Below, one piece after another: positions 1 through 64,000 of a DNA stretch of 64,000 nt. The stretch covers positions 62,001 through 126,000 of the forward strand of contig JACPYL010000015.1 in the NCBI GenBank assembly GCA_016196065.1, read 5' to 3'. The stretch is from Acidobacteriota bacterium. Lineage in GTDB: Bacteria; Acidobacteriota; Terriglobia; Terriglobales; Acidobacteriaceae. Numbering within the stretch: the stretch's first letter is position 1; every line of letters begins with the position of its first letter. Made by a program: the position numbers and the translations under genes. The notes under the pieces were generated by a model. That model did not search any database. It was given only the letters and a program-made list of their open reading frames with translations, and was not told the DNA's origin.

Positions 1-1127
1 CCTCCGCCATCAGGGCTCACAGGAGGTGGGACAACTTGTGTCGTGATGCTGCCCGCTCCGGTACGCGACAGCGATCCTCCACCTGACATGCTGGGTGGTG
101 GAGGCACCGGAGAGGGATGCACGTCTCCCGTCAATGAACCGCCCCAACTATTGAAATCACGACTGACCTGCGATGGCGGTGGAGCGACCACCACCGGTGC
201 CGGGAGCGCAAGTTTTGGAGTGTCGGAACGGTCGCGCTGGGGCGATGCGACGGGCGGTGCAATCACGTTGGCGGTTTGCGTCAGAGACGAACGCGAGCTC
301 GCCAGATCACGCTGCGCGTCGTTGGTGTTGGGTGTGGGCGCGATGACCGAGGGCGTGATCGACGTTGCTCCGCGCATTCGGTCGCGCTTTACGTCCGGCG
401 CAGGAGCGATCACCGGTGCGTTCACCGTGGGTAAGGAGCGCGTGTTCGTGTGCGAAACTTCCGGCGCGGGCGCGATTACGTTAGCCATCAGGCTGTCCGG
501 CTTGCGCGTCAAAGTGGAGTTTAGTTCCGGCGTGGGAGGCACCACACTCGGTGTCGGCAACGCCGGTGCGGCGAACGACGAGCGCAGGCCTTCGGTCGGA
601 GGTGGTCCTGGTACGGGCTTGATCGCGAGCAGGTTGGCCACAGATGCGTCCGAGCGCGGCAGGTTCAGCTTCGGAGCATCGACCACTTTTTCAGTGGGTG
701 TGCTGCCACGAGCGACCCGGATGGTTTGCGTGCGATGGTGAGATTCCCGGCCTCCCGCGCGTCCTGATTTGCCGGCTTGCGCCCCGCCGGCGTCTTCGGT
801 CTTGGGAAGTTCGTCGCCCGTGTAATAGATGATGTCCCATTTTTGAACGGGTGGAGGCGTGTAGGGCTGCAGACTTGCAATTCGGGCGGGAATTACGATC
901 AATAGAAATACCAGCAATACTTCGAGCGACCACGTGAGCAGCATCCCTCGGTACGGAAACATGCCGATGGGAGCTTCTCCGGCAAGGTGCTTGGGGGACT
1001 TGCTGAGAGCGGGACCGAGAGCAGTCTTGAATTCCTGCCAGGGCGAGGACCATTCCACCAGCAATTTGGGCGGTTCAGGCCATGGCTGCTGGTCAACATT
1101 CTGCGGGATGGTTTCGACTGTACTCAT
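1..1127 (-). CDS. Proline-rich TonB-like single-pass membrane protein (3' end outside window)
   Basis: The frame is open from the ATG at 1127 to the window edge, about 375 residues. The protein has a roughly 60-residue cytoplasmic head, one hydrophobic segment at about residues 62-84 and then a long Pro/Ala/Ser-rich region, the layout of TonB-like energy transducers. Four VIAP motifs recur about every 25 residues near residues 215-290. The start ATG overlaps the stop of the upstream DUF192 gene (ATGA), so it is the last visible gene of the Tad operon. The C-terminal domain that would prove TonB function is outside the window. It could instead be a structural periplasm-spanning protein. Confidence 0.7.
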   Translation of the reverse strand, partial: MSTVETIPQNVDQQPWPEPPKLLVEWSSPWQEFKTALGPALSKSPKHLAGEAPIGMFPYRGMLLTWSLEVLLVFLLIVIPARIASLQPYTPPPVQKWDIIYYTGDELPKTEDAGGAQAGKSGRAGGRESHHRTQTIRVARGSTPTEKVVDAPKLNLPRSDASVANLLAIKPVPGPPPTEGLRSSFAAPALPTPSVVPPTPELNSTLTRKPDSLMANVIAPAPEVSHTNTRSLPTVNAPVIAPAPDVKRDRMRGATSITPSVIAPTPNTNDAQRDLASSRSSLTQTANVIAPPVASPQRDRSDTPKLALPAPVVVAPPPSQVSRDFNSWGGSLTGDVHPSPVPPPPSMSGGGSLSRTGAGSITTQVVPPPVSPDGG

Positions 1128-1522
1128 GCAGCTTCGGTATCGAGCGGACGCTCCATCAGGATATCGACTTGGTCGCCCAAAAGGGTGCCAGAATTGCGAA
1201 TTGTGCCAGTCGGAAGTTCCAGCACTGACGCCGCCAGGACGCGAATTGCCGCCATCCGCCATGGCTTGAGCGACTCTTCCATGTGGATGACGATCCTTTC
1301 GTGGTCCAGATAGAGCACATCAATGGGGAAGCGCATGGCAAATGTGTGGACGCCATGGCACGGCGTAATCCACAAGCCCTGGCCGGGGCGGAAACGTGAG
1401 GCGTCAGTTGCCATCAGGCCGCGAAAACGGGTCCAGTGGGTTCGCGCGACCAGTAATTCGGTCGCGAGATAAGTACTGCGTGTACGGTTGAAAGCGTATC
1501 CCGAAGGCCCGTGGGCGGGCAT
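1124..1522 (-). CDS. DUF192 family protein
   Basis: This 132-residue protein matches the DUF192 pattern: an RTHWTRFRGLM stretch, a central GLWITPCHGVHTFAMRFPID block and a late LELPTGT motif. The family has no settled biochemical role and is often found beside secretion or pilus genes. ATG 1522 is preferred over GTG 1528 because GAGGAG lies five bases upstream of the ATG. It follows TadC in the Tad operon and its stop overlaps the start of the TonB-like gene. No signal peptide is obvious from this start. Confidence 0.85.
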   Translation of the reverse strand: MPAHGPSGYAFNRTRSTYLATELLVARTHWTRFRGLMATDASRFRPGQGLWITPCHGVHTFAMRFPIDVLYLDHERIVIHMEESLKPWRMAAIRVLAASVLELPTGTIRNSGTLLGDQVDILMERPLDTEAA

Positions 1523-1551
1523 GACCACTCCTCAACTTCGAACCGGATTCA

Positions 1552-2457
1552 CTACTTCCCGCCGGAAATGGGACCGAGTAAGTGTATCAACTGAATAACA
1601 GCCGGCCCCACGGTGACGAAAATCAGGGAGGGCAGCACAAACAGGACCAGGGGAATGATCATTTTAACAGTGGTCTTGGCAGCCTGTTCTTCGGCTCGCT
1701 GACGGCGCTCGGTCCGCAGCGAATCGGAATGGACCCGCAGCGCCTGGGCGACGCTGGTTCCGAATCGATCCGTCTGAATCAAGGTACCCACCAAACCGCG
1801 GACATCGTCCACTCCCGTGCGAGCGGCGAGGTTTCTGAGCGCTTCGGCACGTGGCTTACCAGCACGGGTCTCTAGGTTGAAGAGATGAAATTCGGAGCTG
1901 AGTTCGGGGTGCGCGTGCTGCAGGTCATCGCCAACGCGCAACATGGCCTGGTCGAGGGCGAGTCCAGCCTCCACGCAGATCACGGTCAAGTCGAGCGCAT
2001 CGGGTAGTCCCAGTCGAATTCGGCGCTGCCGTTCTCTCAGGGCCCGTTTCAAGTAGAAACGCGGCAGGAAAAAGCCGAACGCTGGAATTCCAACCAGCAA
2101 GAGCAACGAATCAACCCCAGAGAATACAAGCACGCCCGCCAGACCAAGAATCGCAAACAGAATTCTTGCCCCGAAGTAAAAACGGACATGACGGGCATCG
2201 CGATATCCGGCTTGAATCAACCAGGCTTGCGTTTGGGAAACGTCGGTAGGAGTAACCGGAAGCGCGCGACTGATCGGATCAAGCGCCTGCTGAATCCGTT
2301 CCCGTATGGCAGGCTTCTCTTCTTTTTTTGGCCGCTGCCATCCGATTTCACGAAGACGTGAACCCAGCACCGACGACGGCGCCATGGTCGCAGCGCCGAA
2401 AGCGAACACCACCACTACGATGGTGAAAAAAATCAGAATGGAGAGGGCCCAAATCAT
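1552..2457 (-). CDS. tadC: Tad pilus assembly inner-membrane protein TadC
   Basis: This 301-residue protein has an N-terminal membrane helix, a central helix pair and a cytoplasmic T2SF domain (around GLPDALDLTVICVEAGLALD), ending in C-terminal membrane segments. TadC and TadB form the inner-membrane platform on which the CpaF ATPase drives Flp pilus assembly. It starts 3 bp after the tadB stop, which implies translational coupling. Its length and its place after tadB fit the family. Confidence 0.92.
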   Translation of the reverse strand: MIWALSILIFFTIVVVVFAFGAATMAPSSVLGSRLREIGWQRPKKEEKPAIRERIQQALDPISRALPVTPTDVSQTQAWLIQAGYRDARHVRFYFGARILFAILGLAGVLVFSGVDSLLLLVGIPAFGFFLPRFYLKRALRERQRRIRLGLPDALDLTVICVEAGLALDQAMLRVGDDLQHAHPELSSEFHLFNLETRAGKPRAEALRNLAARTGVDDVRGLVGTLIQTDRFGTSVAQALRVHSDSLRTERRQRAEEQAAKTTVKMIIPLVLFVLPSLIFVTVGPAVIQLIHLLGPISGGK

Positions 2458-2460
2458 GAA

Positions 2461-3423
2461 TCAGACCTGAATCCTGATGATCTTGCGGATCACAAAATAA
2501 CCGAGCGTCTGGAGCGTGATGCCGCCCACGATGAGGGCGTGACCCAGGGGATCCGTGAATAGCGGCTGAATGAAGCTCGGGTTCATGACCACCATCACGA
2601 CCACAATCGTCGGAGGCAATGCCATCAAGAGCACCATGGTCAGACGTCCCTGCGCAGTGTGCACGCGAACCTGGCGCAGAATCTTGAATCGTTCCCGGAT
2701 CACATAAGAAAGATTGTCGAGAATTTCCGCCAGGTTGCCTCCGGTCTCGCGCTGCAACATCACGGCGGTCACGAAAAACTTCACGTCCACGAGTGGAATG
2801 CGTTCGGCAAGATTGATGAGCGCGTCGCGGACCGGAAGTCCGAACTTTTGTTCCTCAAAGAGCTGGCGAAATTCTCCGGCGACTGGCTCCGAGACTTCGC
2901 TGGCGATCAGTTCCAACGCAGTCGTAAAGGCGTGCCCGGCCCGGACAGCGCGAGCCAAAGTATCGATGGCTTCCGGAAACTTTTCTTCAAATTGTTGAAA
3001 CCGTTTGGCGCGCCGGTGCGAAGCATAAGCGTAGGGAATGAAGAATCCGAGGATAAGCCCGGCCCATCCGAAGAATGGATTTCGGCCAGCGACCATAAAA
3101 CCCAGCCCGAAAAAAATGGCCGACCCGATGCAGAACACCAGGAAATTTCCGGCTCGAACATTCACTTCGCCCTGTGTGAGCATCTTCTGGAGAATCGTCA
3201 CGCGTTCGGAGCGGCGGAGAAAAGTATCGAAGGCCGGGATGCGGCTCAGCATCTCGTCGCGCAGGAGTTTCACGTCGACCGGCGCTTCGTCCGGTTTTTG
3301 TGTAGAGGAGAGCCGGTCGCGAAGGGTGCGGGCTTGCGATTGGCGCTGGTCGAGCAGACTCAAGACAGCAAATACTCCCAGAGTTACGACCAGGAATACC
3401 AGGAGAGCGATGGCGATCTGCAT
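2461..3423 (-). CDS. tadB: Tad pilus assembly inner-membrane protein TadB
   Basis: This 320-residue platform protein has an N-terminal membrane helix, a further membrane pair near residues 95-130, and a T2SF domain with FPEAIDTLARAVRAGHAFTTAL, typical of TadB/GspF proteins. A C-terminal hydrophobic segment follows. It lies 3 bp downstream of cpaF and 3 bp upstream of tadC. It is expected to pair with TadC and contact CpaF at the cytoplasmic membrane. Confidence 0.93.
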   Translation of the reverse strand: MQIAIALLVFLVVTLGVFAVLSLLDQRQSQARTLRDRLSSTQKPDEAPVDVKLLRDEMLSRIPAFDTFLRRSERVTILQKMLTQGEVNVRAGNFLVFCIGSAIFFGLGFMVAGRNPFFGWAGLILGFFIPYAYASHRRAKRFQQFEEKFPEAIDTLARAVRAGHAFTTALELIASEVSEPVAGEFRQLFEEQKFGLPVRDALINLAERIPLVDVKFFVTAVMLQRETGGNLAEILDNLSYVIRERFKILRQVRVHTAQGRLTMVLLMALPPTIVVVMVVMNPSFIQPLFTDPLGHALIVGGITLQTLGYFVIRKIIRIQV

Positions 3424-3426
3424 GGG

Positions 3427-4722
3427 CTAGACCTCCATCCGCGACTCGAACATGGAAGCGGGGAAGCGGCAGCCCGCCGTGGCCAACCGTTCCGCGAAGC
3501 GGGGCCGGATGCCGGTTGCACGGAACGCCCCGCGAACGCGGCCAGTTTCGTCGATCCCGACACGCTCAAAGACGAAGATATCCTGCATCGAGATAACGTC
3601 GGATTCCAGGCCGGTAATTTCTGAAACGGTAAGAATCTTACGGGTGCCATCGGAGAGGCGCGCCACCTGCACCACGGCGTGAATCGCGGCTGCGACTTGC
3701 TGCCGAACCGCGCGCTCCGGAATGTTCAGGTTGGCCATCGCGACCATATTTTCGATACGAGCCAGGGCGTCGCGCTGGGAGTTCGCGTGTACGGTGGTCA
3801 GCGATCCTTCGTGGCCAGTGTTCATGGCCTGCAGCATGTCGAAGGCTTCTTCACCGCGCACCTCGCCCACCACAATGCGGTCGGGACGCATGCGCAAACT
3901 GTTGATCACAAGCTGGCGCTGCCGTACTGCACCCTTGCCTTCAATGTTCGGTGGTCGCGTTTCCAGGCGAACAACGTGTTCCTGCTTGAGTTGCAATTCG
4001 GCCGCGTCTTCGATTGTGACGATGCGATCGGAGTTCGGAATATATCCCGAGAGCACGTTGAGAAGCGTCGTCTTGCCTGCGCCGGTGCCGCCCGAGATGA
4101 GCAGGTTCAGCTTGCCCTTGACCATGGCTGACATCAGTTCCAGCATGGGCTCGCTCATGGTCTTGTTATCGAGCATGTTGCGCGCGGTGACTGGATCGCG
4201 TCCGAAACGGCGAATGGAAAGGCACGGTCCGTCGAGTGCCAGCGGCGGGATGATGGCGTTTACACGCGAGCCGTCAGCGAGACGAGCGTCCACCATCGGC
4301 GAAGATTCGTCGACCCGGCGGCCGATCCGCGACACGATGCGATCAATGATCTGCATCAAGTGCTGATTGTCTTTGAAGGAGAAGCTGGTCAATTCCAGTT
4401 TGCCGGCACGCTCCACGTACACACGATCGAAACGATTGACCAGGATGTCGGAAACCGTGTTGTCCTTGAGCAAGGGCTCGAGGGGGCCGAGTCCGAAGAT
4501 CTCGTCCAGAATTTCGCGGCTCAGGCGTTCGCGTTCGGCGAAGCTGAGAGGAACGGCTTCGCTGTTGACCGAATTACGAATCAGTACGAGAACTTCTTCG
4601 CGCGCGGAGTCCCCCTGGCTTCGCCCCAACTTCTCGAGGTCGAGCCGGTCCAGGATCTTCCGGTGCAGGTCGGCTTTGACCTGCTGGTATTCACTTCGCT
4701 CGAAGGCTTGCAGATTCGCCAT
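3427..4722 (-). CDS. cpaF: Tad secretion ATPase CpaF/TadA
   Basis: This 431-residue VirB11-type hexameric ATPase powers Flp pilus assembly. A Walker A motif [12 protein letters not shown], an Asp box ([11 protein letters not shown]) and the His-box region ([12 protein letters not shown]) are all visible. The N-terminal all-alpha domain ends at about residue 90, before the nucleotide-binding core. It sits between cpaE and tadB with 5 bp and 3 bp gaps. Length and motifs are normal for the family. Confidence 0.96.
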
Positions 4723-4727
4723 GTTTG

Positions 4728-5900
4728 CTAGACCGTTTTAAATAAAGACCACGCCGTGCGCTTTGTTTCCGGATCGTCTTTGGTGAGATGCTCTGCCAGT
4801 CCGTAAATAGATCGCGCTATTTCTGTGTTGCTTTGCTGGATCACAGGGACGCCGCGGTCAATGGCCGCCGAGACCGCGAAGTATTGATTCGGGATGCGCC
4901 AGAGAACAGGCGCACCAATCGCAGCCTCTGTTTCTGCTTCGTTGAAGCCAGAGACTTTGCGATAGCGGTTCAGCACCAGCGCGAAACGATCGCGTGAACC
5001 GGTTTCACCCAGATATTGGGCGACGCGTCCGGCACTCCAAAGCGATGCGACGTCGGCATGTGCTACCAACAAGACCTTTTCCGATAAGTTGCTCACCAGC
5101 CGTGTGGCACTATCAAGCCGCGAGGATGCGTCGACGACGATGTAGCGAAACAGTCCCGCCATGGTGTCGAACAGGCGCGCAAAGTCGGATGCAGAAGGTT
5201 CGATGGGCGCTGGAGCAGCGGCTCCCGCGAGCAATTGCAATCCGCCCGGATGCCGCGCCATAAAACTATCCAGCAGAGAAGAGTCCAAGCGGTGGAGGTT
5301 TGTGACCGCGTCCGTAACCGTGAATGTCGGTTTGATATTCAGATGAAGGGCGCAGTGGCCGAGCGGCGCCAGGTCCACCAAGGCGATGCTATGTTGCAGC
5401 GATTGCAGAGCGAGTGCCAGATTGACCGCCACGGTCGTGGCGCCGCTTCCACCCTTGGCATTGACGATGGTCAGAATCTTTCCGCGTGAAGTTTCGCGAC
5501 CAGGCTTGCGGCGCATCGACGTCTGGCGAACAAAGGCTTCCAGGAGATCGGTGGTAGTGGTGGGACGCTCGATATACTCGCGTGCTCCCGCCCGCATGGC
5601 GCTGACAATCAACTGGGAGTTGGACATGCTTCCGATGGCAAACACGGCCGCATCTGGAAGTTCCTGGTGCAGAAGTTCGATCGCCCGGAGAGCGGCCGAC
5701 GTGCCGTCCGTAGCGATATCGACGAGAATCACATGGGGAGCAAAAGATTGGGTTCTCCGAATGACACTGTCAGTGGCTGCGACCGGCAAATGGCTCTGAC
5801 TGCACACGGTGCGCGCCACGCTAGTCCCATCCACCAGGACCTGGAGCACAGCCCGCTGGTCATTGTCGGTGGCAAAGACGGCTACGGACAACTCGGGCAT
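4728..5900 (-). CDS. cpaE: Pilus assembly protein CpaE/TadZ (receiver-like plus MinD-like ATPase)
   Basis: This 390-residue protein has an N-terminal receiver-like domain (residues about 1-125; its phospho-acceptor could be the Asp in [11 protein letters not shown]) followed by a ParA/MinD-type ATPase. The deviant Walker A reads [14 protein letters not shown]. TadZ/CpaE proteins localise the Tad machine, often at a cell pole. The gene is 5 bp upstream of cpaF and about 60 bp downstream of the secretin gene. The family assignment rests on the domain order and the operon. Confidence 0.92.
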
Positions 5901-5961
5901 AACTCGACCTTACCACCTTCCCCTAGATTCGTTTCCCACAGCGTCGCGGCTCAGAAAACGC

Positions 5962-7413
5962 CTATTTCTTTGTGCCTTCCGGCTTCTTGCTGTCAAAGCT
6001 TTCTTTATCCAAGAGCGGCTGCGGATTGACCGGCGTTGCGGGCGACTGAGAACTCGGAGATACCCGTCGCGCCGTACACACCACCATCAACTCACCCCGG
6101 CTCTTCTGAATGCTCTTACTCTTGAAAAAATTGCCCAGCACAGGGACGTCTCCCAGCCATGGAACTTTGCTGGTGATGTTGGTCAGGCGGTTGTCAATTA
6201 ATCCGGCAATGACGAAACTCTGGCCGTCCTGCAGTTCAAATTCGGTGTCTGCCTTGCGCGTGCTGATGGCGGGTACGGTGGTTCCGGCGACGGTCACGGA
6301 GTTCGTAAAGTCCAGCGTGCTGACCTCTGGCACAACCCGCAAATGGATATTTCCGTTGGGCTGAATTATCGGAGTGAATTTCAGGCGCACGCCAAATTCG
6401 CGGAACTGGATCGTCACAGTGGACAATCCTTGCGCGCTCGGCTGTGCCACGGGGAAGGGAAATTCTCCGCCGGCCAGAAAACTTGCTTCCTTGCCATTGA
6501 CGGCGATCAAATTCGGCTCGGCTAGTATCTGCAGCAGGTTCTTTTGCTGCAGAGCGCGGATGACAGCTCCGATGTTGATGTCGGTGCGCGCGATAAACAG
6601 GTTGAGAAAATCGTTGACGCGAGTAACGGGTGGAGTCAGCGTCGTGGTCGTTGTCTGGGTGTTGCCGTTGGTCACAGTTGTTTGGGCAGTGTTGCTGATA
6701 CCAAGGCCGCCAAATTGACCCGTCTGGCTGAGGCCGACGGTGTTGCCCAGTCCCGGCATGAATAAATTGGCGCCAAGTTGGACTACCGCAGACCGATCGA
6801 CCTCGGCGAATTTCACTTCCAGAAGAACTTCCTGCGCTCCGACCGGGCCGAAGCTCAATACGTTGACGACATTCTTAGAATAGGCGGATGCGATCGCGCC
6901 GGCGTGCTTGGAGACATCTTCGGTCGTGACATGTCCAGAGAGCACGATCGCCGAGCGCGAAGGCGTGACGCTAATTTGTTCGTCCGGGAAAAGCCGGTGC
7001 ACTTCTTCGGCGGCGGCAGTCACGTCGACATCGACCCGCAGATCAAAACTCTGGGAGCGTTCCGCCTCGTCCCAGATCATGAGCGAAATTTCTCCTGGCG
7101 CAAGTCCATTGACGAGCACTTGATTCGGCGTCACCACCAGGGCGTCAGCGACGGCGGGATCGGTGACAGAAACGCGTTTCAACCGCTCCGTGGTGTTAAT
7201 CAGCAATGATTTGCCCACCATCACCCGTAGCGGGGCGGCCCCAGGCGTTGCCTGCGTGGAAGTTTCGGCTGCCGGAGTCGAGACTTGGGAAGTGGCCGCA
7301 TTTCCCGGGGCGGCCGCAGGGGCGCTCTGTGAACCGGCGGACTCTGTGGCAAGCGCCAACACGGGTGCGATGCACAGGATCACAGCGCCTGCGAGCAGCG
7401 TGAACACTTTCAT
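5962..7413 (-). CDS. cpaC: Tad outer-membrane secretin CpaC/RcpA
   Basis: From ATG 7413 (GGAGAGG just upstream) the protein has 483 residues and begins with a signal peptide, KVFTLLAGAVILCIAPVLALA. The longer open frame upstream of this ATG lacks protein-like sequence. A pilus-specific N-terminal domain (VGKSLLINTTERLKRVSV), a BON-like segment and a C-terminal secretin domain (VPWLGDVPVLGNFF) follow. It forms the outer-membrane channel for the Flp pilus. A Thr/Asn/Gln-rich stretch near residues 225-255 is probably a surface loop. Confidence 0.94.
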   Translation of the reverse strand: MKVFTLLAGAVILCIAPVLALATESAGSQSAPAAAPGNAATSQVSTPAAETSTQATPGAAPLRVMVGKSLLINTTERLKRVSVTDPAVADALVVTPNQVLVNGLAPGEISLMIWDEAERSQSFDLRVDVDVTAAAEEVHRLFPDEQISVTPSRSAIVLSGHVTTEDVSKHAGAIASAYSKNVVNVLSFGPVGAQEVLLEVKFAEVDRSAVVQLGANLFMPGLGNTVGLSQTGQFGGLGISNTAQTTVTNGNTQTTTTTLTPPVTRVNDFLNLFIARTDINIGAVIRALQQKNLLQILAEPNLIAVNGKEASFLAGGEFPFPVAQPSAQGLSTVTIQFREFGVRLKFTPIIQPNGNIHLRVVPEVSTLDFTNSVTVAGTTVPAISTRKADTEFELQDGQSFVIAGLIDNRLTNITSKVPWLGDVPVLGNFFKSKSIQKSRGELMVVCTARRVSPSSQSPATPVNPQPLLDKESFDSKKPEGTKK

Positions 7414-7492
7414 GAATTCGAACCTCTCCGACGACTCGAGCACTGGCCCTGCATGCGAATCTGAATCTCTAAAATCAACTGCGCCCTCCGGC

Positions 7493-8326
7493 TCAGAACT
7501 TGGTTTCATCCCGTTTGCTGCCACGAATCGTCTCCACTTGGTAGCTGGAAGGCTGTACCACTGTGACCGGTATCGTTTGCTTGTGAGTCTTGGGTTGCTT
7601 GCTCTGTGAACTCGCCGGCGGTGCGCCTCCCGGATATAAAGAACTGGCACGAGTGACGGTCACTTCTGCTTTTTTCAGGTCGAGCGGGTTGCGCAATGCC
7701 AATTGGATGCGCCCTTCCTGCGAGGCCAACGTTAACCTTTGTCCGTCGTCGGGCGAAACCAGCAGGGTGATTACCGACGCCGTCGTAGCGTCTCCGTTGG
7801 CATTGCGTTCCAGATTCTTGCCGACAGCGATCACGGCAACGTTTTCCAGAACAGTAGTTGTCTGCCGATCATTATTCCCTTGATTGCCGGTCGCGAGAAC
7901 ATCCACGCGCGAACCAGGCTGCACGAACCCCGCCACCGAAACAACGTCGTTGACGCGGACCGAAACAGCGCGCATGCCCTGCGGAATTAACGACGGCAAA
8001 CCAGATCCACCCTTTTCGGCAGCCAGTTTGCCCGGCAAGATGAATTCGCCCTTGCTGACGGGAAGAACAATTCCGCGGCCGGTAACTTGCGCCGTCTTGC
8101 CATAGGCGCCGTGAGGTACTACGGATTGTGGAAACCGAGCCAGGCGGATGTCGCGTTCCTCCAACTTGGCGCCCACTTGGAGGTCATTCGCTGCCACCAC
8201 CACGTCCACGCCAGGCTCGTTGTTCGCACTCGAGGAATTCAGCAGGCGGTTGTAAACCGTATAGCTGACCAGCAGGCCTAAGGCCAAGGCCAAGCCTCCG
8301 ATCATAAGCAATCGACTTCGGTTCAT
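7493..8326 (-). CDS. cpaB: Flp pilus assembly protein CpaB/RcpC
   Basis: This 277-residue protein has an N-terminal membrane anchor (LLMIGGLALALGLLVSYTVY), an SAF domain (VVVAANDLQVGAKLEERDIRL) and the RcpC core (VNDVVSVAGFVQPGSRVDVLAT). CpaB proteins act in the periplasm with the secretin. It lies between the pilin gene and cpaC. The Ser/Gln/Lys-rich tail after residue 240 is probably unstructured. Confidence 0.92.
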   Translation of the reverse strand: MNRSRLLMIGGLALALGLLVSYTVYNRLLNSSSANNEPGVDVVVAANDLQVGAKLEERDIRLARFPQSVVPHGAYGKTAQVTGRGIVLPVSKGEFILPGKLAAEKGGSGLPSLIPQGMRAVSVRVNDVVSVAGFVQPGSRVDVLATGNQGNNDRQTTTVLENVAVIAVGKNLERNANGDATTASVITLLVSPDDGQRLTLASQEGRIQLALRNPLDLKKAEVTVTRASSLYPGGAPPASSQSKQPKTHKQTIPVTVVQPSSYQVETIRGSKRDETKF

Positions 8327-8404
8327 TCCTTATCCTTCCGGGCTGATCCCGGACCTATTCACCAAACGCTTTAGGCCGACCTCTTTGTACCGTGTTGCTC
8401 GGTG

Positions 8405-8572
8405 CTACTGCGAGATCCCGCTGGCGACGGAAGAAAATACATTGTTGGCGTTGCCGCCAATCAGGCGAACCGTGCCAATGACGATCACCAGGATCACGGC
8501 CAACATTACGGCGTATTCCGCAATGTCTTGTCCTTCTTCGTTCCGCCACAACAGGTTGGCTAGGTATGTCAT
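8405..8572 (-). CDS. flp: Flp/Fap type IVb pilin
   Basis: This 55-residue open frame encodes a Flp pilin. A short charged leader, LLWRNEEGQDIAEYAVML, is followed by one hydrophobic helix (LAVILVIVIGTVRLIGG). The EEGQ-DIAEYAV stretch carries the prepilin cleavage site after Gly and the mature Glu at about +5. GGAGG lies about seven bases upstream of the ATG. It is the first gene of the Tad operon and the probable major structural subunit. No prepilin peptidase gene is visible in the window. Confidence 0.93.
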   Translation of the reverse strand: MTYLANLLWRNEEGQDIAEYAVMLAVILVIVIGTVRLIGGNANNVFSSVASGISQ

Positions 8573-8646
8573 TCATATCCTCCAGATGGTTTCCACAAAT
8601 CCACAATTGTAAAGAAGTTGTCGTTCTGAGCCCCCGGGTCAAATGG

Positions 8647-8664
8647 CACCCGTCTGGACGGGTG
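8647..8664. promoter_or_regulatory. Inverted repeat in the flp leader
   Basis: CACCCGTC-TG-GACGGGTG is a perfect 8-bp inverted repeat in the gap between the upstream membrane-protein gene and flp. No T-run follows on the minus strand, so a factor-independent terminator is unlikely. It could be an operator or an mRNA hairpin for pilin expression. The function is inferred only from position. Confidence 0.4.
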
Positions 8665-8734
8665 TAGTTTCGCAGATTCGGGAGTCTCTGGTACACATTT
8701 TTTCACTTTTTGCCCTTGCAGAGTAGATATTGGA

Positions 8735-10204
8735 TCAATACGGGGCCTTTTCTGCAGGATGGGGCACAAAGAGAACCGCCTGCGAATCCGTGTATTCGGC
8801 ATGCCACCCAGGGTCCAGGAATAGTCCTTGGGCAAGCGCGCTGGAGGGGGGTACAAGGATAGATTGTATTCCCGACTGTTCCAGAACCTGCCTCCAACCC
8901 GTTTGTAATTGGATCGTTTGCTGGAACTGATGAAGTATGGCATCACCGTAAAGATCCGCCCGGCCGTCCACAAAAACGCGATATTCGGGGTAGAGCCTGG
9001 CGACGGCGTAGCCTCCCCAGTCGTAGTAAATGAACAATCGGCTCGGCTGTGGGTGCGAGTGCAGGAAGTCGATGGCTCGGGTCGGGAACATTTCGGCCTC
9101 AGTCTGCGATTGCCGTCGGACCAGATCAAGGCAACGTGTCATCGCGAATCCAGCCATCAACACCAGGATGCTGACCCGGAAGGCGAGTTGAAGTCGAGGA
9201 GACCCAGTGGTCCGGCGGGATGACCCGACTGACCGGGCGGAAGCCACTTCCGAAAGCGCCACGGCGATCACCGGAGTCGCCAGCAATACGAAGATGGGAA
9301 TATGGCGCACCGCGTCGAGGGAAGCCAGAAATGTCATCAAGAGCGGGAAGAGCAACCGTGATTTCGGCCGGGACGAAAGTGTCCGCAACGCGATCAGCAG
9401 CGCAGTCCATATCAGGAACACTGGAAGGTAGCGCAGTTGGTGGAAGTCGGGAGGGAACCACTCGACAATGAAGGACCGCATCCCGGCAGACCGAAGAACC
9501 TGTAGCGGGTATCGATAAAGTTCTGCACCGCTGGGATTCAGAGGAATCAGGGCTAGACAAGCGACGAACGCAAGTGCAAGACGCCCGATCTGAGATCGAA
9601 CTTCTTGCCATCCAGTTTCGCCAAGTGCGGATTCGCTGATCATGCCGATGATGTACGCGAGGATCAATGCGGGACCAAGCGCGAATCCGGCATGCAGGTT
9701 CAGCCAAAGCACAAAAAGTGGTGGTATCCAAAGCAGCAAACGCGGGTGGTCTTGTCCTCGTTCCAGAAGCCAGAGCAGCAAACTGGCAAACAAGAACGTG
9801 AACATCTGTGGCCGCACACCCCACGCAGGCGCAGCCGCCAAGGCGCCGAGGGCAACGGCTGCGGCTGCCCAGTGCGGCTTAGCGCGGCATCGCCAATAAA
9901 GAATCAGGAACCCTGCCGTCGTAACCATCGCGGCAAAGAGGATCAGTCCAGCCGTGCCGAGATATTTCGAGATTCCATAGAACACTACCTCGGAGACCCA
10001 CTCATGCGCGACCCATGGACTGCCCGCGCGCGTGAACGAGAACGAATCGGTATGTGGGATATGACCGGTTTGCACGATCCACTCGCCGGTACGGATGTGC
10101 CACCACAGATCCGGATCAACTGCGTTGCGCGCCGTCATCGCGAGCAGACCGAAGAGCAGGATGCCTGCAAACGTCCGGGCGCGGTCTAATCGTGGAATCT
10201 TCAT
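8735..10204 (-). CDS. Polytopic membrane protein, glycosyltransferase-like
   Basis: This 489-residue protein has about ten hydrophobic segments. An early DPDLWWHIRTGEWIVQTG motif and a C-terminal extracytoplasmic part (YYDWGGYAVARLYPEYRVFVDGR) resemble large membrane proteins often annotated near GT39/GT-C enzymes in soil bacteria. I do not recognise a specific activity. It is transcribed towards the Tad operon and diverges from the GT87 gene with only about 48 bp between starts, so the two probably share a promoter region. Confidence 0.7.
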   Translation of the reverse strand: MKIPRLDRARTFAGILLFGLLAMTARNAVDPDLWWHIRTGEWIVQTGHIPHTDSFSFTRAGSPWVAHEWVSEVVFYGISKYLGTAGLILFAAMVTTAGFLILYWRCRAKPHWAAAAVALGALAAAPAWGVRPQMFTFLFASLLLWLLERGQDHPRLLLWIPPLFVLWLNLHAGFALGPALILAYIIGMISESALGETGWQEVRSQIGRLALAFVACLALIPLNPSGAELYRYPLQVLRSAGMRSFIVEWFPPDFHQLRYLPVFLIWTALLIALRTLSSRPKSRLLFPLLMTFLASLDAVRHIPIFVLLATPVIAVALSEVASARSVGSSRRTTGSPRLQLAFRVSILVLMAGFAMTRCLDLVRRQSQTEAEMFPTRAIDFLHSHPQPSRLFIYYDWGGYAVARLYPEYRVFVDGRADLYGDAILHQFQQTIQLQTGWRQVLEQSGIQSILVPPSSALAQGLFLDPGWHAEYTDSQAVLFVPHPAEKAPY

Positions 10205-10252
10205 TTCGAAATCTGCAGGCGATTATAGAATCAAGCGGCCTGCACACAGTCT

Positions 10253-11473
10253 ATGGGCTGGAATCGATTGAGTCGTCGTAAAGAATTCGTCGCCGGAATT
10301 TTCCTGCTGGCGATGGCCGTCAGCCATCTCGTCATGGCAGCGAAGCTGACGCCTTATCTCAGGAACGGCTATCCGAATTTTGCCAGCTTTTATACCGCGG
10401 GCACGATGGTGCGGACTGGCCAGGCCACCGCACTTTACGACTTACCGGCGCAGTACGAGATGCAAAAGCAATTTGCGCCCAACGTTTCGATACGTCAGGC
10501 TGCACTGCCGTATATTCATCCTCCCTTTGAGGCGCTGCTGTTTGCGCCGCTGACGCTGCTTCCATACTGGCCGTCTTATCTATTGTGGACGGCACTGAAC
10601 CTGGTTTTGCTGGCGGTCAGCCTGTTGATTTTGAGGAGTGGCCCGGGACTAAAAGGAGTGTCGCCGATTTTTCTCGCACTGGCCGCTGCGGGGTTTTATC
10701 CGGCTGTTACTTCGTTGATTCAGGGGCAGGACTGCATTCTCTTGTTATTTCTGTTCGTGCTCGCGGTCGTGGCTCTGGAAAAAAGATGGGACACTGCAGC
10801 TGGATTGCTTCTGGCTGGCGGCATGTTTCGCTTCCAACTCGTGTTGCCCGTGATCCTGTTACTGGCGATTCGGCGATGGAGAATTTTGCTCGGGTTTGTT
10901 CCGATGTCCGTTTTGCTTGGTGTTCTGTCCCTTGGCATGGTGGGATGGACGGGTGTAACCGGCTACCTCCATTTCCTTATCAACATGGAGAAGGGCGGGG
11001 CGGGCGGCAGCATCGTGCCTTCGGGGATGCCCAACTTGCGCGGCCTGCTGGCGGGACTACCCGGTGTGTCGGCAGACTCCAGTCCGATATTCGTAGCAAC
11101 TATGTTGTGTTCCGTTGCGGTGATGGGGATCGCGGGATATTGCATTCGCTTCCAGAAATATTCCCTCCGTTTCACATTCACGCTGGCAACCGTAGCGGCT
11201 CTTCTGGTCAGCTATCACTCACTGACCTACGATCTGAGCCTTCTGTTTCCAGCCATCCTCCTGCTTTTCGCGGATGGTGAGCACGCGACTAAGAGATCCG
11301 GGCAAATCGACATCCTGCTTCTGCTGTTGCTGTACGCTCTTCCTCGCTTTGAGTTGGTTGGGGCCTGGTTGAGCCCTTTCGTCTGGTTCGCTGCGTTTCT
11401 GTTCTGGCTATTCCGGAAGGGTAATCTCTCCGGCCAACTTACGGAGCACGCAACCGGAACGCAGGCGTTGTAG
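10253..11473 (+). CDS. GT87-family (DUF2029) membrane glycosyltransferase-like protein
   Basis: This 406-residue polytopic protein carries the N-terminal signature NFASFYTAGTMVRTGQATALYDLPAQ, typical of GT87/DUF2029 proteins (polyprenyl-phosphate-mannose-dependent alpha-mannosyltransferase relatives). The protein is largely hydrophobic, with many transmembrane segments. It is followed after 22 bp by a second protein of the same type, which suggests a tandem pair acting on a shared lipid-linked glycan. The substrate cannot be read from sequence. Confidence 0.78.
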   Translation: MGWNRLSRRKEFVAGIFLLAMAVSHLVMAAKLTPYLRNGYPNFASFYTAGTMVRTGQATALYDLPAQYEMQKQFAPNVSIRQAALPYIHPPFEALLFAPLTLLPYWPSYLLWTALNLVLLAVSLLILRSGPGLKGVSPIFLALAAAGFYPAVTSLIQGQDCILLLFLFVLAVVALEKRWDTAAGLLLAGGMFRFQLVLPVILLLAIRRWRILLGFVPMSVLLGVLSLGMVGWTGVTGYLHFLINMEKGGAGGSIVPSGMPNLRGLLAGLPGVSADSSPIFVATMLCSVAVMGIAGYCIRFQKYSLRFTFTLATVAALLVSYHSLTYDLSLLFPAILLLFADGEHATKRSGQIDILLLLLLYALPRFELVGAWLSPFVWFAAFLFWLFRKGNLSGQLTEHATGTQAL

Positions 11474-11495
11474 TATCCAAAGTGTTCTCGAATCG

Positions 11496-12803
11496 ATGCG
11501 GGAAAATTCCATTCTGCGCGGCCCTTGGTGGCTCATTCCGGTGTCAGTAGTCTGTCTGGCTGGAATGTGGCTGTATGCGGAACGCGTGTTGATCGCTCAC
11601 CAGGTGAGCGACGCTGCCGAACACGGACGGCCTCGCGGGAATCTGTCCGATCTTTACCCGCGCTGGCTGGGCGCGCGCGAACTGCTATTGCACGGACGCG
11701 ATCCCTATAGTCCCGAAGTGACGCGCGAGATTCAGGCGGGATACTACGGCCGCCCCATCGATCCCTCCCGTCCAGAAGATCCAAAAGACAAGCAGGCGTT
11801 TGCCTATCCGGTTTATATCGTTTTCTACCTCGCGCCAACTGTGCATCTGCCGTTCGAGATTGTGCGGGAAAGTTTTTTCTGGACCTTGCTGATCCTGACT
11901 GTGGGCAGCGTGTTGATCTGGCTGCGAATCCTGCGGTGGCAATTGTCGATGTCTATGCAAGGCGTGGTTGTGATCTTGACCCTGGGCAGCATGGTCGTCT
12001 TGCAAGCACTCAAACTGCAACAGATGACGTTGTTGGTGGCTGCCCTGCTGGCGATTGCCTTCGCGGTTTTGAAAAGGGGCTACCCGGTGGCGGCGGGTAT
12101 CTTGCTCGCCCTCGCGACCGTCAAGCCTCAATTGATCTGCGTTTTATTATTTTGGATGACAATCTGGACGATTGGCGACTGGAAACGTCGTTACCGCTGG
12201 ATCGTGTCGCTCGTGCTGACTATGACTGTGCTGTGCGTCGCGGGCGAAATATGGCTCCCGCACTGGATTCCCCGTTTCTGGCAAGCGGCGCGTGACTATC
12301 AGCTCTATACCGATGCCGTCCCTGCGCTCGACAAGTTGCTCCTGTATCCATGGAGCCGTTTCGTCGAGCTGGCCGCTGCAACCGGTGCCGGACTTGCGTT
12401 CTGGCGGTGGCGCAGCGTGACAGCGGATTCTGAAAAATTCACGGTCTGCATGTGCCTGGCTTTGGCTACGACTCTGCTGCTTGTGCCGAGCTACGCGCTC
12501 TACAACCAGGTACTGCTGATCCCCGCGATTCTCTTGATCGTCCGAGACCGTTTACGTATCTGGAAGATGGGAATGGCGGGCAAGGTATTCCTGTTCGCGG
12601 TATCTCTGTTGCTGACCTGGCCCTGGCTTTCGAGTACCGTTCTGGCCGGTTTATCGTTTGTCCTGCCAACCGACGTCATTCAGAAGGCATGGGCGGTTCC
12701 GGGCTGGACCGCGCTCACGTTACCGGTGGCAGTGGCGGCCCTGATGCTGGTAGTTGCACATCGGGGATCATCCTCTGCCTCCAGAAAGCCCGTCCCAGCG
12801 TAG
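11496..12803 (+). CDS. GT87-family (DUF2029) membrane glycosyltransferase-like protein
   Basis: This is a 435-residue polytopic protein. The extracytoplasmic loop after helix 1 contains DLYPRWLGARELLLHGRDPYSPEV, the region that defines GT87-like proteins. A block of about ten hydrophobic helices follows. It is distantly similar in layout to the gene just upstream, so duplication and divergence is likely. The two genes probably form one transcript. Confidence 0.76.
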   Translation: MRENSILRGPWWLIPVSVVCLAGMWLYAERVLIAHQVSDAAEHGRPRGNLSDLYPRWLGARELLLHGRDPYSPEVTREIQAGYYGRPIDPSRPEDPKDKQAFAYPVYIVFYLAPTVHLPFEIVRESFFWTLLILTVGSVLIWLRILRWQLSMSMQGVVVILTLGSMVVLQALKLQQMTLLVAALLAIAFAVLKRGYPVAAGILLALATVKPQLICVLLFWMTIWTIGDWKRRYRWIVSLVLTMTVLCVAGEIWLPHWIPRFWQAARDYQLYTDAVPALDKLLLYPWSRFVELAAATGAGLAFWRWRSVTADSEKFTVCMCLALATTLLLVPSYALYNQVLLIPAILLIVRDRLRIWKMGMAGKVFLFAVSLLLTWPWLSSTVLAGLSFVLPTDVIQKAWAVPGWTALTLPVAVAALMLVVAHRGSSSASRKPVPA

Positions 12804-12859
12804 AATGCTAACGGTCGGGCCTCGGGGGCGGGGACTCGGCTCAGGAGAATTCAGCAGGC

Positions 12860-14515
12860 ATGTCGGTTTCCTCGGTTACGCCGTCGAGTTCAGTGTCGGG
12901 CATTTTCCCGGTCGTGATCTATGTACAGGGGAACGAGCAGCAGACGCTCTCGCTGAATCACACTCCCTACACGGTTGGCCGAAAGGTGGACCGCGATCTC
13001 GTCATTCCCGATCCGCGCGTGTCGCGCGAGCACGCCCACATCGTTGCCGAAAACGGCGAGTTCTTCGTCATCGATCAGGGCAGCAAGCACGGAACCTTCG
13101 TCAACGGCGAACGGGTCGACCGCCGCAAATTGGCGCGTAACGATCGCCTGGAATTCGGCGCTCGTGACATCGCGTACCTGATTTTTCATCCACTGCACGC
13201 GACCTCGAATACTGCGCGCGAATTTCTTAGCCAGATTTCAGGTATCCAGATTGCTCCGGAAGCCAGCGATCTCGAGAAATTGACTCTCTTCCTCGAAGCG
13301 GCGCGTAAGCTCAACACCATCGGTGTGCTGGACGAAATTCTGGTCACGCTGATCGATGCGACCTTACGACTGACGCGCGCGGAACGCGGCTTTATCTTTC
13401 TGCGCGATCCTGACGGAAAACTCATTCTTGCTGCCGGACGAAATTCCAAAGGCGAGCCCCTCCTCGACGACAAAACAATTTCCCGCTCGGTGCTCGAAGA
13501 AGCGTGCGCTTCGAATTCCGAGTACATGGTTACCGATACCAGCCAGATGATGGACATGAAGGAACGGCAAAGCATCGTCGCCTTTGATTTGCGGACTGTG
13601 ATCTGCATGCCGCTCCGCAAGCCGCAAGTGCAGGCGATTCGTTCCGAGCAGCCGGCCAGTGCCGAAGTGATGGGCGCGCTTTATGTCGATTCAAGATTCG
13701 CGGCGCGCGATATCACCAGTGTCAGCCACGACATTTTGCGCGCGATCGCGACAGAAGCCGCGCAGTTGATCGAAAATGCCCGCCTCGTACAGGCCGAGGA
13801 AGCAGGTCGCCGCTATCAGCAGGAACTTTCGATTGCAGCATCGATTCAGCAAGGACTGATGGCTGTAACGATCCCCGAAGTTCCATTTGCGCGTTTAAGT
13901 GGACGCAATCTTTCTTGTAAAGAAATCGGCGGCGACTTCTTCGATGCGGTCAATACACCGAGCGGCCTCGCCGTCGTACTCGCAGACGTGAGCGGCAAGG
14001 GAGTCTCAGCGGCCTTGCTGGCATCGATTCTTCAGGGGATGGTGTACTCCCACTTGATTGCGGGAATGCCGCTGACGGAAATCGTGACCGCGCTCAATCG
14101 CTTCTTCACGAAAAAGCACATTGGCTCGAAGTACGCCACCATGATCATTGCCCGCCTGCGGCATGACGGCGATCTGGAATATGTAAATTGCGGGCACGTC
14201 CCGCCGGTGTGGATCTGCAACAAGGAAGTACTCAGGCCGGGACACGGCAACCTGCCCGTCGGACTTCTTGCTGATGCCGTGTACGAGAGCGATCATTGCC
14301 AGATGCAACCGGGCGATCGCCTGATCCTCGTGACCGACGGCGTCACCGAAGCAGAGAATGCACGCGGCGACATGTTCGACAGCGACCGCCTTGAGGTCGT
14401 AGCAGGGAAGAGTCTGTCGATGGACGACATCTTCTCCGCAGTCGCCGACTTCTGCGGCGGCACTCCCCTCAACGACGACTGCACCGTGATCGAACTCGTC
14501 TACAGCGGCAACTGA
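12860..14515 (+). CDS. FHA-GAF-SpoIIE (RsbU-type) protein phosphatase
   Basis: The 551-residue protein has three clear domains. An FHA domain at about residues 15-110 (YTVGRKVDRD, RVSREHAHIV, GSKHGTFVNG) binds phosphothreonine. A GAF sensor domain covers about 150-310. A C-terminal PP2C/SpoIIE phosphatase (IGGDFFDAV, LADVSGKGVSAALLAS, LVTDGVTEAEN) keeps its metal-binding aspartates. Proteins of this design read a Ser/Thr-kinase signal and dephosphorylate an anti-sigma antagonist or similar partner. No kinase, sigma factor or antagonist is encoded nearby, so the partner is unknown. It stands alone downstream of the GT87 pair. Confidence 0.92.
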   Translation: MSVSSVTPSSSVSGIFPVVIYVQGNEQQTLSLNHTPYTVGRKVDRDLVIPDPRVSREHAHIVAENGEFFVIDQGSKHGTFVNGERVDRRKLARNDRLEFGARDIAYLIFHPLHATSNTAREFLSQISGIQIAPEASDLEKLTLFLEAARKLNTIGVLDEILVTLIDATLRLTRAERGFIFLRDPDGKLILAAGRNSKGEPLLDDKTISRSVLEEACASNSEYMVTDTSQMMDMKERQSIVAFDLRTVICMPLRKPQVQAIRSEQPASAEVMGALYVDSRFAARDITSVSHDILRAIATEAAQLIENARLVQAEEAGRRYQQELSIAASIQQGLMAVTIPEVPFARLSGRNLSCKEIGGDFFDAVNTPSGLAVVLADVSGKGVSAALLASILQGMVYSHLIAGMPLTEIVTALNRFFTKKHIGSKYATMIIARLRHDGDLEYVNCGHVPPVWICNKEVLRPGHGNLPVGLLADAVYESDHCQMQPGDRLILVTDGVTEAENARGDMFDSDRLEVVAGKSLSMDDIFSAVADFCGGTPLNDDCTVIELVYSGN

Positions 14516-14605
14516 TCGGTCGCGTACACCTATATATTGGACGAATTGACGACCAGCTCCAGACGCACAGCAGCCTTTCATGCACTGAGGTCCAAATTGC
14601 ACGGG

Positions 14606-15448
14606 CTACAGCTTTGCGTTCTTGTGAATGTCGACCGTTGACCAGGTTTTGTCGCCGGCGTGACACAGTGTTTCGATGCCGCACTCCGCGCATTTCGGTC
14701 CGCGCGCGACGCAGAGCTTTCGTCCATGCCAGATGATCTGGTGAGAAAATTTCGTCCACCGTTCGCGGGGAATGATCTGCATCAGGTCCTGTTCGATTTT
14801 CGGTGCGTCGGTGTGTTCGGTGAGTTCCAGCCGAATCGAGATCCGAGTGACGTGCGTGTCAACGACGACTCCTTCATTCTTCTTGAACCACGATCCCAGC
14901 ACGACGTTCGCCGTTTTTCGCGCGACTCCGGGAAGCGTGAGCAGTTCGTCCATGGTCTGTGGGACGACTCCGCCGAAATCATTGACAACTTTGCGCGCCG
15001 CTCCAACCACGGACTTCGACTTGTTGCGAAAGAACCCAGTCGAGCGAATGTCGGGCTCGAGATCTTCCGGTTCAAGTGCGGCGAAATGCTGAACGGTAGG
15101 ATATTTTGCGAATAGTCCCGGCGTGACCATGTTCACGCGTACATCGGTACACTGCGCGGAAAGAATCGTCGCCACGACCAGTTCCCATGCGCTGCTGTGC
15201 GTCAACGCGCACTTTACGTCGGGATACATTTGATCCAGTCCGCCGAGGATCGCGCTTAAGCGTGCCGGCGCCAGCGCGTCGTAACCGGGAGTTTTCTTCG
15301 ATGGAGCCTTCGACGGTTTCGACTTCGGCGGGCGAGCGGGTGCGACCGAGCGAGCCGCTGCAAGCTTCGGTCCGGAACCGGTCGCGCGGCGGGTACCTTC
15401 GTGGCGTCCGTTGCGGCTCGGTTGACGCGGAGTCTTTCCGCGGGGCAT
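14606..15448 (-). CDS. nth: Endonuclease III with a basic N-terminal extension
   Basis: From ATG 15448 (AAGGAG just upstream) the product has 280 residues. The helix-hairpin-helix motif LPGVARKTANVVLG carries the catalytic Lys and VVDTHVTRIS carries the catalytic Asp. The [4Fe-4S] loop is C-x6-C-x2-C-x5-C near the C-terminus. The enzyme removes oxidised pyrimidines and nicks abasic sites in base-excision repair. About 70 Arg/Lys/Pro-rich residues precede the normal enzyme and are probably disordered and DNA-contacting. The longer reading frame upstream of 15448 looks non-coding. Confidence 0.95.
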   Translation of the reverse strand: MPRGKTPRQPSRNGRHEGTRRATGSGPKLAAARSVAPARPPKSKPSKAPSKKTPGYDALAPARLSAILGGLDQMYPDVKCALTHSSAWELVVATILSAQCTDVRVNMVTPGLFAKYPTVQHFAALEPEDLEPDIRSTGFFRNKSKSVVGAARKVVNDFGGVVPQTMDELLTLPGVARKTANVVLGSWFKKNEGVVVDTHVTRISIRLELTEHTDAPKIEQDLMQIIPRERWTKFSHQIIWHGRKLCVARGPKCAECGIETLCHAGDKTWSTVDIHKNAKL

Positions 15449-15560
15449 AGAGTCTCCTTGGTGGGGCGGTTTCATGGTAGCAAACGAAACGCACGCGCAC
15501 TTTCGGTAATTGACGACTCCTTGCCAACCTGAGTAGTCTGAAAGCCAAAGGAAATTAAAC

Positions 15561-15785
15561 GTGGCCGTGAAAGTCATACAACTCGGACAAGTTTGGCGCC
15601 AGGATTCCAGCGGCCAGGATTTTCTGGTCACCAAGGTGTACAGCGAAGTGTTCAGCCAGTTCGCGGTGCTGCGTCCAGCGGAAGTCACCGCCCCGGACGC
15701 GCCCACGGTGAAGGTCAAGGTCTCCAAGTCAGGTGAGGGCGTGACCTTGCCGGGTTTCAGCTTTACGCAGGAAGGGGCCTTCTGA
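15561..15785 (+). CDS. Small conserved-looking hypothetical protein
   Basis: This 74-residue protein starts at GTG 15561, with AAAGGA nine bases upstream. It is rich in beta-prone residues, with VIQLGQVWRQDSSGQDFLVTKVY then a PTVKVKVSKSGEGVTLPGFSF stretch, suggesting a small beta-barrel or SH3-like fold. I do not recognise a family. It diverges from nth across a gap of about 110 bp. Confidence 0.6.
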   Translation: MAVKVIQLGQVWRQDSSGQDFLVTKVYSEVFSQFAVLRPAEVTAPDAPTVKVKVSKSGEGVTLPGFSFTQEGAF

Positions 15786-15807
15786 GATCTCCTGGTAAAT
15801 GGGAACT

Positions 15808-15837
15808 GTCATCCCGAGCGAAGCGAGGGATCTGCAG
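15808..15837. repeat. Interspersed intergenic repeat (CCGAGCGAAGCGAGGGATCT type)
   Basis: The stretch around CCCGAGCGAAGCGAGGGATC is a short dispersed repeat known from many soil bacteria; translated on the minus strand it gives the recognisable pseudo-peptide RSLASLGMT. Only one copy is in this window, so its repetitive nature is from general knowledge. It overlaps a longer, less likely start of the DedA frame, which is one reason to place that start at 15862. Confidence 0.5.
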
Positions 15838-15861
15838 TTCGGCTGCTCATCCCCTGATCGC

Positions 15862-16491
15862 ATGACCGAAAGAATCCTCGCCGTCCTTTTTGTCTTCATC
15901 AAATCCATCATTGGAGCCACCGGCTATGCCGGCATCGCCATCCTGATGGGGATCGAGTCTGCCTGCATTCCACTTCCGTCGGAACTGATCATGCCCTTCG
16001 CCGGATATCTGGTGTTCGAAGGCAGCATGAATTTGTTTTGGGTCGCAACCGCGGGCGCGATCGGATGCAACTTGGGCTCGCTGGTGGCATACGAGGTTGG
16101 CCACTACGGCGGTCGCCCCCTTGTCGAGCGCTATGGCCGCTGGATTCTGATGGGCCGCCGCGAACTCGACTGGGCAGACCGCTTCTTCGCGCGTTGGGGA
16201 CATGCGGCGGTATTTGTCGCCCGCCTTCTTCCGGTTATTCGAACGTTTATCGCACTCCCCGCCGGCGTTGCCCGTATGCCGCGCGCAAAGTTTCACATCT
16301 ACACTTTTCTGGGATCATGGCCGTGGTGCTACGCCCTCGCGTATGCGGGCATGAAACTGGGAGCGAACTGGCGTTCCATCGGCAAATACTTTCACCAGAT
16401 GGACGCGGTGATCGGAGTGTTGCTCGTCGTTGGGATCGTCTGGTTTGTGCGATCGCATTGGCGAAATCGGCTCCAAGCCAACGAAGAATGA
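15862..16491 (+). CDS. DedA-family membrane protein
   Basis: This 209-residue membrane protein has the DedA/SNARE-associated signature: MGIESACIPLPSELIMPFAGYL, an internal GSLVAYEVGHYGGRPLVERYGR and the key FFARWGHAAVFVARLLPVIRTFIALPAG block with conserved Arg residues. DedA proteins are linked to undecaprenyl-phosphate or lipid flipping and envelope homeostasis. ATG 15862 is used because the in-frame upstream extension lies in a dispersed repeat. Confidence 0.9.
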   Translation: MTERILAVLFVFIKSIIGATGYAGIAILMGIESACIPLPSELIMPFAGYLVFEGSMNLFWVATAGAIGCNLGSLVAYEVGHYGGRPLVERYGRWILMGRRELDWADRFFARWGHAAVFVARLLPVIRTFIALPAGVARMPRAKFHIYTFLGSWPWCYALAYAGMKLGANWRSIGKYFHQMDAVIGVLLVVGIVWFVRSHWRNRLQANEE

Positions 16492-16502
16492 CAACCCGCC
16501 TT

Positions 16503-16570
16503 TCTCCGTGTCCTCCGCGACCTCTGTGGTCAGGAAAGTCAAAGGCTTTAACCACAGGGGACACGGAGGA
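16503..16570. terminator. Long inverted repeat between convergent genes
   Basis: TCCGTGTCC (16505-16513) and CTGTGGT (16524-16530) pair with ACCACAG (16551-16557) and GGACACGGA (16559-16567), with a small bulge on the left arm. It lies between the converging DedA and NTF2-like genes, so it could end transcription in both directions. The sequence type (CTCCGTGT...CTCTGTGGT) also occurs as a dispersed intergenic repeat in other bacteria (general knowledge). Confidence 0.55.
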
Positions 16571-16576
16571 AACAAA

Positions 16577-16966
16577 TCACTCTTTGCTCGGCCTTGCCAG
16601 CTGTGACGCCACCAACTTCCACTCCCCATTTCGTTTCAGGAGAACGTCCAAGTACACATAACGCACTTGCATCTTCTTGCCCCCACTTCCTCTTCGTCGG
16701 ACTCCGAACCGTTCACTACCGCCATGTCTCCGAACACGCGAATTGTCCTCCCCCGTCGAGACAATCGACGGATAGCGGATTGCGCCCGTCTGGAAATTAT
16801 TGAGGACATCCTGCCTGGTGAAAGCTTGCCCCGATTCGTTGTACTGTACGTAGTCGTCGGCGAAAATCCGGGCCAGTGCTTCGACATCAGCACTGACTAG
16901 CGCTTTGTCGCCTGCAAGGTGCAGGGCGAGGATCTGTTGTTCATCGTCGAAGTCAATCTCGGACAT
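16577..16966 (-). CDS. SnoaL/NTF2-like (DUF4440) protein with two compensating frameshifts
   Basis: From ATG 16966 (GGAGA upstream) the open frame has 129 residues and begins and ends like a DUF4440/SnoaL protein (ALARIFADDYVQYNESG; VLLKRNGEWKLVASQLARP). The middle is non-family (Arg/Gly-rich), while the next frame over the same bases reads the expected IRVFGDMAVVNGSESDEE. Removing one base in the five-C run at 16750-16754 and adding one in the run at 16680-16684 restores a normal protein. This may be sequencing error in homopolymers or a real double shift. The function is an unknown small-molecule-binding cone fold. Confidence 0.75.
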   Translation of the reverse strand: MSEIDFDDEQQILALHLAGDKALVSADVEALARIFADDYVQYNESGQAFTRQDVLNNFQTGAIRYPSIVSTGEDNSRVRRHGGSERFGVRRRGSGGKKMQVRYVYLDVLLKRNGEWKLVASQLARPSKE

Positions 16967-17057
16967 GCATTCTCCAATGGTCATCACCGTGCTATCCGCC
17001 AGTAACTTCCACTTTCTCAGGATAAACGTATAATCTCAGCGTCACGCGGCATACGGC

Positions 17058-17798
17058 ATGGGGTTTTTCAGCTCACTCTTTTATCCATGGGGCTTCTTGC
17101 TTCAGGGACTGGCGATCGTCCACTTCATTCGCCGGCGGCCGGATAACTATTGGTTCTACGTGATCCTGTTTCTCGGTCCAATCGGTGCAGTTGTTTATCT
17201 GTTTGTGGAAGCTCTCCCTGACCTCGGTCTCGTCGGTCAATCCTTCAAGGTCTTTCCGCGTCGCAAGCGCATCAGCCAGCTCGAAGCCATGATTCGCGAC
17301 AATCCTTCGCCCGGAAACTATGAAGAACTCGGCGACCTCTACATGGATGACGGAAAGATCCCGCAGGCACGGGAGGCCTTCAACCGCGCCATCACAACTC
17401 GTTCGGATACGCCGGATCCCTTCTACCGGCGTGGAGTCTGCGCAATGCAGATGGGTGACTATGCCGCTGCGGTTCCTGATCTGGAGAGAGTCACGGCCAA
17501 GCAGGCCGACTACGATTTTCAGCGGGCTGCCGGTTTACTCGCCCACGCCTATGCTCAGACCGGGCAGAAGGAAAAGGCTGAAGCGCTGTTCCGCCAGGTA
17601 ACCGTGACGTCGACGCTGTCCGAAACCTATTTGAACTTTGCCGATCTGTTGGCGTCCGAACAACGCGGAGCCGAAGCACGGGAATGGGCTCAGAAAGTGT
17701 TGGACAAGAAGCCGACGATGCCAAATTATCTGCGGCGGCGGGAGCGGCCCTGGTTCAGGAAGGCGAAAGAAGTACTCAAGAGATTGCCTGCGCAATGA
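17058..17798 (+). CDS. Membrane-anchored TPR protein
   Basis: This 246-residue protein has two N-terminal hydrophobic segments (residues about 5-23 and 35-53), then a cytoplasmic TPR array from about residue 80 (NYEELGDLYMDDGKIPQAREAFNRAI, later ACAMQMGDYAAAVPDLERV). The pattern suggests a membrane-tethered scaffold. The first 55 residues resemble the PLDc_N-type helical pair. No partner gene is adjacent. Confidence 0.8.
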   Translation: MGFFSSLFYPWGFLLQGLAIVHFIRRRPDNYWFYVILFLGPIGAVVYLFVEALPDLGLVGQSFKVFPRRKRISQLEAMIRDNPSPGNYEELGDLYMDDGKIPQAREAFNRAITTRSDTPDPFYRRGVCAMQMGDYAAAVPDLERVTAKQADYDFQRAAGLLAHAYAQTGQKEKAEALFRQVTVTSTLSETYLNFADLLASEQRGAEAREWAQKVLDKKPTMPNYLRRRERPWFRKAKEVLKRLPAQ

Positions 17799-17844
17799 GG
17801 CGCTACCCGCTGTCACTCCGGGCCGCACATCTTGAAGGCCGGCC

Positions 17845-18000
17845 TTAGGCGACTTTCGTCTTTGTTTTCGCGCTCGATACGCCAGCTGGTTTCGCGTTGT
17901 TGCCCAGCGTACTCATCATTGCACGATCCCGAATTCGTCGTGCGATCTTCTGTTTGCGGAGTCGATGGTACCTGGATCGATCACCGTTCTTGGACGACAT
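17845..18000 (-). CDS. Small basic hypothetical protein
   Basis: From ATG 18000 (AGGAG eight bases upstream) the product has 51 residues, very rich in Arg and Lys (SRYHRLRKQKIARRIRDRAM) with a Lys/Thr-rich tail. The size and charge look like a nucleic-acid-binding or ribosome-associated peptide. I do not recognise a family. The upstream extension of the frame has no start signal. Confidence 0.6.
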   Translation of the reverse strand: MSSKNGDRSRYHRLRKQKIARRIRDRAMMSTLGNNAKPAGVSSAKTKTKVA

Positions 18001-18088
18001 AGTCTTACGCTCCTGTTGTGCGGGCTGGTTGAAACGATAAGGAAAGGCGAGTTCCGTGGTCTGAGCAATATTGACCACATTGCGCTTA

Positions 18089-18123
18089 CCGTGAGAACAA
18101 CTCAGAGCGAGTCGTTCTCACGG
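18089..18123. repeat. 15-bp intergenic hairpin
   Basis: CCGTGAGAACAACTC (18089-18103) pairs with GAGTCGTTCTCACGG (18109-18123) with a single mismatch and a 5-base loop. It lies 3' of the secreted-protein gene on the minus strand and upstream of the small basic gene. It has no T-run, so it may be an mRNA-stabilising or attenuating hairpin. Confidence 0.45.
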
Positions 18124-18142
18124 CAAGGTATCGCAGCGCGAC

Positions 18143-18889
18143 CTATTTCGGTATGTAGCTGAGGTCGGCGCGGAAGGCGGACATTTCGCCGACGATCCGG
18201 CGACAGCTGCGGCGCAGGTGTTCGAGCACCTGCGGACCAGTATCTCCGTAGGCTTCTTTCAGCGCTTCTTCGAGTTTCTTTTCGACCGGTTCCATATCAC
18301 TAAAAGATGCACGGTCGGTGACGAGCACGAACGTCGGTGTTTCGCCGCCATTGGCCAGCGAATACCAGCGGGACGGTTTTACCGGGTAATTCGTTTTCTG
18401 AATCGCCGCGTTGATCTTCTTCACCGCATCGATGAAGTCATTCAGATGTTCGGGAATGACCGAGTACGTGGCGGTCGTCCTCATCTTCGCCGGAGTGGCC
18501 GGCGGCTTGGTCTGGCTGAGGTCGTCGCGATACACGTAGTACGCGCTCGCCGTGCCCGCGGTATAGGGGCCCATGGTCTTTTCGACGTCTGGCTGGTCGA
18601 GCTTGTTGAAAGCCTCGCGGGAATCGAAATCCTTCCAGTTGTGACCCGGAGAAGACATCATGTAAGCGCCCGTGCGTTCGCCGGTGCGAATCTCCCAGAC
18701 CAGAATGCTCCAGGTGTCTTTCTGAGCGGCGTGAAACGCGGAATGTTGTTTGCGGCCAGCTTCCCATTGCGCGGTCATGCCAGGTTTGACTGTATCGATG
18801 TTGACTTCGGAAACCAGTTGCGGCGAGGACTGGGCCAGGGCCGCGACGGAGAGGACTATTAGAGTGACGAAGGGGACGAATTTACGCAT
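18143..18889 (-). CDS. Secreted hypothetical protein
   Basis: From ATG 18889 (AGGAG upstream) the product has 248 residues with a clear signal peptide (RKFVPFVTLIVLSVAALAQ). The body has two roughly similar halves that begin VNIDTVKPGMTAQWEAGRKQH and ATYSVIPEHLNDFIDAVKKI. That pattern suggests two ferredoxin-like (dimeric alpha-beta barrel) repeats, as in stress-responsive or antibiotic-monooxygenase folds. This is a fold guess only. It diverges from thrC. Confidence 0.65.
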   Translation of the reverse strand: MRKFVPFVTLIVLSVAALAQSSPQLVSEVNIDTVKPGMTAQWEAGRKQHSAFHAAQKDTWSILVWEIRTGERTGAYMMSSPGHNWKDFDSREAFNKLDQPDVEKTMGPYTAGTASAYYVYRDDLSQTKPPATPAKMRTTATYSVIPEHLNDFIDAVKKINAAIQKTNYPVKPSRWYSLANGGETPTFVLVTDRASFSDMEPVEKKLEEALKEAYGDTGPQVLEHLRRSCRRIVGEMSAFRADLSYIPK

Positions 18890-19047
18890 GGATTCTCCTG
18901 AAATTGGACTGCAGGCCGCCGGGGGATGGCGAGCCTTCACGAATGGTTTTGCTGCAAACAGGCGCAACGCTACGCCGCTGTAGACATAATGTCAACGGAA
19001 TGTACTGTTATCCGTGAGCCGAATTCTAAAATGCTATCCTTCCTGCG

Positions 19048-20253
19048 ATGCGAATTGCCTATCTTGAATGCACCCGTTGTGGCGAGCAACTCTCCGCCGA
19101 TCGCCCGCTGAATGTTTGCCCCAAAGATGGCGGCGTCCTTTATGTCCGCTATGATCTGGCCGCTCTGCGTGGGAAACTGCGGCGCGAAGATATCGCTGGA
19201 CGCGTCGCCAGCATGTGGCGCTATGCCGAGGTGTTGCCTGACGCAGTTCCCGTCACGCTCGGCGAGGGCTTTACTCCGATGTTGGCCAGCCGTGAATTCC
19301 CCAACGTGTTCATCAAAGATGAAGGATTGAACCCTACCGGGTCTTTCAAAGCGAGAGGCATGTCGGCCGCCGTCACGATGGCACAGCATTACGGGTTGAA
19401 AAAGCTGGCCGCACCCTCCGCGGGAAATGCTGGTGGAGCACTCGCTGCATATGCGGCAGCGGCTGGCATCGAAGCACATATATTCATGCCGAAAGATGTA
19501 CCCATCGCCAACCGCATGGAAAGCGATTACTACGGCGCGCACGTTACCCTAGTCGACGGCCTCATCAGCGATTGCGGACGCATGGTCGCTGAACGAAAAG
19601 ACAAAGAAGGATGGTTCGATGTCTCCACGTTGAAGGAACCATTTCGTGTGGAAGGCAAAAAGACCATGGGATACGAAGTCGCCGAACAGTTGGGATGGAA
19701 AATGCCGCAGGGCATCATCTACCCGACCGGAGGTGGCGTCGGCATGATCGGAATGTGGAAGGCTTTTGACGAGATGGAGCAGTTAGGTTGGATCGGGACC
19801 GATCGTCCGAAGATGGTGACCGTGCAGGCTGCAGGCTGCGCGCCGATCGTGAAAGCCTGGGAAGCAGGGAAGAGCAGTTCCGAGATGTGTGTCGGCGCGA
19901 CGACGTTTGCGTCCGGCTTGCGCGTGCCGAAGGCATACGGGGACTACCTGATCCTCGACATCATCAAGAAGAGCGCAGGCACGGCCGTCTCTGCAACCGA
20001 TGACGAGATCCTCGACGGAGTGCGGCACTGGGCGAGCGTCGAAGGCGTGTTCGCAGCTCCGGAAGGAGCGGCGTCGCTGCTCGCGTATCAAAAGCTACGC
20101 GCGTCGGGATTTTTCAAAGCCGACGACACCGTCGTCCTCTTCAATACCGGAACGGCTTACAAGTATCTCGACATGATGGAAGCGAAACGAAGAACAGTAC
20201 GCCCGGAGCCGCCGGCATCGCGGAATATTGGCGGGATCATTGGGCCGTTTTGA
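19048..20253 (+). CDS. thrC: Threonine synthase
   Basis: This 401-residue PLP enzyme has an N-terminal zinc-ribbon-like segment (CTRCGEQLSADRPLNVCPKDGG) followed by the fold-type II core. The PLP lysine lies in NPTGSFKARGMSAAV, and the phosphate-binding and cofactor loops (SAGNAGGALAAYAA; TGGGVGMIGMW) are intact. It converts O-phosphohomoserine to threonine. The other threonine genes are not nearby. A hairpin repeat follows its stop. Confidence 0.9.
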   Translation: MRIAYLECTRCGEQLSADRPLNVCPKDGGVLYVRYDLAALRGKLRREDIAGRVASMWRYAEVLPDAVPVTLGEGFTPMLASREFPNVFIKDEGLNPTGSFKARGMSAAVTMAQHYGLKKLAAPSAGNAGGALAAYAAAAGIEAHIFMPKDVPIANRMESDYYGAHVTLVDGLISDCGRMVAERKDKEGWFDVSTLKEPFRVEGKKTMGYEVAEQLGWKMPQGIIYPTGGGVGMIGMWKAFDEMEQLGWIGTDRPKMVTVQAAGCAPIVKAWEAGKSSSEMCVGATTFASGLRVPKAYGDYLILDIIKKSAGTAVSATDDEILDGVRHWASVEGVFAAPEGAASLLAYQKLRASGFFKADDTVVLFNTGTAYKYLDMMEAKRRTVRPEPPASRNIGGIIGPF

Positions 20254-20258
20254 AAATA

Positions 20259-20340
20259 GTGGTCAGTGGTTAATGATCAGTGATTAGCAAAACCCTGAGG
20301 TCCAAGTCGTGGTTTTGCTAATCACGAACCACGAACCACT
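20259..20340. repeat. Intergenic inverted repeat between thrC and ubiA
   Basis: GTGATTAGCAAAACC (20280-20294) pairs perfectly with GGTTTTGCTAATCAC (20311-20325) around a 16-base loop, and the flanks (AGTGGTCAGTGG / GAACCACGAACCACT) extend it imperfectly. It could act as a terminator for thrC or be a dispersed palindromic repeat. It rules out the longer GTG start of the ubiA frame at 20309. Confidence 0.6.
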
Positions 20341-20356
20341 GCTTTACAATCGTTCT

Positions 20357-21220
20357 GTGGCGGTTCTCCAAAATCTAAAGATCACCTTAGAGATGATCAA
20401 GTGGGAGCACTCGATTTTCGCGCTCCCGTTTGCCCTTTGCGGCGCGATGCTGGCTGCGGGCGGCGTGCCGCCGTGGCATCAACTGGTCTGGATCGTGGTG
20501 GCAATGGTTTCCGCGCGCTCGGCCGCCATGGCGTTCAATCGTCTCGCCGACGCCAGTATCGATGCCGCCAATCCTCGTACCAGTGTTCGAGCACTCCCGG
20601 CAGGATTGCTCACGCCATCGTTTGTCAGTGCCTTCGTCTTCATTTCCTGCGCTGTCTTCGTTCTTGCTGCCTGGCAATTGAACCGGCTGACGCTTCTACT
20701 GTCTCCGGTCGCACTCGCAGTGGTCTTGCTGTATTCCTATTCCAAGCGCTTTACGCGCTGGTCTCATCTTTTACTGGGACTTGCCCTCGGGATAGCACCC
20801 GCGGCGGCGTGGATTGCGGTCCGCGGCTCGCTCGATCCACGGATACTGCTGCTTACCGCCGCTGTGACTTTCTGGGTGGGCGGATTTGATGTCATCTATG
20901 CCTGCCAGGACTACGAATTCGATCGTGATCACGGATTGCACTCCGTTCCGCGCTATCTCGGGATCCATCGTGCGTTGTGGGTGGCGCGCCTCTTCCATCT
21001 GGTGATGCTCGCCCTGCTGGTCGCACTGATTCTGGCTTTCGGGCTCGGCAAACTGGCGATGGTGGGCGTGGCAGCGGTGGCGGCGCTTCTGGCCTACGAA
21101 CATTCCCTGGTGAGGCATGACGATTTGAGCAAGCTGAATGCGGCGTTCTTTACGATGAATGGCGTGATTGCAGTAGTTTTCTTCGTATTCATCGGCGCTG
21201 ACTTGTTGCTTCGAATTTGA
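20357..21220 (+). CDS. mqnP: UbiA-family prenyltransferase, MqnP-like
   Basis: From GTG 20357 the product has 287 residues and about eight membrane helices. The first prenyl-diphosphate/Mg site reads [15 protein letters not shown] and the second [14 protein letters not shown], both standard for UbiA enzymes. The start is chosen because the longer frame runs through an inverted repeat and because [23 protein letters not shown] is the normal N-terminus. Sitting just upstream of mqnE, it probably prenylates the futalosine-pathway naphthoate for menaquinone. Confidence 0.85.
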
Positions 21221-21289
21221 AGAAGATGAACCCGATGAAGTCACACGATGATGTGATCGAATGCCCGGCCCTGCGGTATCATTGAGGGG

Positions 21290-22420
21290 ATGGCGAACTC
21301 CCACTCATTTCAGACTGACGACCCCCGCCTCCACCCAATTAAAGACAAGGTTCTCGCCGGAGAACGTCTCAACGAGGCGGATGCCCTGGTTCTTTATGGG
21401 ACGGGCGACATCCTCGCCGTAGGCTGGCTTGCCAACTGGATGCGGGAGCGGATGCATGGAGACACCGCGTACTTCAACGTCAATCGCCACATTAATCCCA
21501 CGAACGTCTGTATCGCGGCATGCCGTCTGTGTGCCTTCGGCCGCAAGAAAGATTCGCCCGGTGCATACACGATGGCGCTGGAGGAAGCGTTTCAAACGGC
21601 GTCTTCCGGATACTCCGAGGCGATTACAGAATTTCATATCGTAGGCGGGTTGCATCCTGACCTGCCATTCCAGTATTTCCTCGACCTGGTTTCAGGATTG
21701 AAAGATCGTTTCCCGCAGGTTCACATGAAAGCCTTCACCATGGTGGAAGTCGCATACCTGGCCAAGCGGTCGAAGCTTTCCATCCGCGAGACGCTGGTGA
21801 AGATGAAAGAAGCGGGCGTCGATTCACTGCCCGGCGGCGGAGCGGAGATTTTTGCCGACCGCGTGCGGCACATCATCTGCGATCACAAGATTGACGGCAG
21901 CGAATGGCTGGACACGGCACGCACAGCTCACGAGGTTGGACTCAAATCGAACGCGACTATGCTATACGGGCACATCGAGAACGATGAAGATCGCGTCGAT
22001 CACCTGCTGAAGCTCCGTACATTGCAGGATGAAACCAGCGGCTTCCAGACCTTCATTCCGCTGGCATTCCATCCCGCGAATACTCCGTTGCAGCATCTGC
22101 CGACTACTACTGGCATGCTCGACATCAAGCAGATCGCGGTCAGCCGGCTGGTGCTCGACAATTTCCCGCATATCAAGTCTTACTGGCAGATGATGACGCC
22201 GAAGATCGCGCAAATCTCCCTGCGCTTTGGCGCCGACGATATCGACGGCACCGTGGTCGAAGAAAAGATTTACCACGATGCGGGCGCGACCACACCGCAG
22301 GGCATGCGGCGGCAGGACTTGATTCGACTCATCACCGAAGCCGGACGTGAGCCAGTGGAGAGGGACACCTTGTACCGTCCGGTTACACGTACGGAGACGT
22401 CGTTCACAGTTTCGGTGTAA
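21290..22420 (+). CDS. mqnE: Aminofutalosine synthase
   Basis: This 376-residue radical-SAM enzyme of the futalosine menaquinone route carries the cluster motif C-x3-C-x2-C in NVCIAACRLCAFGR. GGLHPDLPFQYF, AFTMVEVAYLAKRS and DSLPGGGAEIF match the MqnE/CofH-like family. It joins chorismate-derived 3-enolpyruvylbenzoate to a SAM-derived adenosyl radical to give aminofutalosine. MqnA, MqnB, MqnC and MqnD are not in this window. Confidence 0.92.
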   Translation: MANSHSFQTDDPRLHPIKDKVLAGERLNEADALVLYGTGDILAVGWLANWMRERMHGDTAYFNVNRHINPTNVCIAACRLCAFGRKKDSPGAYTMALEEAFQTASSGYSEAITEFHIVGGLHPDLPFQYFLDLVSGLKDRFPQVHMKAFTMVEVAYLAKRSKLSIRETLVKMKEAGVDSLPGGGAEIFADRVRHIICDHKIDGSEWLDTARTAHEVGLKSNATMLYGHIENDEDRVDHLLKLRTLQDETSGFQTFIPLAFHPANTPLQHLPTTTGMLDIKQIAVSRLVLDNFPHIKSYWQMMTPKIAQISLRFGADDIDGTVVEEKIYHDAGATTPQGMRRQDLIRLITEAGREPVERDTLYRPVTRTETSFTVSV

Positions 22421-22530
22421 GTCGCAGTTTCGATATCGCAATTTGTACTAACCCACGTTCTCTCGCCGCGAGATAGTTATTCGTCGACGCACCCATTCTG
22501 GGGTACCATGCTCTGTCTCCGGAGCGAAAT

Positions 22531-24348
22531 GTGCAAATCCTGATTGCCCGCTTGTCGATCGCCTGCCTGTTGTTTTGCCCGTCCTTGGGATTTGCGGCAG
22601 ATCCGCAGTGGGTCGAGGTACGCTCGCCACACTTTTCCGTGATCACCGATGCCGGAGAAAAGCGCGGCCGGGATGTGGCACTCCATTTCGAGCAGATGCG
22701 ATCCGTATTCGGCACGCTGTTAACCAAGGCAAACGTCAATCTGTCGGTCCCTCCGCAGATCGTGGCATTTCGCAGCCAAAAAGAGATGCGGCAAGTCGCT
22801 CCAATTTTTAAGGGCAAGCCGACGGAACTGGCCGGCCTGTTTCAGAGTGGGCAAGACCGTAGTTTCATCATGTTGGATATGTCGGTGGAAGATCCGTGGA
22901 CGGTCGTCTTCCACGAGTACGCGCACCGGTTGATGGATGGCAATCTCACGTTCCGGACGGACCCGTGGTTCGAAGAGGGCTTTGCCGAGTATTTCTCCAG
23001 TATCGAGGTGGATAACAAGGAAGCGCGCGTCGGAAAGATCCCCGAGGATACCTACGGAATTCTGTCGCAACTCGGCATGATGAAGACGGTCGATCTGCTT
23101 CGCGTGCAGCAATACTCCAAGACCTACAACGAGTCGGGAGACCATCGCACCACGTTCTATGCCCAGTCTGGACTCACGATTCATTATCTCTACGACAAAC
23201 TTTTGATACCCAAGCTGGCTGTTTACTTCGATACTCTGCAACTCCAGAAGAAGACGGTGGAACAGTCTTTTCAGGCAGCCTTTGGAATGTCGCCAGGGGA
23301 GTTCGACAAAGTCCTGTATGACTACCTGAGGAGCGGACACTATCTCTATTATCCGATTCCGACGCCGGCCGGAATTGTGGCCGCCCAATTTTCCGCTGCT
23401 CCCGTAACTCTTGCAGACGCTCGCGTCGTACTGGCCGATATCCACGCTCATTCGCCGGATTATAAAGATCAGGCTATGAAGGAATTTCAAGATATCTTGA
23501 AATCGGATGCGAATAACGAAACCGCACTTCGTGGTATGGGATATGGCTACCTGCAGCAAAAGGATTGGGAACATGCCGCCGACTACTTTCGCCGGGCGGC
23601 TCAGCAGAGTAGCAAGGATCCGTGGGTCCACTATTACTATGCCATGCTGTTGAGGGAGCAAGGTGCCAGACAAGATTCAGGCGGCGATGAAATCAAGAAG
23701 GAATTGCTGGCCGCGATCGCACTGGATCCCACATTGGCCGATGCCTATTCCTTGCTGGGATATCAGCAGGCAATATCCGGCGAACCTGAAAAAGGCGTTG
23801 AGACACTGAAAAAGGCAATCGAACTCTCGCCCCGGAACGAACACTATCAGTTCACCCTCGCGAATGTGTATATGTCGAACCGGAAGGTGGATGAGGCAAT
23901 CGCGATCTTTCGCAGCCTCGAGAGTAGCTCCGACCAGGAGATTGCGATGCATGCCCGCGAAACACGCGTGCAAGCTGAAAATTACCGGGAGCAGTCGCGC
24001 ACCTTTGCCGTACGAGTCGAGAACCAGAACTCAGACCATGGTGTTGCGATCCGGCAAGCGCCGGACGTGACGGTAAACAGTGCGAGAGTGGAGGCCCCGA
24101 TCACGGTCACTGCCGTGCATTTCTTGAAGGGAAAGCTGGCGAGTGTAGACTGTTCAGCCGCTCCGCAGGCTGTTTTGACGCTCAATGCGGGCGCAAAGTC
24201 TTTGAAACTGCACGTACGTGACACAGGTCACGTGATCGTGATTGGCGCGGATCACTTTTCCTGCGATTGGAAGAGCAAGAATGTGGCCGTGAACTATCGC
24301 GGACGTCCTGATGGCGAAGGAGATGTGGTTTCGCTCGAGATTCAATAA
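22531..24348 (+). CDS. Secreted gluzincin-like protein with TPR repeats
   Basis: GTG 22531 opens a 605-residue protein with a signal peptide ending FGAAD. A zinc-protease-like HEYAHRLM motif lies near residue 128 and EEGFAEYFS about 22 residues later, the HExxH plus E arrangement of gluzincins (DUF1570-like). From about residue 310 there are TPR repeats (ALRGMGYGYLQQKDWEHAADYFRRA), then a C-terminal beta-rich domain. It is probably a periplasmic or surface protease-scaffold. The substrate is unknown. Confidence 0.8.
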   Translation: MQILIARLSIACLLFCPSLGFAADPQWVEVRSPHFSVITDAGEKRGRDVALHFEQMRSVFGTLLTKANVNLSVPPQIVAFRSQKEMRQVAPIFKGKPTELAGLFQSGQDRSFIMLDMSVEDPWTVVFHEYAHRLMDGNLTFRTDPWFEEGFAEYFSSIEVDNKEARVGKIPEDTYGILSQLGMMKTVDLLRVQQYSKTYNESGDHRTTFYAQSGLTIHYLYDKLLIPKLAVYFDTLQLQKKTVEQSFQAAFGMSPGEFDKVLYDYLRSGHYLYYPIPTPAGIVAAQFSAAPVTLADARVVLADIHAHSPDYKDQAMKEFQDILKSDANNETALRGMGYGYLQQKDWEHAADYFRRAAQQSSKDPWVHYYYAMLLREQGARQDSGGDEIKKELLAAIALDPTLADAYSLLGYQQAISGEPEKGVETLKKAIELSPRNEHYQFTLANVYMSNRKVDEAIAIFRSLESSSDQEIAMHARETRVQAENYREQSRTFAVRVENQNSDHGVAIRQAPDVTVNSARVEAPITVTAVHFLKGKLASVDCSAAPQAVLTLNAGAKSLKLHVRDTGHVIVIGADHFSCDWKSKNVAVNYRGRPDGEGDVVSLEIQ

Positions 24349-24381
24349 CGGTCAGGAACTTCTTCTACCGATGCGCATCTA

Positions 24382-24927
24382 ATGGCTATGACTAAAGAAC
24401 AGACAGCAGTGCTCGGCGGTGGGTGTTTTTGGTGTAGCGAGGCCGTATTCCAACGCTTGACCGGCGTGACGCACGTGGAATCCGGATACATGGGCGGCCA
24501 CATCGATAATCCAACCTACCGCCAGGTCTGCGGCGGCGATACCGGGCACGTGGAAGTGATACGGGTGACCTTCAATCCCGATGAAATCAGCTATCGCGAC
24601 TTGCTCGACGTGTTCTTTGCCGTGCACGATCCGACTACGCTGAACCGGCAGGGAAACGATGCGGGAGAGCAGTACCGATCGGCCATCTTCTATAGCGATG
24701 AAGATCAGCAACGCGTTGCCGAAGCGACGATTGCGGAATTGACTGCTGCCAAGGAATTTCCGGAGCCGATCGTCACCGCCGTCGAGCCGGCGTCGAAATT
24801 CTACGTGGCCGAGGATTATCACCAGAATTACTACAACGAGAATTCAAGGCAGCCTTACTGCATGTTCGTGATCTCTCCCAAGCTGGCAAAGCTGGAAGCG
24901 AAGTTCGCGGCCAAGCTACAGGCGTAA
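24382..24927 (+). CDS. msrA: Peptide methionine sulfoxide reductase MsrA
   Basis: This 181-residue MsrA has the catalytic GCFWC motif near residue 16 and the YRQVCGGDTGHVEVIRV and HDPTTLNRQGND blocks. It reduces methionine-S-sulfoxide in proteins. There are two Met codons at the N-terminus (24382, 24388); the first is used. A strong terminator follows at 25046. Confidence 0.95.
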   Translation: MAMTKEQTAVLGGGCFWCSEAVFQRLTGVTHVESGYMGGHIDNPTYRQVCGGDTGHVEVIRVTFNPDEISYRDLLDVFFAVHDPTTLNRQGNDAGEQYRSAIFYSDEDQQRVAEATIAELTAAKEFPEPIVTAVEPASKFYVAEDYHQNYYNENSRQPYCMFVISPKLAKLEAKFAAKLQA

Positions 24928-24951
24928 ATCGCCTGATGAGAGCAATGGTAG

Positions 24952-27294
<2,343 letters not shown>

Positions 27295-27343
27295 GGGTTC
27301 AAGAATTTACCCCAATCTGCGCATCGAACAAACGAGTGTGAAT

Positions 27344-27850
27344 ATGCTAGACGTACGAAATGCAAACCTGCTTGAAGCTCTACTGGACTCCTGGGACAGG
27401 AACAACACCATCCTGATCAACCTGCTCCGCGCCGTCCCAGAGGGTGGACTCGAAGTCCGGGCCATGGAGAGTAGCCCGTCCGTCGGAGAGATGTTGATGC
27501 ACATCCACTATGTCCGGCTCGTATTCGTCTCCGAAGATGCTCCCGATTTTGCCAAGCCGATGCCCGAGGGAGAGTGGAGGACCGAGCGCGACCGCAACCG
27601 CAACCGCATGGTCCAAATGCTGAACGATAGTGCGAAGGTTGTGAGAGACGTGCTAAGGAATAGGGTGGAGACGTGCGGGCAGATGAACCTCCACTATGAT
27701 CACCCGGTTCTTTTTCTCCAGCACATGATCTGGCATGAGGGTTACCATCACGGTCAGATCAAACTGGCGCTCAAGTTGGCAGGCCACCCTATCAGCGATG
27801 ACGAAGCTGGGCCAGGTACATGGAGCGTCTGGATGAATAAAAAAGATTGA
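27344..27850 (+). CDS. DinB-family four-helix protein
   Basis: From ATG 27344 the product has 168 residues. GEMLMHIHYVR and the C-terminal HMIWHEGYHHGQIKLALKLAG supply the metal-binding His residues typical of DinB/YfiT-like putative metalloenzymes. A GTG lies six bases upstream and could also be used. Members act in thiol transfer or are of unknown function. It follows the DUF817 gene closely on the same strand. Confidence 0.82.
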   Translation: MLDVRNANLLEALLDSWDRNNTILINLLRAVPEGGLEVRAMESSPSVGEMLMHIHYVRLVFVSEDAPDFAKPMPEGEWRTERDRNRNRMVQMLNDSAKVVRDVLRNRVETCGQMNLHYDHPVLFLQHMIWHEGYHHGQIKLALKLAGHPISDDEAGPGTWSVWMNKKD

Positions 27851-27966
27851 GTGGGAATACGCGTTGGTCCGCATTAAGTAGAAAGCGATCTTAGCTGACG
27901 ACAATCGACCACCGGCGCAGGCGTCGTAAGGTCATCTGAATTTGATTGTCCCCGAAGGGAGTTCTT

Positions 27967-28488
27967 ATGGTCACACTAAATGTGAATGGAGTCCGGCACG
28001 AAGTACAGGCGCCTGACGATACTCCTCTACTCTACGTTTTGCGCAACGATCTCCATCTGGTCGGTCCGCAGTTCGGTTGCGGACTCGCTCAGTGCGGAGC
28101 CTGTGCAGTCCTGATCGACGGAAAAGAGGTGCGTTCCTGTATCACGGCCATTTCGTCCGTTGGCAACCAGGAAATCACGACGCTCGAAGGGCTGCCAGCG
28201 CGGTGGGCAAAGCAAAAAGGCCTTTCCGCGGAGGACGCGAAAAATACGCTTCATCCGGTACAGCAGGCCTGGATTGAGGAGCAGACTCCGCAGTGCGGCT
28301 TCTGCCAGAACGGGATGATGATCAAGGCGACTGAACTGCTCGAAAGTAATCCCCAGCCGAGCCTGGCGCAAATCAAGGAAGCTTTCACCACTTCCGGGGT
28401 GTCGCCTAATCTCTGTCGCTGTGGAACCTACGTTGCGATCATTGAATCCGTGAAGCATGCCGCCGAAATCATGGCGAAGGGGAGGTAA
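27967..28488 (+). CDS. iorA: 2Fe-2S subunit of an isoquinoline 1-oxidoreductase-type molybdenum hydroxylase
   Basis: This 173-residue protein has the N-terminal plant-type [2Fe-2S] motif (CGLAQCGACAVLIDG...C) and the C-terminal four-helix second cluster (CGFCQNGMM...CRCGTY). AAGGGAG lies six bases before ATG 27967. It delivers electrons from the molybdopterin subunit encoded 3 bp downstream. The separate FAD subunit of xanthine dehydrogenases is absent, as in IorAB. Confidence 0.93.
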   Translation: MVTLNVNGVRHEVQAPDDTPLLYVLRNDLHLVGPQFGCGLAQCGACAVLIDGKEVRSCITAISSVGNQEITTLEGLPARWAKQKGLSAEDAKNTLHPVQQAWIEEQTPQCGFCQNGMMIKATELLESNPQPSLAQIKEAFTTSGVSPNLCRCGTYVAIIESVKHAAEIMAKGR

Positions 28489-28491
28489 GCG

Positions 28492-30861
28492 ATGACCACC
28501 ACCAGTGAAAAAGCCGCCCACGAAAAATCGGCAACCGTTTTTGGAGCCACGCTGTCGCGCCGCCAATTTGTGAAAGCTGGTGGAGCGCTGGTGGTTGGGT
28601 TCAGCCTGGTTGGTTCGGAGTTTCTAAAAGCCGATACCGCGAACCCTGCCTCGTTGAAGAACTCGCTCGATCCCACCCTGCCCAGTTCGTGGATCGAGAT
28701 TCATCCCGACAACACGATTCTGATTCGCACCGGGAAGCCCGACTTCGGCCAGGGCACCACCTTTACTGCGTACCGGCAGATTGTGGCGGACGAGCTGAGT
28801 GTCCCGTTCGAAGCGATCACGACCGTTGTGCACGGAGACACCGATCGCACGCCAGACGGCAGCGGTGCCTTCGATTTCCTCGGCCATGGAACTCCGAACA
28901 TCCGCAAGGCGGCTGCGTACACTCATCAGGCACTGCTCGACCTCGCGTCCGAAAAACTCGGTGTTGCGAAGGACAAGCTTTCCGTGAAGGATGGCATCGT
29001 CTCCGGAGGCGGGAAGCACATTTCCTACGGCGACCTCGTGAAGAACCAGCAATTGAAGCTCACGATCCCGGTCAAGGGAGAGCTGACCAGCCTGTTTGGA
29101 TTGGCCGTCCAGGGCGATCCGCCGATGAAGCCGGTCAGCGAGTACACCGTCATTGGCAAATCGTTCAAGAATTCCATCATCAGTTCGAAAGTGGCGGCTA
29201 AAGAAACGTGGGCGACCGATGTACGCCTCCCCGGCATGTTGCACGCCCGCGTGATTCATCCCAAGACGTTGGGTTCGACTTTGGTGTCTGCGGGGAAATT
29301 GGATAAGGCCAAGTTCCCGAATTCGCAAGTCTTTGTGAAAGGGAATCTTGTCGGGGTGCTCGCAGCCACCGAGTGGGAAGCGATCCAGGCCGCCGATCAG
29401 GTGGCCAGTGCTACGAAATGGACCGTGTGGAAAGGCCTGCCCGGCAGTGCTAACCTGCACCAACACTTACAAGAGAAAGCTGATTGGGCGAGTACTCCCG
29501 CCACCAAGAGCCAGGCCGCCAAAGGGGACGTCGGTCCCGCACTCGCCGCCGCTCACAAGAAGCTATCCGCAACTTATCAGATGCCGTATATGAAGCATGC
29601 GCCGATCGGCCCAACCATGGCGGTGGCCGATGTGAAAGCGGACGGCACGGTGCACATCTACACCCATAACCAGAACCCGCAGGCACTGCGCGGCGAAATT
29701 GCCATGATGCTGCGCAGCACAATCGATAAGGTCATCGTGCATACGTATCCCGGCCCTGGCCACTACGGCCGGTCGAACGGAGGAAACGCAGGCGCGGAGG
29801 ACGAGGCGGTAATCTTGTCGCAGGCAGTGGGAAAACCCGTGCGCGTGCAGTGGATGCGCGCTGACGACATGCAGTGGTCCACAAATTCGCCGGCGGGATA
29901 CTCCGAAATTCAGATTGCTGTCGACGACAAAGGCAAAATGGCGGCCTACCAGGCCGACCACTACATGCCCGCCATGCAGGATGATCGCCCGATCGGCGCG
30001 GTCCTCGCGGGACTGCCGACGATGGCGGCTCCCGATGTCCACAATGATTTCATCACTTCGACAGTCAACAATATTGCCGACCCGTGGCTGTATGCGCCTG
30101 TTCCCAACGTGGCCGAGCGCGGCCACGGCACATTCCAGGTCGGACAGGAAACTTCGCCGCTCGCCGTCGGCCTTCGCGACCACAGTATGCGTACGCCGGT
30201 ACAGTTCCAGCAGAACTATCCGCGCGAACTGGCGGTAAGCGAGGCTGCTGCGCTCGCCGGCGCCGACGCGATCCAGTTCCGCATCGACCACGCCAGTGAA
30301 GAACGGGCGATCGGCGTACTGAAGGCGGTTCGCGATGCTTCCGGCTGGGACACGCGTCCCTCGCCGCGTCCGGATGCCGTCTCTACCGGAGCAACGCCGG
30401 TGCGTGGCCGAGGAGTTTCTCTGATGGAGCGCAGCGGAACCTACTGGGCCTGTGTGTGCGAAATCGTGGTCAGTCCCAGCACCGGCGCAATCAAGGTGGA
30501 GAAGTACACCATCGCGGTTGATCCCGGCATCGTGATCAATCCGATGCAATTGAAGCGGCAGGTCGAAGGCGGCGCCGTCATGGGAATCAGCATTGCTCTG
30601 CTCGAAGAGGTAACGTTCGATGAGAGCGGAATCACGCAGGATGATTGGAACAGTTATCCGATCCTGACCATGGCGGACGTCCCAGAGATGAAAGTGGTAC
30701 TACTGCACAACCCGAAAGTCGGCACATACGGTGGAGGCTCGGAAGCCGCCAATGCTCTCGCCGCGCCCGCCATCGCAGCGGCTGTACACGATGCAACTGG
30801 AAAAATCGTTCGACGCCTTCCGTTAAAACCGGCATACGTGCAGGCGGCTTTGAAGAGTTAG
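28492..30861 (+). CDS. iorB: Molybdopterin-binding subunit of an isoquinoline 1-oxidoreductase-type enzyme
   Basis: This 789-residue protein has a twin-arginine signal (TLSRRQFVKAGGALVVGFSLVG), so the folded enzyme is exported to the periplasm. The molybdenum-cofactor domain contains PDFGQGTTFTAYRQIV, GHYGRSNGGNAGAEDEAVIL and a C-terminal GGGSEAANALAAPAIAAAV block near the catalytic Glu. It oxidises an aldehyde or N-heterocycle by hydroxylation; the substrate is unknown. It is coupled to iorA, which has no Tat signal of its own and probably travels with it. Confidence 0.92.
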   Translation: MTTTSEKAAHEKSATVFGATLSRRQFVKAGGALVVGFSLVGSEFLKADTANPASLKNSLDPTLPSSWIEIHPDNTILIRTGKPDFGQGTTFTAYRQIVADELSVPFEAITTVVHGDTDRTPDGSGAFDFLGHGTPNIRKAAAYTHQALLDLASEKLGVAKDKLSVKDGIVSGGGKHISYGDLVKNQQLKLTIPVKGELTSLFGLAVQGDPPMKPVSEYTVIGKSFKNSIISSKVAAKETWATDVRLPGMLHARVIHPKTLGSTLVSAGKLDKAKFPNSQVFVKGNLVGVLAATEWEAIQAADQVASATKWTVWKGLPGSANLHQHLQEKADWASTPATKSQAAKGDVGPALAAAHKKLSATYQMPYMKHAPIGPTMAVADVKADGTVHIYTHNQNPQALRGEIAMMLRSTIDKVIVHTYPGPGHYGRSNGGNAGAEDEAVILSQAVGKPVRVQWMRADDMQWSTNSPAGYSEIQIAVDDKGKMAAYQADHYMPAMQDDRPIGAVLAGLPTMAAPDVHNDFITSTVNNIADPWLYAPVPNVAERGHGTFQVGQETSPLAVGLRDHSMRTPVQFQQNYPRELAVSEAAALAGADAIQFRIDHASEERAIGVLKAVRDASGWDTRPSPRPDAVSTGATPVRGRGVSLMERSGTYWACVCEIVVSPSTGAIKVEKYTIAVDPGIVINPMQLKRQVEGGAVMGISIALLEEVTFDESGITQDDWNSYPILTMADVPEMKVVLLHNPKVGTYGGGSEAANALAAPAIAAAVHDATGKIVRRLPLKPAYVQAALKS

Positions 30862-30871
30862 GTTTTGGGAG

Positions 30872-30891
30872 GGCACGAATTCATTCGTGCC
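30872..30891. repeat. 8-bp intergenic hairpin
   Basis: GGCACGAA-TTCA-TTCGTGCC is a perfect stem-loop just after the iorB stop. It may be a weak terminator or a dispersed repeat. No T-run follows. Confidence 0.45.
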
Positions 30892-30936
30892 GCTGGGGCG
30901 GCTACATTGAATTGCGCTTTCGCGCGGAGAGGTGCC

Positions 30937-31296
30937 ATGCCAACGAAAAACGATTCGCTGACGGACCGCCTATCGCGCGATAGCGAAATTACGATCACGG
31001 TGACTGGCAGAAAATCCGGTCGCACCATCTCTATCCCAATCTGGTTCGCGTGGGATGACGAGAAACTCTATCTCCTACCGGTACAGGGTTCGGACACCCA
31101 GTGGTACAAAAACATTCTCGCCAACCCGGCTATGAAGATCACGGCTAGGAACGCAGGAGCCGAAGTGCAGGCAGTGCCGATCACGGATACCAACGGAGTC
31201 GCGTCGGTAATCGAGAAGTTCCGCGCCAAATACGGGGCTGGAGAAGTGAAGAAGTACTATTCCAAGTTCGACGTTGCTGTTCTGGTGAAAATGTAG
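30937..31296 (+). CDS. Deazaflavin-dependent nitroreductase-like (DUF385) protein
   Basis: From ATG 30937 the product has 119 residues. ITVTGRKSGRTISIPIWFAWDDEKLYLLPVQGSDTQWYKNI matches the F420H2/FMN split-barrel family (Ddn/DUF385). It probably binds a flavin or F420. The upstream extension of the frame contains a hairpin and is not coding. Confidence 0.8.
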   Translation: MPTKNDSLTDRLSRDSEITITVTGRKSGRTISIPIWFAWDDEKLYLLPVQGSDTQWYKNILANPAMKITARNAGAEVQAVPITDTNGVASVIEKFRAKYGAGEVKKYYSKFDVAVLVKM

Positions 31297-31307
31297 AGCA
31301 TGCCATC

Positions 31308-32297
31308 ATGAAGAAAAGCATCCTTCAAAACATAAGAAGCACCTCCAAAGTAGTGCCCCTTCAGCGCCCATCCAACGAGCCGGCTTCCGCCACGCTCGAT
31401 ACAACCAGTTTGGCCCGCCTGCTTGCCGCCTATGCCCCGCATGACGGCAGTTTCGAGTTGCGCATCCCTGGATTGCATGCCAGCCGTATGGCACGCGCCA
31501 ACACGCAGTGCTTCCACACTCTCCGGATGCCCTCGTTATGCATCGCCGCGCAAGGAGCAAAGTCGGTCGTCGTGGGACAAGAAGTCTACGCGTACGACGC
31601 GTCGCGTATGATCGTGTTTTCGGTCGCGTTGCCGATCGCGTCCCAGATCACGCAAGCCAGCCCGTCCCAGCCGTATCTTGCACTCCGTTTGGACCTCGAT
31701 CCACGCAAAATTGCGGAGTTGGTGTTGAAGGTCTTTCCGCAGGGGCTGCCTTCAGTACACGAGAAAGACAGGCGCGCCGTGTACGTGAGTCCGGTCGACG
31801 CGCACATTGTGAACGCCGCAAACAGGCTAATGGAGTGCCTGGCTAGGCCCGGAGACTCGGAACTGCTTGCCCCGCTCATCTTCGACGAAATTTTGATTCG
31901 TCTTCTTCGCAGCCCGATTGGTGTACGCGTGGCGCAAATGGGTTTCGCCGAGTCGAGCGTGGACCGGGTAGGGAAGGCGATCGCCTGGCTGCGTACCAAC
32001 TTCTCGCAGCCCATGAAAGTTGAAGACCTCGCTGGGCTGGTGCACATGAGCGTTTCCTCTTTTCACGAGCACTTTAAGTCGGTGACTTCGATGAGCCCGC
32101 TGCACTATCAGAAAGTGCTGCGCCTGCAGGAGGCGCGGCGACTGATGTTGTCGTCCATGATGGACGCGGGCGCTGCGAGCCAGCACGTCGGCTATCTCAG
32201 TCCGTCGCAGTTCAGCAGGGAATACAGCCGCTTCTTCGGCAATGCGCCGACGCGGGACATCGCGAAATTGCGTCAAGACAACCGGCTTTGGGCCTGA
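31308..32297 (+). CDS. AraC-family transcriptional regulator with AraC_N domain
   Basis: The 329-residue protein has an N-terminal cupin-type AraC_N domain (MPSLCIAAQGAKSVVVGQEVYAYD, SQPYLALRLDLDP) and a C-terminal double HTH (KVEDLAGLVHMSVSSFHEHFKSVTSMSPLHYQKVLRLQEARRLM; VGYLSPSQFSREYSRFFG). Such regulators often control adjacent oxidoreductase genes. The IorAB and DUF385 genes just upstream are plausible targets, but no operator is recognised. Confidence 0.9.
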   Translation: MKKSILQNIRSTSKVVPLQRPSNEPASATLDTTSLARLLAAYAPHDGSFELRIPGLHASRMARANTQCFHTLRMPSLCIAAQGAKSVVVGQEVYAYDASRMIVFSVALPIASQITQASPSQPYLALRLDLDPRKIAELVLKVFPQGLPSVHEKDRRAVYVSPVDAHIVNAANRLMECLARPGDSELLAPLIFDEILIRLLRSPIGVRVAQMGFAESSVDRVGKAIAWLRTNFSQPMKVEDLAGLVHMSVSSFHEHFKSVTSMSPLHYQKVLRLQEARRLMLSSMMDAGAASQHVGYLSPSQFSREYSRFFGNAPTRDIAKLRQDNRLWA

Positions 32298-32385
32298 TCG
32301 TCGAATCATTTGATTTAGACAGGCGAACACAACTTCCAGCCAAGTACACTTGGTGCGCAACGAAGTCGCTTGCCAGGAGGCCTTC

Positions 32386-32892
32386 GTGTCGATGAAACGG
32401 ATGGTTGTCCGCTGTGCAGCCCTTTGTCAATCCTTACGCAAGGTATGGATTCTTTCCGCCGGCACCGTATTGCTGCTCGCAATGCCCGTGGCCCAGGCGC
32501 AGTCAAGCCGCCGTTCCGACGAGGGCACCCAGGTACTTGCCTTGGATAATTCCTGGAACCGCGCTCTGGAGACCAAAGACACCAAGGCCCTCGACCTTCT
32601 TCTCGCGCAAACGTTTGTGTCCGTGGACATCGACGGCAGCATGCAGTCGAAGGCGGAATTCATCGCCAGCATCGGAGCGCCCAACTACCATCCTCCTACT
32701 CAGGCTGTGACCGAACAAAGTTCAGTTGAGGTGTACGGCGACTCCGCCGTGGTGGTTGGAATCTTTCGCACCAAGGGTGTCGAAAAAGGCAAAAAGTATA
32801 TGAACCGCGAGCGCTATGTCGATACCTGGGTAAGGATCAACGGTACGTGGAAGTGCGCAGCGTCGATTACGGTGCTGATTCCCGCGAAGTAG
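32386..32892 (+). CDS. Secreted NTF2-like (DUF4440) protein
   Basis: GTG 32386 is five bases after AGGAGG; ATG 32392 is the alternative. The product of about 168 residues has a signal-like N-terminus (RKVWILSAGTVLLLAMPVAQA) and the DUF4440 pattern (NSWNRALETKDTKALDLLLAQTFVSVDIDG; ERYVDTWVRINGTWKCAAS). It is a small cone-fold protein of unknown ligand. It is the last gene before the tRNA-Ser att copy. Confidence 0.82.
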   Translation: MSMKRMVVRCAALCQSLRKVWILSAGTVLLLAMPVAQAQSSRRSDEGTQVLALDNSWNRALETKDTKALDLLLAQTFVSVDIDGSMQSKAEFIASIGAPNYHPPTQAVTEQSSVEVYGDSAVVVGIFRTKGVEKGKKYMNRERYVDTWVRINGTWKCAASITVLIPAK

Positions 32893-32917
32893 CCGGTTTG
32901 ATATGGGGCAGGGAAAC

Positions 32918-32937
32918 GGCGGAGAGGGTGGGATTTG
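32918..32937. repeat. att-like duplication of the tRNA-Ser 3' end
   Basis: GGCGGAGAGGGTGGGATTTG is identical to 37050-37069, the 3' acceptor stem and T-arm of tRNA-Ser(CGA). No functional tRNA follows here. A second copy of a tRNA 3' end at the far side of foreign DNA is the classic trace of site-specific integration, so this marks the left end of the islet. Confidence 0.85.
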
Positions 32938-33059
32938 GACCAAAGCCGTGTTGATTCCGCTTACGTTGTTGATTCTCTAATGTCCCAAAAGTCCAAGATG
33001 TCCAAGAAGTCCTGGCGGCTAGCACAAATCAGCTCGATTTTTCGGGGCCGGAATTGTGA

Positions 33060-33097
33060 CCCGTGGGTCAATGAGTGTAATGGCGATATTACGTCAA
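33060..33097. repeat. Palindromic islet repeat, partial copy E
   Basis: Only the right half is recognisable (GTGTAATGGCGATATTACG, ending near GTCAACC). It matches the right halves of copies B and C. It lies between the left att copy and the first islet gene. Confidence 0.6.
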
Positions 33098-33168
33098 CCA
33101 CCGTCGCAGAAGGCTGTTAGTCTCGGGCTGTAGTCAGATTTCAAACCCCATTTTGGAGTAGCCAGCCC

Positions 33169-33555
33169 GTGCATACGAAGATGCTTATGCGCCTAAGCTC
33201 GTTGTTTCTTGGGATTCTGGGGCTTGCAGCTTCTTTTATGCCGCAGGAAATTCTGGCCCATTATGGCGCGCATTCGAGTGGACTAGGTACCTTGCTGCTG
33301 CAAGTCGTGGGTGCGCTGTATCTGGGGTTCGCTGTTCTGAACTGGATGGCCCGGGACATCCTCATCGGCGGTATTTATGCGCGTCCGGTAGCACTCGGCA
33401 ACTTCCTCCACTTCGGTATCGTGGGGCTCACTGTGTGGAAGGCAATCGCCAGTGGGACGTCCAGGAGCAGCGACATCGTCACGGGGGCAATCGTTTATTC
33501 GGTCTTTGCGGTGTGGTTTGGTTTGGTCGTGTTTACTCATCCAACGAAGCAATGA
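33169..33555 (+). CDS. Small membrane protein, unrecognised
   Basis: This 128-residue protein starts at GTG 33169 with GGAG about eleven bases upstream. It has four hydrophobic segments (near residues 6-24, 42-62, 78-96 and 103-122), suggesting a four-helix membrane protein. No motif points to a function. It is the first islet gene, flanked by repeats E and A. Confidence 0.65.
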   Translation: MHTKMLMRLSSLFLGILGLAASFMPQEILAHYGAHSSGLGTLLLQVVGALYLGFAVLNWMARDILIGGIYARPVALGNFLHFGIVGLTVWKAIASGTSRSSDIVTGAIVYSVFAVWFGLVVFTHPTKQ

Positions 33556-33596
33556 GGAGGCAGCACGGTTTCACCGCTTTCTCACCGCTGACGTTA

Positions 33597-33676
33597 AACA
33601 GGCGATTTCACCAACAACCAGCCCCACGCGTGCCCGTGCCGGGGTTGTTAGTGAAATCGGGATTTTACGTAAAATG
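33597..33676. repeat. Palindromic islet repeat, copy A
   Basis: GCGATTTCACCAACAACC (33602-33619) pairs with GGTTGTTAGTGAAATCGG (33643-33660), with a GC-rich centre that can also pair. A perfect palindrome, TTTTACGTAAAA, follows at 33663-33674. It sits between the first and second islet genes. Confidence 0.8.
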
Positions 33677-33735
33677 AGACATGGCGCGCTCCCAAATTCA
33701 CCCCTCACCCGAAATCCGCTCCCGGTGCTTTCTAT

Positions 33736-34089
33736 GTGGTGAAGGGGGAATGTCTGGCTTGCGGAGTTCCTCACGTCGTAGCGCCTGATCTCGTTGGCTG
33801 GGCAGAGGAGAAGGTGCAACACTGCTTTTGGAAGAAACAACCTGAAACTCCAGCGGAACTCGAACAGGCCATTGCGGTTCTCGAAGCCCAAGAATTGGAC
33901 TGTCACCGCTATGCAGGAACCGACCCTGCAATTCTTGACCGCGTATTGTCCACACACTGCGACTATCCGATGCAGTCGCCGACCCTAGTCAAACGGACCG
34001 ATCCCCACCCGGCGCATTTTGCGCTCCTCGATGATCCGCCCAGTCTACTCGCCAGAGTATGGGGCATAATCACGGGGCGTAGTGGCTAG
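33736..34089 (+). CDS. Cys-containing ferredoxin-like small protein, possibly 5'-truncated
   Basis: This 117-residue frame from GTG 33736 shows ECLACGVPHVVAPDL, later HCFWKKQPETPAELEQAI and CHRYAGTDPAILDRV. The spacing recalls small single-cluster ferredoxin-like proteins of soil bacteria, but the family is not certain. The same frame stays open upstream through GAFYVV to a stop at 33670-33672 without any start codon, and repeat A ends there. The gene may have lost its original 5' end to the repeat. Confidence 0.55.
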   Translation: MVKGECLACGVPHVVAPDLVGWAEEKVQHCFWKKQPETPAELEQAIAVLEAQELDCHRYAGTDPAILDRVLSTHCDYPMQSPTLVKRTDPHPAHFALLDDPPSLLARVWGIITGRSG

Positions 34090-34130
34090 TCCGAGTGCGC
34101 ACATTATCAGGCCACTCCGGTCGGCAGTAC

Positions 34131-34406
34131 TTACCTGCCAGCCGCTTTTAGAATGACCATCGCGCACAGGCCTACGACACCGGAAACAATGCCCGTCCAG
34201 AATACAAACCGACAGAAACGTGGTAGGACGCTCCGGGGAAACAGGGATTCATAGGTCTGCAAAACGTCATCACCGCCACGGAAACTCAGCCACTCGATTC
34301 TGTTTCTCGATGAATCCACTTTCATCAACCGGACTCGCATGGCCCAATGGAACACAATGCTGACGAGCGCCAGCATCACCAGTGCCGAGAGCGCGAAAGC
34401 GACCAT
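34131..34406 (-). CDS. Small two-helix membrane protein, unrecognised
   Basis: This 91-residue protein has hydrophobic helices at about residues 2-24 and 68-88, with a basic middle loop. It converges on the Cys-containing gene and is flanked by repeat B at its 5' side. No family is recognised. Confidence 0.5.
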   Translation of the reverse strand: MVAFALSALVMLALVSIVFHWAMRVRLMKVDSSRNRIEWLSFRGGDDVLQTYESLFPRSVLPRFCRFVFWTGIVSGVVGLCAMVILKAAGR

Positions 34407-34470
34407 TTAACTGCCTCTCCGAGGCCCGCGAACGTCCGTATGATATGCCAATCAAGGGTAACTGGCGAAG

Positions 34471-34540
34471 TCAGGCGATTGCACCAACTACTGTCCTCAG
34501 CCTGCGGGGCGGAGTTGTTAGTGTAATCGCGATATTATGA
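34471..34540. repeat. Palindromic islet repeat, copy B
   Basis: GCGATTGCACCAACTACT (34475-34492) pairs with AGTTGTTAGTGTAATCGC (34513-34530), including a G-T pair where copies A and C have T-A and A-T. A GC-rich centre (CCTGCGGGGCGG) and a trailing GATATTATG follow the family pattern. Confidence 0.8.
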
Positions 34541-34575
34541 CAGTTAGCGACCCTAAGCCGCCATCTTTCCCGTAA

Positions 34576-35136
34576 CTACAAGTCCAACTTGACCTTGGGT
34601 GCGTCTGGACACGGGGTCCCTGTCATCGAGTTTTTTAGCGTGCGTAGAGTAGCTTCGACCGCTGCGAAATCCGGGGGGATAAACTCTCTTCTGCCGTTCA
34701 ACTCCCCGGTCTCGAAGACCCAAAGCCCATGCGTTGATTTGCTGGAAATCATGATGATGTGTAAGTGCCACGGAAACGCTTCAGCGGCCCCCACGTAGTT
34801 AGGGAACCCATTCTGTGGGAGTTCAACAAAGTGTCTTTGAATCATCAATCGAACCAAGGATTCGATTTCCTGCTGGCTTGCGGTAGAGGTGCAAGTTGGG
34901 ACGACACCATCGTCTTCAACAGTTCCATCGGTGCGGTATTTTTGCAACGCAAGCCTGCCGTCACCGTAGACGAACAAGGCCTCGTGCGACTCGTCATAAT
35001 AGATTTTGAGGTCCTTGCGGGAGGAAGTGTCCGTCAACATGCTGGCGAGGCCAGTTGGCCTTGCCACATGGCGGACAAAGGCCAACATGGAAACCACGAG
35101 AACCAGTACGAGCAAGTAAAGGGTTGCCTGCCTCAC
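34576..35136 (-). CDS. Membrane-anchored hypothetical protein
   Basis: This 186-residue protein has an N-terminal hydrophobic segment (TLYLLVLVLVVSMLAFV), then a soluble domain (KIYYDESHEALFVYGDGRLALQKY; FVELPQNGFPNYVGAAEAFPWHLHIIMI). The soluble part looks like an extracytoplasmic ligand or inhibitor domain, but I do not recognise it. It lies alone between repeats B and C. Confidence 0.6.
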   Translation of the reverse strand: MRQATLYLLVLVLVVSMLAFVRHVARPTGLASMLTDTSSRKDLKIYYDESHEALFVYGDGRLALQKYRTDGTVEDDGVVPTCTSTASQQEIESLVRLMIQRHFVELPQNGFPNYVGAAEAFPWHLHIIMISSKSTHGLWVFETGELNGRREFIPPDFAAVEATLRTLKNSMTGTPCPDAPKVKLDL

Positions 35137-35239
35137 TGCGTGATTGTAGGTCTCTAAATATCCGCGTCAATAGCCCGAAAGTCGCCTACATGAGTTCAAT
35201 GGCAATGCGATGTGCGACCATAGACTAATGGCTGGTGTT

Positions 35240-35313
35240 AACAGGCGATTACACCAACAACTGCCCTCATCCTGCCGGGCCGGGTAGTTGATGTAATGGC
35301 GATTTTTCGCCAA
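35240..35313. repeat. Palindromic islet repeat, copy C
   Basis: GCGATTACACCAACAACT (35245-35262) pairs with AGTTGATGTAATGGCGAT (35286-35303), with a GC-rich centre CCTGCCGGGCCGGG. It separates the gene at 34576-35136 from the S41 peptidase gene. Confidence 0.8.
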
Positions 35314-35416
35314 CTATCCGCGACGTGACGCGCACCAAATGGAGTTCGGTGTACAATTTTGCTCTCCTAAGCTAGAAAAATCGCCGTCCGCGGCTCTCAA
35401 ATAAGGCGAGATCGCA

Positions 35417-36739
35417 ATGCCTTGGTTTGGCAAGAAACTTACTCGTTGTTCCGCAGCGTTGGGCGCACTGCTAGGGTTGCTTCCTGTCCTCTCCTGGCCC
35501 CAACAGTTCAGCAAATCTGACCGCGATCTCGTCCAAGACATGCTGCGAAATGTGGCGCGAGATGTTCAAAAGAACTATTACGACCCTAAGTTTCATGGAG
35601 TGGATTGGGACGCGACGGTCCGTAAGGCGAAGGGAAATATCGACAAAGCCGATTCGCTAAACGGTGCCGTATCGGAGATCGCCGCCGCCCTCGATAGCCT
35701 GAACGACTCTGGTACGTTTTTTGTTCCGCCGCCACGCACGTATGTGCATGACTACGGGTTCACGATGCACCTAATTGGCGAAGGCTGCTTTGTCACTCGA
35801 GTGCGCCCAGGCAGTGATGCGGAAAAGAAAGGCCTCAAGGCAGGAGATCAGATTCTTGCCATCAACGAGCATCGCCTTTCACGCAAGACACTTTGGAGAG
35901 TCTTTTATATCTACGGAGATTTAGACCCCCAACCTGGCCTTCGTCTGACCCTAACCGACGAAGGCGGTCAACAGCGACAGCTGGAAGTCGGTGCGAAAAT
36001 CGAAACGTCTTCGGGAGTAAGGTATTTCCTGCAACACGGTCTGGGTCAGCGCATCCGCGACTGGCAAGACGTGGACGATAGCATGGTGCCGCGTTATTTC
36101 GAGAAGGGTGACTCCCTGTTGGTGGTGAAAATACCTTACCCTTCGGCTTTGGATGTTGATCGAATGATAAGAAAGATGCGGAAGCACAAAGGCGTTGTCA
36201 TCGATTTGCGGGGGAGTGGCGGCGGCAGGCCGGAGATACTCAAGCAAATGCTGGGAGGCATCTTTGAGCATGAAGTGAAGATCTATGACCGCATTGGAAA
36301 AGCCTCGACACGGTCCGAATCTGCGGTAGGCCGCCACCACGATGCTTTTACGGGAAGGTTAGCCGTCCTGATCGATAGCCAGTCCGCAGAGGCGTCCGAG
36401 TTGTTCGCTCGCGTCGTCCAGATGGAGAAGCGCGGATTTATTATAGGAGACCGCAGTACCGGTCACGTGGATCTATCAAAGGGCTTTTTTTATGAAACCT
36501 ATCTGGATTCCGAGGTTTTCTATAGGGTATTCGTTACCGACGCTAACCTCGTCATGACAGACGGCAAGAGTTTGGAGCATGTGGGCGTAGAACCGGACAT
36601 CACTGTTCTTCCGACGCCTCACGATTTGGCAAGGGGCCGGGATCCAGCGATGGCGAAAGCTGCCGCGCTGGTTGGCGGTCAGCTTAGCCCAGAAGAGGCT
36701 GGAAGAATATTCCCGGATGCTGAGTCACCCCAGCACTGA
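35417..36739 (+). CDS. PDZ-S41 family peptidase-like protein
   Basis: This 440-residue protein has a hydrophobic N-terminus, a PDZ domain (CFVTRVRPGSDAEKKGLKAGDQILAINEHRL) at about 115-190 and an S41/tail-specific protease core (KGVVIDLRGSGGGRPEILKQML; VLIDSQSAEASELFARVVQ). The catalytic Ser is probably in QSAEASE. Where most family members read GEKTxGKG this one reads GDRSTGHV, so the Lys general base may be absent and activity is uncertain. It is the largest cargo gene of the islet. Confidence 0.85.
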   Translation: MPWFGKKLTRCSAALGALLGLLPVLSWPQQFSKSDRDLVQDMLRNVARDVQKNYYDPKFHGVDWDATVRKAKGNIDKADSLNGAVSEIAAALDSLNDSGTFFVPPPRTYVHDYGFTMHLIGEGCFVTRVRPGSDAEKKGLKAGDQILAINEHRLSRKTLWRVFYIYGDLDPQPGLRLTLTDEGGQQRQLEVGAKIETSSGVRYFLQHGLGQRIRDWQDVDDSMVPRYFEKGDSLLVVKIPYPSALDVDRMIRKMRKHKGVVIDLRGSGGGRPEILKQMLGGIFEHEVKIYDRIGKASTRSESAVGRHHDAFTGRLAVLIDSQSAEASELFARVVQMEKRGFIIGDRSTGHVDLSKGFFYETYLDSEVFYRVFVTDANLVMTDGKSLEHVGVEPDITVLPTPHDLARGRDPAMAKAAALVGGQLSPEEAGRIFPDAESPQH

Positions 36740-36846
36740 AAGGCAGACGTCCCGGCCCTACCACTCCGGTCGATTCTTGAGGCATACATTTCCGCGTTAG
36801 GCTTCCGTCTCTCATCAAAGCTCGCGGGAGTCGAAGCAAACTGTTG

Positions 36847-36943
36847 TTAACAGGCGATTACACCAACTACTTTGAAACGCGTACGAGCCGCCGCAAATCG
36901 CTACGGCCGACCCCTCTACAGCCCCGTAGTTTGGTAAATCCGC
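36847..36943. repeat. Palindromic islet repeat, copy D (long, diverged)
   Basis: The left arm GCGATTACACCAACTAC (36854-36870) pairs imperfectly with GTAGTTTGGTAAATCCGC (36926-36943) around a 55-base centre, longer than in the other copies. It lies between the S41 gene and tRNA-Ser, so every islet gene unit is bordered by a copy. Confidence 0.68.
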
Positions 36944-37051
36944 ACACGGATTTTGTCCCGAGGCGCTAAGGCCGAGGACGTTAGCACAGGATTAGCGCAG
37001 ATCATATGGCAGTTCGGTGATGCTATTGAGAACAAAGCGGTAAAAGAATGG

Positions 37052-37138
37052 CGGAGAGGGTGGGATTTGAACCCACGATACCCGTTAAGGTATGTCCGCT
37101 TTCGAGGCGGATCGTTTCAACCACTCACGCACCTCTCC
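37052..37138 (-). tRNA. tRNA-Ser (CGA)
   Basis: Read on the minus strand, GGAGAGG pairs with CCTCTCC to close the acceptor stem. The anticodon arm is TCCGC-CTCGAAA-GCGGA with anticodon CGA, a long class-II variable arm follows, and the T-arm is GTGGGTTCAAATCCCAC. CCA is not encoded. Its 3' end faces the islet and is duplicated at 32918-32937. Confidence 0.95.
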
Positions 37139-37204
37139 GGAAAGCAGTCATCGTTGGTCGCCTCATGCGCCGGCCCCGTTTGGCCACCGACAATCGACGA
37201 AGGA

Positions 37205-37669
37205 CTAACGACGTTTTCTAAAGAACTCTTGCAGGATTTCCGCTGAGCGGCCTGCCAGGACCCCACCACGAACGTCCATACGATGATTCAGTTGCGGGTG
37301 ATTCAATACCGGCAACACCGAGTGGACAGCACCCGCCTTGGGATCGTCCGCGCCGTATACCAGGCGTCGAATCCGGGCATGGATCAACGCGCCCGCGCAC
37401 ATCGCGCACGGTTCAATTGTAGCAAACAGTTCGCAGTCGCTTAGCCGGTGGTTACCGAGGTTCGCACCGGCATCGCGCAGAGCCATGATCTCGGCGTGCG
37501 CGGTTGGATCGTTATCCGCGAGATTACGGTTCCATCCCCGGCCTACGATCGTACCTTCATGGACGACAATCGCTCCGACGGGAACTTCTTCGATCTCCAG
37601 CGCACGCTGCGCGCAGCGGAGAGCTTCTTCCATCAGGAGTTCGTCGGGAGCAATGGGGCCAGCCACCAA
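37205..37669 (-). CDS. tadA: tRNA-specific adenosine deaminase TadA
   Basis: This 154-residue deaminase has the zinc-binding and catalytic HAE motif (DPTAHAEIMALRDA) and PCAMCAGAL. TadA converts A34 to inosine in tRNA-Arg(ACG). KAGAVHSVLPVLNHPQLNHRMDVRGGVL is the usual C-terminal block. It lies just downstream of the tRNA-Ser gene on the same strand. Confidence 0.95.
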   Translation of the reverse strand: MVAGPIAPDELLMEEALRCAQRALEIEEVPVGAIVVHEGTIVGRGWNRNLADNDPTAHAEIMALRDAGANLGNHRLSDCELFATIEPCAMCAGALIHARIRRLVYGADDPKAGAVHSVLPVLNHPQLNHRMDVRGGVLAGRSAEILQEFFRKRR

Positions 37670-37749
37670 TCCATTGTAAGGTTTGCGTGACTCTAACAGG
37701 GGCAGAGTACCGCGCGTTTATGAAACGATCAGACCGCGAGCGAGGAACT

Positions 37750-37905
37750 TCAGAGGACTCGGAATACCGTCCGCACCACTTCGGGCACAACTGCATGGAC
37801 CACCAGCGGGACCACAGTGGTTACCACCGTGCGCGCGGCCAGTAGTGCTGGCAGGGCGATCAGTATCCAGGAACTCGTCGGAAGGTTGGCGAAATAAGCT
37901 TTCAT
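37750..37905 (-). CDS. 51-residue single-pass membrane peptide
   Basis: ATG 37905 has AAGGA seven bases upstream. The peptide has a short polar head and a long hydrophobic stretch (WILIALPALLAARTVVTTVV), followed by a Val-rich amphipathic tail ending VRTVFRVL. It diverges from nuoI across a gap that holds a CRP/FNR-type box. No family is recognised. It could be a small membrane regulator or stress peptide. Confidence 0.55.
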   Translation of the reverse strand: MKAYFANLPTSSWILIALPALLAARTVVTTVVPLVVHAVVPEVVRTVFRVL

Positions 37906-37995
37906 AACCATATCCTTGGGTTCTGATACGCAGGGGACTTCGGGAAAGTTCCGGGGGCGCCTACCCGGCTGGGATTCTGGTATGTCCGGACTTAA

Positions 37996-38011
37996 TGTGA
38001 TCTACGTCACA
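37996..38011. promoter_or_regulatory. CRP/FNR-family operator between divergent genes
   Basis: TGTGA-TCTACG-TCACA is a perfect match to the CRP consensus half-sites with the canonical six-base spacer. It is centred about 45 bp upstream of the nuoI start and about 98 bp upstream of the small membrane peptide start. A CRP/FNR-type factor probably controls one or both. Confidence 0.7.
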
Positions 38012-38047
38012 TCCCCGTGAGGCATTGAATGCTAGCCTGTTTACGCT

Positions 38048-38509
38048 ATGCGGATGACAGAGATAGCCCGGAAACTGTTCCTCGTGGACCTGATCCAGGG
38101 TCTGAAAGTCACGTTCAAATATCAGCACCCCAAAGAGACCTGTACCGAGCAATATCCGCTGGAACGCCCGGTTGTCGCCGAGCGATACCGGGGCGCGCCC
38201 CGCCTGAGGAAACAGCCAGAAACCGGCACGACCATGTGCGTGGGATGCAACTTGTGTGCGACCGCTTGTCCGGAAAATCTGATTGTCGTCGGCAGTGTCC
38301 GCAACGAAGTGACAAAGCGTAAGGAAATGACTACGTTCACTTTCGACCTGAGCCGTTGCATGTTCTGCGGCCTATGCGAAGAAGCGTGCCACTCCGGCGC
38401 GCTCGAACTGACTCAGGATTTCGAGATGGCTATGTACTCGCGAGAAGGCATGATCTGGGATCGCGAGATGCTGGAAAACGGGCCACGTCCGACGGTGTAT
38501 CAGAAGTAG
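38048..38509 (+). CDS. nuoI: NuoI-type ferredoxin subunit, orphan
   Basis: This 153-residue 2[4Fe-4S] protein has the first cluster CVGCNLCATACP and the second CMFCGLCEEACH, in which the usual Pro after the last Cys is His. The N-terminus LVDLIQGLKVTFKYQHPKETCTEQYP matches NuoI rather than plain ferredoxins. NuoI carries electrons inside complex I, but no other nuo genes are nearby. It may be a spare or condition-specific subunit, and a CRP/FNR box lies upstream. Confidence 0.88.
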   Translation: MRMTEIARKLFLVDLIQGLKVTFKYQHPKETCTEQYPLERPVVAERYRGAPRLRKQPETGTTMCVGCNLCATACPENLIVVGSVRNEVTKRKEMTTFTFDLSRCMFCGLCEEACHSGALELTQDFEMAMYSREGMIWDREMLENGPRPTVYQK

Positions 38510-38540
38510 CCCGCATTGGTTGAGGTCAAATCATCCCGTT

Positions 38541-39251
38541 CTAGTTCTTCTCCAGCGTAGCCTTCATATTCACATCCGAGCCCGCGAATACCGAGATCTC
38601 TTTTTCCCAGTCGGCGTACCCTTTGTCTGAGACCTTGACCTTGTGTTTGCCCGAGGGAAGCTTCAGGGCAGCGGGCGTGTTGCCGACGAAATTGTCGTCA
38701 ACATAAACCTCAGCACCGTCCGGCACAGAATTCAGGGTGATTTTACCTTCGTCCTTTGGAGCAGGAGCCGGGGCGGCGTCGGCAGATTTTGTAATCGAAG
38801 GCGTCTCCGGGGCCGCTTTCGCATCTGGGACTGCAATCGCTTTTTCAGTGGACTTAACGGCGGACGCTTGCTTGGAATCGCCCGCGAGTTCATCCGAGAC
38901 CTGGTCGTAGAACTTCTCAGCCATGCGGTCGCCGGCGCCCCACGACATCCCCCTCTTGTTCTGGACGTTGATGATGAGAGTGGACTTGTCGGTGCCCTCC
39001 GGCTCAACGGCCGCATTGGCCACGAATCCCTCGGACGCAAATGAGCGGCCCGTCTCGAAAGTGAACATCAGCATCTTCTCGTTGACATACGTCACCACGT
39101 GCCGCTCCCGTGCGGTTCGCATGGCGGCGATAAATACCTGCTCGGGAGAGTTGTTGTAGGTTTTCTTCTTAGGCTTCGCTTCGACACTGAAAGGCGACAG
39201 GACTGCAAGAATCGTCAAAAAAACAACACAAGAAAGGGTCGAACGTCTCAT
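38541..39251 (-). CDS. Secreted PEGA-domain protein
   Basis: From ATG 39251 (GGAGG six bases upstream) the product has 236 residues with a signal peptide (STLSCVVFLTILAVLSPFSVEA). A small N-terminal alpha/beta domain, an Ala/Pro-rich linker and a C-terminal PEGA domain (GKITLNSVPDGAEVYVDDNFVGNTPAALKL) follow. PEGA domains are typical of surface proteins. It lies convergent to nuoI. Confidence 0.85.
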   Translation of the reverse strand: MRRSTLSCVVFLTILAVLSPFSVEAKPKKKTYNNSPEQVFIAAMRTARERHVVTYVNEKMLMFTFETGRSFASEGFVANAAVEPEGTDKSTLIINVQNKRGMSWGAGDRMAEKFYDQVSDELAGDSKQASAVKSTEKAIAVPDAKAAPETPSITKSADAAPAPAPKDEGKITLNSVPDGAEVYVDDNFVGNTPAALKLPSGKHKVKVSDKGYADWEKEISVFAGSDVNMKATLEKN

Positions 39252-39326
39252 GACTATCCTCCCGATCAATTACCTGCACGGTATGTTTAGTAGATCAGAT
39301 AGAGCGGGAGGAGTATAGACCAGAAA

Positions 39327-40385
39327 CTACTCCGGCAACAGCGGCAAACCTTGAATATTCCAAGCGATCTTATAGACGGCATTGTTGGTTGCAAGAATCG
39401 CGGACTTGCCGGGCGCGAATGCCAGGCCCACCAGTCCTTGTCCGGATACCTGCAGGCTCGCTTTGGCGTCAGGCGTGACTTTCACAATACCGCGTTTACC
39501 GGAAAGGGAAGCGGCCACATAGAGGTTTCCGTCCACATCAAACGCCAAGCCTTGCGGGCGTCCTAACCCACGGTAGAAAACCGACACGCTGCCGTGCGGA
39601 TCGACTTTGTGAACGCAGTCGAAACTGGATGTGGTCGGGCCGGTGACGAAGAGGTCACCGTGCGGTCCGAAAGCGAGATGGTACGCCGACACACTTGGTT
39701 CAAGTGTTGCGAAGACGAAGATCTGGCGGTCGGGAGCAATCTTGAAGATGGTCCCGCTCCGATCGCCGACATACAAATTCTGTTCCCGGTCGAACGCCAT
39801 CCCAGTTGCCACACCCATGCCTTCCGCATAGGACGACATCGTCCCGTTGGGTGCGACCTTGTAAACCGTTTCGTCATGACGGGATGAAACGTACATTTCG
39901 CCTTCACGATCAAAAGCGATCGCGGTGGCGTTCATCATTTCGTTCAGATATGGCCTTACGATGTAATCCGTATCGATCTTGAAAATCGCCACCGGGACTT
40001 TTTGCCCGCGCGATCCGGAGAAGGTCGCGTAGATGTTGCCTTCCTGATCGACGGCTGGGTTGGTTACGGGATGCAGATCGTCTGCGATCGGCGTAGCGAC
40101 CCGAATTTCCTGTGCATTGCTGACGTGTCCATTGGTATCCACAACAATCGGCCCGGACACAGCATCGTCGGGTACGCGCGCGATCACAAAATCGTCCGCG
40201 CTGATCACAACCGTTCCCTGAACTTCACCAAAACGCACGCTCGGCCGGCGCAGTTCCGCGGAACGCAATCCGCTACCAACGATGCGAATGTCGCCTCCCG
40301 GCAACGCGAAGGCGGGAGCGATCGCATCAATGTGCGGTTTGCCGTTGACGCTCTTCTTGCCCAATATTCGATCCGAGATACTCAT
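39327..40385 (-). CDS. IPT/TIG plus NHL-repeat beta-propeller protein
   Basis: From ATG 40385 the product has 352 residues. The N-terminal IPT/TIG-like domain (HIDAIAPAFALPGGDIRIVGSGL) is followed by at least five NHL/SMP-30-type blades (VATGMAFDREQNLYVGDRSGTIFKIAPDG-like repeats). No signal peptide is obvious, so it may be cytoplasmic. The long upstream extension of the frame is not coding. The role is unknown, probably ligand or protein binding. Confidence 0.82.
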   Translation of the reverse strand: MSISDRILGKKSVNGKPHIDAIAPAFALPGGDIRIVGSGLRSAELRRPSVRFGEVQGTVVISADDFVIARVPDDAVSGPIVVDTNGHVSNAQEIRVATPIADDLHPVTNPAVDQEGNIYATFSGSRGQKVPVAIFKIDTDYIVRPYLNEMMNATAIAFDREGEMYVSSRHDETVYKVAPNGTMSSYAEGMGVATGMAFDREQNLYVGDRSGTIFKIAPDRQIFVFATLEPSVSAYHLAFGPHGDLFVTGPTTSSFDCVHKVDPHGSVSVFYRGLGRPQGLAFDVDGNLYVAASLSGKRGIVKVTPDAKASLQVSGQGLVGLAFAPGKSAILATNNAVYKIAWNIQGLPLLPE

Positions 40386-40426
40386 CAGTCCGTTTCCCGT
40401 GCGGGCTGCATGCGCCCGCTTGACAG

Positions 40427-40924
40427 CTACCCTATTAGAAGTCGGAAATGCAACAACAGATGCATAATCACCAGAGCGTAAAGTCCGGCTCCAAGGTCGT
40501 CGATCACGATTCCGGCGCCCTCCGGCAAGGCCTCGAGTTGGCGCACCGGCGGAGGCTTGAGAATATCGAAGACACGAAAAAGTATAAGGCCCGCCAGAAA
40601 CGTTTTCCATCCGAGTGGCACGGCGATCAAGGCCACAAGCTGTCCGGCGACTTCGTCAATCACGACAAACTGCGGATCCTTGATTCCCGTGGCTCGTACA
40701 ACTTGGGTCGCGGCAGGGATCCCTATGGCAGTGACCAGTGCCGCGGCCGCAATTGTTGCCCACGAGCGAGATTCCGGCGGGATCACAAAACTAATCAGAG
40801 CCCACAGGATTACCGTCGCAACCGATCCCCACGTGCCCGGACCCGGTTTCAAACGGCCAATGCCGAAGAACGTGGAAACCAGTGTTGCCCAGAGAGGAGC
40901 GGCAGATTTGGCTGCTTCCTTCAC
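40427..40924 (-). CDS. pgpA: Phosphatidylglycerophosphatase A
   Basis: This 165-residue membrane protein has the PgpA signatures KPGPGTWGSVATV, DPQFVVIDEVAGQLVAL and LPEGAGIVIDDLGAGLYA. It removes phosphate from phosphatidylglycerophosphate to make phosphatidylglycerol. Its start overlaps the yacG stop by 4 bp (ATGA), so the two are translated together. Confidence 0.93.
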   Translation of the reverse strand: MKEAAKSAAPLWATLVSTFFGIGRLKPGPGTWGSVATVILWALISFVIPPESRSWATIAAAALVTAIGIPAATQVVRATGIKDPQFVVIDEVAGQLVALIAVPLGWKTFLAGLILFRVFDILKPPPVRQLEALPEGAGIVIDDLGAGLYALVIMHLLLHFRLLIG

Positions 40925-41127
40925 TCGCTTTCGTCCACGGAGCCGAGGTTTCCATCCCGGATGACTTCTTCCTCGTCATGGACCGGCTCCGAAATCACGT
41001 AGGCTCCGGTGGCCCATTTGCCAAGATCGATTTCTTTGCAATGGTCGCTGCAGAAAGGGAAGTCAGGTGCAGTGCTAACGACAGCCTTCTTGCAGATCGG
41101 ACAGCGCAGTTTTAGTTTGCCAGGCAT
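40921..41127 (-). CDS. yacG: DNA gyrase inhibitor YacG
   Basis: This 68-residue zinc-ribbon protein has CPICKKAV and FPFCSDHCKEIDLGKWATGAYVI, the four-Cys YacG signature. YacG binds GyrB and restrains gyrase. An acidic tail follows. It overlaps pgpA. Confidence 0.93.
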   Translation of the reverse strand: MPGKLKLRCPICKKAVVSTAPDFPFCSDHCKEIDLGKWATGAYVISEPVHDEEEVIRDGNLGSVDESE

Positions 41128-41143
41128 AGAAAAAATACAGAAT

Positions 41144-41212
41144 TCAGAGGTCAGATTGCAAAAGTGAAATCCCGCGGTGACGATGAGCGCACTCCTGCAA
41201 TCTCACCTCTGA
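41144..41212. repeat. Inverted repeat between rimO and yacG
   Basis: TCAGAGGTCAGATTGCA (41144-41160) and TGCAATCTCACCTCTGA (41196-41212) pair at 16 of 17 positions around a 35-base loop. It is placed at the 3' end of rimO and upstream of yacG and may terminate rimO, or be a dispersed palindrome. Confidence 0.55.
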
Positions 41213-41214
41213 CC

Positions 41215-42726
41215 TTAAACGATCTGGGCGACGATATCGTAGTCGTGAGCTTCGGTAATCCGGCAACGATAGAACTGGCCTTTCGTCGGCTCGGTTCCTT
41301 CCGGAAAATCATTGACGAAGACTTTGCCGTCAATTTCCGGAGCATGCATCGCAGTGCGGCCTTCGAGAAGCAACTCGCTTTCTTCGGAAGGTCCCATCAG
41401 CAGTAGATCGAGTTCGCGGCCGACCAGCGTTTTCTTCTTCGCTCGGCTGATCTTCTTTTGAATGGACATCAACGACTTCCGGCGCCGCTCGATTTCACGG
41501 GGAGACACCTTGTTTTCCAGATCGAAGGCGTCTGCACCTTCCTGGTCCGAGTAGCCGAAGGCTCCCATCCAGTCGAAGCCGACCGCCTTGGTGAATTCGC
41601 AAAGCTCGTCAAACTCTTTTTCGGTTTCGCCCGGAAAGCCCACAACGAAGGATGTCCGCAAGGTGAGATTCGGAATCGTGCGCCGCATCTTCTCGATCGA
41701 ACGCAGAAACAAGTCGGAGCCTCCGCCGCGCTTCATCCTCTTCAAGACCGTCGCAGACGCGTGCTGCAGTGGCACATCAATGTAGGAGCAGATGTTGTCA
41801 TGTGCGGCGATGGTCTCGAGCAGGCGCCCCGTGATCTTGTTGGGATACGCGTACAGGAATCGGATCCAGCGCAGTCCCTCAACGGCGGCGAGTTTTTCAA
41901 GCAGCAGGGCCAGGCCGTCTTTCAATCCCAGGTCCTCGCCATAGCAAGTCGTATCCTGGCCGATCAACGTGATTTCGCGTACACCCGCCTGCGCCAACCG
42001 CTCTGCTTCGGCAATCACGGATTCGAAGCGCCGAGAACGAAATTGTCCACGCAACTGCGGAATGATGCAAAACGTGCAGGGATGATCACAGCCCTCGGCG
42101 ATCTTGATGTATGCGGTGTAGCCGGGAGTCGCCAGAATGCGGGGCGTGGCTTCGTCATACAGATAATTCGGCAGATCGGCGATGGCGCCATCCCAAGCAT
42201 CGCGTGCAAATCGCCCTTGTTGCCGCCGGTGGTCACCTTCGGGACGGGAAGTGAGGATATTAAATGGGCTCGTCGCGGGCTTGGCAGGTGCGACACCAGC
42301 CGCGGCAAGGATTCGTTCCAGTTCGCCGGTTCCAACCACCGCATCGACTTCGGGAATGTTCTTGAGTATCTCGGTGCCAAAACGTTCCACCAGGCAGCCT
42401 GCAACCACTAATTTTTTTGCCCTGCCGCCGGTCTTGTGGCGAGCCATTTCCAGAATCGTGTCGATGGATTCCTGCTGTGCGGAGCCGATAAACGAGCAGG
42501 TATTAACGACGATGACGTCGGCATCGTCGGCCGCCGGGGTAAGTTCCGCACCTGCGTGCGCCAACATGCCCATCATGACCTCGCTGTCCACAAGGTTCTT
42601 GGGACAGCCCAGGCTGACGAAACCAACCTTGGTCGGGGCGGTCTGCTGCGGGCGCTCGGCGATGTCTTTTTGTACGGGCACGGGAGAATCGGTCAACCGG
42701 AAAGGGCGACAGATTGATTTTATCAT
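41215..42726 (-). CDS. rimO: Ribosomal protein S12 methylthiotransferase RimO
   Basis: From ATG 42726 the product is about 503 residues. The N-terminal cluster domain has GCPKN, NTCSF and GCLVERF. The radical-SAM site is EGCDHPCTFCIIPQLRG, and a C-terminal TRAM-type region follows. RimO adds methylthio to the conserved Asp of ribosomal protein S12. The N-terminus is about 30 residues longer than usual and the start is uncertain. Confidence 0.93.
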   Translation of the reverse strand: MIKSICRPFRLTDSPVPVQKDIAERPQQTAPTKVGFVSLGCPKNLVDSEVMMGMLAHAGAELTPAADDADVIVVNTCSFIGSAQQESIDTILEMARHKTGGRAKKLVVAGCLVERFGTEILKNIPEVDAVVGTGELERILAAAGVAPAKPATSPFNILTSRPEGDHRRQQGRFARDAWDGAIADLPNYLYDEATPRILATPGYTAYIKIAEGCDHPCTFCIIPQLRGQFRSRRFESVIAEAERLAQAGVREITLIGQDTTCYGEDLGLKDGLALLLEKLAAVEGLRWIRFLYAYPNKITGRLLETIAAHDNICSYIDVPLQHASATVLKRMKRGGGSDLFLRSIEKMRRTIPNLTLRTSFVVGFPGETEKEFDELCEFTKAVGFDWMGAFGYSDQEGADAFDLENKVSPREIERRRKSLMSIQKKISRAKKKTLVGRELDLLLMGPSEESELLLEGRTAMHAPEIDGKVFVNDFPEGTEPTKGQFYRCRITEAHDYDIVAQIV

Positions 42727-42861
42727 CTGGTACACAGAAGGACGCTGGCGAGCCCGGTTGTTAACCTCCACAGTACGGCGGGTACTTTCGTTTCTACTGT
42801 AGGGTGTGGGGCGTGCTACTCTTAGGAAAACAAACTACATCCTCAATACTTCGGAGGAGAG

Positions 42862-43506
42862 ATGTCGCTCAAGAACTTCGCTGTACTGATGGTCTGTGTT
42901 GGAATCCTGGTCGCGAGCGCGAGCGCGCAGCGCGAGTACTCTGGTTCGCCGCGCAACGAGGTTTCAGCCACCTTCGGTAAAGTCTTCGTTAGTTCCCAGG
43001 CCGTAACGGGAGCGGGTTTCTTTGACCCGAACATTCATTTCGGCAATGGAATGACCGTCGCTGGCAATTACAGCCGCACGCTCAAGACGTACGGTATTTT
43101 TGGCATTTCCGGCGAAGTATCCGGCGCCTACAGCCCGGATATGGACCTGAACCTCAGTCAGAATCTGATTCCGGAAGGCTATCAGTCTTACTTCATTACC
43201 CCGGCAGTGAGAATGAATATTTTCTCCGGCGAGACGGTCACGCCCTGGTTGAGTGTTGGCGGCGGCTACGGCTATTTCCGGCAGTCCAAGCAGTTGGTTT
43301 TCGGTGGACCGAACCCTGGAAAAACCAGCAACAGCACCGGCATCGTCCAGTTTGGGGCTGGTCTTGACGTCTGGCCTTGGGAACGGTGGGGTATCCGGCT
43401 GGAAGCTCGTGATTATTATTCGGGAGTGCCTGATCTGAATGTCACGACTGTCCGAACCCGGCAGCACAATATCTACGTAGGTGGTGGATTTATCCGGCGC
43501 TTCTAG
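42862..43506 (+). CDS. Outer-membrane beta-barrel protein
   Basis: This 214-residue protein has a signal peptide (VLMVCVGILVASASAQ) and alternating beta-strands (VAGNYSRTLKTYGIFGISGEVSGAY; WGIRLEARDYYSGV) ending IYVGGGFIRRF, the terminal aromatic signature of outer-membrane barrels. GGAGGAG lies just upstream of the ATG. It is probably an eight-strand OmpA/OmpW-like barrel. The ligand is unknown. Confidence 0.85.
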   Translation: MSLKNFAVLMVCVGILVASASAQREYSGSPRNEVSATFGKVFVSSQAVTGAGFFDPNIHFGNGMTVAGNYSRTLKTYGIFGISGEVSGAYSPDMDLNLSQNLIPEGYQSYFITPAVRMNIFSGETVTPWLSVGGGYGYFRQSKQLVFGGPNPGKTSNSTGIVQFGAGLDVWPWERWGIRLEARDYYSGVPDLNVTTVRTRQHNIYVGGGFIRRF

Positions 43507-43562
43507 ATCGTGCGTTGCTGTTTCCGAATACTCCCCAAGGAAAACTCTTTGCAACAGAAATC

Positions 43563-43597
43563 ATAGGGAAAGCGAAATCGCTTTCCCTATTGTTTTC
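43563..43597 (+). terminator. Rho-independent terminator of the beta-barrel gene
   Basis: ATAGGGAAAGCGA (43563-43575) pairs with TCGCTTTCCCTAT (43578-43590), followed by TGTTTTCTCT. It is a perfect stem placed 57 bp after the stop. Confidence 0.9.
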
Positions 43598-43633
43598 TCT
43601 GACCGCTTTGGTGAAGAATTCGTAAGGTGCCGC

Positions 43634-45820
43634 CTATCGTTCTCCGGCGGTAATTTCCTCAAACAACTCAGGCAAAGCTCGAGCATCGTCCACGGACTGG
43701 CCGAATCGCGCGGATTCGTATGCCCTGGTGAAGGTAGCAACCTTCTCCTGCAAGACCGGCTCCAGAATGGCAGCGACAAAGTCGTGCGGAGTTTGTCCGG
43801 GAGATTTACGCCACCCGCGGCGCGCCAACCTCTTCAACATCCGGTCATACCAGAGCGCTGCGGATTCCCGGGGAGCACGGTCAGGATGAGCGCGCAGCCT
43901 GCGATTCGCCAGCCCCTGAATAATCTGACGCAGATTGAGCACGAGGAGCAGCAACACGGATACTGCCACGCTGCCGATCATCCACGTTGCGGGAGAGTGC
44001 GTGATCTGCTGGTGAGTACGCCGAGCCGACTTCAGCAGCGCTTGATAGTTTCGCGAATACCATTGCCGCAAATCGTCGTAGAGCCGGCGGCTGCTCTGCC
44101 CCGCACCCTCTCCCAGAGAGCGCTGGTGGGCGACGTCATAGTTAACTACCCATTCCCGCCAGAACGATGCGGCCGCGTCGACATAGAGAAACATCCGGGA
44201 CCAGCCGGAGTGCGTTTCCAGATCACCGCCAGGAGTCGGATCGAAGCTGATCCAGCCGCTTCCCGGAAAATAGGCTTCGACCCAGGAATGAGCGTTGCTG
44301 GCGCGCACTACGTATTGCCCGGTCAGGTCGTTGAACTCGCCGCCCCTGAAGCCCGTCACGATGCGGGACGGAATGCGAAGCGAGCGCAGCATCACCGCCA
44401 TCGAACTCGCAAAATATTCGCAGTGCCCCTTTTTCCGTTCGAAAAGAAAATAGGCCAGTGGGTCGCGAGGAGTGTTGCGGCCGAGATCCAGCGTGTAGCC
44501 AAAGTGCGTGCGGAGATAACGCTCCAACGTCACCGCCTTGTCGTAGTTGTTGGGAGCGTTGGCGGTAATCTCTTCAGCGAGCTTGGAAATTCGGATGTCG
44601 AGCGGCGGCAACGTAAGGTAGAGCGCGAGGCCTCCCGGAGCGGTGTTTGGAGACAGCCGCAATTCGCTGGCATCGGGTTCCGTGAGTTGCGATTCGGCTT
44701 CGTAGCGGTTCACGGGATGGTCCACGTCGAGGTTGTAGACCGCTCCACCAGCATCAGTTGTCACATGGACGTACGTCCCAAGTAGGGCTGCTGGCTTGTC
44801 CGCGAGAAAGAAGACGTTGGTGCCCATGGGTTCCATGAGCACGTGATAGCGCACTTTGCGGACCGGGATCCCAGCTGCTCCGGTGTCGCCCGGTGTTGCC
44901 CCGAGCCGATAACTCTGAAGTCCGGTGAGGCGGAGGTCGACTTGCGAAAATGGATTCGACCAGATTCTCCCGTCAAATTGACTCAACGCGACACCACGCC
45001 ACTTGAGGTCGTAGGCGCCTTCGAGGTCATTTTCGATCTCAACGTGCATCACCACGGCATTGGATTGCTGAATCTGACCAATGCGCCCGAGTTGGACGCG
45101 ATCGGTGAACCCCGTGGAGAGGTCGCTGCTCGGCGAATAGGCGCTCAGGTAGCGTGAGGAAACGCGAGGAAGAAGAAAGAAGATCAGCGAACCGCCGGCC
45201 AGGATCATCAGCATGAGCATCGGCGCGGTCGCAAGCAGGACGCTTGCCATGCGTCGATAGGGTGCTGAGTCTTTTGGCTCCTGGGCGCGCCCGCTCTCTT
45301 CGGCGACCGAATGGCGCATTTCCATGAGTACAAACGTGATGACGGCCACCAGCAGAAATCCGGCAAAAGAAAAAAGAAATACGCTATCCACCGTGAGCAC
45401 AGCTGCGGCGAGCACCATCAAGAACGAGAGCACGGCCAGCATGAAGTGATCGCGCGCGCGCTGCAAAGAAAAAAGACGGATCACCATCCCGAAGAGCACC
45501 AGGTGTACCGTCGACACGAGGAAACTGCGAGAGACGAAAAAATAGTCCGCGAAATATACCGCGACGTAAAGCAGTGTGAGATATGTCGTCCACCGCTCCG
45601 GGATGGCGACTTGCTGCTGGGTGATCAGGTGGTATCCGCGAACCAGCAAGGCGCATCCCACGGCGAGGACCGCCAGCATATCCAATCCGCCGGTTGATGC
45701 AAGAGTCCCAAAGCCTGTTAGGACAAGTAAATAGAGCGAGACGTTGAAGTAGCGCTCAATGGCCGTGGCCATCGTGGCTTTACCCGGATTGGTGGTGGCC
45801 GCAAACACAGCTAACTCCAT
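43634..45820 (-). CDS. TgpA-type membrane transglutaminase-like protein
   Basis: The 728-residue protein has about seven N-terminal membrane helices (residues about 20-235), then a large extracytoplasmic domain. The transglutaminase triad is visible: Cys in KKGHCEYFASSMAVMLRSLRI, His in NAHSWVEAYFPG and Asp in WISFDPTPGGD. A C-terminal helix and a DUF4129-like tail (ALWYDRMLKRLARRGWRKSPGQTPHDFV) follow. This matches TgpA-like proteins with a presumed protein-cross-linking or protease role. ATG 45772 is a shorter alternative start. Confidence 0.9.
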   Translation of the reverse strand: MELAVFAATTNPGKATMATAIERYFNVSLYLLVLTGFGTLASTGGLDMLAVLAVGCALLVRGYHLITQQQVAIPERWTTYLTLLYVAVYFADYFFVSRSFLVSTVHLVLFGMVIRLFSLQRARDHFMLAVLSFLMVLAAAVLTVDSVFLFSFAGFLLVAVITFVLMEMRHSVAEESGRAQEPKDSAPYRRMASVLLATAPMLMLMILAGGSLIFFLLPRVSSRYLSAYSPSSDLSTGFTDRVQLGRIGQIQQSNAVVMHVEIENDLEGAYDLKWRGVALSQFDGRIWSNPFSQVDLRLTGLQSYRLGATPGDTGAAGIPVRKVRYHVLMEPMGTNVFFLADKPAALLGTYVHVTTDAGGAVYNLDVDHPVNRYEAESQLTEPDASELRLSPNTAPGGLALYLTLPPLDIRISKLAEEITANAPNNYDKAVTLERYLRTHFGYTLDLGRNTPRDPLAYFLFERKKGHCEYFASSMAVMLRSLRIPSRIVTGFRGGEFNDLTGQYVVRASNAHSWVEAYFPGSGWISFDPTPGGDLETHSGWSRMFLYVDAAASFWREWVVNYDVAHQRSLGEGAGQSSRRLYDDLRQWYSRNYQALLKSARRTHQQITHSPATWMIGSVAVSVLLLLVLNLRQIIQGLANRRLRAHPDRAPRESAALWYDRMLKRLARRGWRKSPGQTPHDFVAAILEPVLQEKVATFTRAYESARFGQSVDDARALPELFEEITAGER

Positions 45821-45936
45821 TGTTGGCGAAACCGGCCAAGAAGGGAAGTGTCGGCGGTAACGAGACTCAGGACGCCGGAGGAATTAAGATATCGGCGTCA
45901 CGTGCATCATCGAGTTTGTCAGGACCTGCTTGCCGT

Positions 45937-48555
45937 CTAGTCGCCGCCCGATCGGGCCGTGAATGCATTTCCCGGCTTGGCGGACGGTTGACAACTGGCC
46001 CAACAGATCAGCCCCGGGATGAGCGGCGTCGAGGCCTCACCATACCTGGGTAGAATTCGAATCGCATAACCGTACATGCCACTACCGGCAATTTGCTGGT
46101 AGTAGCAGCGATACGTGTAGCCTCCCTGTCCATCCTGCGATGTGACCACCATCGGAGTAGTCATCGGATTGGAAATTTCAGAGTCGGCAGTCACTCGTCC
46201 GGTGAGGACCTCCACGGACACGTCGTCCGGGGTCAGTCGGTTGAGCCGGACGTGAGCCGAAATTTCCAGTTGCTCGCCGAGGCCCACTTCGTCAAGATCA
46301 CTCTGAACGGAAACGATTTCCAGAAAGGGCCATGCTTCCCGCGTTCGCTCTAACCAGGTGGCATAGTGCCTGCTTTTCGTGCCATTGTCCTCGTCAAGAA
46401 CTCGGTAGCGGTGGTCGGCGGAGAGATAACGGTCATTGGCATACTCCATGACCATCCGATGCATATTGAATTCCGGACAGAGCGTGGCGATGGAGGTTTT
46501 CATGCGCGCCACCCATTTCGTGGGCACACCGTCCGCGCGCCGGTCATAAAAGGTCGGCACAATTTCACGTTCCAGAGTCTCGTATAAGGCTTCGGCTTCC
46601 ACCTGGACCTGATACTCGGAATCGCTGTAGGTTTCGCCGTTGCCAATGGACCAACCGACATCGACTCCCTGGTCTCGACCCATCTGCCATGCTTCGTCCC
46701 ACCAGCCGTCGAGTGTGCTCAGGTTCAAAACACCGTTGGCTTGGGCTTTCATCCCGCTGGTTCCGCTCGCTTCGAGCGGGCGAAGTGGAGTGTTGAGCCA
46801 GACGTCACATCCCTGCACCATGTAGCGGGCGACGGCCATATCGTAGTTTTCGAGGAACACGAGTTTCGAGCGGAAAGCCGGCCGGTTGGCGAGTTCGATG
46901 AGAGACTGGATCAGCTCCTTTCCGAGGTTGTCGTGGGGATGAGCCTTTCCTGCATAGAGGATCTGCACGGGCCGCTGCGGATCGTTGAGCAGGCGGAGCA
47001 ATCGTTCTGGATCTCGGATCAACAGGTTTGCGCGCTTGTAGGAGGCAAAGCGCCGTCCGAAACCGATCGTCAGCGCGTCCGGGCTCAGGACTTCATCGGC
47101 GGAATCGATGGTAGTTTGCGGAGCATTCCGCTTCCGCAACTGCTCGCGCAGACATTTTCGAGCATACGCAACCAGCCGTTCTCTACGCCGCTCATGAGTC
47201 TTCCACAACTCGACCCCAGGTATGGATTGGGCGCGTTTCCAGAGATTGGCATCGGCCGGTTCCTCGCGCCACTTGGGTCCCAGATAGCGGTCGTAGAGTT
47301 GGTTCATCTCAAGGGAAACCCAGCTTCGGAAATGCACTCCGTTGGTGACGTGGCCGATTGGAATCTCTTCCTCGGGAACGCCGTTCCAGATTTGCTTCCA
47401 CATCCCTCGCGACACGCGTCCATGAAGCTTGCTGACACCATTGCTCGAAGAGGCCAGACGTAATGCCAGCACGGTCATGCAGAAGTCCTCGGAATGGTTC
47501 GCCGGATTTTGCCGTCCCAGCGCCATGAATTCTGAGGTGCTGATACTGAGTTCACGTGCGAAGTCGGAAAAATATCGTTCAATGAGTGCTGACGGAAAGT
47601 AGTCGTGTCCCGCGGCTACGGGAGTGTGTGTTGTGAAGATCAGGCTCGCGGATGCCAATACCCGCGCTTCATGAAACGACATCTGCCGCATCTGCATCAG
47701 CCGTCGGACGCGCTCCAGACTGAGGAATGCAGAGTGTCCTTCATTCATGTGATAGACGGTCGGTTCCAATCCCATCGCTTCCAGAGCGCGATAGCCTCCG
47801 ATCCCGAGGAGGATTTCCTGCCGCATCCGCATCTCCAAATCCCCGCCATAGAGCTGATGGGTGATTTTCCGGAATTCGCTTTTGTTGGCGGGAATATTCG
47901 TGTCCAGAAGAAAGAGCTTCAGACGCCCGACCCGAGCGCACCACACCTGGGCAGTGACTGATCCATCCGGTAGCGCGACTTGAACCGTCAGGTTCGGTAC
48001 AAGCTCGACGGGCAGAGTATGAAAATCGTTATCTTCGTATGCTTCCTGTTGCCATCCGGCGGCATTCAGATACTGGTGAAAATATCCCTGTTGATAAAGC
48101 AGGCCGACTCCTACCAGAGGCAGTCCAAGATCGCTCGCTGCTTTGACGTGATCGCCCGCCAATACTCCCAATCCGCCCGCAAAGATCGACAGGCATTCCG
48201 TAATACCAAATTCCGCGGAGAAATAGGCAACCAGCAGCTTGTCTTCCTTGGGATGCTCGCGACGATACCAGGAACCTTCGCCGCCCAGGTAGACCGCAAG
48301 TTTTTGTTCCACTCCTTTCAAATGAGCGAGGAAGGAATCGTCTTTAGCCGCGGACTCAAGCGTCGCCTGCTCAACTGCTCCCAGGAGCAGGACAGGGTTG
48401 TGCCCTGACGATTCCCACAGTTGGTCATCCAGACGACGAAAGAGATCGATCGCGGCGTGATCCCAACTCCATCGGAGGTTGTGCGCAAGCGTACTCAATC
48501 CTTGTAGTGGCTCAGGCAGATTGGGTCGGACTTTGAAAGTGGCCAGCGGTTTCAT
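45937..48555 (-). CDS. glgP: Alpha-glucan (glycogen) phosphorylase
   Basis: From ATG 48555 (GAGG eight bases upstream) the product has 872 residues. It begins with the DUF3417 extension (LQGLSTLAHNLRWSWDHAAIDLFRRLD) and continues as a GT35 phosphorylase. The PLP-binding region is PLEASGTSGMKAQANGVLNLSTLDGWWDE. It releases glucose-1-phosphate from alpha-glucan. The C-terminal beta-domain is typical of the archaeal/actinobacterial-type AgpP subgroup. The frame upstream of 48555 is not protein-like. Confidence 0.94.
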   Translation of the reverse strand: MKPLATFKVRPNLPEPLQGLSTLAHNLRWSWDHAAIDLFRRLDDQLWESSGHNPVLLLGAVEQATLESAAKDDSFLAHLKGVEQKLAVYLGGEGSWYRREHPKEDKLLVAYFSAEFGITECLSIFAGGLGVLAGDHVKAASDLGLPLVGVGLLYQQGYFHQYLNAAGWQQEAYEDNDFHTLPVELVPNLTVQVALPDGSVTAQVWCARVGRLKLFLLDTNIPANKSEFRKITHQLYGGDLEMRMRQEILLGIGGYRALEAMGLEPTVYHMNEGHSAFLSLERVRRLMQMRQMSFHEARVLASASLIFTTHTPVAAGHDYFPSALIERYFSDFARELSISTSEFMALGRQNPANHSEDFCMTVLALRLASSSNGVSKLHGRVSRGMWKQIWNGVPEEEIPIGHVTNGVHFRSWVSLEMNQLYDRYLGPKWREEPADANLWKRAQSIPGVELWKTHERRRERLVAYARKCLREQLRKRNAPQTTIDSADEVLSPDALTIGFGRRFASYKRANLLIRDPERLLRLLNDPQRPVQILYAGKAHPHDNLGKELIQSLIELANRPAFRSKLVFLENYDMAVARYMVQGCDVWLNTPLRPLEASGTSGMKAQANGVLNLSTLDGWWDEAWQMGRDQGVDVGWSIGNGETYSDSEYQVQVEAEALYETLEREIVPTFYDRRADGVPTKWVARMKTSIATLCPEFNMHRMVMEYANDRYLSADHRYRVLDEDNGTKSRHYATWLERTREAWPFLEIVSVQSDLDEVGLGEQLEISAHVRLNRLTPDDVSVEVLTGRVTADSEISNPMTTPMVVTSQDGQGGYTYRCYYQQIAGSGMYGYAIRILPRYGEASTPLIPGLICWASCQPSAKPGNAFTARSGGD

Positions 48556-49050
48556 TGAACTACCTCGAAGACGGGAAGGAGTGATTTGCCGGAGGCAGGG
48601 CTTAATCGAAGGCGACGTTCGTTCGGTCCTCGACGGCAATCAGCCTGTGAGCGCTCTGTCAAATTTCTACCAACCCGGCGGCCTATCAGCACTTTGTCCG
48701 TGGGTATCAGTTCCGATCGGGATCTTGCAAAAAAAAGTATTCGATCATTGCTGAAATTCAATAAAACATCAGCCGGTGCTGTTGAATTTTTCAACTGAAG
48801 TTCACCGTGATGTTTGTCAACGGAATCGGTCGCCCGAATGATCTCTATCGGCAACATTGAAGACATTCTTTAACCGAGACAGTTGCTCTGCCTTTCGTTG
48901 CGCCCGGTCTAGATCTGTTTTGTACGAGAGAGTAGTGATGAGGGATTCGGCGAGTCTTCTGTACAAAGATGCTCTGACGGCGGGGAAGTCCCGCAACCAA
49001 AAAAGTTTGCTATACTCGATTTACCTGCTACCGGGAAACCGATCGGCACC
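48556..49050. other. Intergenic region between glgP and the truncated tRNA
   Basis: No convincing gene is seen in these 495 bp. TATACT at 49011-49016 could be the -10 box for the tRNA, about 35 bp upstream of its first base, but no good -35 is found. The region before it is A/T-richer than its neighbours. Confidence 0.5.
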
Positions 49051-49082
49051 GGGGACGTAGTTCAGTTGGTTAGAACGCTGCC
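49051..49082 (+). pseudogene. 5' half of a tRNA-Asp-like gene, cut at the anticodon loop
   Basis: The 32 bases GGGGACG-TA-GTTC-loop-GAAC-G-CTGCC make the acceptor 5' strand, the whole D-arm and the 5' anticodon stem of a tRNA, best matching tRNA-Asp. The sequence then switches to AACTTTATAACTT, with no 3' half in the following 160 bp. The break lies exactly where the anticodon loop should begin, the usual crossover region of tyrosine integrases. Asp identity is probable, not proven, because the anticodon is missing. Confidence 0.8.
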
Positions 49083-49220
49083 AACTTTATAACTTCCCTT
49101 GTTTTCATCCACTTGAATCACTTCCTGTCCACCTTCCTCTCCACCGAAATCCGTCAACTGCGTCAACCTCTTCCATCCTGTCTCTGAATTTGACCGAATC
49201 TTCAGCCCATCGTAATTGTC

Positions 49221-49240
49221 CATCACCACACGAGGTGATG
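49221..49240 (+). promoter_or_regulatory. Hairpin over the integrase ribosome-binding site
   Basis: CATCACC (49221-49227) and GGTGATG (49234-49240) form a 7-bp stem around ACACGA. The right arm contains most of the Shine-Dalgarno GAGGTGA of the integrase gene, so folding would hide it. The regulatory role is inferred. Confidence 0.45.
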
Positions 49241-49245
49241 AACTC

Positions 49246-50481
49246 ATGGCAAGGGTCAAGCAGTATGGCAATCGCGTCAACGTCCTCAAGTACATCAAAG
49301 CCGCCGCCGGTTGGCGCTTTGCCGCTGTCGTCGAAAACCGGGGCAAGGTGGTCCGCGACCACGTCCTGCTCGCTGGACAGGATGAACATCATGCCGAAGG
49401 CACTTACTACATCGAGTGGTATGAGAACGGTAAACGGCACCGCAAGGCCATCGCCGATCTTGCGCACGTGGCCGAAGCGGCGCGGGTCAAGGCCATTGAA
49501 GTAGAGGCGCTCAAAGCAGGTGTGCTGGTTCGGCCCGCGCAACCAGCCGCCGCAACCAACCGCATTGCGCCGAAAACAGCCGTTGACCAGTATCTTGCCA
49601 TGGTCGAGGCGCAGCGTAGCCCCCGGACCTATCTGAGTTACCGTTACACCCTGAAGAAGCTGCTGCTCCCATCGTACGAGAAGGAGTCCGTGGACCAGGT
49701 GACCCGCGAGGACATCCTGACCTTCATGACGCGTTGCTACACCATTGGGCTTGGCCCGCGTACGGTCTATGACAAATTAGTCGTGGTTCTGCAGTTCTTC
49801 AAACGCCAGGGGAAAAGCGGGTTGCTCGCACCGAGCGACTGGCCGAAATACGTTGAAACCATCCGGCCGATTTATGAACTGGAGGAGATTCATGCGATGT
49901 TCAAGCATGCCAAAGACGATGAGGCTCTTTTTCTGAAATTCCTGCTCGTCTCCGGCTTTCGCGACCAGGAAGCGCAACACGTTTCGTGGCGTGACTTCGA
50001 CTTCCGCCACAGTCAGGTACGAGTGACCGCCAAACCGTTGTGGGGATTCCGTCCCAAGAACTGGGAGGAACGAGTGGTGCCCCTTCCGACTCCCTTCGTC
50101 GACCAGCTTCTCAGGGTAAGAGAGGGGCGCAACGCGCAGCTGGCGCAATTGGTCTTCCCCAACAAACGCGGCCGCCCCAATCGGGAGAATGACACGATTG
50201 TGAAGCGGGTCGCCCACCGGGCGGAATTGAACTGTGGACAGTGCGTTACCAGGCACGGCAATCGGTGCGCGGAAGGGCCTTTCTGCCAACTATTTTTCCA
50301 GCACAAATTTCGCCACACGTTTGCTACCGAGCATTTGCGTCATGGAGTGGACATTCGCACCCTTCAGTCCTGGATGGGACACCGTGACATCCAGTCGACC
50401 ATGGTGTATCTGAAAGGCGTCCAATCAAAAGATGCCCTGGCAAAAGTAAACGCAGGCGCTCTTGCGGCGTATGTCGCCTGA
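49246..50481 (+). CDS. Tyrosine recombinase (integrase) with an inserted four-Cys cluster
   Basis: From ATG 49246 (GAGGTGA seven bases upstream) the product has 411 residues. A SAM-like core-binding domain (PRTYLSYRYTLKKLLLPSYE) is followed by the catalytic domain: Arg in LLVSGFRDQEAQHVSW, HKFRHTFATEHL (HxxR), WMGHRDIQST and the Tyr in MVYLKG. A C-x2-C-x7-C-x5-C segment at about residues 328-345, just before HxxR, may bind zinc and is unusual for integrases. Its position beside the cut tRNA supports a role in integration there. Confidence 0.93.
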   Translation: MARVKQYGNRVNVLKYIKAAAGWRFAAVVENRGKVVRDHVLLAGQDEHHAEGTYYIEWYENGKRHRKAIADLAHVAEAARVKAIEVEALKAGVLVRPAQPAAATNRIAPKTAVDQYLAMVEAQRSPRTYLSYRYTLKKLLLPSYEKESVDQVTREDILTFMTRCYTIGLGPRTVYDKLVVVLQFFKRQGKSGLLAPSDWPKYVETIRPIYELEEIHAMFKHAKDDEALFLKFLLVSGFRDQEAQHVSWRDFDFRHSQVRVTAKPLWGFRPKNWEERVVPLPTPFVDQLLRVREGRNAQLAQLVFPNKRGRPNRENDTIVKRVAHRAELNCGQCVTRHGNRCAEGPFCQLFFQHKFRHTFATEHLRHGVDIRTLQSWMGHRDIQSTMVYLKGVQSKDALAKVNAGALAAYVA

Positions 50482-50606
50482 CCGGGCCCGTGGGGAACGC
50501 TGGAGATTGTGCAGACGGTATCTGCAAAATCTTCTCCAATTCGTAAAACCGCGACTATCTCTAGTTTGTACGAATCCACGATAGGGGCATCGCCTCACAA
50601 ATTTGT

Positions 50607-50894
50607 TCAGACAGCAATCCGGCTCAGGCCAGGAGAAGTAACCGCTTGCGGCATCCTGCGGCCCAGCCACTCCGCAACCTGCTTTGGGTCAAATCGCACC
50701 GCCGTGCCTACGCGAAAAGAAGGGATCGCGCTGGCCGCTGCCATTTTGTAAATGTGTTGCCGGGTTACGCCTAGTAGTTTAGCCAACTCGCTCGCTTTTA
50801 AGGCGTGCTCTTTGGATTCGAGCGTCTGCAGTATCTTTGCCGCTCCAGAGACACTGTCGCGTCCCAAACTGAACCGATAAGCCGAGTTCGCCAT
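50607..50894 (-). CDS. Excisionase-like helix-turn-helix protein
   Basis: From ATG 50894 (GGGAG six bases upstream) the product has 95 residues. LKASELAKLLGVTRQHIYKMAAASAIPSFRVGTAVRFDPKQVAEWL is a winged-helix MerR/Xis-type domain as in excisionases. It is transcribed away from the MoxR gene and converges on the integrase. It probably acts as a directionality factor or local repressor. Confidence 0.82.
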   Translation of the reverse strand: MANSAYRFSLGRDSVSGAAKILQTLESKEHALKASELAKLLGVTRQHIYKMAAASAIPSFRVGTAVRFDPKQVAEWLGRRMPQAVTSPGLSRIAV

Positions 50895-51010
50895 AGTCAA
50901 CTCCCAAACACTGCTGAAGATCCGGTTCTACGCCGAACACTGATTTCGGTCAAAACTCAGGGGAATCGATTGCGATTTGACCGAAATTTCATTCCCGATT
51001 ACGTTCTTGA

Positions 51011-52472
<1,462 letters not shown>

Positions 52473-52476
<4 letters not shown>

Positions 52477-53402
52477 AAATCTGTTTGTGTTTGGTGCATG
52501 TGATAACGCTCACGACCGCGCTTGCGCAGGCGGGAGCAGCGCAGGCTGGGCTGCCAAAGGCACAAATTGTCACCCTGAATCTGGACCCGCAAAGTGTCAC
52601 CACCCTGCACTTGCGACGAGGGTTTGTCAGTTCCGTACGGCTGCCCGAGGAGGTCAGTTCCGTCGTGCTGGGAGATCCCGGGGCCTTCAAGGCCGAACAC
52701 TCCGAGGCAGAGCCCCAGTTGGTTTTCTTCAAACCGACCAGCCCAAAGCCGGCCGAAACGAACGCGCTGATTACCACCAAGACGGGGCACGAAGTTTCTT
52801 TAAGCCTGGTGAGCGAAGGTAATTCAGACCGCGGCGGGGCGGTCGATTACGTTCTGAAATACGAGCAGCCACGTAGTGTTCTGATCGGACCGAGCCATTC
52901 CAGCTTCGTCATTGGTGACACAAAGAGCCTCACACAGGAGAGCCCGCCAATCAGCAATGCCCAAGGCAACGCCGTCAGTGACGAACCGGAGTTGCTCAGA
53001 CAACAAAGACTTGAGGCTCCGCACTGGGAGGGTAAACAGTTGCGGGTTGCAGTGGGACGGGCCACCGGGGCCGATGAGCGGATGACAGTAATGTTTTCCG
53101 TTCTCAATTCCTCTCCTAGGACGATCGAATTGTTGCCGCCACAAATACAACTTGCCGGGACATCAAAGGCCAGACATGGGAAGGCGATTAAGTCCGAGCC
53201 GGTGGCCATCAAGGATTACCAAATGACCGCGCGGCGACTGGCGCCCGGTGCAAGGGCGGACGGAGTTGTCATGTTCGAACGTCCCACCTTCAAGGAATCA
53301 AGAGAACGATTGTTACTGCAGGTTGCGCAAGCGGAAGAAGTGGACCGCCCGGTCCTGATGCCGATTACGTTTGTGGCCCCGGCAAAAGGAGCGACGAAAT
53401 GA
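52473..53402 (+). CDS. VirB9/TrbG-like periplasmic protein
   Basis: The 309-residue protein has a signal peptide and the VirB9-like N-terminal strand pattern (VTLNLDPQSVTTLHLRRGFVSSVRLPEEVSSVVLGDPGAFKAE; LITTKTGHEVSLSLVSEG). It is shorter than classical VirB9 at the C-terminus and has a Ser/Thr-rich middle. VirB9 forms the outer-membrane core with VirB10, which is encoded directly downstream with an overlapping start. Confidence 0.75.
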
Positions 53403-54751
53403 TCCACCCAAACGGACAGAGCGGCAACGGAAGCGGTTCAACGATTCAAGAGTCAGCGGCAAGCGAATCGGTCATCGCCGCACCCGCAGTCGGAGACGCA
53501 CTCGGGACGGGGCCGGAACTCGCGACAAGGGCAAAGCAGCGTACCAGACAGCAGTTCCAACAGAACCGGTTCGTGATCATCGCGGCCGGCGCGCTTGTAG
53601 TCGCTTTGCTGATCTTCGTTGCTACGTCGATGCCCAGCAAGCGCTCAGTTCCGAAATCAAAGAACGGTGCGGCCACCACCACGCAGGACGCGACGCCCGA
53701 AAGCAGCGCCACGCCTGGTGATAGGAGCCTTTTTCCTATCACTGATTCTGGCCGGCCCGCCACAAAAGAGACGCACGAAGGATTTCTGAACGAACGAGAT
53801 CTGCAGCGGACGGCAACCGGGCGGCCAACTCCCGGTATGCCTCGTGCAGGACAGGGAAATGCAGACGGAACGTTGGCATCCATACCGCCTTTCGGAGAGC
53901 AGCAGAACTGGCAAGCGCCGCCTTACCAGCCGCAGACAAGCGCAAACAATGTGACTGACGTCGCTGAACCAAGCAAGACGGAGCGTGAAGCGTTGGAAAA
54001 GTCCTCGCTAGTTTATGTGCGCAGCATTTCTGCGCTCCACGGTAATTCTCGCAACGGGGAAATATCCAGTGACCCAGGTCCGGATATTGGCTTGGGGCTG
54101 GCCACGGGAACGCGATTGCGGGCGCGCCTCGAATCAGCTGCAAGCACGGCGGTGCGCACTCCGGTGCTGGCCGTGATCGAATACACCTACGAGCGCGACG
54201 GGGAGATCGTTGTCCCCGCCGGAGCGAGAGTGGTTGGACACCTGCAGGACGCGGACCGCTCAGGCTACGTGCGCATCGAGTTCGACTCACTGATAATGCC
54301 CGATGGTGCGGCCATGCCAATCCAAGCCGTTGCCACGGATCTGGAAATGCGCCCACTTAAGGGAAAAGTCGAGGGGAAAAACACGGGTAAGAACGTGTTG
54401 GTCCGGTCATTGTCGGGCATCGGCCAGGTTGGGGCCACCTTGCTCGGACGCGGCAATTTGAACCAGCCTCTAAGCGAGTCGGACCTTGTGCGAGAGAGGG
54501 TCAGCAACAACATCGGCGAGGCCGGTGATGAGCAAATATCGAGGATGGCAGTGACCCAGCACATCGTAGTTACGATCTCGGCCGATACTCCGATCTACGT
54601 TGTGCTGGAGCAGACACCGAAGTCGAGCGCAGCTCGAACCCAATCAGGGCTGCACAGTACCCAGCTAGCTGACTCGCTGAACGCTGACGAACTTCGACAG
54701 TTGCTACAGCTGCAGCGCGAACTGAGTCAGTCGAGTACAACAACGCGATGA
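53399..54751 (+). CDS. VirB10/TrbI-like channel protein
   Basis: The 450-residue protein has a cytoplasmic head, one membrane helix (residues about 58-77), a Pro/Gln/Ala-rich linker and a C-terminal TrbI beta-barrel domain (LGLATGTRLRARLESAAST, VVPAGARVVGHLQDADRSGYVRIEFDSLIMPDG). VirB10 spans both membranes and gates the channel. It is translationally coupled to the VirB9-like gene. Confidence 0.9.
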   Translation: MIHPNGQSGNGSGSTIQESAASESVIAAPAVGDALGTGPELATRAKQRTRQQFQQNRFVIIAAGALVVALLIFVATSMPSKRSVPKSKNGAATTTQDATPESSATPGDRSLFPITDSGRPATKETHEGFLNERDLQRTATGRPTPGMPRAGQGNADGTLASIPPFGEQQNWQAPPYQPQTSANNVTDVAEPSKTEREALEKSSLVYVRSISALHGNSRNGEISSDPGPDIGLGLATGTRLRARLESAASTAVRTPVLAVIEYTYERDGEIVVPAGARVVGHLQDADRSGYVRIEFDSLIMPDGAAMPIQAVATDLEMRPLKGKVEGKNTGKNVLVRSLSGIGQVGATLLGRGNLNQPLSESDLVRERVSNNIGEAGDEQISRMAVTQHIVVTISADTPIYVVLEQTPKSSAARTQSGLHSTQLADSLNADELRQLLQLQRELSQSSTTTR

Positions 54752-54869
54752 TGAAAAGCGATAGAGAGGCGCAACGAGGAAGACGCCGGTCTAGTTGACA
54801 CCGGAACCGTCATCGTACGAACCGAGTTTCGCGATTACTTCCGATTTGCCGACAATCCGAGAGTTGGCT

Positions 54870-56414
54870 CTACTGTGGTTTGCGCTTCAGCGGCTTGCCA
54901 ATCGCGAGCAGGAAAATGGCACTTTTGTCTTTTGCGTGTGGGGAAAAGAAGTTAACTACATCATCGTCGAAGAAGGTCAGCCCGGTCGCACCCAGGTGCT
55001 GGGCATACGCAGCCAGGTAGATCCTGCCGCCGATGGCACCCGCCTCGAGCTGGACGGCCCGGTAGCCGCGATTTCCATATTGCTCCAGATTGCGTTTTAA
55101 GTCGGCGAGAAAGAAGATGTCCACGCAGGCGTCCGCCGGCAGTTCCTGCCCCAGACCAAGATGATGGGCCTCGGCGCGGAATTGTCCCTCCTTCAAAAGC
55201 TCCAGGGTGTTCGGCTCACGCCGGAAGAGGTATGCGCCCGGCTTAAGCCCCTGCACCGCATGCACGATTAGGTACAGATCGTTCAGCTGCGCGCCCGGAG
55301 GCTCAAGGAAGTCAGCCGGAAGACCTCGCGTGGCGTAGTCGAGAATGGTAGAAAGTTGTGCCAGTGTAATGGACGCCGCCTTATCGAACGTTCGGGTAGA
55401 GCCGCGGCGCAGGATCACCTGCTCGATCGTGTCCTTCGTTTGTTCTTCTTCCGGCAGGCGCGGAAGGCGAACTGCCTCGCCCGCCGGAGCGGAAGATGCA
55501 AGGACTGGTGGCTTGGCGCGCCACTGATTTACTTCCTCTACAGACTCAAGCGAAGACGCGTCGTGCATCTCAAGCATGGCGGGATATTCGACTTCGTGCT
55601 GTGAAAGCGGGATTGTTTCCAAGCCAAGCGCCTGAGCCTCTCTCGGTGGCGGCAGCGAACTCTCCGATGTGCGCCCGATCGGTACGAGACACAACGAAAC
55701 CTCACGCCGCGTATCGAGATCAAGTAGGCGGTTCACCTCGGCGTCCACGAAGCCGAGCACGATCTCGGCGGGCAGTCCTGAAGCCGCAGAAACCGCCAGC
55801 GTGTTTGCCAGCAGCGTGCCGTTGTCCCAACCAAAATGGCGATAGGTGCGCGCCTGGTATTTCCAGGCATTCCGCCAGTAGATCCCGGTGCAGATGATCG
55901 TCGCGGGCGCGTGAGCCACCGCGGGCACCATCGCCGTCGCCTGAGCCAGGTTTCCGCGAAAATCGCCTTGTCGCAGAAGCCGTAGCGACACATCTGATGG
56001 ATTGAAGTGATACACGCCGGCATCCAAACCCGAAAGATCGCTACTCACGACGTACAGTTCGATCTCATAGAGAGCTCCCGTGCAAGCTGCAGCGCGAAAG
56101 TAGATTTCGCCACCTGGATATGCACGCTGTTTGGTAATCCCCGCCGAAAAATAGAGGATGCGGGCCAGATCCTGAAGGTCAGGGACCGATTCAGTCCGCG
56201 ACGAGGGCTCTCGCACTGAAATCGCGGAGAGCGCCGCCACCCCTGTTTGCGGCACGTCGCGCGGCAGTGGAAGAGGCTCTATCTTTGGGTAGATTTTGAA
56301 AGGCTGCGGCCGATTCGCCCAGTCCAGGAAATGAGGATGGTTACGAATACTCCAGTAGGAGTGCTTCGTGCCATCGTGATACTTCCAAGTCGCCTCGATG
56401 TCGCGGTTGTTCAT
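54870..56414 (-). CDS. SagB-type dehydrogenase with two nitroreductase domains
   Basis: The 514-residue protein carries two FMN-dependent nitroreductase-fold halves: residues about 65-245 (SAGITKQRAYPGGEIYFRAAACTGALYEIELYVV) and about 320-510 (VILRRGSTRTFDKAASITLAQLSTILDYATRG; YGNRGYRAVQLEAGAIGGRIYLAAYAQHLG). This is the SagB/ThcOx family, which oxidises azolines in ribosomally made peptides but also occurs alone. It is antiparallel to the secretion genes and no cyclodehydratase or precursor peptide is recognised, so it is probably cargo. Confidence 0.88.
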   Translation of the reverse strand: MNNRDIEATWKYHDGTKHSYWSIRNHPHFLDWANRPQPFKIYPKIEPLPLPRDVPQTGVAALSAISVREPSSRTESVPDLQDLARILYFSAGITKQRAYPGGEIYFRAAACTGALYEIELYVVSSDLSGLDAGVYHFNPSDVSLRLLRQGDFRGNLAQATAMVPAVAHAPATIICTGIYWRNAWKYQARTYRHFGWDNGTLLANTLAVSAASGLPAEIVLGFVDAEVNRLLDLDTRREVSLCLVPIGRTSESSLPPPREAQALGLETIPLSQHEVEYPAMLEMHDASSLESVEEVNQWRAKPPVLASSAPAGEAVRLPRLPEEEQTKDTIEQVILRRGSTRTFDKAASITLAQLSTILDYATRGLPADFLEPPGAQLNDLYLIVHAVQGLKPGAYLFRREPNTLELLKEGQFRAEAHHLGLGQELPADACVDIFFLADLKRNLEQYGNRGYRAVQLEAGAIGGRIYLAAYAQHLGATGLTFFDDDVVNFFSPHAKDKSAIFLLAIGKPLKRKPQ

Positions 56415-57059
56415 CGGTTACTGCGCCAGACTAGCACCTGCGGTGGATCACGGGCGCAAGCAATGAACCTGCGACTGCGGATTATGCCTGGATGACAGGC
56501 TAATCGGAAACTATTCCGGGCCAGAAGTCGGCTAGTTGGAAACTCCATTGGGAGCTTGCTGTCATTGCTGGCGGATCATGGCCTACGCGGGGAGCCATTC
56601 CGGTCCGGAAGCCTTCCTCCGTGGAGATTCGCGTTCGCCATCCAGTTTGACTGAATGATCGGCTACTGCAAACGAGCCGAATCGCACCGAAGAAACGGAG
56701 TCGTTCACGTAAGACAACATGTCTCCAGATTTGTCCATCTCGTCAGCAGGCCTTTTCTGCCGCAGGTTTGCCTTGAGACTCCCGTTGTGAGATGCACCAA
56801 ACGCAAACCTATTTTCATCTGATAAACCTTCCGCTTCCAAGTAGGACATGACGAACGTTCGCGCAAGCACCCTTTAGATTCAATTGCAGTCGACACGCGC
56901 CCGGTCGTTTGCGAATTTGTCCTAGGAGAGCCGCCTTTCAATCTCCCTTCTGCCCTACTTGGACAAGCCTTTCCCGATTTGCCCGAAATTTGAAACGGAC
57001 CTATGTTCTCGCCTGCGACGCGGGAGATTCACTCAACGCAACCGCAGAAGAGGAGCCGT
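56415..57059. other. Long gap between cargo and pilin-like genes
   Basis: Apart from a doubtful minus-strand frame at 56583-56870 this 645-bp stretch shows no gene. It separates the SagB gene and the next operon and probably holds promoters for both directions. Confidence 0.55.
56583..56870 (-). CDS. Doubtful small open frame upstream of the SagB gene
   Basis: A 95-residue frame on the same strand as SagB (FAFGASHNGSLKANLRQKR; SSVRFGSFAVADHSVKLDG). Its composition is protein-like, but no family, no convincing ribosome-binding site and no Cys/Ser-rich core like a thiazole/oxazole precursor are seen. It is listed only because it is the sole candidate partner gene in the gap. Confidence 0.25.
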   Translation of the reverse strand: MLARTFVMSYLEAEGLSDENRFAFGASHNGSLKANLRQKRPADEMDKSGDMLSYVNDSVSSVRFGSFAVADHSVKLDGERESPRRKASGPEWLPA

Positions 57060-57431
57060 ATGAAATTGTCGAGTTGGGAAAAGAGGCGGCAGTGCTTCGT
57101 TCTTGCCTTTCTTTTGACCATCCTTGTCATTCAGTTCTTCCCGTTGATCTCCTATGCCCAGAACCTCGGAGCCGCGCCGGCGACGGGACAGGCAGTGCAG
57201 GGACAGACGGCGGCGCAGCCGGAAGGCACGGTTTTGAATTTGGTCAACTGGGTGGGCAACGTGATAGCGCCGGTAGGGGCCGCGCTGGCCGTCGTGATGG
57301 CGGTGGTGGCCTATTCGCAAGGCCGCGGCGTGGCGCGCTGGGCAGTTACCGCGGGCGGACTGCTCGTGGTCTCGGGTCTTACACGCTTAATCGAATTCTG
57401 GATCCAAAACGGCACAGCGGGTGTGCAGTAG
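57060..57431 (+). CDS. VirB2-like pilin candidate (one repeat unit)
   Basis: From ATG 57060 (GAGGAG five bases upstream) the product has 123 residues with a signal peptide ending SYAQ. The mature part, after an Ala/Gln-rich spacer, is one two-helix unit: LVNWVGNVIAPVGAALAVVMAVVAYSQGRG then WAVTAGGLLVVSGLTRLIEFW. That is the size and layout of VirB2/TrbC pilins. The same unit recurs in the next two genes. Confidence 0.75.
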   Translation: MKLSSWEKRRQCFVLAFLLTILVIQFFPLISYAQNLGAAPATGQAVQGQTAAQPEGTVLNLVNWVGNVIAPVGAALAVVMAVVAYSQGRGVARWAVTAGGLLVVSGLTRLIEFWIQNGTAGVQ

Positions 57432-57452
57432 CAAAACCGGGGTACTCAACCA

Positions 57453-58115
57453 ATGACGCTGCCGCAAATCCTGGTCGATCTGATGAAACTGCTATTCGAT
57501 ATGGCAGCTCCAGCCGCTATCTGCACCATGGTCCTGGCTGGGGTCGCTCTGCGGCAGGAAGGCGGCGTCAACTTTCAAGCCGGAGGGCGTTTCCAACGTT
57601 GGGCGCTCTGGTCGGTGATCTTGCTAACGCTGCCCCAGTTCCTCTCCTGGTTTGCGGCGCAAGGAATCTCGCTGCCCCCACAGGGCGGGAACATCAGTAG
57701 TCCATGGGTCACGAGCGTAGAGACGAGCTTTACCGGCTTTGTCTCAAATGTTGTGGTTGCCAGGCTGACTCCCGTGCTCGCTGCTTTTTGTGTGCTTAAG
57801 GCGGCACTTGATGCGGCCGAAGGACATAACCCGCTCGGGTCCGTCATCGCTGCCATTTTTCTGCTGTCCGCATCCGGCATGGTCCAGCTGATGCAGAGTT
57901 GGAACAGCGGCACGGAGTTTGCGACGACGGACATGTTGAATTCCGCTTGGAACTTTCTGGCCGGGACGATTCTCCCGGAAGCGGCGGGCCTGGCCATCGT
58001 GGGCGCGATCTTCAATTACGCGCGCCACCGGCCATTCATGCCGCTGGTTGGATCGGGTCTGGCGTTCTTGAGTGTTTCGGCCATCTGGAAGCTGGTTCTG
58101 GCCATGGTCGGCTGA
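57453..58115 (+). CDS. Polytopic membrane protein with VirB2-like repeat units
   Basis: This 220-residue protein has about six hydrophobic segments. Its C-terminal 70 residues (WNFLAGTILPEAAGLAIVGAIFNYARHR then MPLVGSGLAFLSVSAIWKLV) match the VirB2-like unit, and the N-terminal part has a weaker copy (LMKLLFDMAAPAAICTMVLAGVAL). No signal peptide is present. It may be a fused, membrane-retained relative of the pilin. It belongs to the same operon. Confidence 0.7.
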   Translation: MTLPQILVDLMKLLFDMAAPAAICTMVLAGVALRQEGGVNFQAGGRFQRWALWSVILLTLPQFLSWFAAQGISLPPQGGNISSPWVTSVETSFTGFVSNVVVARLTPVLAAFCVLKAALDAAEGHNPLGSVIAAIFLLSASGMVQLMQSWNSGTEFATTDMLNSAWNFLAGTILPEAAGLAIVGAIFNYARHRPFMPLVGSGLAFLSVSAIWKLVLAMVG

Positions 58116-58137
58116 TGAAGAGAAGGAGGTGATGGCA

Positions 58138-58593
58138 ATGAACTTTGCGAATGGAATGCTCAACCTGACGAACTGGCTGGGCAACGTCATCATGCCGACC
58201 GTGGCCGGATTGTTCGCTGCCGCCGCCATTTTTAACTTCACCAAAGGCCGAAACTATCAACACCTGGCGTATGCCGCTCTGGCATCGCTGATGTGCTCGG
58301 GGCTCCTGCGGGCGCTTGAATCATTCAGTAACCAAGCGGCCTGGAACAATCCGGATCGCTACTGGATCTCGATCCTGACGCTAGTCAACTGGGTGGGGAA
58401 TGTTCTGCTCCCGCTTTACGGAGTACTGCAGGTAGTGCTGGCTGTAACGCACTACGCCGGATTGCTCGAACGCATGACGGTGGGCGAGGCCTGGGTGCGC
58501 AACCTGGTCGCGGCAATGTGTTGCTTCGGGTTGTCGGGACTGCTGCGCTTGGGAGAGTTCTGGATTCAGCACGGAACGGCCGGCGTGCCGTAG
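58138..58593 (+). CDS. Membrane protein made of two fused VirB2-like units
   Basis: ATG 58138 is chosen because AAGGAGG lies eight bases upstream. The 151 residues contain two complete units: LTNWLGNVIMPTVAGLFAAAAIFNFTKGRN...LMCSGLLRALESF and LVNWVGNVLLPLYGVLQVVLAV...CFGLSGLLRLGEFW. The second ends HGTAGVP, close to the NGTAGVQ end of the 57060 protein. An internal duplication and fusion of a pilin-type gene is the simplest reading. Confidence 0.75.
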   Translation: MNFANGMLNLTNWLGNVIMPTVAGLFAAAAIFNFTKGRNYQHLAYAALASLMCSGLLRALESFSNQAAWNNPDRYWISILTLVNWVGNVLLPLYGVLQVVLAVTHYAGLLERMTVGEAWVRNLVAAMCCFGLSGLLRLGEFWIQHGTAGVP

Positions 58594-58611
58594 GTAGGAA
58601 GGAGTTGAGCG

Positions 58612-58944
58612 ATGGCGTTACAGGTGACACCAGTGAATCGGAATTTGCAAACAAGGGTGACTTTCATGTTCTTGGAATTTGAAGACCTGTTCGTGGTGCT
58701 TGGGGCGGCAGCGGTGATGAATATCGTCGGCCACTTCGTGGGAGGCGAAATCGCCGGTATGCCAATGAACCTTGTCCTTCAGTACGGAGTGCCGCTGTTC
58801 ATGGTGCCTGTGCTGATGGCCTTTAAGTATGGCAAGCCGCGCGGCTATGTCCGGGACCTCGCCTTCTGGCACATGAGACCCCGCGCTTACTGCGCCATGG
58901 CCCGCGACCGGGCGATCAGGACCGCATATCTAAAGGGGGAATAG
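58612..58944 (+). CDS. VirB3/TrbD-like protein
   Basis: This 110-residue protein with AAGGAG upstream has two membrane segments (FLEFEDLFVVLGAAAVMNIVG; LQYGVPLFMVPVLMAFKYG) and a basic C-terminus. Its size and its place just before the VirB4 gene fit VirB3/TrbD, an inner-membrane partner of VirB4. Confidence 0.78.
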   Translation: MALQVTPVNRNLQTRVTFMFLEFEDLFVVLGAAAVMNIVGHFVGGEIAGMPMNLVLQYGVPLFMVPVLMAFKYGKPRGYVRDLAFWHMRPRAYCAMARDRAIRTAYLKGE

Positions 58945-58948
58945 GGCA

Positions 58949-61582
58949 GTGCCGTTGACGCTTGAAAAACACGAGAGAAAACTCCACGATCCCGCTTTGT
59001 GCGAACAGGTGCCGGTCCGCGATTACCTGGACAACGTCGTTGTCCGCACGAACGGCTCTCTTGTGGCAGGGTACGAAATGAAGGGGCTGACTTCGTACTT
59101 TGCCAGTGACGAAGGCCGGGACCGGGGCAAGCTGATGCTCGAAGCGCTGCTGCGGTCGCTGCCAGAGCAGAGCATGAGAGTGCAATTCCGCTTCGAGGTG
59201 GTGGAAGATCTGGGTGATCTGTTCGAACAGTATGCGGCCGGGCAGCGGTCAGAACGAGCCGAGGTCATTGCGCTTGATGCGCTGCGGGTCGAGAGATGGA
59301 GAACGAAGGAGATCAACGGGGCCTACATGCGGCCTCTCTTGCATGTGTATTTCATCTGGGACCCGGTTGTGCACCACCGCATCGCGGGCAAGCCGCTGAA
59401 GCCAAGAGGCGAAATGTTCAGCCTGTCGGCGCGGAAGTCGATTGAGCGAACGCGGCGGGAGCACCAGGAACTCCTGTCGGAGTTTGAAAGCCTCCTGCGT
59501 GGCGCAGAGACGGCGCTCGAAGCAGCCGAACTTGGCGCGCGCCGGATGAACGATGAAGAGCTATTTGTTGAAGCCAAACGGGCGCTCAATCCACTGTGTC
59601 CGGATCGGCGCCCTTACAGACGCGGAGAGGAGCAACTTCTATACTCAAGCGCCCGTGAACAGATCGCCGATGTGAGCCTTGTGGATGAGACGGACTCGTA
59701 TCTGAACTTCGGCGGGATTCTGTACTCGTTTGTCAGCCTGAAGGACCTGCCGGACGCGACCTATCCTGGGATCCTGAGAGACTTGGCCGCTCTTGATTTC
59801 CCGGTTATTGTCAACGCCCAAGTCACGATCCCCGACCAGGCCAAAGTGCTCAAGGGATACAAGAGCCGGCTGCGCAAGATGCAGGCCGCGCAGAGAGATT
59901 CGAACGGCGGAGTCCGGATCAATGTAGAGGCCCAGGTCGCCGAGGCTCAACTTGTCCGGGTACAGCAGGACATTATTTCGAGTTCGGTCAAAACCGCCAA
60001 GCTGAGCCTGGTAATCGGCACACGCACCTCGCAGCCGGCAGTCACAACCTTCGAGCTTGAGCAAGCTGAGCGGACAATCGACAACCGCCGGCAACAACTC
60101 CTGTATGCCATCGCGCGCATGAACGGCGCCAAAGCCGTGGCCGAGACTCTGGCGAAAAGAAGACTGTTCTTCAGTTCGCTCCCGGCCATGGGCGATGCGG
60201 ACAAGCGCGACCAGGATTTGCTTACCTCAAACGCCGCCGATCTCGTGCCGGTGGAGATGCCGTGGCGCGGCACGCCGCGCTCTCCGCTCTTTCTGCTCGA
60301 AACTCCTTACCGCCAGCTGATTCCGTTCTCGCTATTTGATCCCGGCTTGAGCGACGCCAACATGCTGGTGATGGCGAAGAGCGGTGGCGGCAAGACGTTT
60401 ATGGTCCAGCAGTTCCTCTTGATGGCCGCTCGCGATAACCCTTTGATCTCGATCATAGAGCGTGGTGACTCTTACCATCCGCTGGTCGAGCTAATGGGCG
60501 GACAGATGATCACGATGTCGCTCGATACCGACCAGACGATCAATCCGTGGGACCTCTCTGAAGGAGAGAAGGAGCCGAGCAAAGACCAAGTGGCATTTCT
60601 GAAAAACCTGACGCGGCACATGCTGGGCGAGGGGCGAGCCGAAGACACGGAATTGCTCGATAACATCATCACGGAAGCCATTCTGAGGACCTACAAGAGG
60701 GCGGCGATCCGACCGTCGAATCCCATTCCAACCTTCTCAGACCTGCGCGATGAGCTGGCCCAGTGGCGCGACGAAGAAAAGAACCAGAGGGTGATGGACG
60801 AAGCGCACCTAGCGGCAATCAAGCTGCGCAGCTGGACCGGTGAAAAAGGAGTGTACGCAAAGCTGTTTGATCGTCCGACCACGATTTCGCTCGACAACCC
60901 ATGGCTGTTTTTTAACGTGGAGCAGCTAAGTGATGACCCGAGGCTTGAGACGGCCATGAGCCTGCTCATTGCCCACGCCACAGCTCAGCGGGCGGCGGGC
61001 AAGGCGGGCAGAAGGAGCATCACTGTGCTCGATGAGTGCTGGTTCCTGCTCGATTCGCTTGTGCTAGCGCCGGAAGTAGTGCAGCTGTTCCGCACGGCGC
61101 GGAAACGTAACGCCAGCGTCTGGGGCATCAGCCAAACCGCAGAAGATTTTGTCGGCACTGAATCGAACCCCAGAGTCCACGGGGCCGGCATCGTCAAGAA
61201 CACCACAACCAAGATTATCGGCCAGCAACCAGGGGATCTGACTGCCTTGCGGGAGCACTTGCACCTGAACGAGACCGCACTTAATCAGATCAAGCATTTC
61301 AGCGCACCAGTCAAAGGCAAGAGCGCCGATGCCCTGATCGTCATCGGTGAAAAGGCTGAGACCACGCACACGATCCGCATGTCGTCGACTGCTGTCGATT
61401 ACTGGATCATGACGACCTACGCGCGGGAGCGCGTCTATCGCTCCTGGTGGCTAGAGCGGCGCAAAGGCACGCAGCTTGACGCTTATATCGAGCTGGGGGA
61501 CAGATTCCCGTTCGGTCTGGCCGATGTTGATCCGCTGCCGGAAGAAGTATCGGGAGAAGTGGCGAGAGGAGCGCTTTCATGA
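58949..61582 (+). CDS. virB4: VirB4/TrbE-type secretion ATPase
   Basis: The 877-residue protein starts at GTG 58949, 4 bp after the VirB3 stop. It has the N-terminal CagE/TrbE domain (VPVRDYLDNVVVRTNGSLVAGYEM) and a C-terminal P-loop ATPase with Walker A MLVMAKSGGGKTFMVQQF near residue 475 and Walker B SITVLDECWFLLD near 690. VirB4 energises pilus biogenesis and substrate transfer. Its stop overlaps the next gene. Confidence 0.95.
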   Translation: MPLTLEKHERKLHDPALCEQVPVRDYLDNVVVRTNGSLVAGYEMKGLTSYFASDEGRDRGKLMLEALLRSLPEQSMRVQFRFEVVEDLGDLFEQYAAGQRSERAEVIALDALRVERWRTKEINGAYMRPLLHVYFIWDPVVHHRIAGKPLKPRGEMFSLSARKSIERTRREHQELLSEFESLLRGAETALEAAELGARRMNDEELFVEAKRALNPLCPDRRPYRRGEEQLLYSSAREQIADVSLVDETDSYLNFGGILYSFVSLKDLPDATYPGILRDLAALDFPVIVNAQVTIPDQAKVLKGYKSRLRKMQAAQRDSNGGVRINVEAQVAEAQLVRVQQDIISSSVKTAKLSLVIGTRTSQPAVTTFELEQAERTIDNRRQQLLYAIARMNGAKAVAETLAKRRLFFSSLPAMGDADKRDQDLLTSNAADLVPVEMPWRGTPRSPLFLLETPYRQLIPFSLFDPGLSDANMLVMAKSGGGKTFMVQQFLLMAARDNPLISIIERGDSYHPLVELMGGQMITMSLDTDQTINPWDLSEGEKEPSKDQVAFLKNLTRHMLGEGRAEDTELLDNIITEAILRTYKRAAIRPSNPIPTFSDLRDELAQWRDEEKNQRVMDEAHLAAIKLRSWTGEKGVYAKLFDRPTTISLDNPWLFFNVEQLSDDPRLETAMSLLIAHATAQRAAGKAGRRSITVLDECWFLLDSLVLAPEVVQLFRTARKRNASVWGISQTAEDFVGTESNPRVHGAGIVKNTTTKIIGQQPGDLTALREHLHLNETALNQIKHFSAPVKGKSADALIVIGEKAETTHTIRMSSTAVDYWIMTTYARERVYRSWWLERRKGTQLDAYIELGDRFPFGLADVDPLPEEVSGEVARGALS

Positions 61583-62382
61583 AGAGGCGAATTTCAGAGA
61601 TGCTTAGTAACTCTAGATTTACAAGCACCAAGCGTCTTTTGGCTGTCTTGGTAGTCGCGTTCTGCTTGTTGCCGACAACAGCGAGGGCGGCCGGGATCGC
61701 GGACATACTGACGTTGATCCAAACCATTACCAGCACACTCCAAAACGCGATCGGAGGATCGCTCAGCGGGATTCAGACTCTGAATTCAGCCATCAACAAC
61801 TTCCGGCAGCAGACCATCTGGCCGGTCGCGGCGATCAATCAGGCTAAGGCGTCGGTGACCTCGACCATTGCGCGATACCGCGGTTTGATGTCCCAAATCC
61901 AGACCATCAAGAACAACAGTGCGACGCTCGCCAATCCATCGCAGTTGGAATCGGTATTCCGGAACGGCCAGGCGGGGTCGATTGCCCAACTTACGCAGAT
62001 GTACACCAAGGTCTACGCGACAGTCCCTCCCCCAACCGATGCCCGGCCAGTGCATCGCAACATGATGGACATGGACGATGCACTGGCCATGGATTCGCTC
62101 AAGACTACGGTCCTGTCGGACCAGACGACCCAGGGAATGCTGGCTCTTGCCGATCAGCTCGAACAGCAGAGCGCGGCGGCTGCGCCAGGATCAGGTCCGA
62201 TGCTCTCGGCGCAAGCGCAGGTAGCAGACCTTGAGACCCAGGCTTACATGGCCAAGATGCTTGCGGCGGAGCTGCGGCAGGAAGCCGCAAAGCTCGCGCA
62301 CCAGAACACTCTGCTGAAACAGAGCGCGGCGTCGACACGCAGTCTGCAGAACCAAATACAGCAGGTGCTTTCGCACCCATAG
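61579..62382 (+). CDS. VirB5/TrbJ-like periplasmic protein, first copy
   Basis: The 267-residue protein has a signal peptide (LLAVLVVAFCLLPTTARA) and long amphipathic helices including FRQQTIWPVAAINQAKASV and MLAAELRQEAAKLAHQNTLLKQ. The helical, Gln/Ala-rich body matches VirB5/TrbJ, the minor pilus-tip component. It overlaps the VirB4 stop and is homologous to the next gene. Confidence 0.75.
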   Translation: MKRRISEMLSNSRFTSTKRLLAVLVVAFCLLPTTARAAGIADILTLIQTITSTLQNAIGGSLSGIQTLNSAINNFRQQTIWPVAAINQAKASVTSTIARYRGLMSQIQTIKNNSATLANPSQLESVFRNGQAGSIAQLTQMYTKVYATVPPPTDARPVHRNMMDMDDALAMDSLKTTVLSDQTTQGMLALADQLEQQSAAAAPGSGPMLSAQAQVADLETQAYMAKMLAAELRQEAAKLAHQNTLLKQSAASTRSLQNQIQQVLSHP

Positions 62383-62392
62383 GAGTAGAGAA

Positions 62393-63211
62393 ATGATACG
62401 CAAGTCATTCACTCGTGCTGCAAAGTTTATCGGCAACGCGCTGGCCTTTGCGCTCGCGCTTGCCGTTGTGGTCATGATTCTTCCCAGCAAGGCACGCAGC
62501 CAGCTAGGGCTCGACCCCTGCTGCGCCATTATCTCGGTGGGGCTGAGCAGCATTTCGAACCTGCTGAGCGGCGTGGTCGCAAAACCCCTGAGCGCGATCC
62601 AGCAGCTCGAACAGCAATCCGCCAACTTTGAGCAGCAAGTCGTGTTTCCGGTGACGGCTATCAACCAGGCGAGAGGCTTGGCGACACAGGCGCAGGCGCA
62701 ATTCATTCAGATGCGCCAGGTCTTCCAACTCCCAGTATCGAGCGCCACGCTGCCTACGTCGCAACAACTGGAAAAGAGCCTGCTGTCGCGCAATCCCGGC
62801 GCGGTGCCCGAGGTCACCACCAACTATGCCGCGCTGTACGGCTCGGTGATGCCGGCAACGGACGCCTCGCAACCGGTCCGTGACCTGGTGGACATGACGG
62901 ATGCCGAGGCCCAGGCCGCCATGAAAAAGTCGGTTGAGATCGACGCGTTGGCCGATCTTGAGCTGCAAGCCGCGGAACAAATCAACCAGCAATTGCAGAC
63001 GGCAGCACCGGGGAGTGCAGCGATTCTGGAGGCCCAGACATCCGCGTGGCTGGTGCGTGCCAACGCGTACACGCAGTCGGCCATGGCGGAATTGGTGCGC
63101 GTCCGCTCGATCGAGCTTGCCAATCAAGGGGCGCAGCTTAAATTCAGTACTGCTCATACCTCCACGCTGCACAACAGTGGGAGTCAGGTGCTTCAGCAGG
63201 GAGCGCATTAG
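62393..63211 (+). CDS. VirB5/TrbJ-like periplasmic protein, second copy
   Basis: The 272-residue protein has a hydrophobic leader and the same central FEQQVVFPVTAINQARGLATQAQ block as the preceding protein (FRQQTIWPVAAINQAK), followed by a similar helical body. CCAII after the leader could be a lipobox-like or disulfide site. It seems to be a diverged tandem duplicate. Confidence 0.74.
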   Translation: MIRKSFTRAAKFIGNALAFALALAVVVMILPSKARSQLGLDPCCAIISVGLSSISNLLSGVVAKPLSAIQQLEQQSANFEQQVVFPVTAINQARGLATQAQAQFIQMRQVFQLPVSSATLPTSQQLEKSLLSRNPGAVPEVTTNYAALYGSVMPATDASQPVRDLVDMTDAEAQAAMKKSVEIDALADLELQAAEQINQQLQTAAPGSAAILEAQTSAWLVRANAYTQSAMAELVRVRSIELANQGAQLKFSTAHTSTLHNSGSQVLQQGAH

Positions 63212-63213
63212 CC

Positions 63214-64000
63214 GTGTTTTATTTTCAACAGCTCATGAATACGGCTATAGGAGGCATCGATGCCACGAGCATCATCCCCACCGTAACCAACATCGCGTTT
63301 GCGATCCTGTTGGTTGGTTTCCTCATCGGCCTTTACCAGGCGGCATTGCGCGGCGGAGACCTCCAGGCGCTCGCGGTCACAGCGATCAAGTATCTGGTGG
63401 TTGCCATGATCATTGCCAACTGGGCGTCGGTCTTCCGGGATGTGAACGGGTCGTTTAATGCGGTCGCCAATTTCATCGGGTCAAGCTCGGGCGCGAGCGA
63501 CATGTTCCTCAACTGGATGACCCAACTCCAGCAACAAGCCACGAACAACCCGGGCTTGACGTTTTGGGACCTGATCAACGGCGATGCCGCAGGCACGATC
63601 ACAGTGCTCCTGCTGCTTGTTGCCTATGTGCTGTATGCGCTAGCCATCATCGTGTTCTGCTTCTTCTACGTGTTGTTTGGCTCGTTGCTATACGTCCTCG
63701 GGCCCTTGGTGCTGGCGCTCATTCCAGTATCCGGCATTGGCCAACTGGGGAAGACCTATGCCATCAACGTCATGGTCTGGAACGCATGGGGCATTCTGTA
63801 TGCAGTCTTCGGCGCACTGATCACCGCAATCCACTTCAATCAAGTCAACGATGTGCTGGGCAACGGGTTCCTGGGTTTCCTGAAGGGCGCACCGGACTCG
63901 CTCATACTTGGCCTAGTGAGCATCTTCTACGCACTCTCGGTTGCCCTGGTTCCTTTCATTGCCAAGCGGATTATTTCCGGCGATGTGGGATCGACTGCAT
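63214..64000 (+). CDS. VirB6/TrbL-like membrane protein (3' end outside window)
   Basis: GTG 63214 opens a frame that stays open to the window edge (262 residues). At least six long membrane segments are seen, including AFAILLVGFLIGLYQAALRGG and YVLFGSLLYVLGPLVLALIPVSGIG, and the NVMVWNAWGILYAVFGALITAI block fits VirB6/TrbL. It would form the inner-membrane channel part. Confidence 0.85.
   Translation, partial: MFYFQQLMNTAIGGIDATSIIPTVTNIAFAILLVGFLIGLYQAALRGGDLQALAVTAIKYLVVAMIIANWASVFRDVNGSFNAVANFIGSSSGASDMFLNWMTQLQQQATNNPGLTFWDLINGDAAGTITVLLLLVAYVLYALAIIVFCFFYVLFGSLLYVLGPLVLALIPVSGIGQLGKTYAINVMVWNAWGILYAVFGALITAIHFNQVNDVLGNGFLGFLKGAPDSLILGLVSIFYALSVALVPFIAKRIISGDVGSTA

Follow-up and report, generated by a model that had tools for sequence, protein, structure and literature searches.

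Integrons are the best-known systems that gather single genes into ordered arrays. Mobile insertion cassettes (MICs) hold a passenger gene between inverted repeats and have no transposase, and REP/RAYT repeats have a RAYT transposase as partner and a short tag beside the hairpin. In Acinetobacter, the available portions of two reports describe small gene modules, on chromosome and plasmid, that are split by short recombination sites termed pdif (PMC12907356, PMC6449649), and a title cited in PMC6449649 speaks of modules flanked by inversely oriented sites; integrons have also been reported from Acidobacteriota, according to the available part of PMC8618304. Here, we describe an islet within a 64,000-nucleotide stretch of an Acidobacteriota genome (the window) that probably represents a mobile gene-cassette array, recombined at two kinds of short core site, L and R, with a RecY-type enzyme as the likely recombinase; we infer both the recombination and the role of RecY from sequence comparison. 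None of the literature matches listed dealt with such arrays.

The palindromic repeats named in the original prediction are real, with arms GCGATTnCACCAAC / GTTGnTGnAATCGC found at 33602, 34475 and 35245. Each palindrome consists of two inverted 26-bp sites, L followed by R, flanking a GC-rich hairpin spacer. The islet and its borders comprise the following parts:

32915 to 32941, forward strand: direct repeat of the tRNA 3' end, 25/27 matching (score 21 versus a control maximum of 12)
33072 to 33097, forward strand: R core site at the array start (PWM, 37 bits), without L partner (upstream L-likeness score 8)
33169 to 33555, forward strand: unit 1, predicted protein of 128 aa without Pfam or NCBIfam match
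33589 to 33614, forward strand: L core site, left half of copy A
33648 to 33673, forward strand: R core site, right half of copy A (spacer 33615 to 33647 between the halves)
33736 to 34089, forward strand: unit 2a, predicted protein of 117 aa, no family match
34131 to 34406, reverse strand: unit 2b, predicted protein of 91 aa (the unit spans 34110 to 34492)
34462 to 34487, forward strand: L core site, copy B
34518 to 34543, forward strand: R core site, copy B
34576 to 35136, reverse strand: unit 3, predicted protein of 186 aa, no family match
35232 to 35257, forward strand: L core site, copy C
35288 to 35313, forward strand: R core site, copy C
35417 to 36739, forward strand: unit 4, predicted 440-aa S41 peptidase with PDZ domain (Pfam PF03572, E 3.5e-19; PF00595, E 4.4e-08)
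36841 to 36866, forward strand: L core site, copy D, at the array end (PWM, 38 bits), with no recognizable R
37049 to 37138, reverse strand: tRNA-Ser(CGA) bordering the islet (ARAGORN and Rfam)

Full palindromes thus exist for copies A, B and C (33589-33673, 34462-34543, 35232-35313), and the array ends carry half-sites alone: the copy predicted at 36851-36943 is a left half-site, followed by DNA with an R-likeness score of 8 (background 99th percentile, 11) and with an ordinary fold (z -0.79), and the copy near 33060 is the right half-site at 33072-33097. The idea that repeats separate every gene unit nearly held, with no scoring site between 33736-34089 and 34131-34406; despite this, the latter gene stands as its own unit elsewhere in the genome. 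Across the window, the left-arm pattern gave 10 matches (at most two mismatches) versus 2.28 expected, the largest shuffle reaching 6. The repeat at 32915-32941 and the tRNA 3' end form a possible attachment-site duplication enclosing the whole islet. We rejected tRNA-Ser as a standing insertion site, as no site of at least 16 bits occurred in 23 other loci; a tRNA scan of 15 of these loci showed that 12 carry this gene.

The 26-bp core is built from a 10-bp arm, a 6-bp center and an inverted 10-bp arm. The consensus of the first arm is nTGnnGtaAn (near TTGnCGnAAn in this genome), and that of the inverted arm, as reverse complement, is TtaGTGnaAt. The center reads CAGGCG in L and mostly nG(C or G)GAT in R, which is inverted relative to L. 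The cores are palindromic themselves, with 5.2 of 10 arm matches as against 2.8 with permuted columns, a value reached by none of 200 permutations for 196 L sites and by one of 200 for 187 R sites. Inverted arms around a 6-bp center, together with breaks of homology at these centers (few independent cases), are what is expected of a tyrosine-recombinase core, in which crossover falls in a center of 6-8 bp. Partner-like sequence was missing next to most lone sites (52 of 60 for L, one truncated by the locus end, and 33 of 46 for R). The half-site of 26 bp, and not the palindrome, therefore seems to be the working unit.

The three islet palindromes gave DNA folding z-scores of -2.3 to -3.6 on both strands, and the inner stem covaried between species (50 sites from 13 genomes), with none of 500 shuffles as good. 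No such covariation was seen for the outer arms (467/500 shuffles as good), and the idea that they pair inside one site or one unit was rejected for lack of signal. Of 73 anchored sites, 51 survived the anchor and letter filters, and omitting one of these left the 50. When right halves were swapped within a genome, pairing was equally good in 175 of 1,000 trials, so the inner-stem covariation between species may reflect arms read by one protein and not selection for a fold. In the same line, the compensatory change proposed for one arm position found no backing, as this position pairs in 53% of the 51 sites versus 55% after shuffling, and the covariation score of the 19 own-genome copies, on which the first model was built, was equalled by 209 of 500 shuffles; the selection for a folded form that had been argued from it is unsupported by these counts.

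Within its own genome, the site pattern matched 48 times and the reversed-pattern control not once. The matches are gathered in about 16 islets, 35 of the 48 lying within 5 kb of another versus 3.9 expected; the family is thus not scattered mostly outside islets, the outcome that would have spoken for an ordinary dispersed repeat. The window and 20 loci hold 64 L and 42 R sites. Model matches occur in 22 of 24 genomes of the genus, this one counted, and a scan scoring ten candidates per genome gave at least 28 of 399. No copies of the exact L core were found in viral contigs, nor of the islet in plasmids. Between the sites lie 113 units (the count omits six loci) with a median length of 680 bp, of which the longest open reading frame (ORF) covers a median of 82%. 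Their cargo is varied: the 102 ORFs with a Pfam match fall into 79 families of at most three members each. Together, islet clustering, mostly single-gene units, shared orientation, a recurring unit and missing attC cores support the earlier proposal of a cassette-like array whose sites are not attC.

Shared units provide the breakpoints. The 91-aa gene unit (34110-34492) recurs in two further arrays (L032 and L042) with 96% nucleotide identity to the window copy, and in all three copies the outer L arm is nearly kept while the following DNA differs. In L042, a 210-bp element is present in three copies with one inner arm kept and differing outer arms. Likewise, the common flank of genomes G004 and G018 stops at GCGAT and then gives way to different units with their own R outer arms; the R site at the G018 break scores 16 bits with the PWM, its G004 counterpart being unscored. 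In these cases, the homology of shared DNA breaks at site centers. The L pairs at breakpoints are few and not independent: seven are left-homologous, one of them misregistered, and 23 are right-homologous, a set that mixes shared spacers with shared genes. For 23 left-homologous R pairs, the signal is weak, with an agreement of 0.78 in the inner arm (baseline 0.71) and 0.71 in the outer arm (baseline 0.66); only one right-homologous R pair was available. At the insertion of one unit (L046), no site of at least 16 bits was present in any of the 19 relatives read, 17 of which have both flanking genes. No two species were seen to share a near-identical unit, and unit proteins match between genomes at 32-40%.

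A candidate enzyme, RecY, is encoded inside the arrays of three genus genomes (G010, G011 and G012), the only ones with it among the loci compared; the proteins are 77-79% identical, and the RecY blocks are bounded by inner arms. RecY carries a tyrosine-recombinase (Phage_integrase) domain and matches chains of XerD/XerC-like recombinases (PDB 4a8e and 1a0p), but the G010 protein scores far below the XerC/XerD cut-offs (121 versus 335 and 110 versus 330 bits). Speaking against RecY as the enzyme of the arrays, its block might be just one more mobile element, with the sites serving as its targets. A RecY relative (62.5% identity over 73% of the query) lies on plasmid pACIX905 of Granulicella tundricola MP5ACTX9, within a diverged array whose sites are likewise laid out as inverted pairs around hairpins. 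There, TTGCCGAAAA-N6-TTTTCGG matches six times at four places versus 0.02 expected, an optimistic expectation because the motif had been taken from this very stretch before counting; the strict arm pattern found nothing there. A duplicated gene also lies in the array region, as do three genes annotated as 'recombinase family protein'. These points slightly lower our confidence in the reading. No RecY was found in viral contigs, and a search for sites around the RecY relatives in Acidisarcina, Paludibaculum and Deinococcus gave nothing convincing. The third Xer-like integrase in the window's genome (L053) was set aside, its full-length matches elsewhere being at most about 40% identical.

In the mechanism we propose, a tyrosine recombinase would cut and rejoin within the 6-bp centers, L being joined with L and R with R, and units and hairpin spacers would be excised, inserted and shuffled, with gene units running mostly from R to L. 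The likely enzyme would be a RecY-type tyrosine recombinase encoded inside the arrays. Because none of the 12 tyrosine-recombinase matches in this genome is a close RecY (XerC has the best RecY-profile score, 69 bits), its own arrays would be orphans, like integrase-less integron cassettes, or be served by an enzyme in trans. More tentatively, and with slightly greater doubt than confidence, we consider that this is a cassette system independent of integrons and XerC/XerD, with its own RecY and with two center types that keep units and spacers in register. It would occupy the chromosomes of several acidobacterial families and, in diverged form, a conjugative plasmid, and these soil bacteria would use it to trade single genes from an undescribed pool.

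Other explanations share part of this evidence. Host XerC and XerD could recombine the cores as dif-like modules, as in Acinetobacter pdif, with RecY being incidental. This genome has two adjacent Xer-type genes, scoring best as XerC (just under the cut-off) and among the top two as XerD, similar pairs occur in genus genomes, and an array adjoins xerC; moreover, the core consists of two inverted arms and a 6-bp center, the center being CAGGTA in the genus dif and CAGGCG in L, and inversely oriented module sites are known from Acinetobacter by the title cited in PMC6449649. Yet under column permutation the resemblance to the dif of the genus lacks significance (20/51 clean sites; as good in 59/300 for L and 29/300 for R). 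For one hand-picked L consensus, shuffles were as good for the XerD arm in 675, the XerC arm in 2,296, center plus XerD arm in 1,062 and the whole dif in 16 of 5,000 cases, and the first pattern used found no canonical dif in this genome. We regard this explanation as unlikely. It is less probable again that the units are single-gene, non-autonomous transposons of the MIC type, with R and L as terminal inverted repeats and a transposase in trans. R and L come close to being inverted repeats of each other and 67 of the 113 units run from R to L, but 26 are L-L, 15 R-R and 5 L-R, so inverted repeats do not stand at both ends of every unit, and the thrice-found 91-aa unit lacks R at its start. 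Furthermore, breaks fall inside the repeats, and neither the 25 Pfam families listed for the 102 ORFs nor the 20 ORFs read singly include a transposase. Direct repeats do not generally flank the islets, a notion we rejected: 14 of 16 have none beyond controls within the 500 nt covered, in a test of repeats longer than a few bases, and one of the two exceptions is the tRNA end.

Ordinary dispersed palindromes or terminators in islands, shuffled by homologous recombination, appear similarly improbable, if not a shade more so. The arms are conserved as sequence, short homology could account for breaks inside the 26-bp repeats, and one of three terminator-like matches in the islet falls in copy B. 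However, 208 of 214 neighboring sites share one orientation (loci with at least three sites of 20 bits, pairs at most 4 kb apart, a few loci overlapping). The 74 site junctions comprise 41 tandem, 18 convergent and 15 divergent gene arrangements, and sites between divergent genes, unlike terminators, together with the absence of a terminator excess in the islet (3 versus 4.1 in shuffles), led us to reject terminators. Finally, an integrase-less attC cluster with a degenerate consensus is very improbable. The hairpin does have paired outer and inner stems with an unpaired 3-nt loop between them (each position paired in at most one of 51 sites), and the available part of PMC8618304 reports integrons in the phylum. 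Against this, RYYYAAC and GTTRRRY occur together in 0 of 53 LR sites (one of the two in 5), IntI (TIGR02249) does not exceed its cut-off in any of the 24 genus genomes, lone sites are common and the outer arms lack covariation; on the missing cores and IntI, we rejected integron attC identity. The partial IntI-like matches in relatives are probably integrases of other mobile elements, perhaps of the IS91 type; all 18 loci examined are without a model match (flank of about 1.5 kb or less).

Were the cassette-array reading correct, an abundant soil phylum would possess a second gene-collecting system that uses another site and probably another enzyme. Integron finders would overlook its cassettes, which are mostly of unknown function. 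A further question would be why the hairpin spacers change places as separate modules; this would bear on the origin of folded sites such as attC from plain Xer-type cores.

Overall, the system apparently works like an integron or a dif-module array, with membership in either not established. Like integrons, it lines up one-gene cassettes of varied function in a common direction, and with the CALIN described in the available part of PMC8618304 it shares the orphan arrays without integrase; it differs from them in its common lone half-sites, its lack of attC cores and IntI, and its gene directions, which run both ways (71 versus 41). MICs resemble its units in holding a passenger gene between inverted repeats without a transposase, whereas here the arrays are tandem, in one orientation, with many one-ended units. 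In the pdif/dif modules, as far as the available portions of the reports go, small gene modules are arrayed between short, often inverted recombination sites, just as units here are flanked by inversely oriented two-armed sites. Relative to these, the present arrays stand apart: their arms bear no significant likeness to the genus dif, their centers are of two types, their sites often come in pairs with a hairpin spacer in between, and in three relatives the array itself encodes a tyrosine recombinase.

The window's islet contains three palindromes, about 85 bp each and lying between small genes, each of which consists of an L half-site, a spacer and an R half-site. Both half-site types are 26 bp long and comprise an arm, a 6-bp centre and an inverted arm; the arm facing the spacer is termed inner and that facing the gene unit outer. 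The L consensus reads nTGnnGtaAn-CAGGCG-aTtnCACtaA and the R consensus TgaGTGtAAT-gGcGAT-tTtnCgcCAa, R nearly matching L reverse-complemented on either side of the centre; the centre itself is CAGGCG in 161 of 196 L sites and nGCGAT or nGGGAT in 162 of 187 R sites (summed over variants). Each half-site is an inverted repeat, its left arm agreeing with the reverse-complemented right arm at 5.2 of 10 positions versus 2.8 with permuted columns; permutations did equally well in 0 of 200 cases for the 196 L sites and 1 of 200 for the 187 R sites. Because the half-sites are themselves inverted repeats and R resembles an inverted L, the palindrome amounts to two inverted core sites flanking a GC-rich spacer. 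The original prediction of palindromes separating the gene units holds for these three, whereas the first and last copies are single half-sites, a right one ahead of the first gene and a left one beyond the last.

The site pattern is not a product of chance. Allowing at most one mismatch, we found 48 matches in the genome and none with the pattern read backwards. Another match lies within 5 kb for 35 of the 48, versus 3.9 under random placement (maximum 12 in 500 trials); of the 13 isolated matches, six have between two and six scoring sites in their locus, four have none and one has two weak ones, the last two matches being outside the loci inspected. At a site-model score of at least 18 bits, the window and 20 fetched loci hold 64 L and 42 R sites, and five shuffled windows gave one site in total when the threshold was lowered to 13 bits. 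A covariance model detected sites in 22 of 24 genomes of the genus, this one counted, and class-wide in at least 28 of 399 genomes from three families (strict filters, 10 candidates scored per genome). The exact L core was found at 25 loci of a named collection; 21 are from Acidobacteria or Terriglobia, 16 of them with a site of at least 18 bits and five with none, and the other four records are close to our estimate of chance expectation.

Across the window, the genome's other loci and relatives' loci (six loci excluded), successive sites bound 113 units: 67 from R to L, 26 from L to L, 15 from R to R and 5 from L to R. Median unit length is 680 bp, the longest open reading frame (ORF) filling a median share of 82% and running opposite to the L direction in 71 units and with it in 41. 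In loci with at least three sites, 208 of 214 neighbouring sites have the same orientation. The cargo is varied, with 102 ORFs falling into 79 Pfam families of at most three members each; no recombinase was among the 25 of these families listed, and 20 longer ORFs, examined one by one, matched no recombinase or transposase family. In the window, an S41 peptidase is the sole unit with a known domain.

Units recur between arrays. One with a 91-aa gene occurs three times in this genome, each time in a different array (window 34110-34492 and loci L042 and L032), at 92-96% identity, the L outer arm being kept save one base and divergence starting at or past the centre. The genus mate G018 has one unit end in two copies with a common outer arm, diverging immediately past CAGGCG. 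L042 further carries a roughly 210-bp element three times in one array (3666-3875, 5951-6168 and 10575-10787; about 89% identical), each copy directly after an L core whose outer arms differ and whose inner arm is identical. The chromosomal flank common to G018 and G004 stops at GCGAT, followed by different units, each with its own R outer arm; the R sites at this junction are weak (16 bits in G018, unscored in G004), since flank DNA makes up their inner half. For L pairs with homologous left flanks (7, one misregistered), outer arms agree at 0.86 (baseline 0.61) and inner arms at 0.79 (baseline 0.67), and in the 23 pairs that are homologous on the right agreement is 0.87 for inner arms and 0.72 for outer arms, these pairs being non-independent; R pairs show the same breakpoint trend weakly. 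Hairpin spacers recur beside different neighbours (L032, L034 and window 35232), so spacers seem to be exchangeable modules as well. At locus L046 of this genome, an R-gene-L unit is placed between two convergent genes, along with two more genes without recognised sites. Sites of at least 16 bits are missing at this position from all 19 relatives' loci, both flanking genes are present in 17 of the 19, and 9 of the 12 relatives with intergenic DNA read have only a short gap there, the other three holding other DNA.

Separately, a lone R-gene-L unit (L039:5708-6332) stands between two copies of a 20-nt repeat in direct orientation (18 of 20 bases matching; score 14, control maximum 12), which start 34 nt ahead of R and 34 nt past L. 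In five genomes of the genus, a short element, at most about 170 bp long and with inverted ends resembling TGGCTGTTGAAAAACTC, occupies or adjoins the CAGGCG centre of sites, in some cases with CAGGCG on both sides, and seems to target these cores. Its positions near CAGGCG centres are:

L120:2777-2909, short element
L135:36-168, short element
L128:3247-3378, short element
L121:2678-2749, short element
L133:427-558, short element
L125:6349-6481, short element

The islet adjoins tRNA-Ser(CGA), the 3' end of which is repeated at 32915 (25 of 27 bases). In relatives, a query of the tRNA and tadA finds matches and the window's left flank and islet do not; the 23 relatives' loci matched contain no sites. 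A tRNA-borne island may have brought the whole islet with it, an event that would be separate from the cassette system because direct repeats of this kind are missing at 14 of 16 islets.

A folded form under selection had been proposed from a compensatory arm change. The cited position pairs no better than shuffled, and the 19 copies of this genome alone show no covariation. Between species, inner arms pair and covary (0.249 versus 0.148 shuffled, 0 of 500 shuffles; 50 sites, 13 genomes), and outer-arm covariation is absent within the site and within the unit. Swapping right halves within genomes gave equally good inner pairing in 175 of 1000 trials; the inner-arm covariation is therefore a lineage signal, expected alike under a folded site and under arms read by one protein.

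As to the enzyme, integron membership fails on the features tested, with no integron integrase above the curated cut-off in any of the 24 genus genomes and no attC cores in 53 sites. Chromosomal dif in the genus is AATGTCCGATAA-CAGGTA-TTATGTnAACT with a variable centre, as seen in 18 of 24 genomes (for example, at L193-L207); the best match in the window's own genome has no left arm. When columns were permuted on 20 sites, the likeness of the genus dif to L or R was not significant; against a single hand-picked L consensus, the match of the whole dif was reached by 16 of 5000 shuffles, and the matches of the XerD and XerC arms alone by 675 and 2296. At L043:8490-10631, an array stops where xerC has its 3' end, xerD being the neighbouring gene, and a model-matched site (L043:8490-8582) contains the stop codon of xerC. 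The window also has a phage-type tyrosine integrase match (49882-50412; 421-aa open frame), roughly 13 kb away from the islet.

Three genus mates (G010, G011 and G012) carry a tyrosine recombinase inside their arrays, here called RecY, with predicted proteins of 416-419 aa that share 77-79% identity across some 430 aligned open-frame residues and score well under the XerC and XerD cut-offs. In all three, inner arms stand at both borders of the RecY-encoding block (GCGATAGCGCTCA or GCGTTAGCGCTCA, and TGAGCGCTATCGC); G010 and G011 have an outer L arm to its left and to its right, so that sites face the block from either side, and G012 has none on the far side. At 90 bits or more, the RecY profile matched nothing else in the loci compared save two of these genes again, read at shorter length, and the highest score among the tyrosine recombinases of the window's own genome is 69 bits, for XerC. 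Downstream of RecY, L317:3236-4173 holds a small 126-aa ORF and a 186-aa ORF that presumably resembles the pRiA4b ORF-3 family.

The Granulicella tundricola plasmid pACIX905 encodes a relative, annotated tyrosine-type recombinase/integrase, that shares 62.5% identity with RecY across 73% of the query. Around its gene, the motif TTGCCGAAAA-N6-TTTTCGG has 6 matches in 4 places over 8.9 kb (expected 0.02, an optimistic figure, the motif having been derived from this very stretch); a strict search there for the outer-arm pair gave no match. A looser form occurs at 41 places in 42 kb (65 raw matches versus 6.1 in shuffles, maximum 13), 29 of them outside genes though gene coverage is 74%. Several are inverted pairs flanking a GC-rich hairpin, and one entire paired block is present twice, in a stretch that also contains a duplicated gene. 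The plasmid array thus has the same layout as the genus arrays but a different sequence. Because the stretch holds three additional genes annotated 'recombinase family protein', a common name for serine recombinases, the RecY relative would be the best candidate enzyme there, not the only one.

Sequence comparison shows core structure, arrays, a common orientation, common units, breaks at centres and an insertion missing in relatives, as well as RecY borne on arrays in three relatives and a diverged parallel on a plasmid. From these we infer that RecY or, failing it, XerC/XerD would recombine the site centres. We lean towards a mobile gene-cassette array with a likely RecY-type enzyme, our confidence being slightly lowered because the plasmid motif is present at four places and its choice was post hoc. 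By analogy, such a system would work like an integron or a dif-module array.
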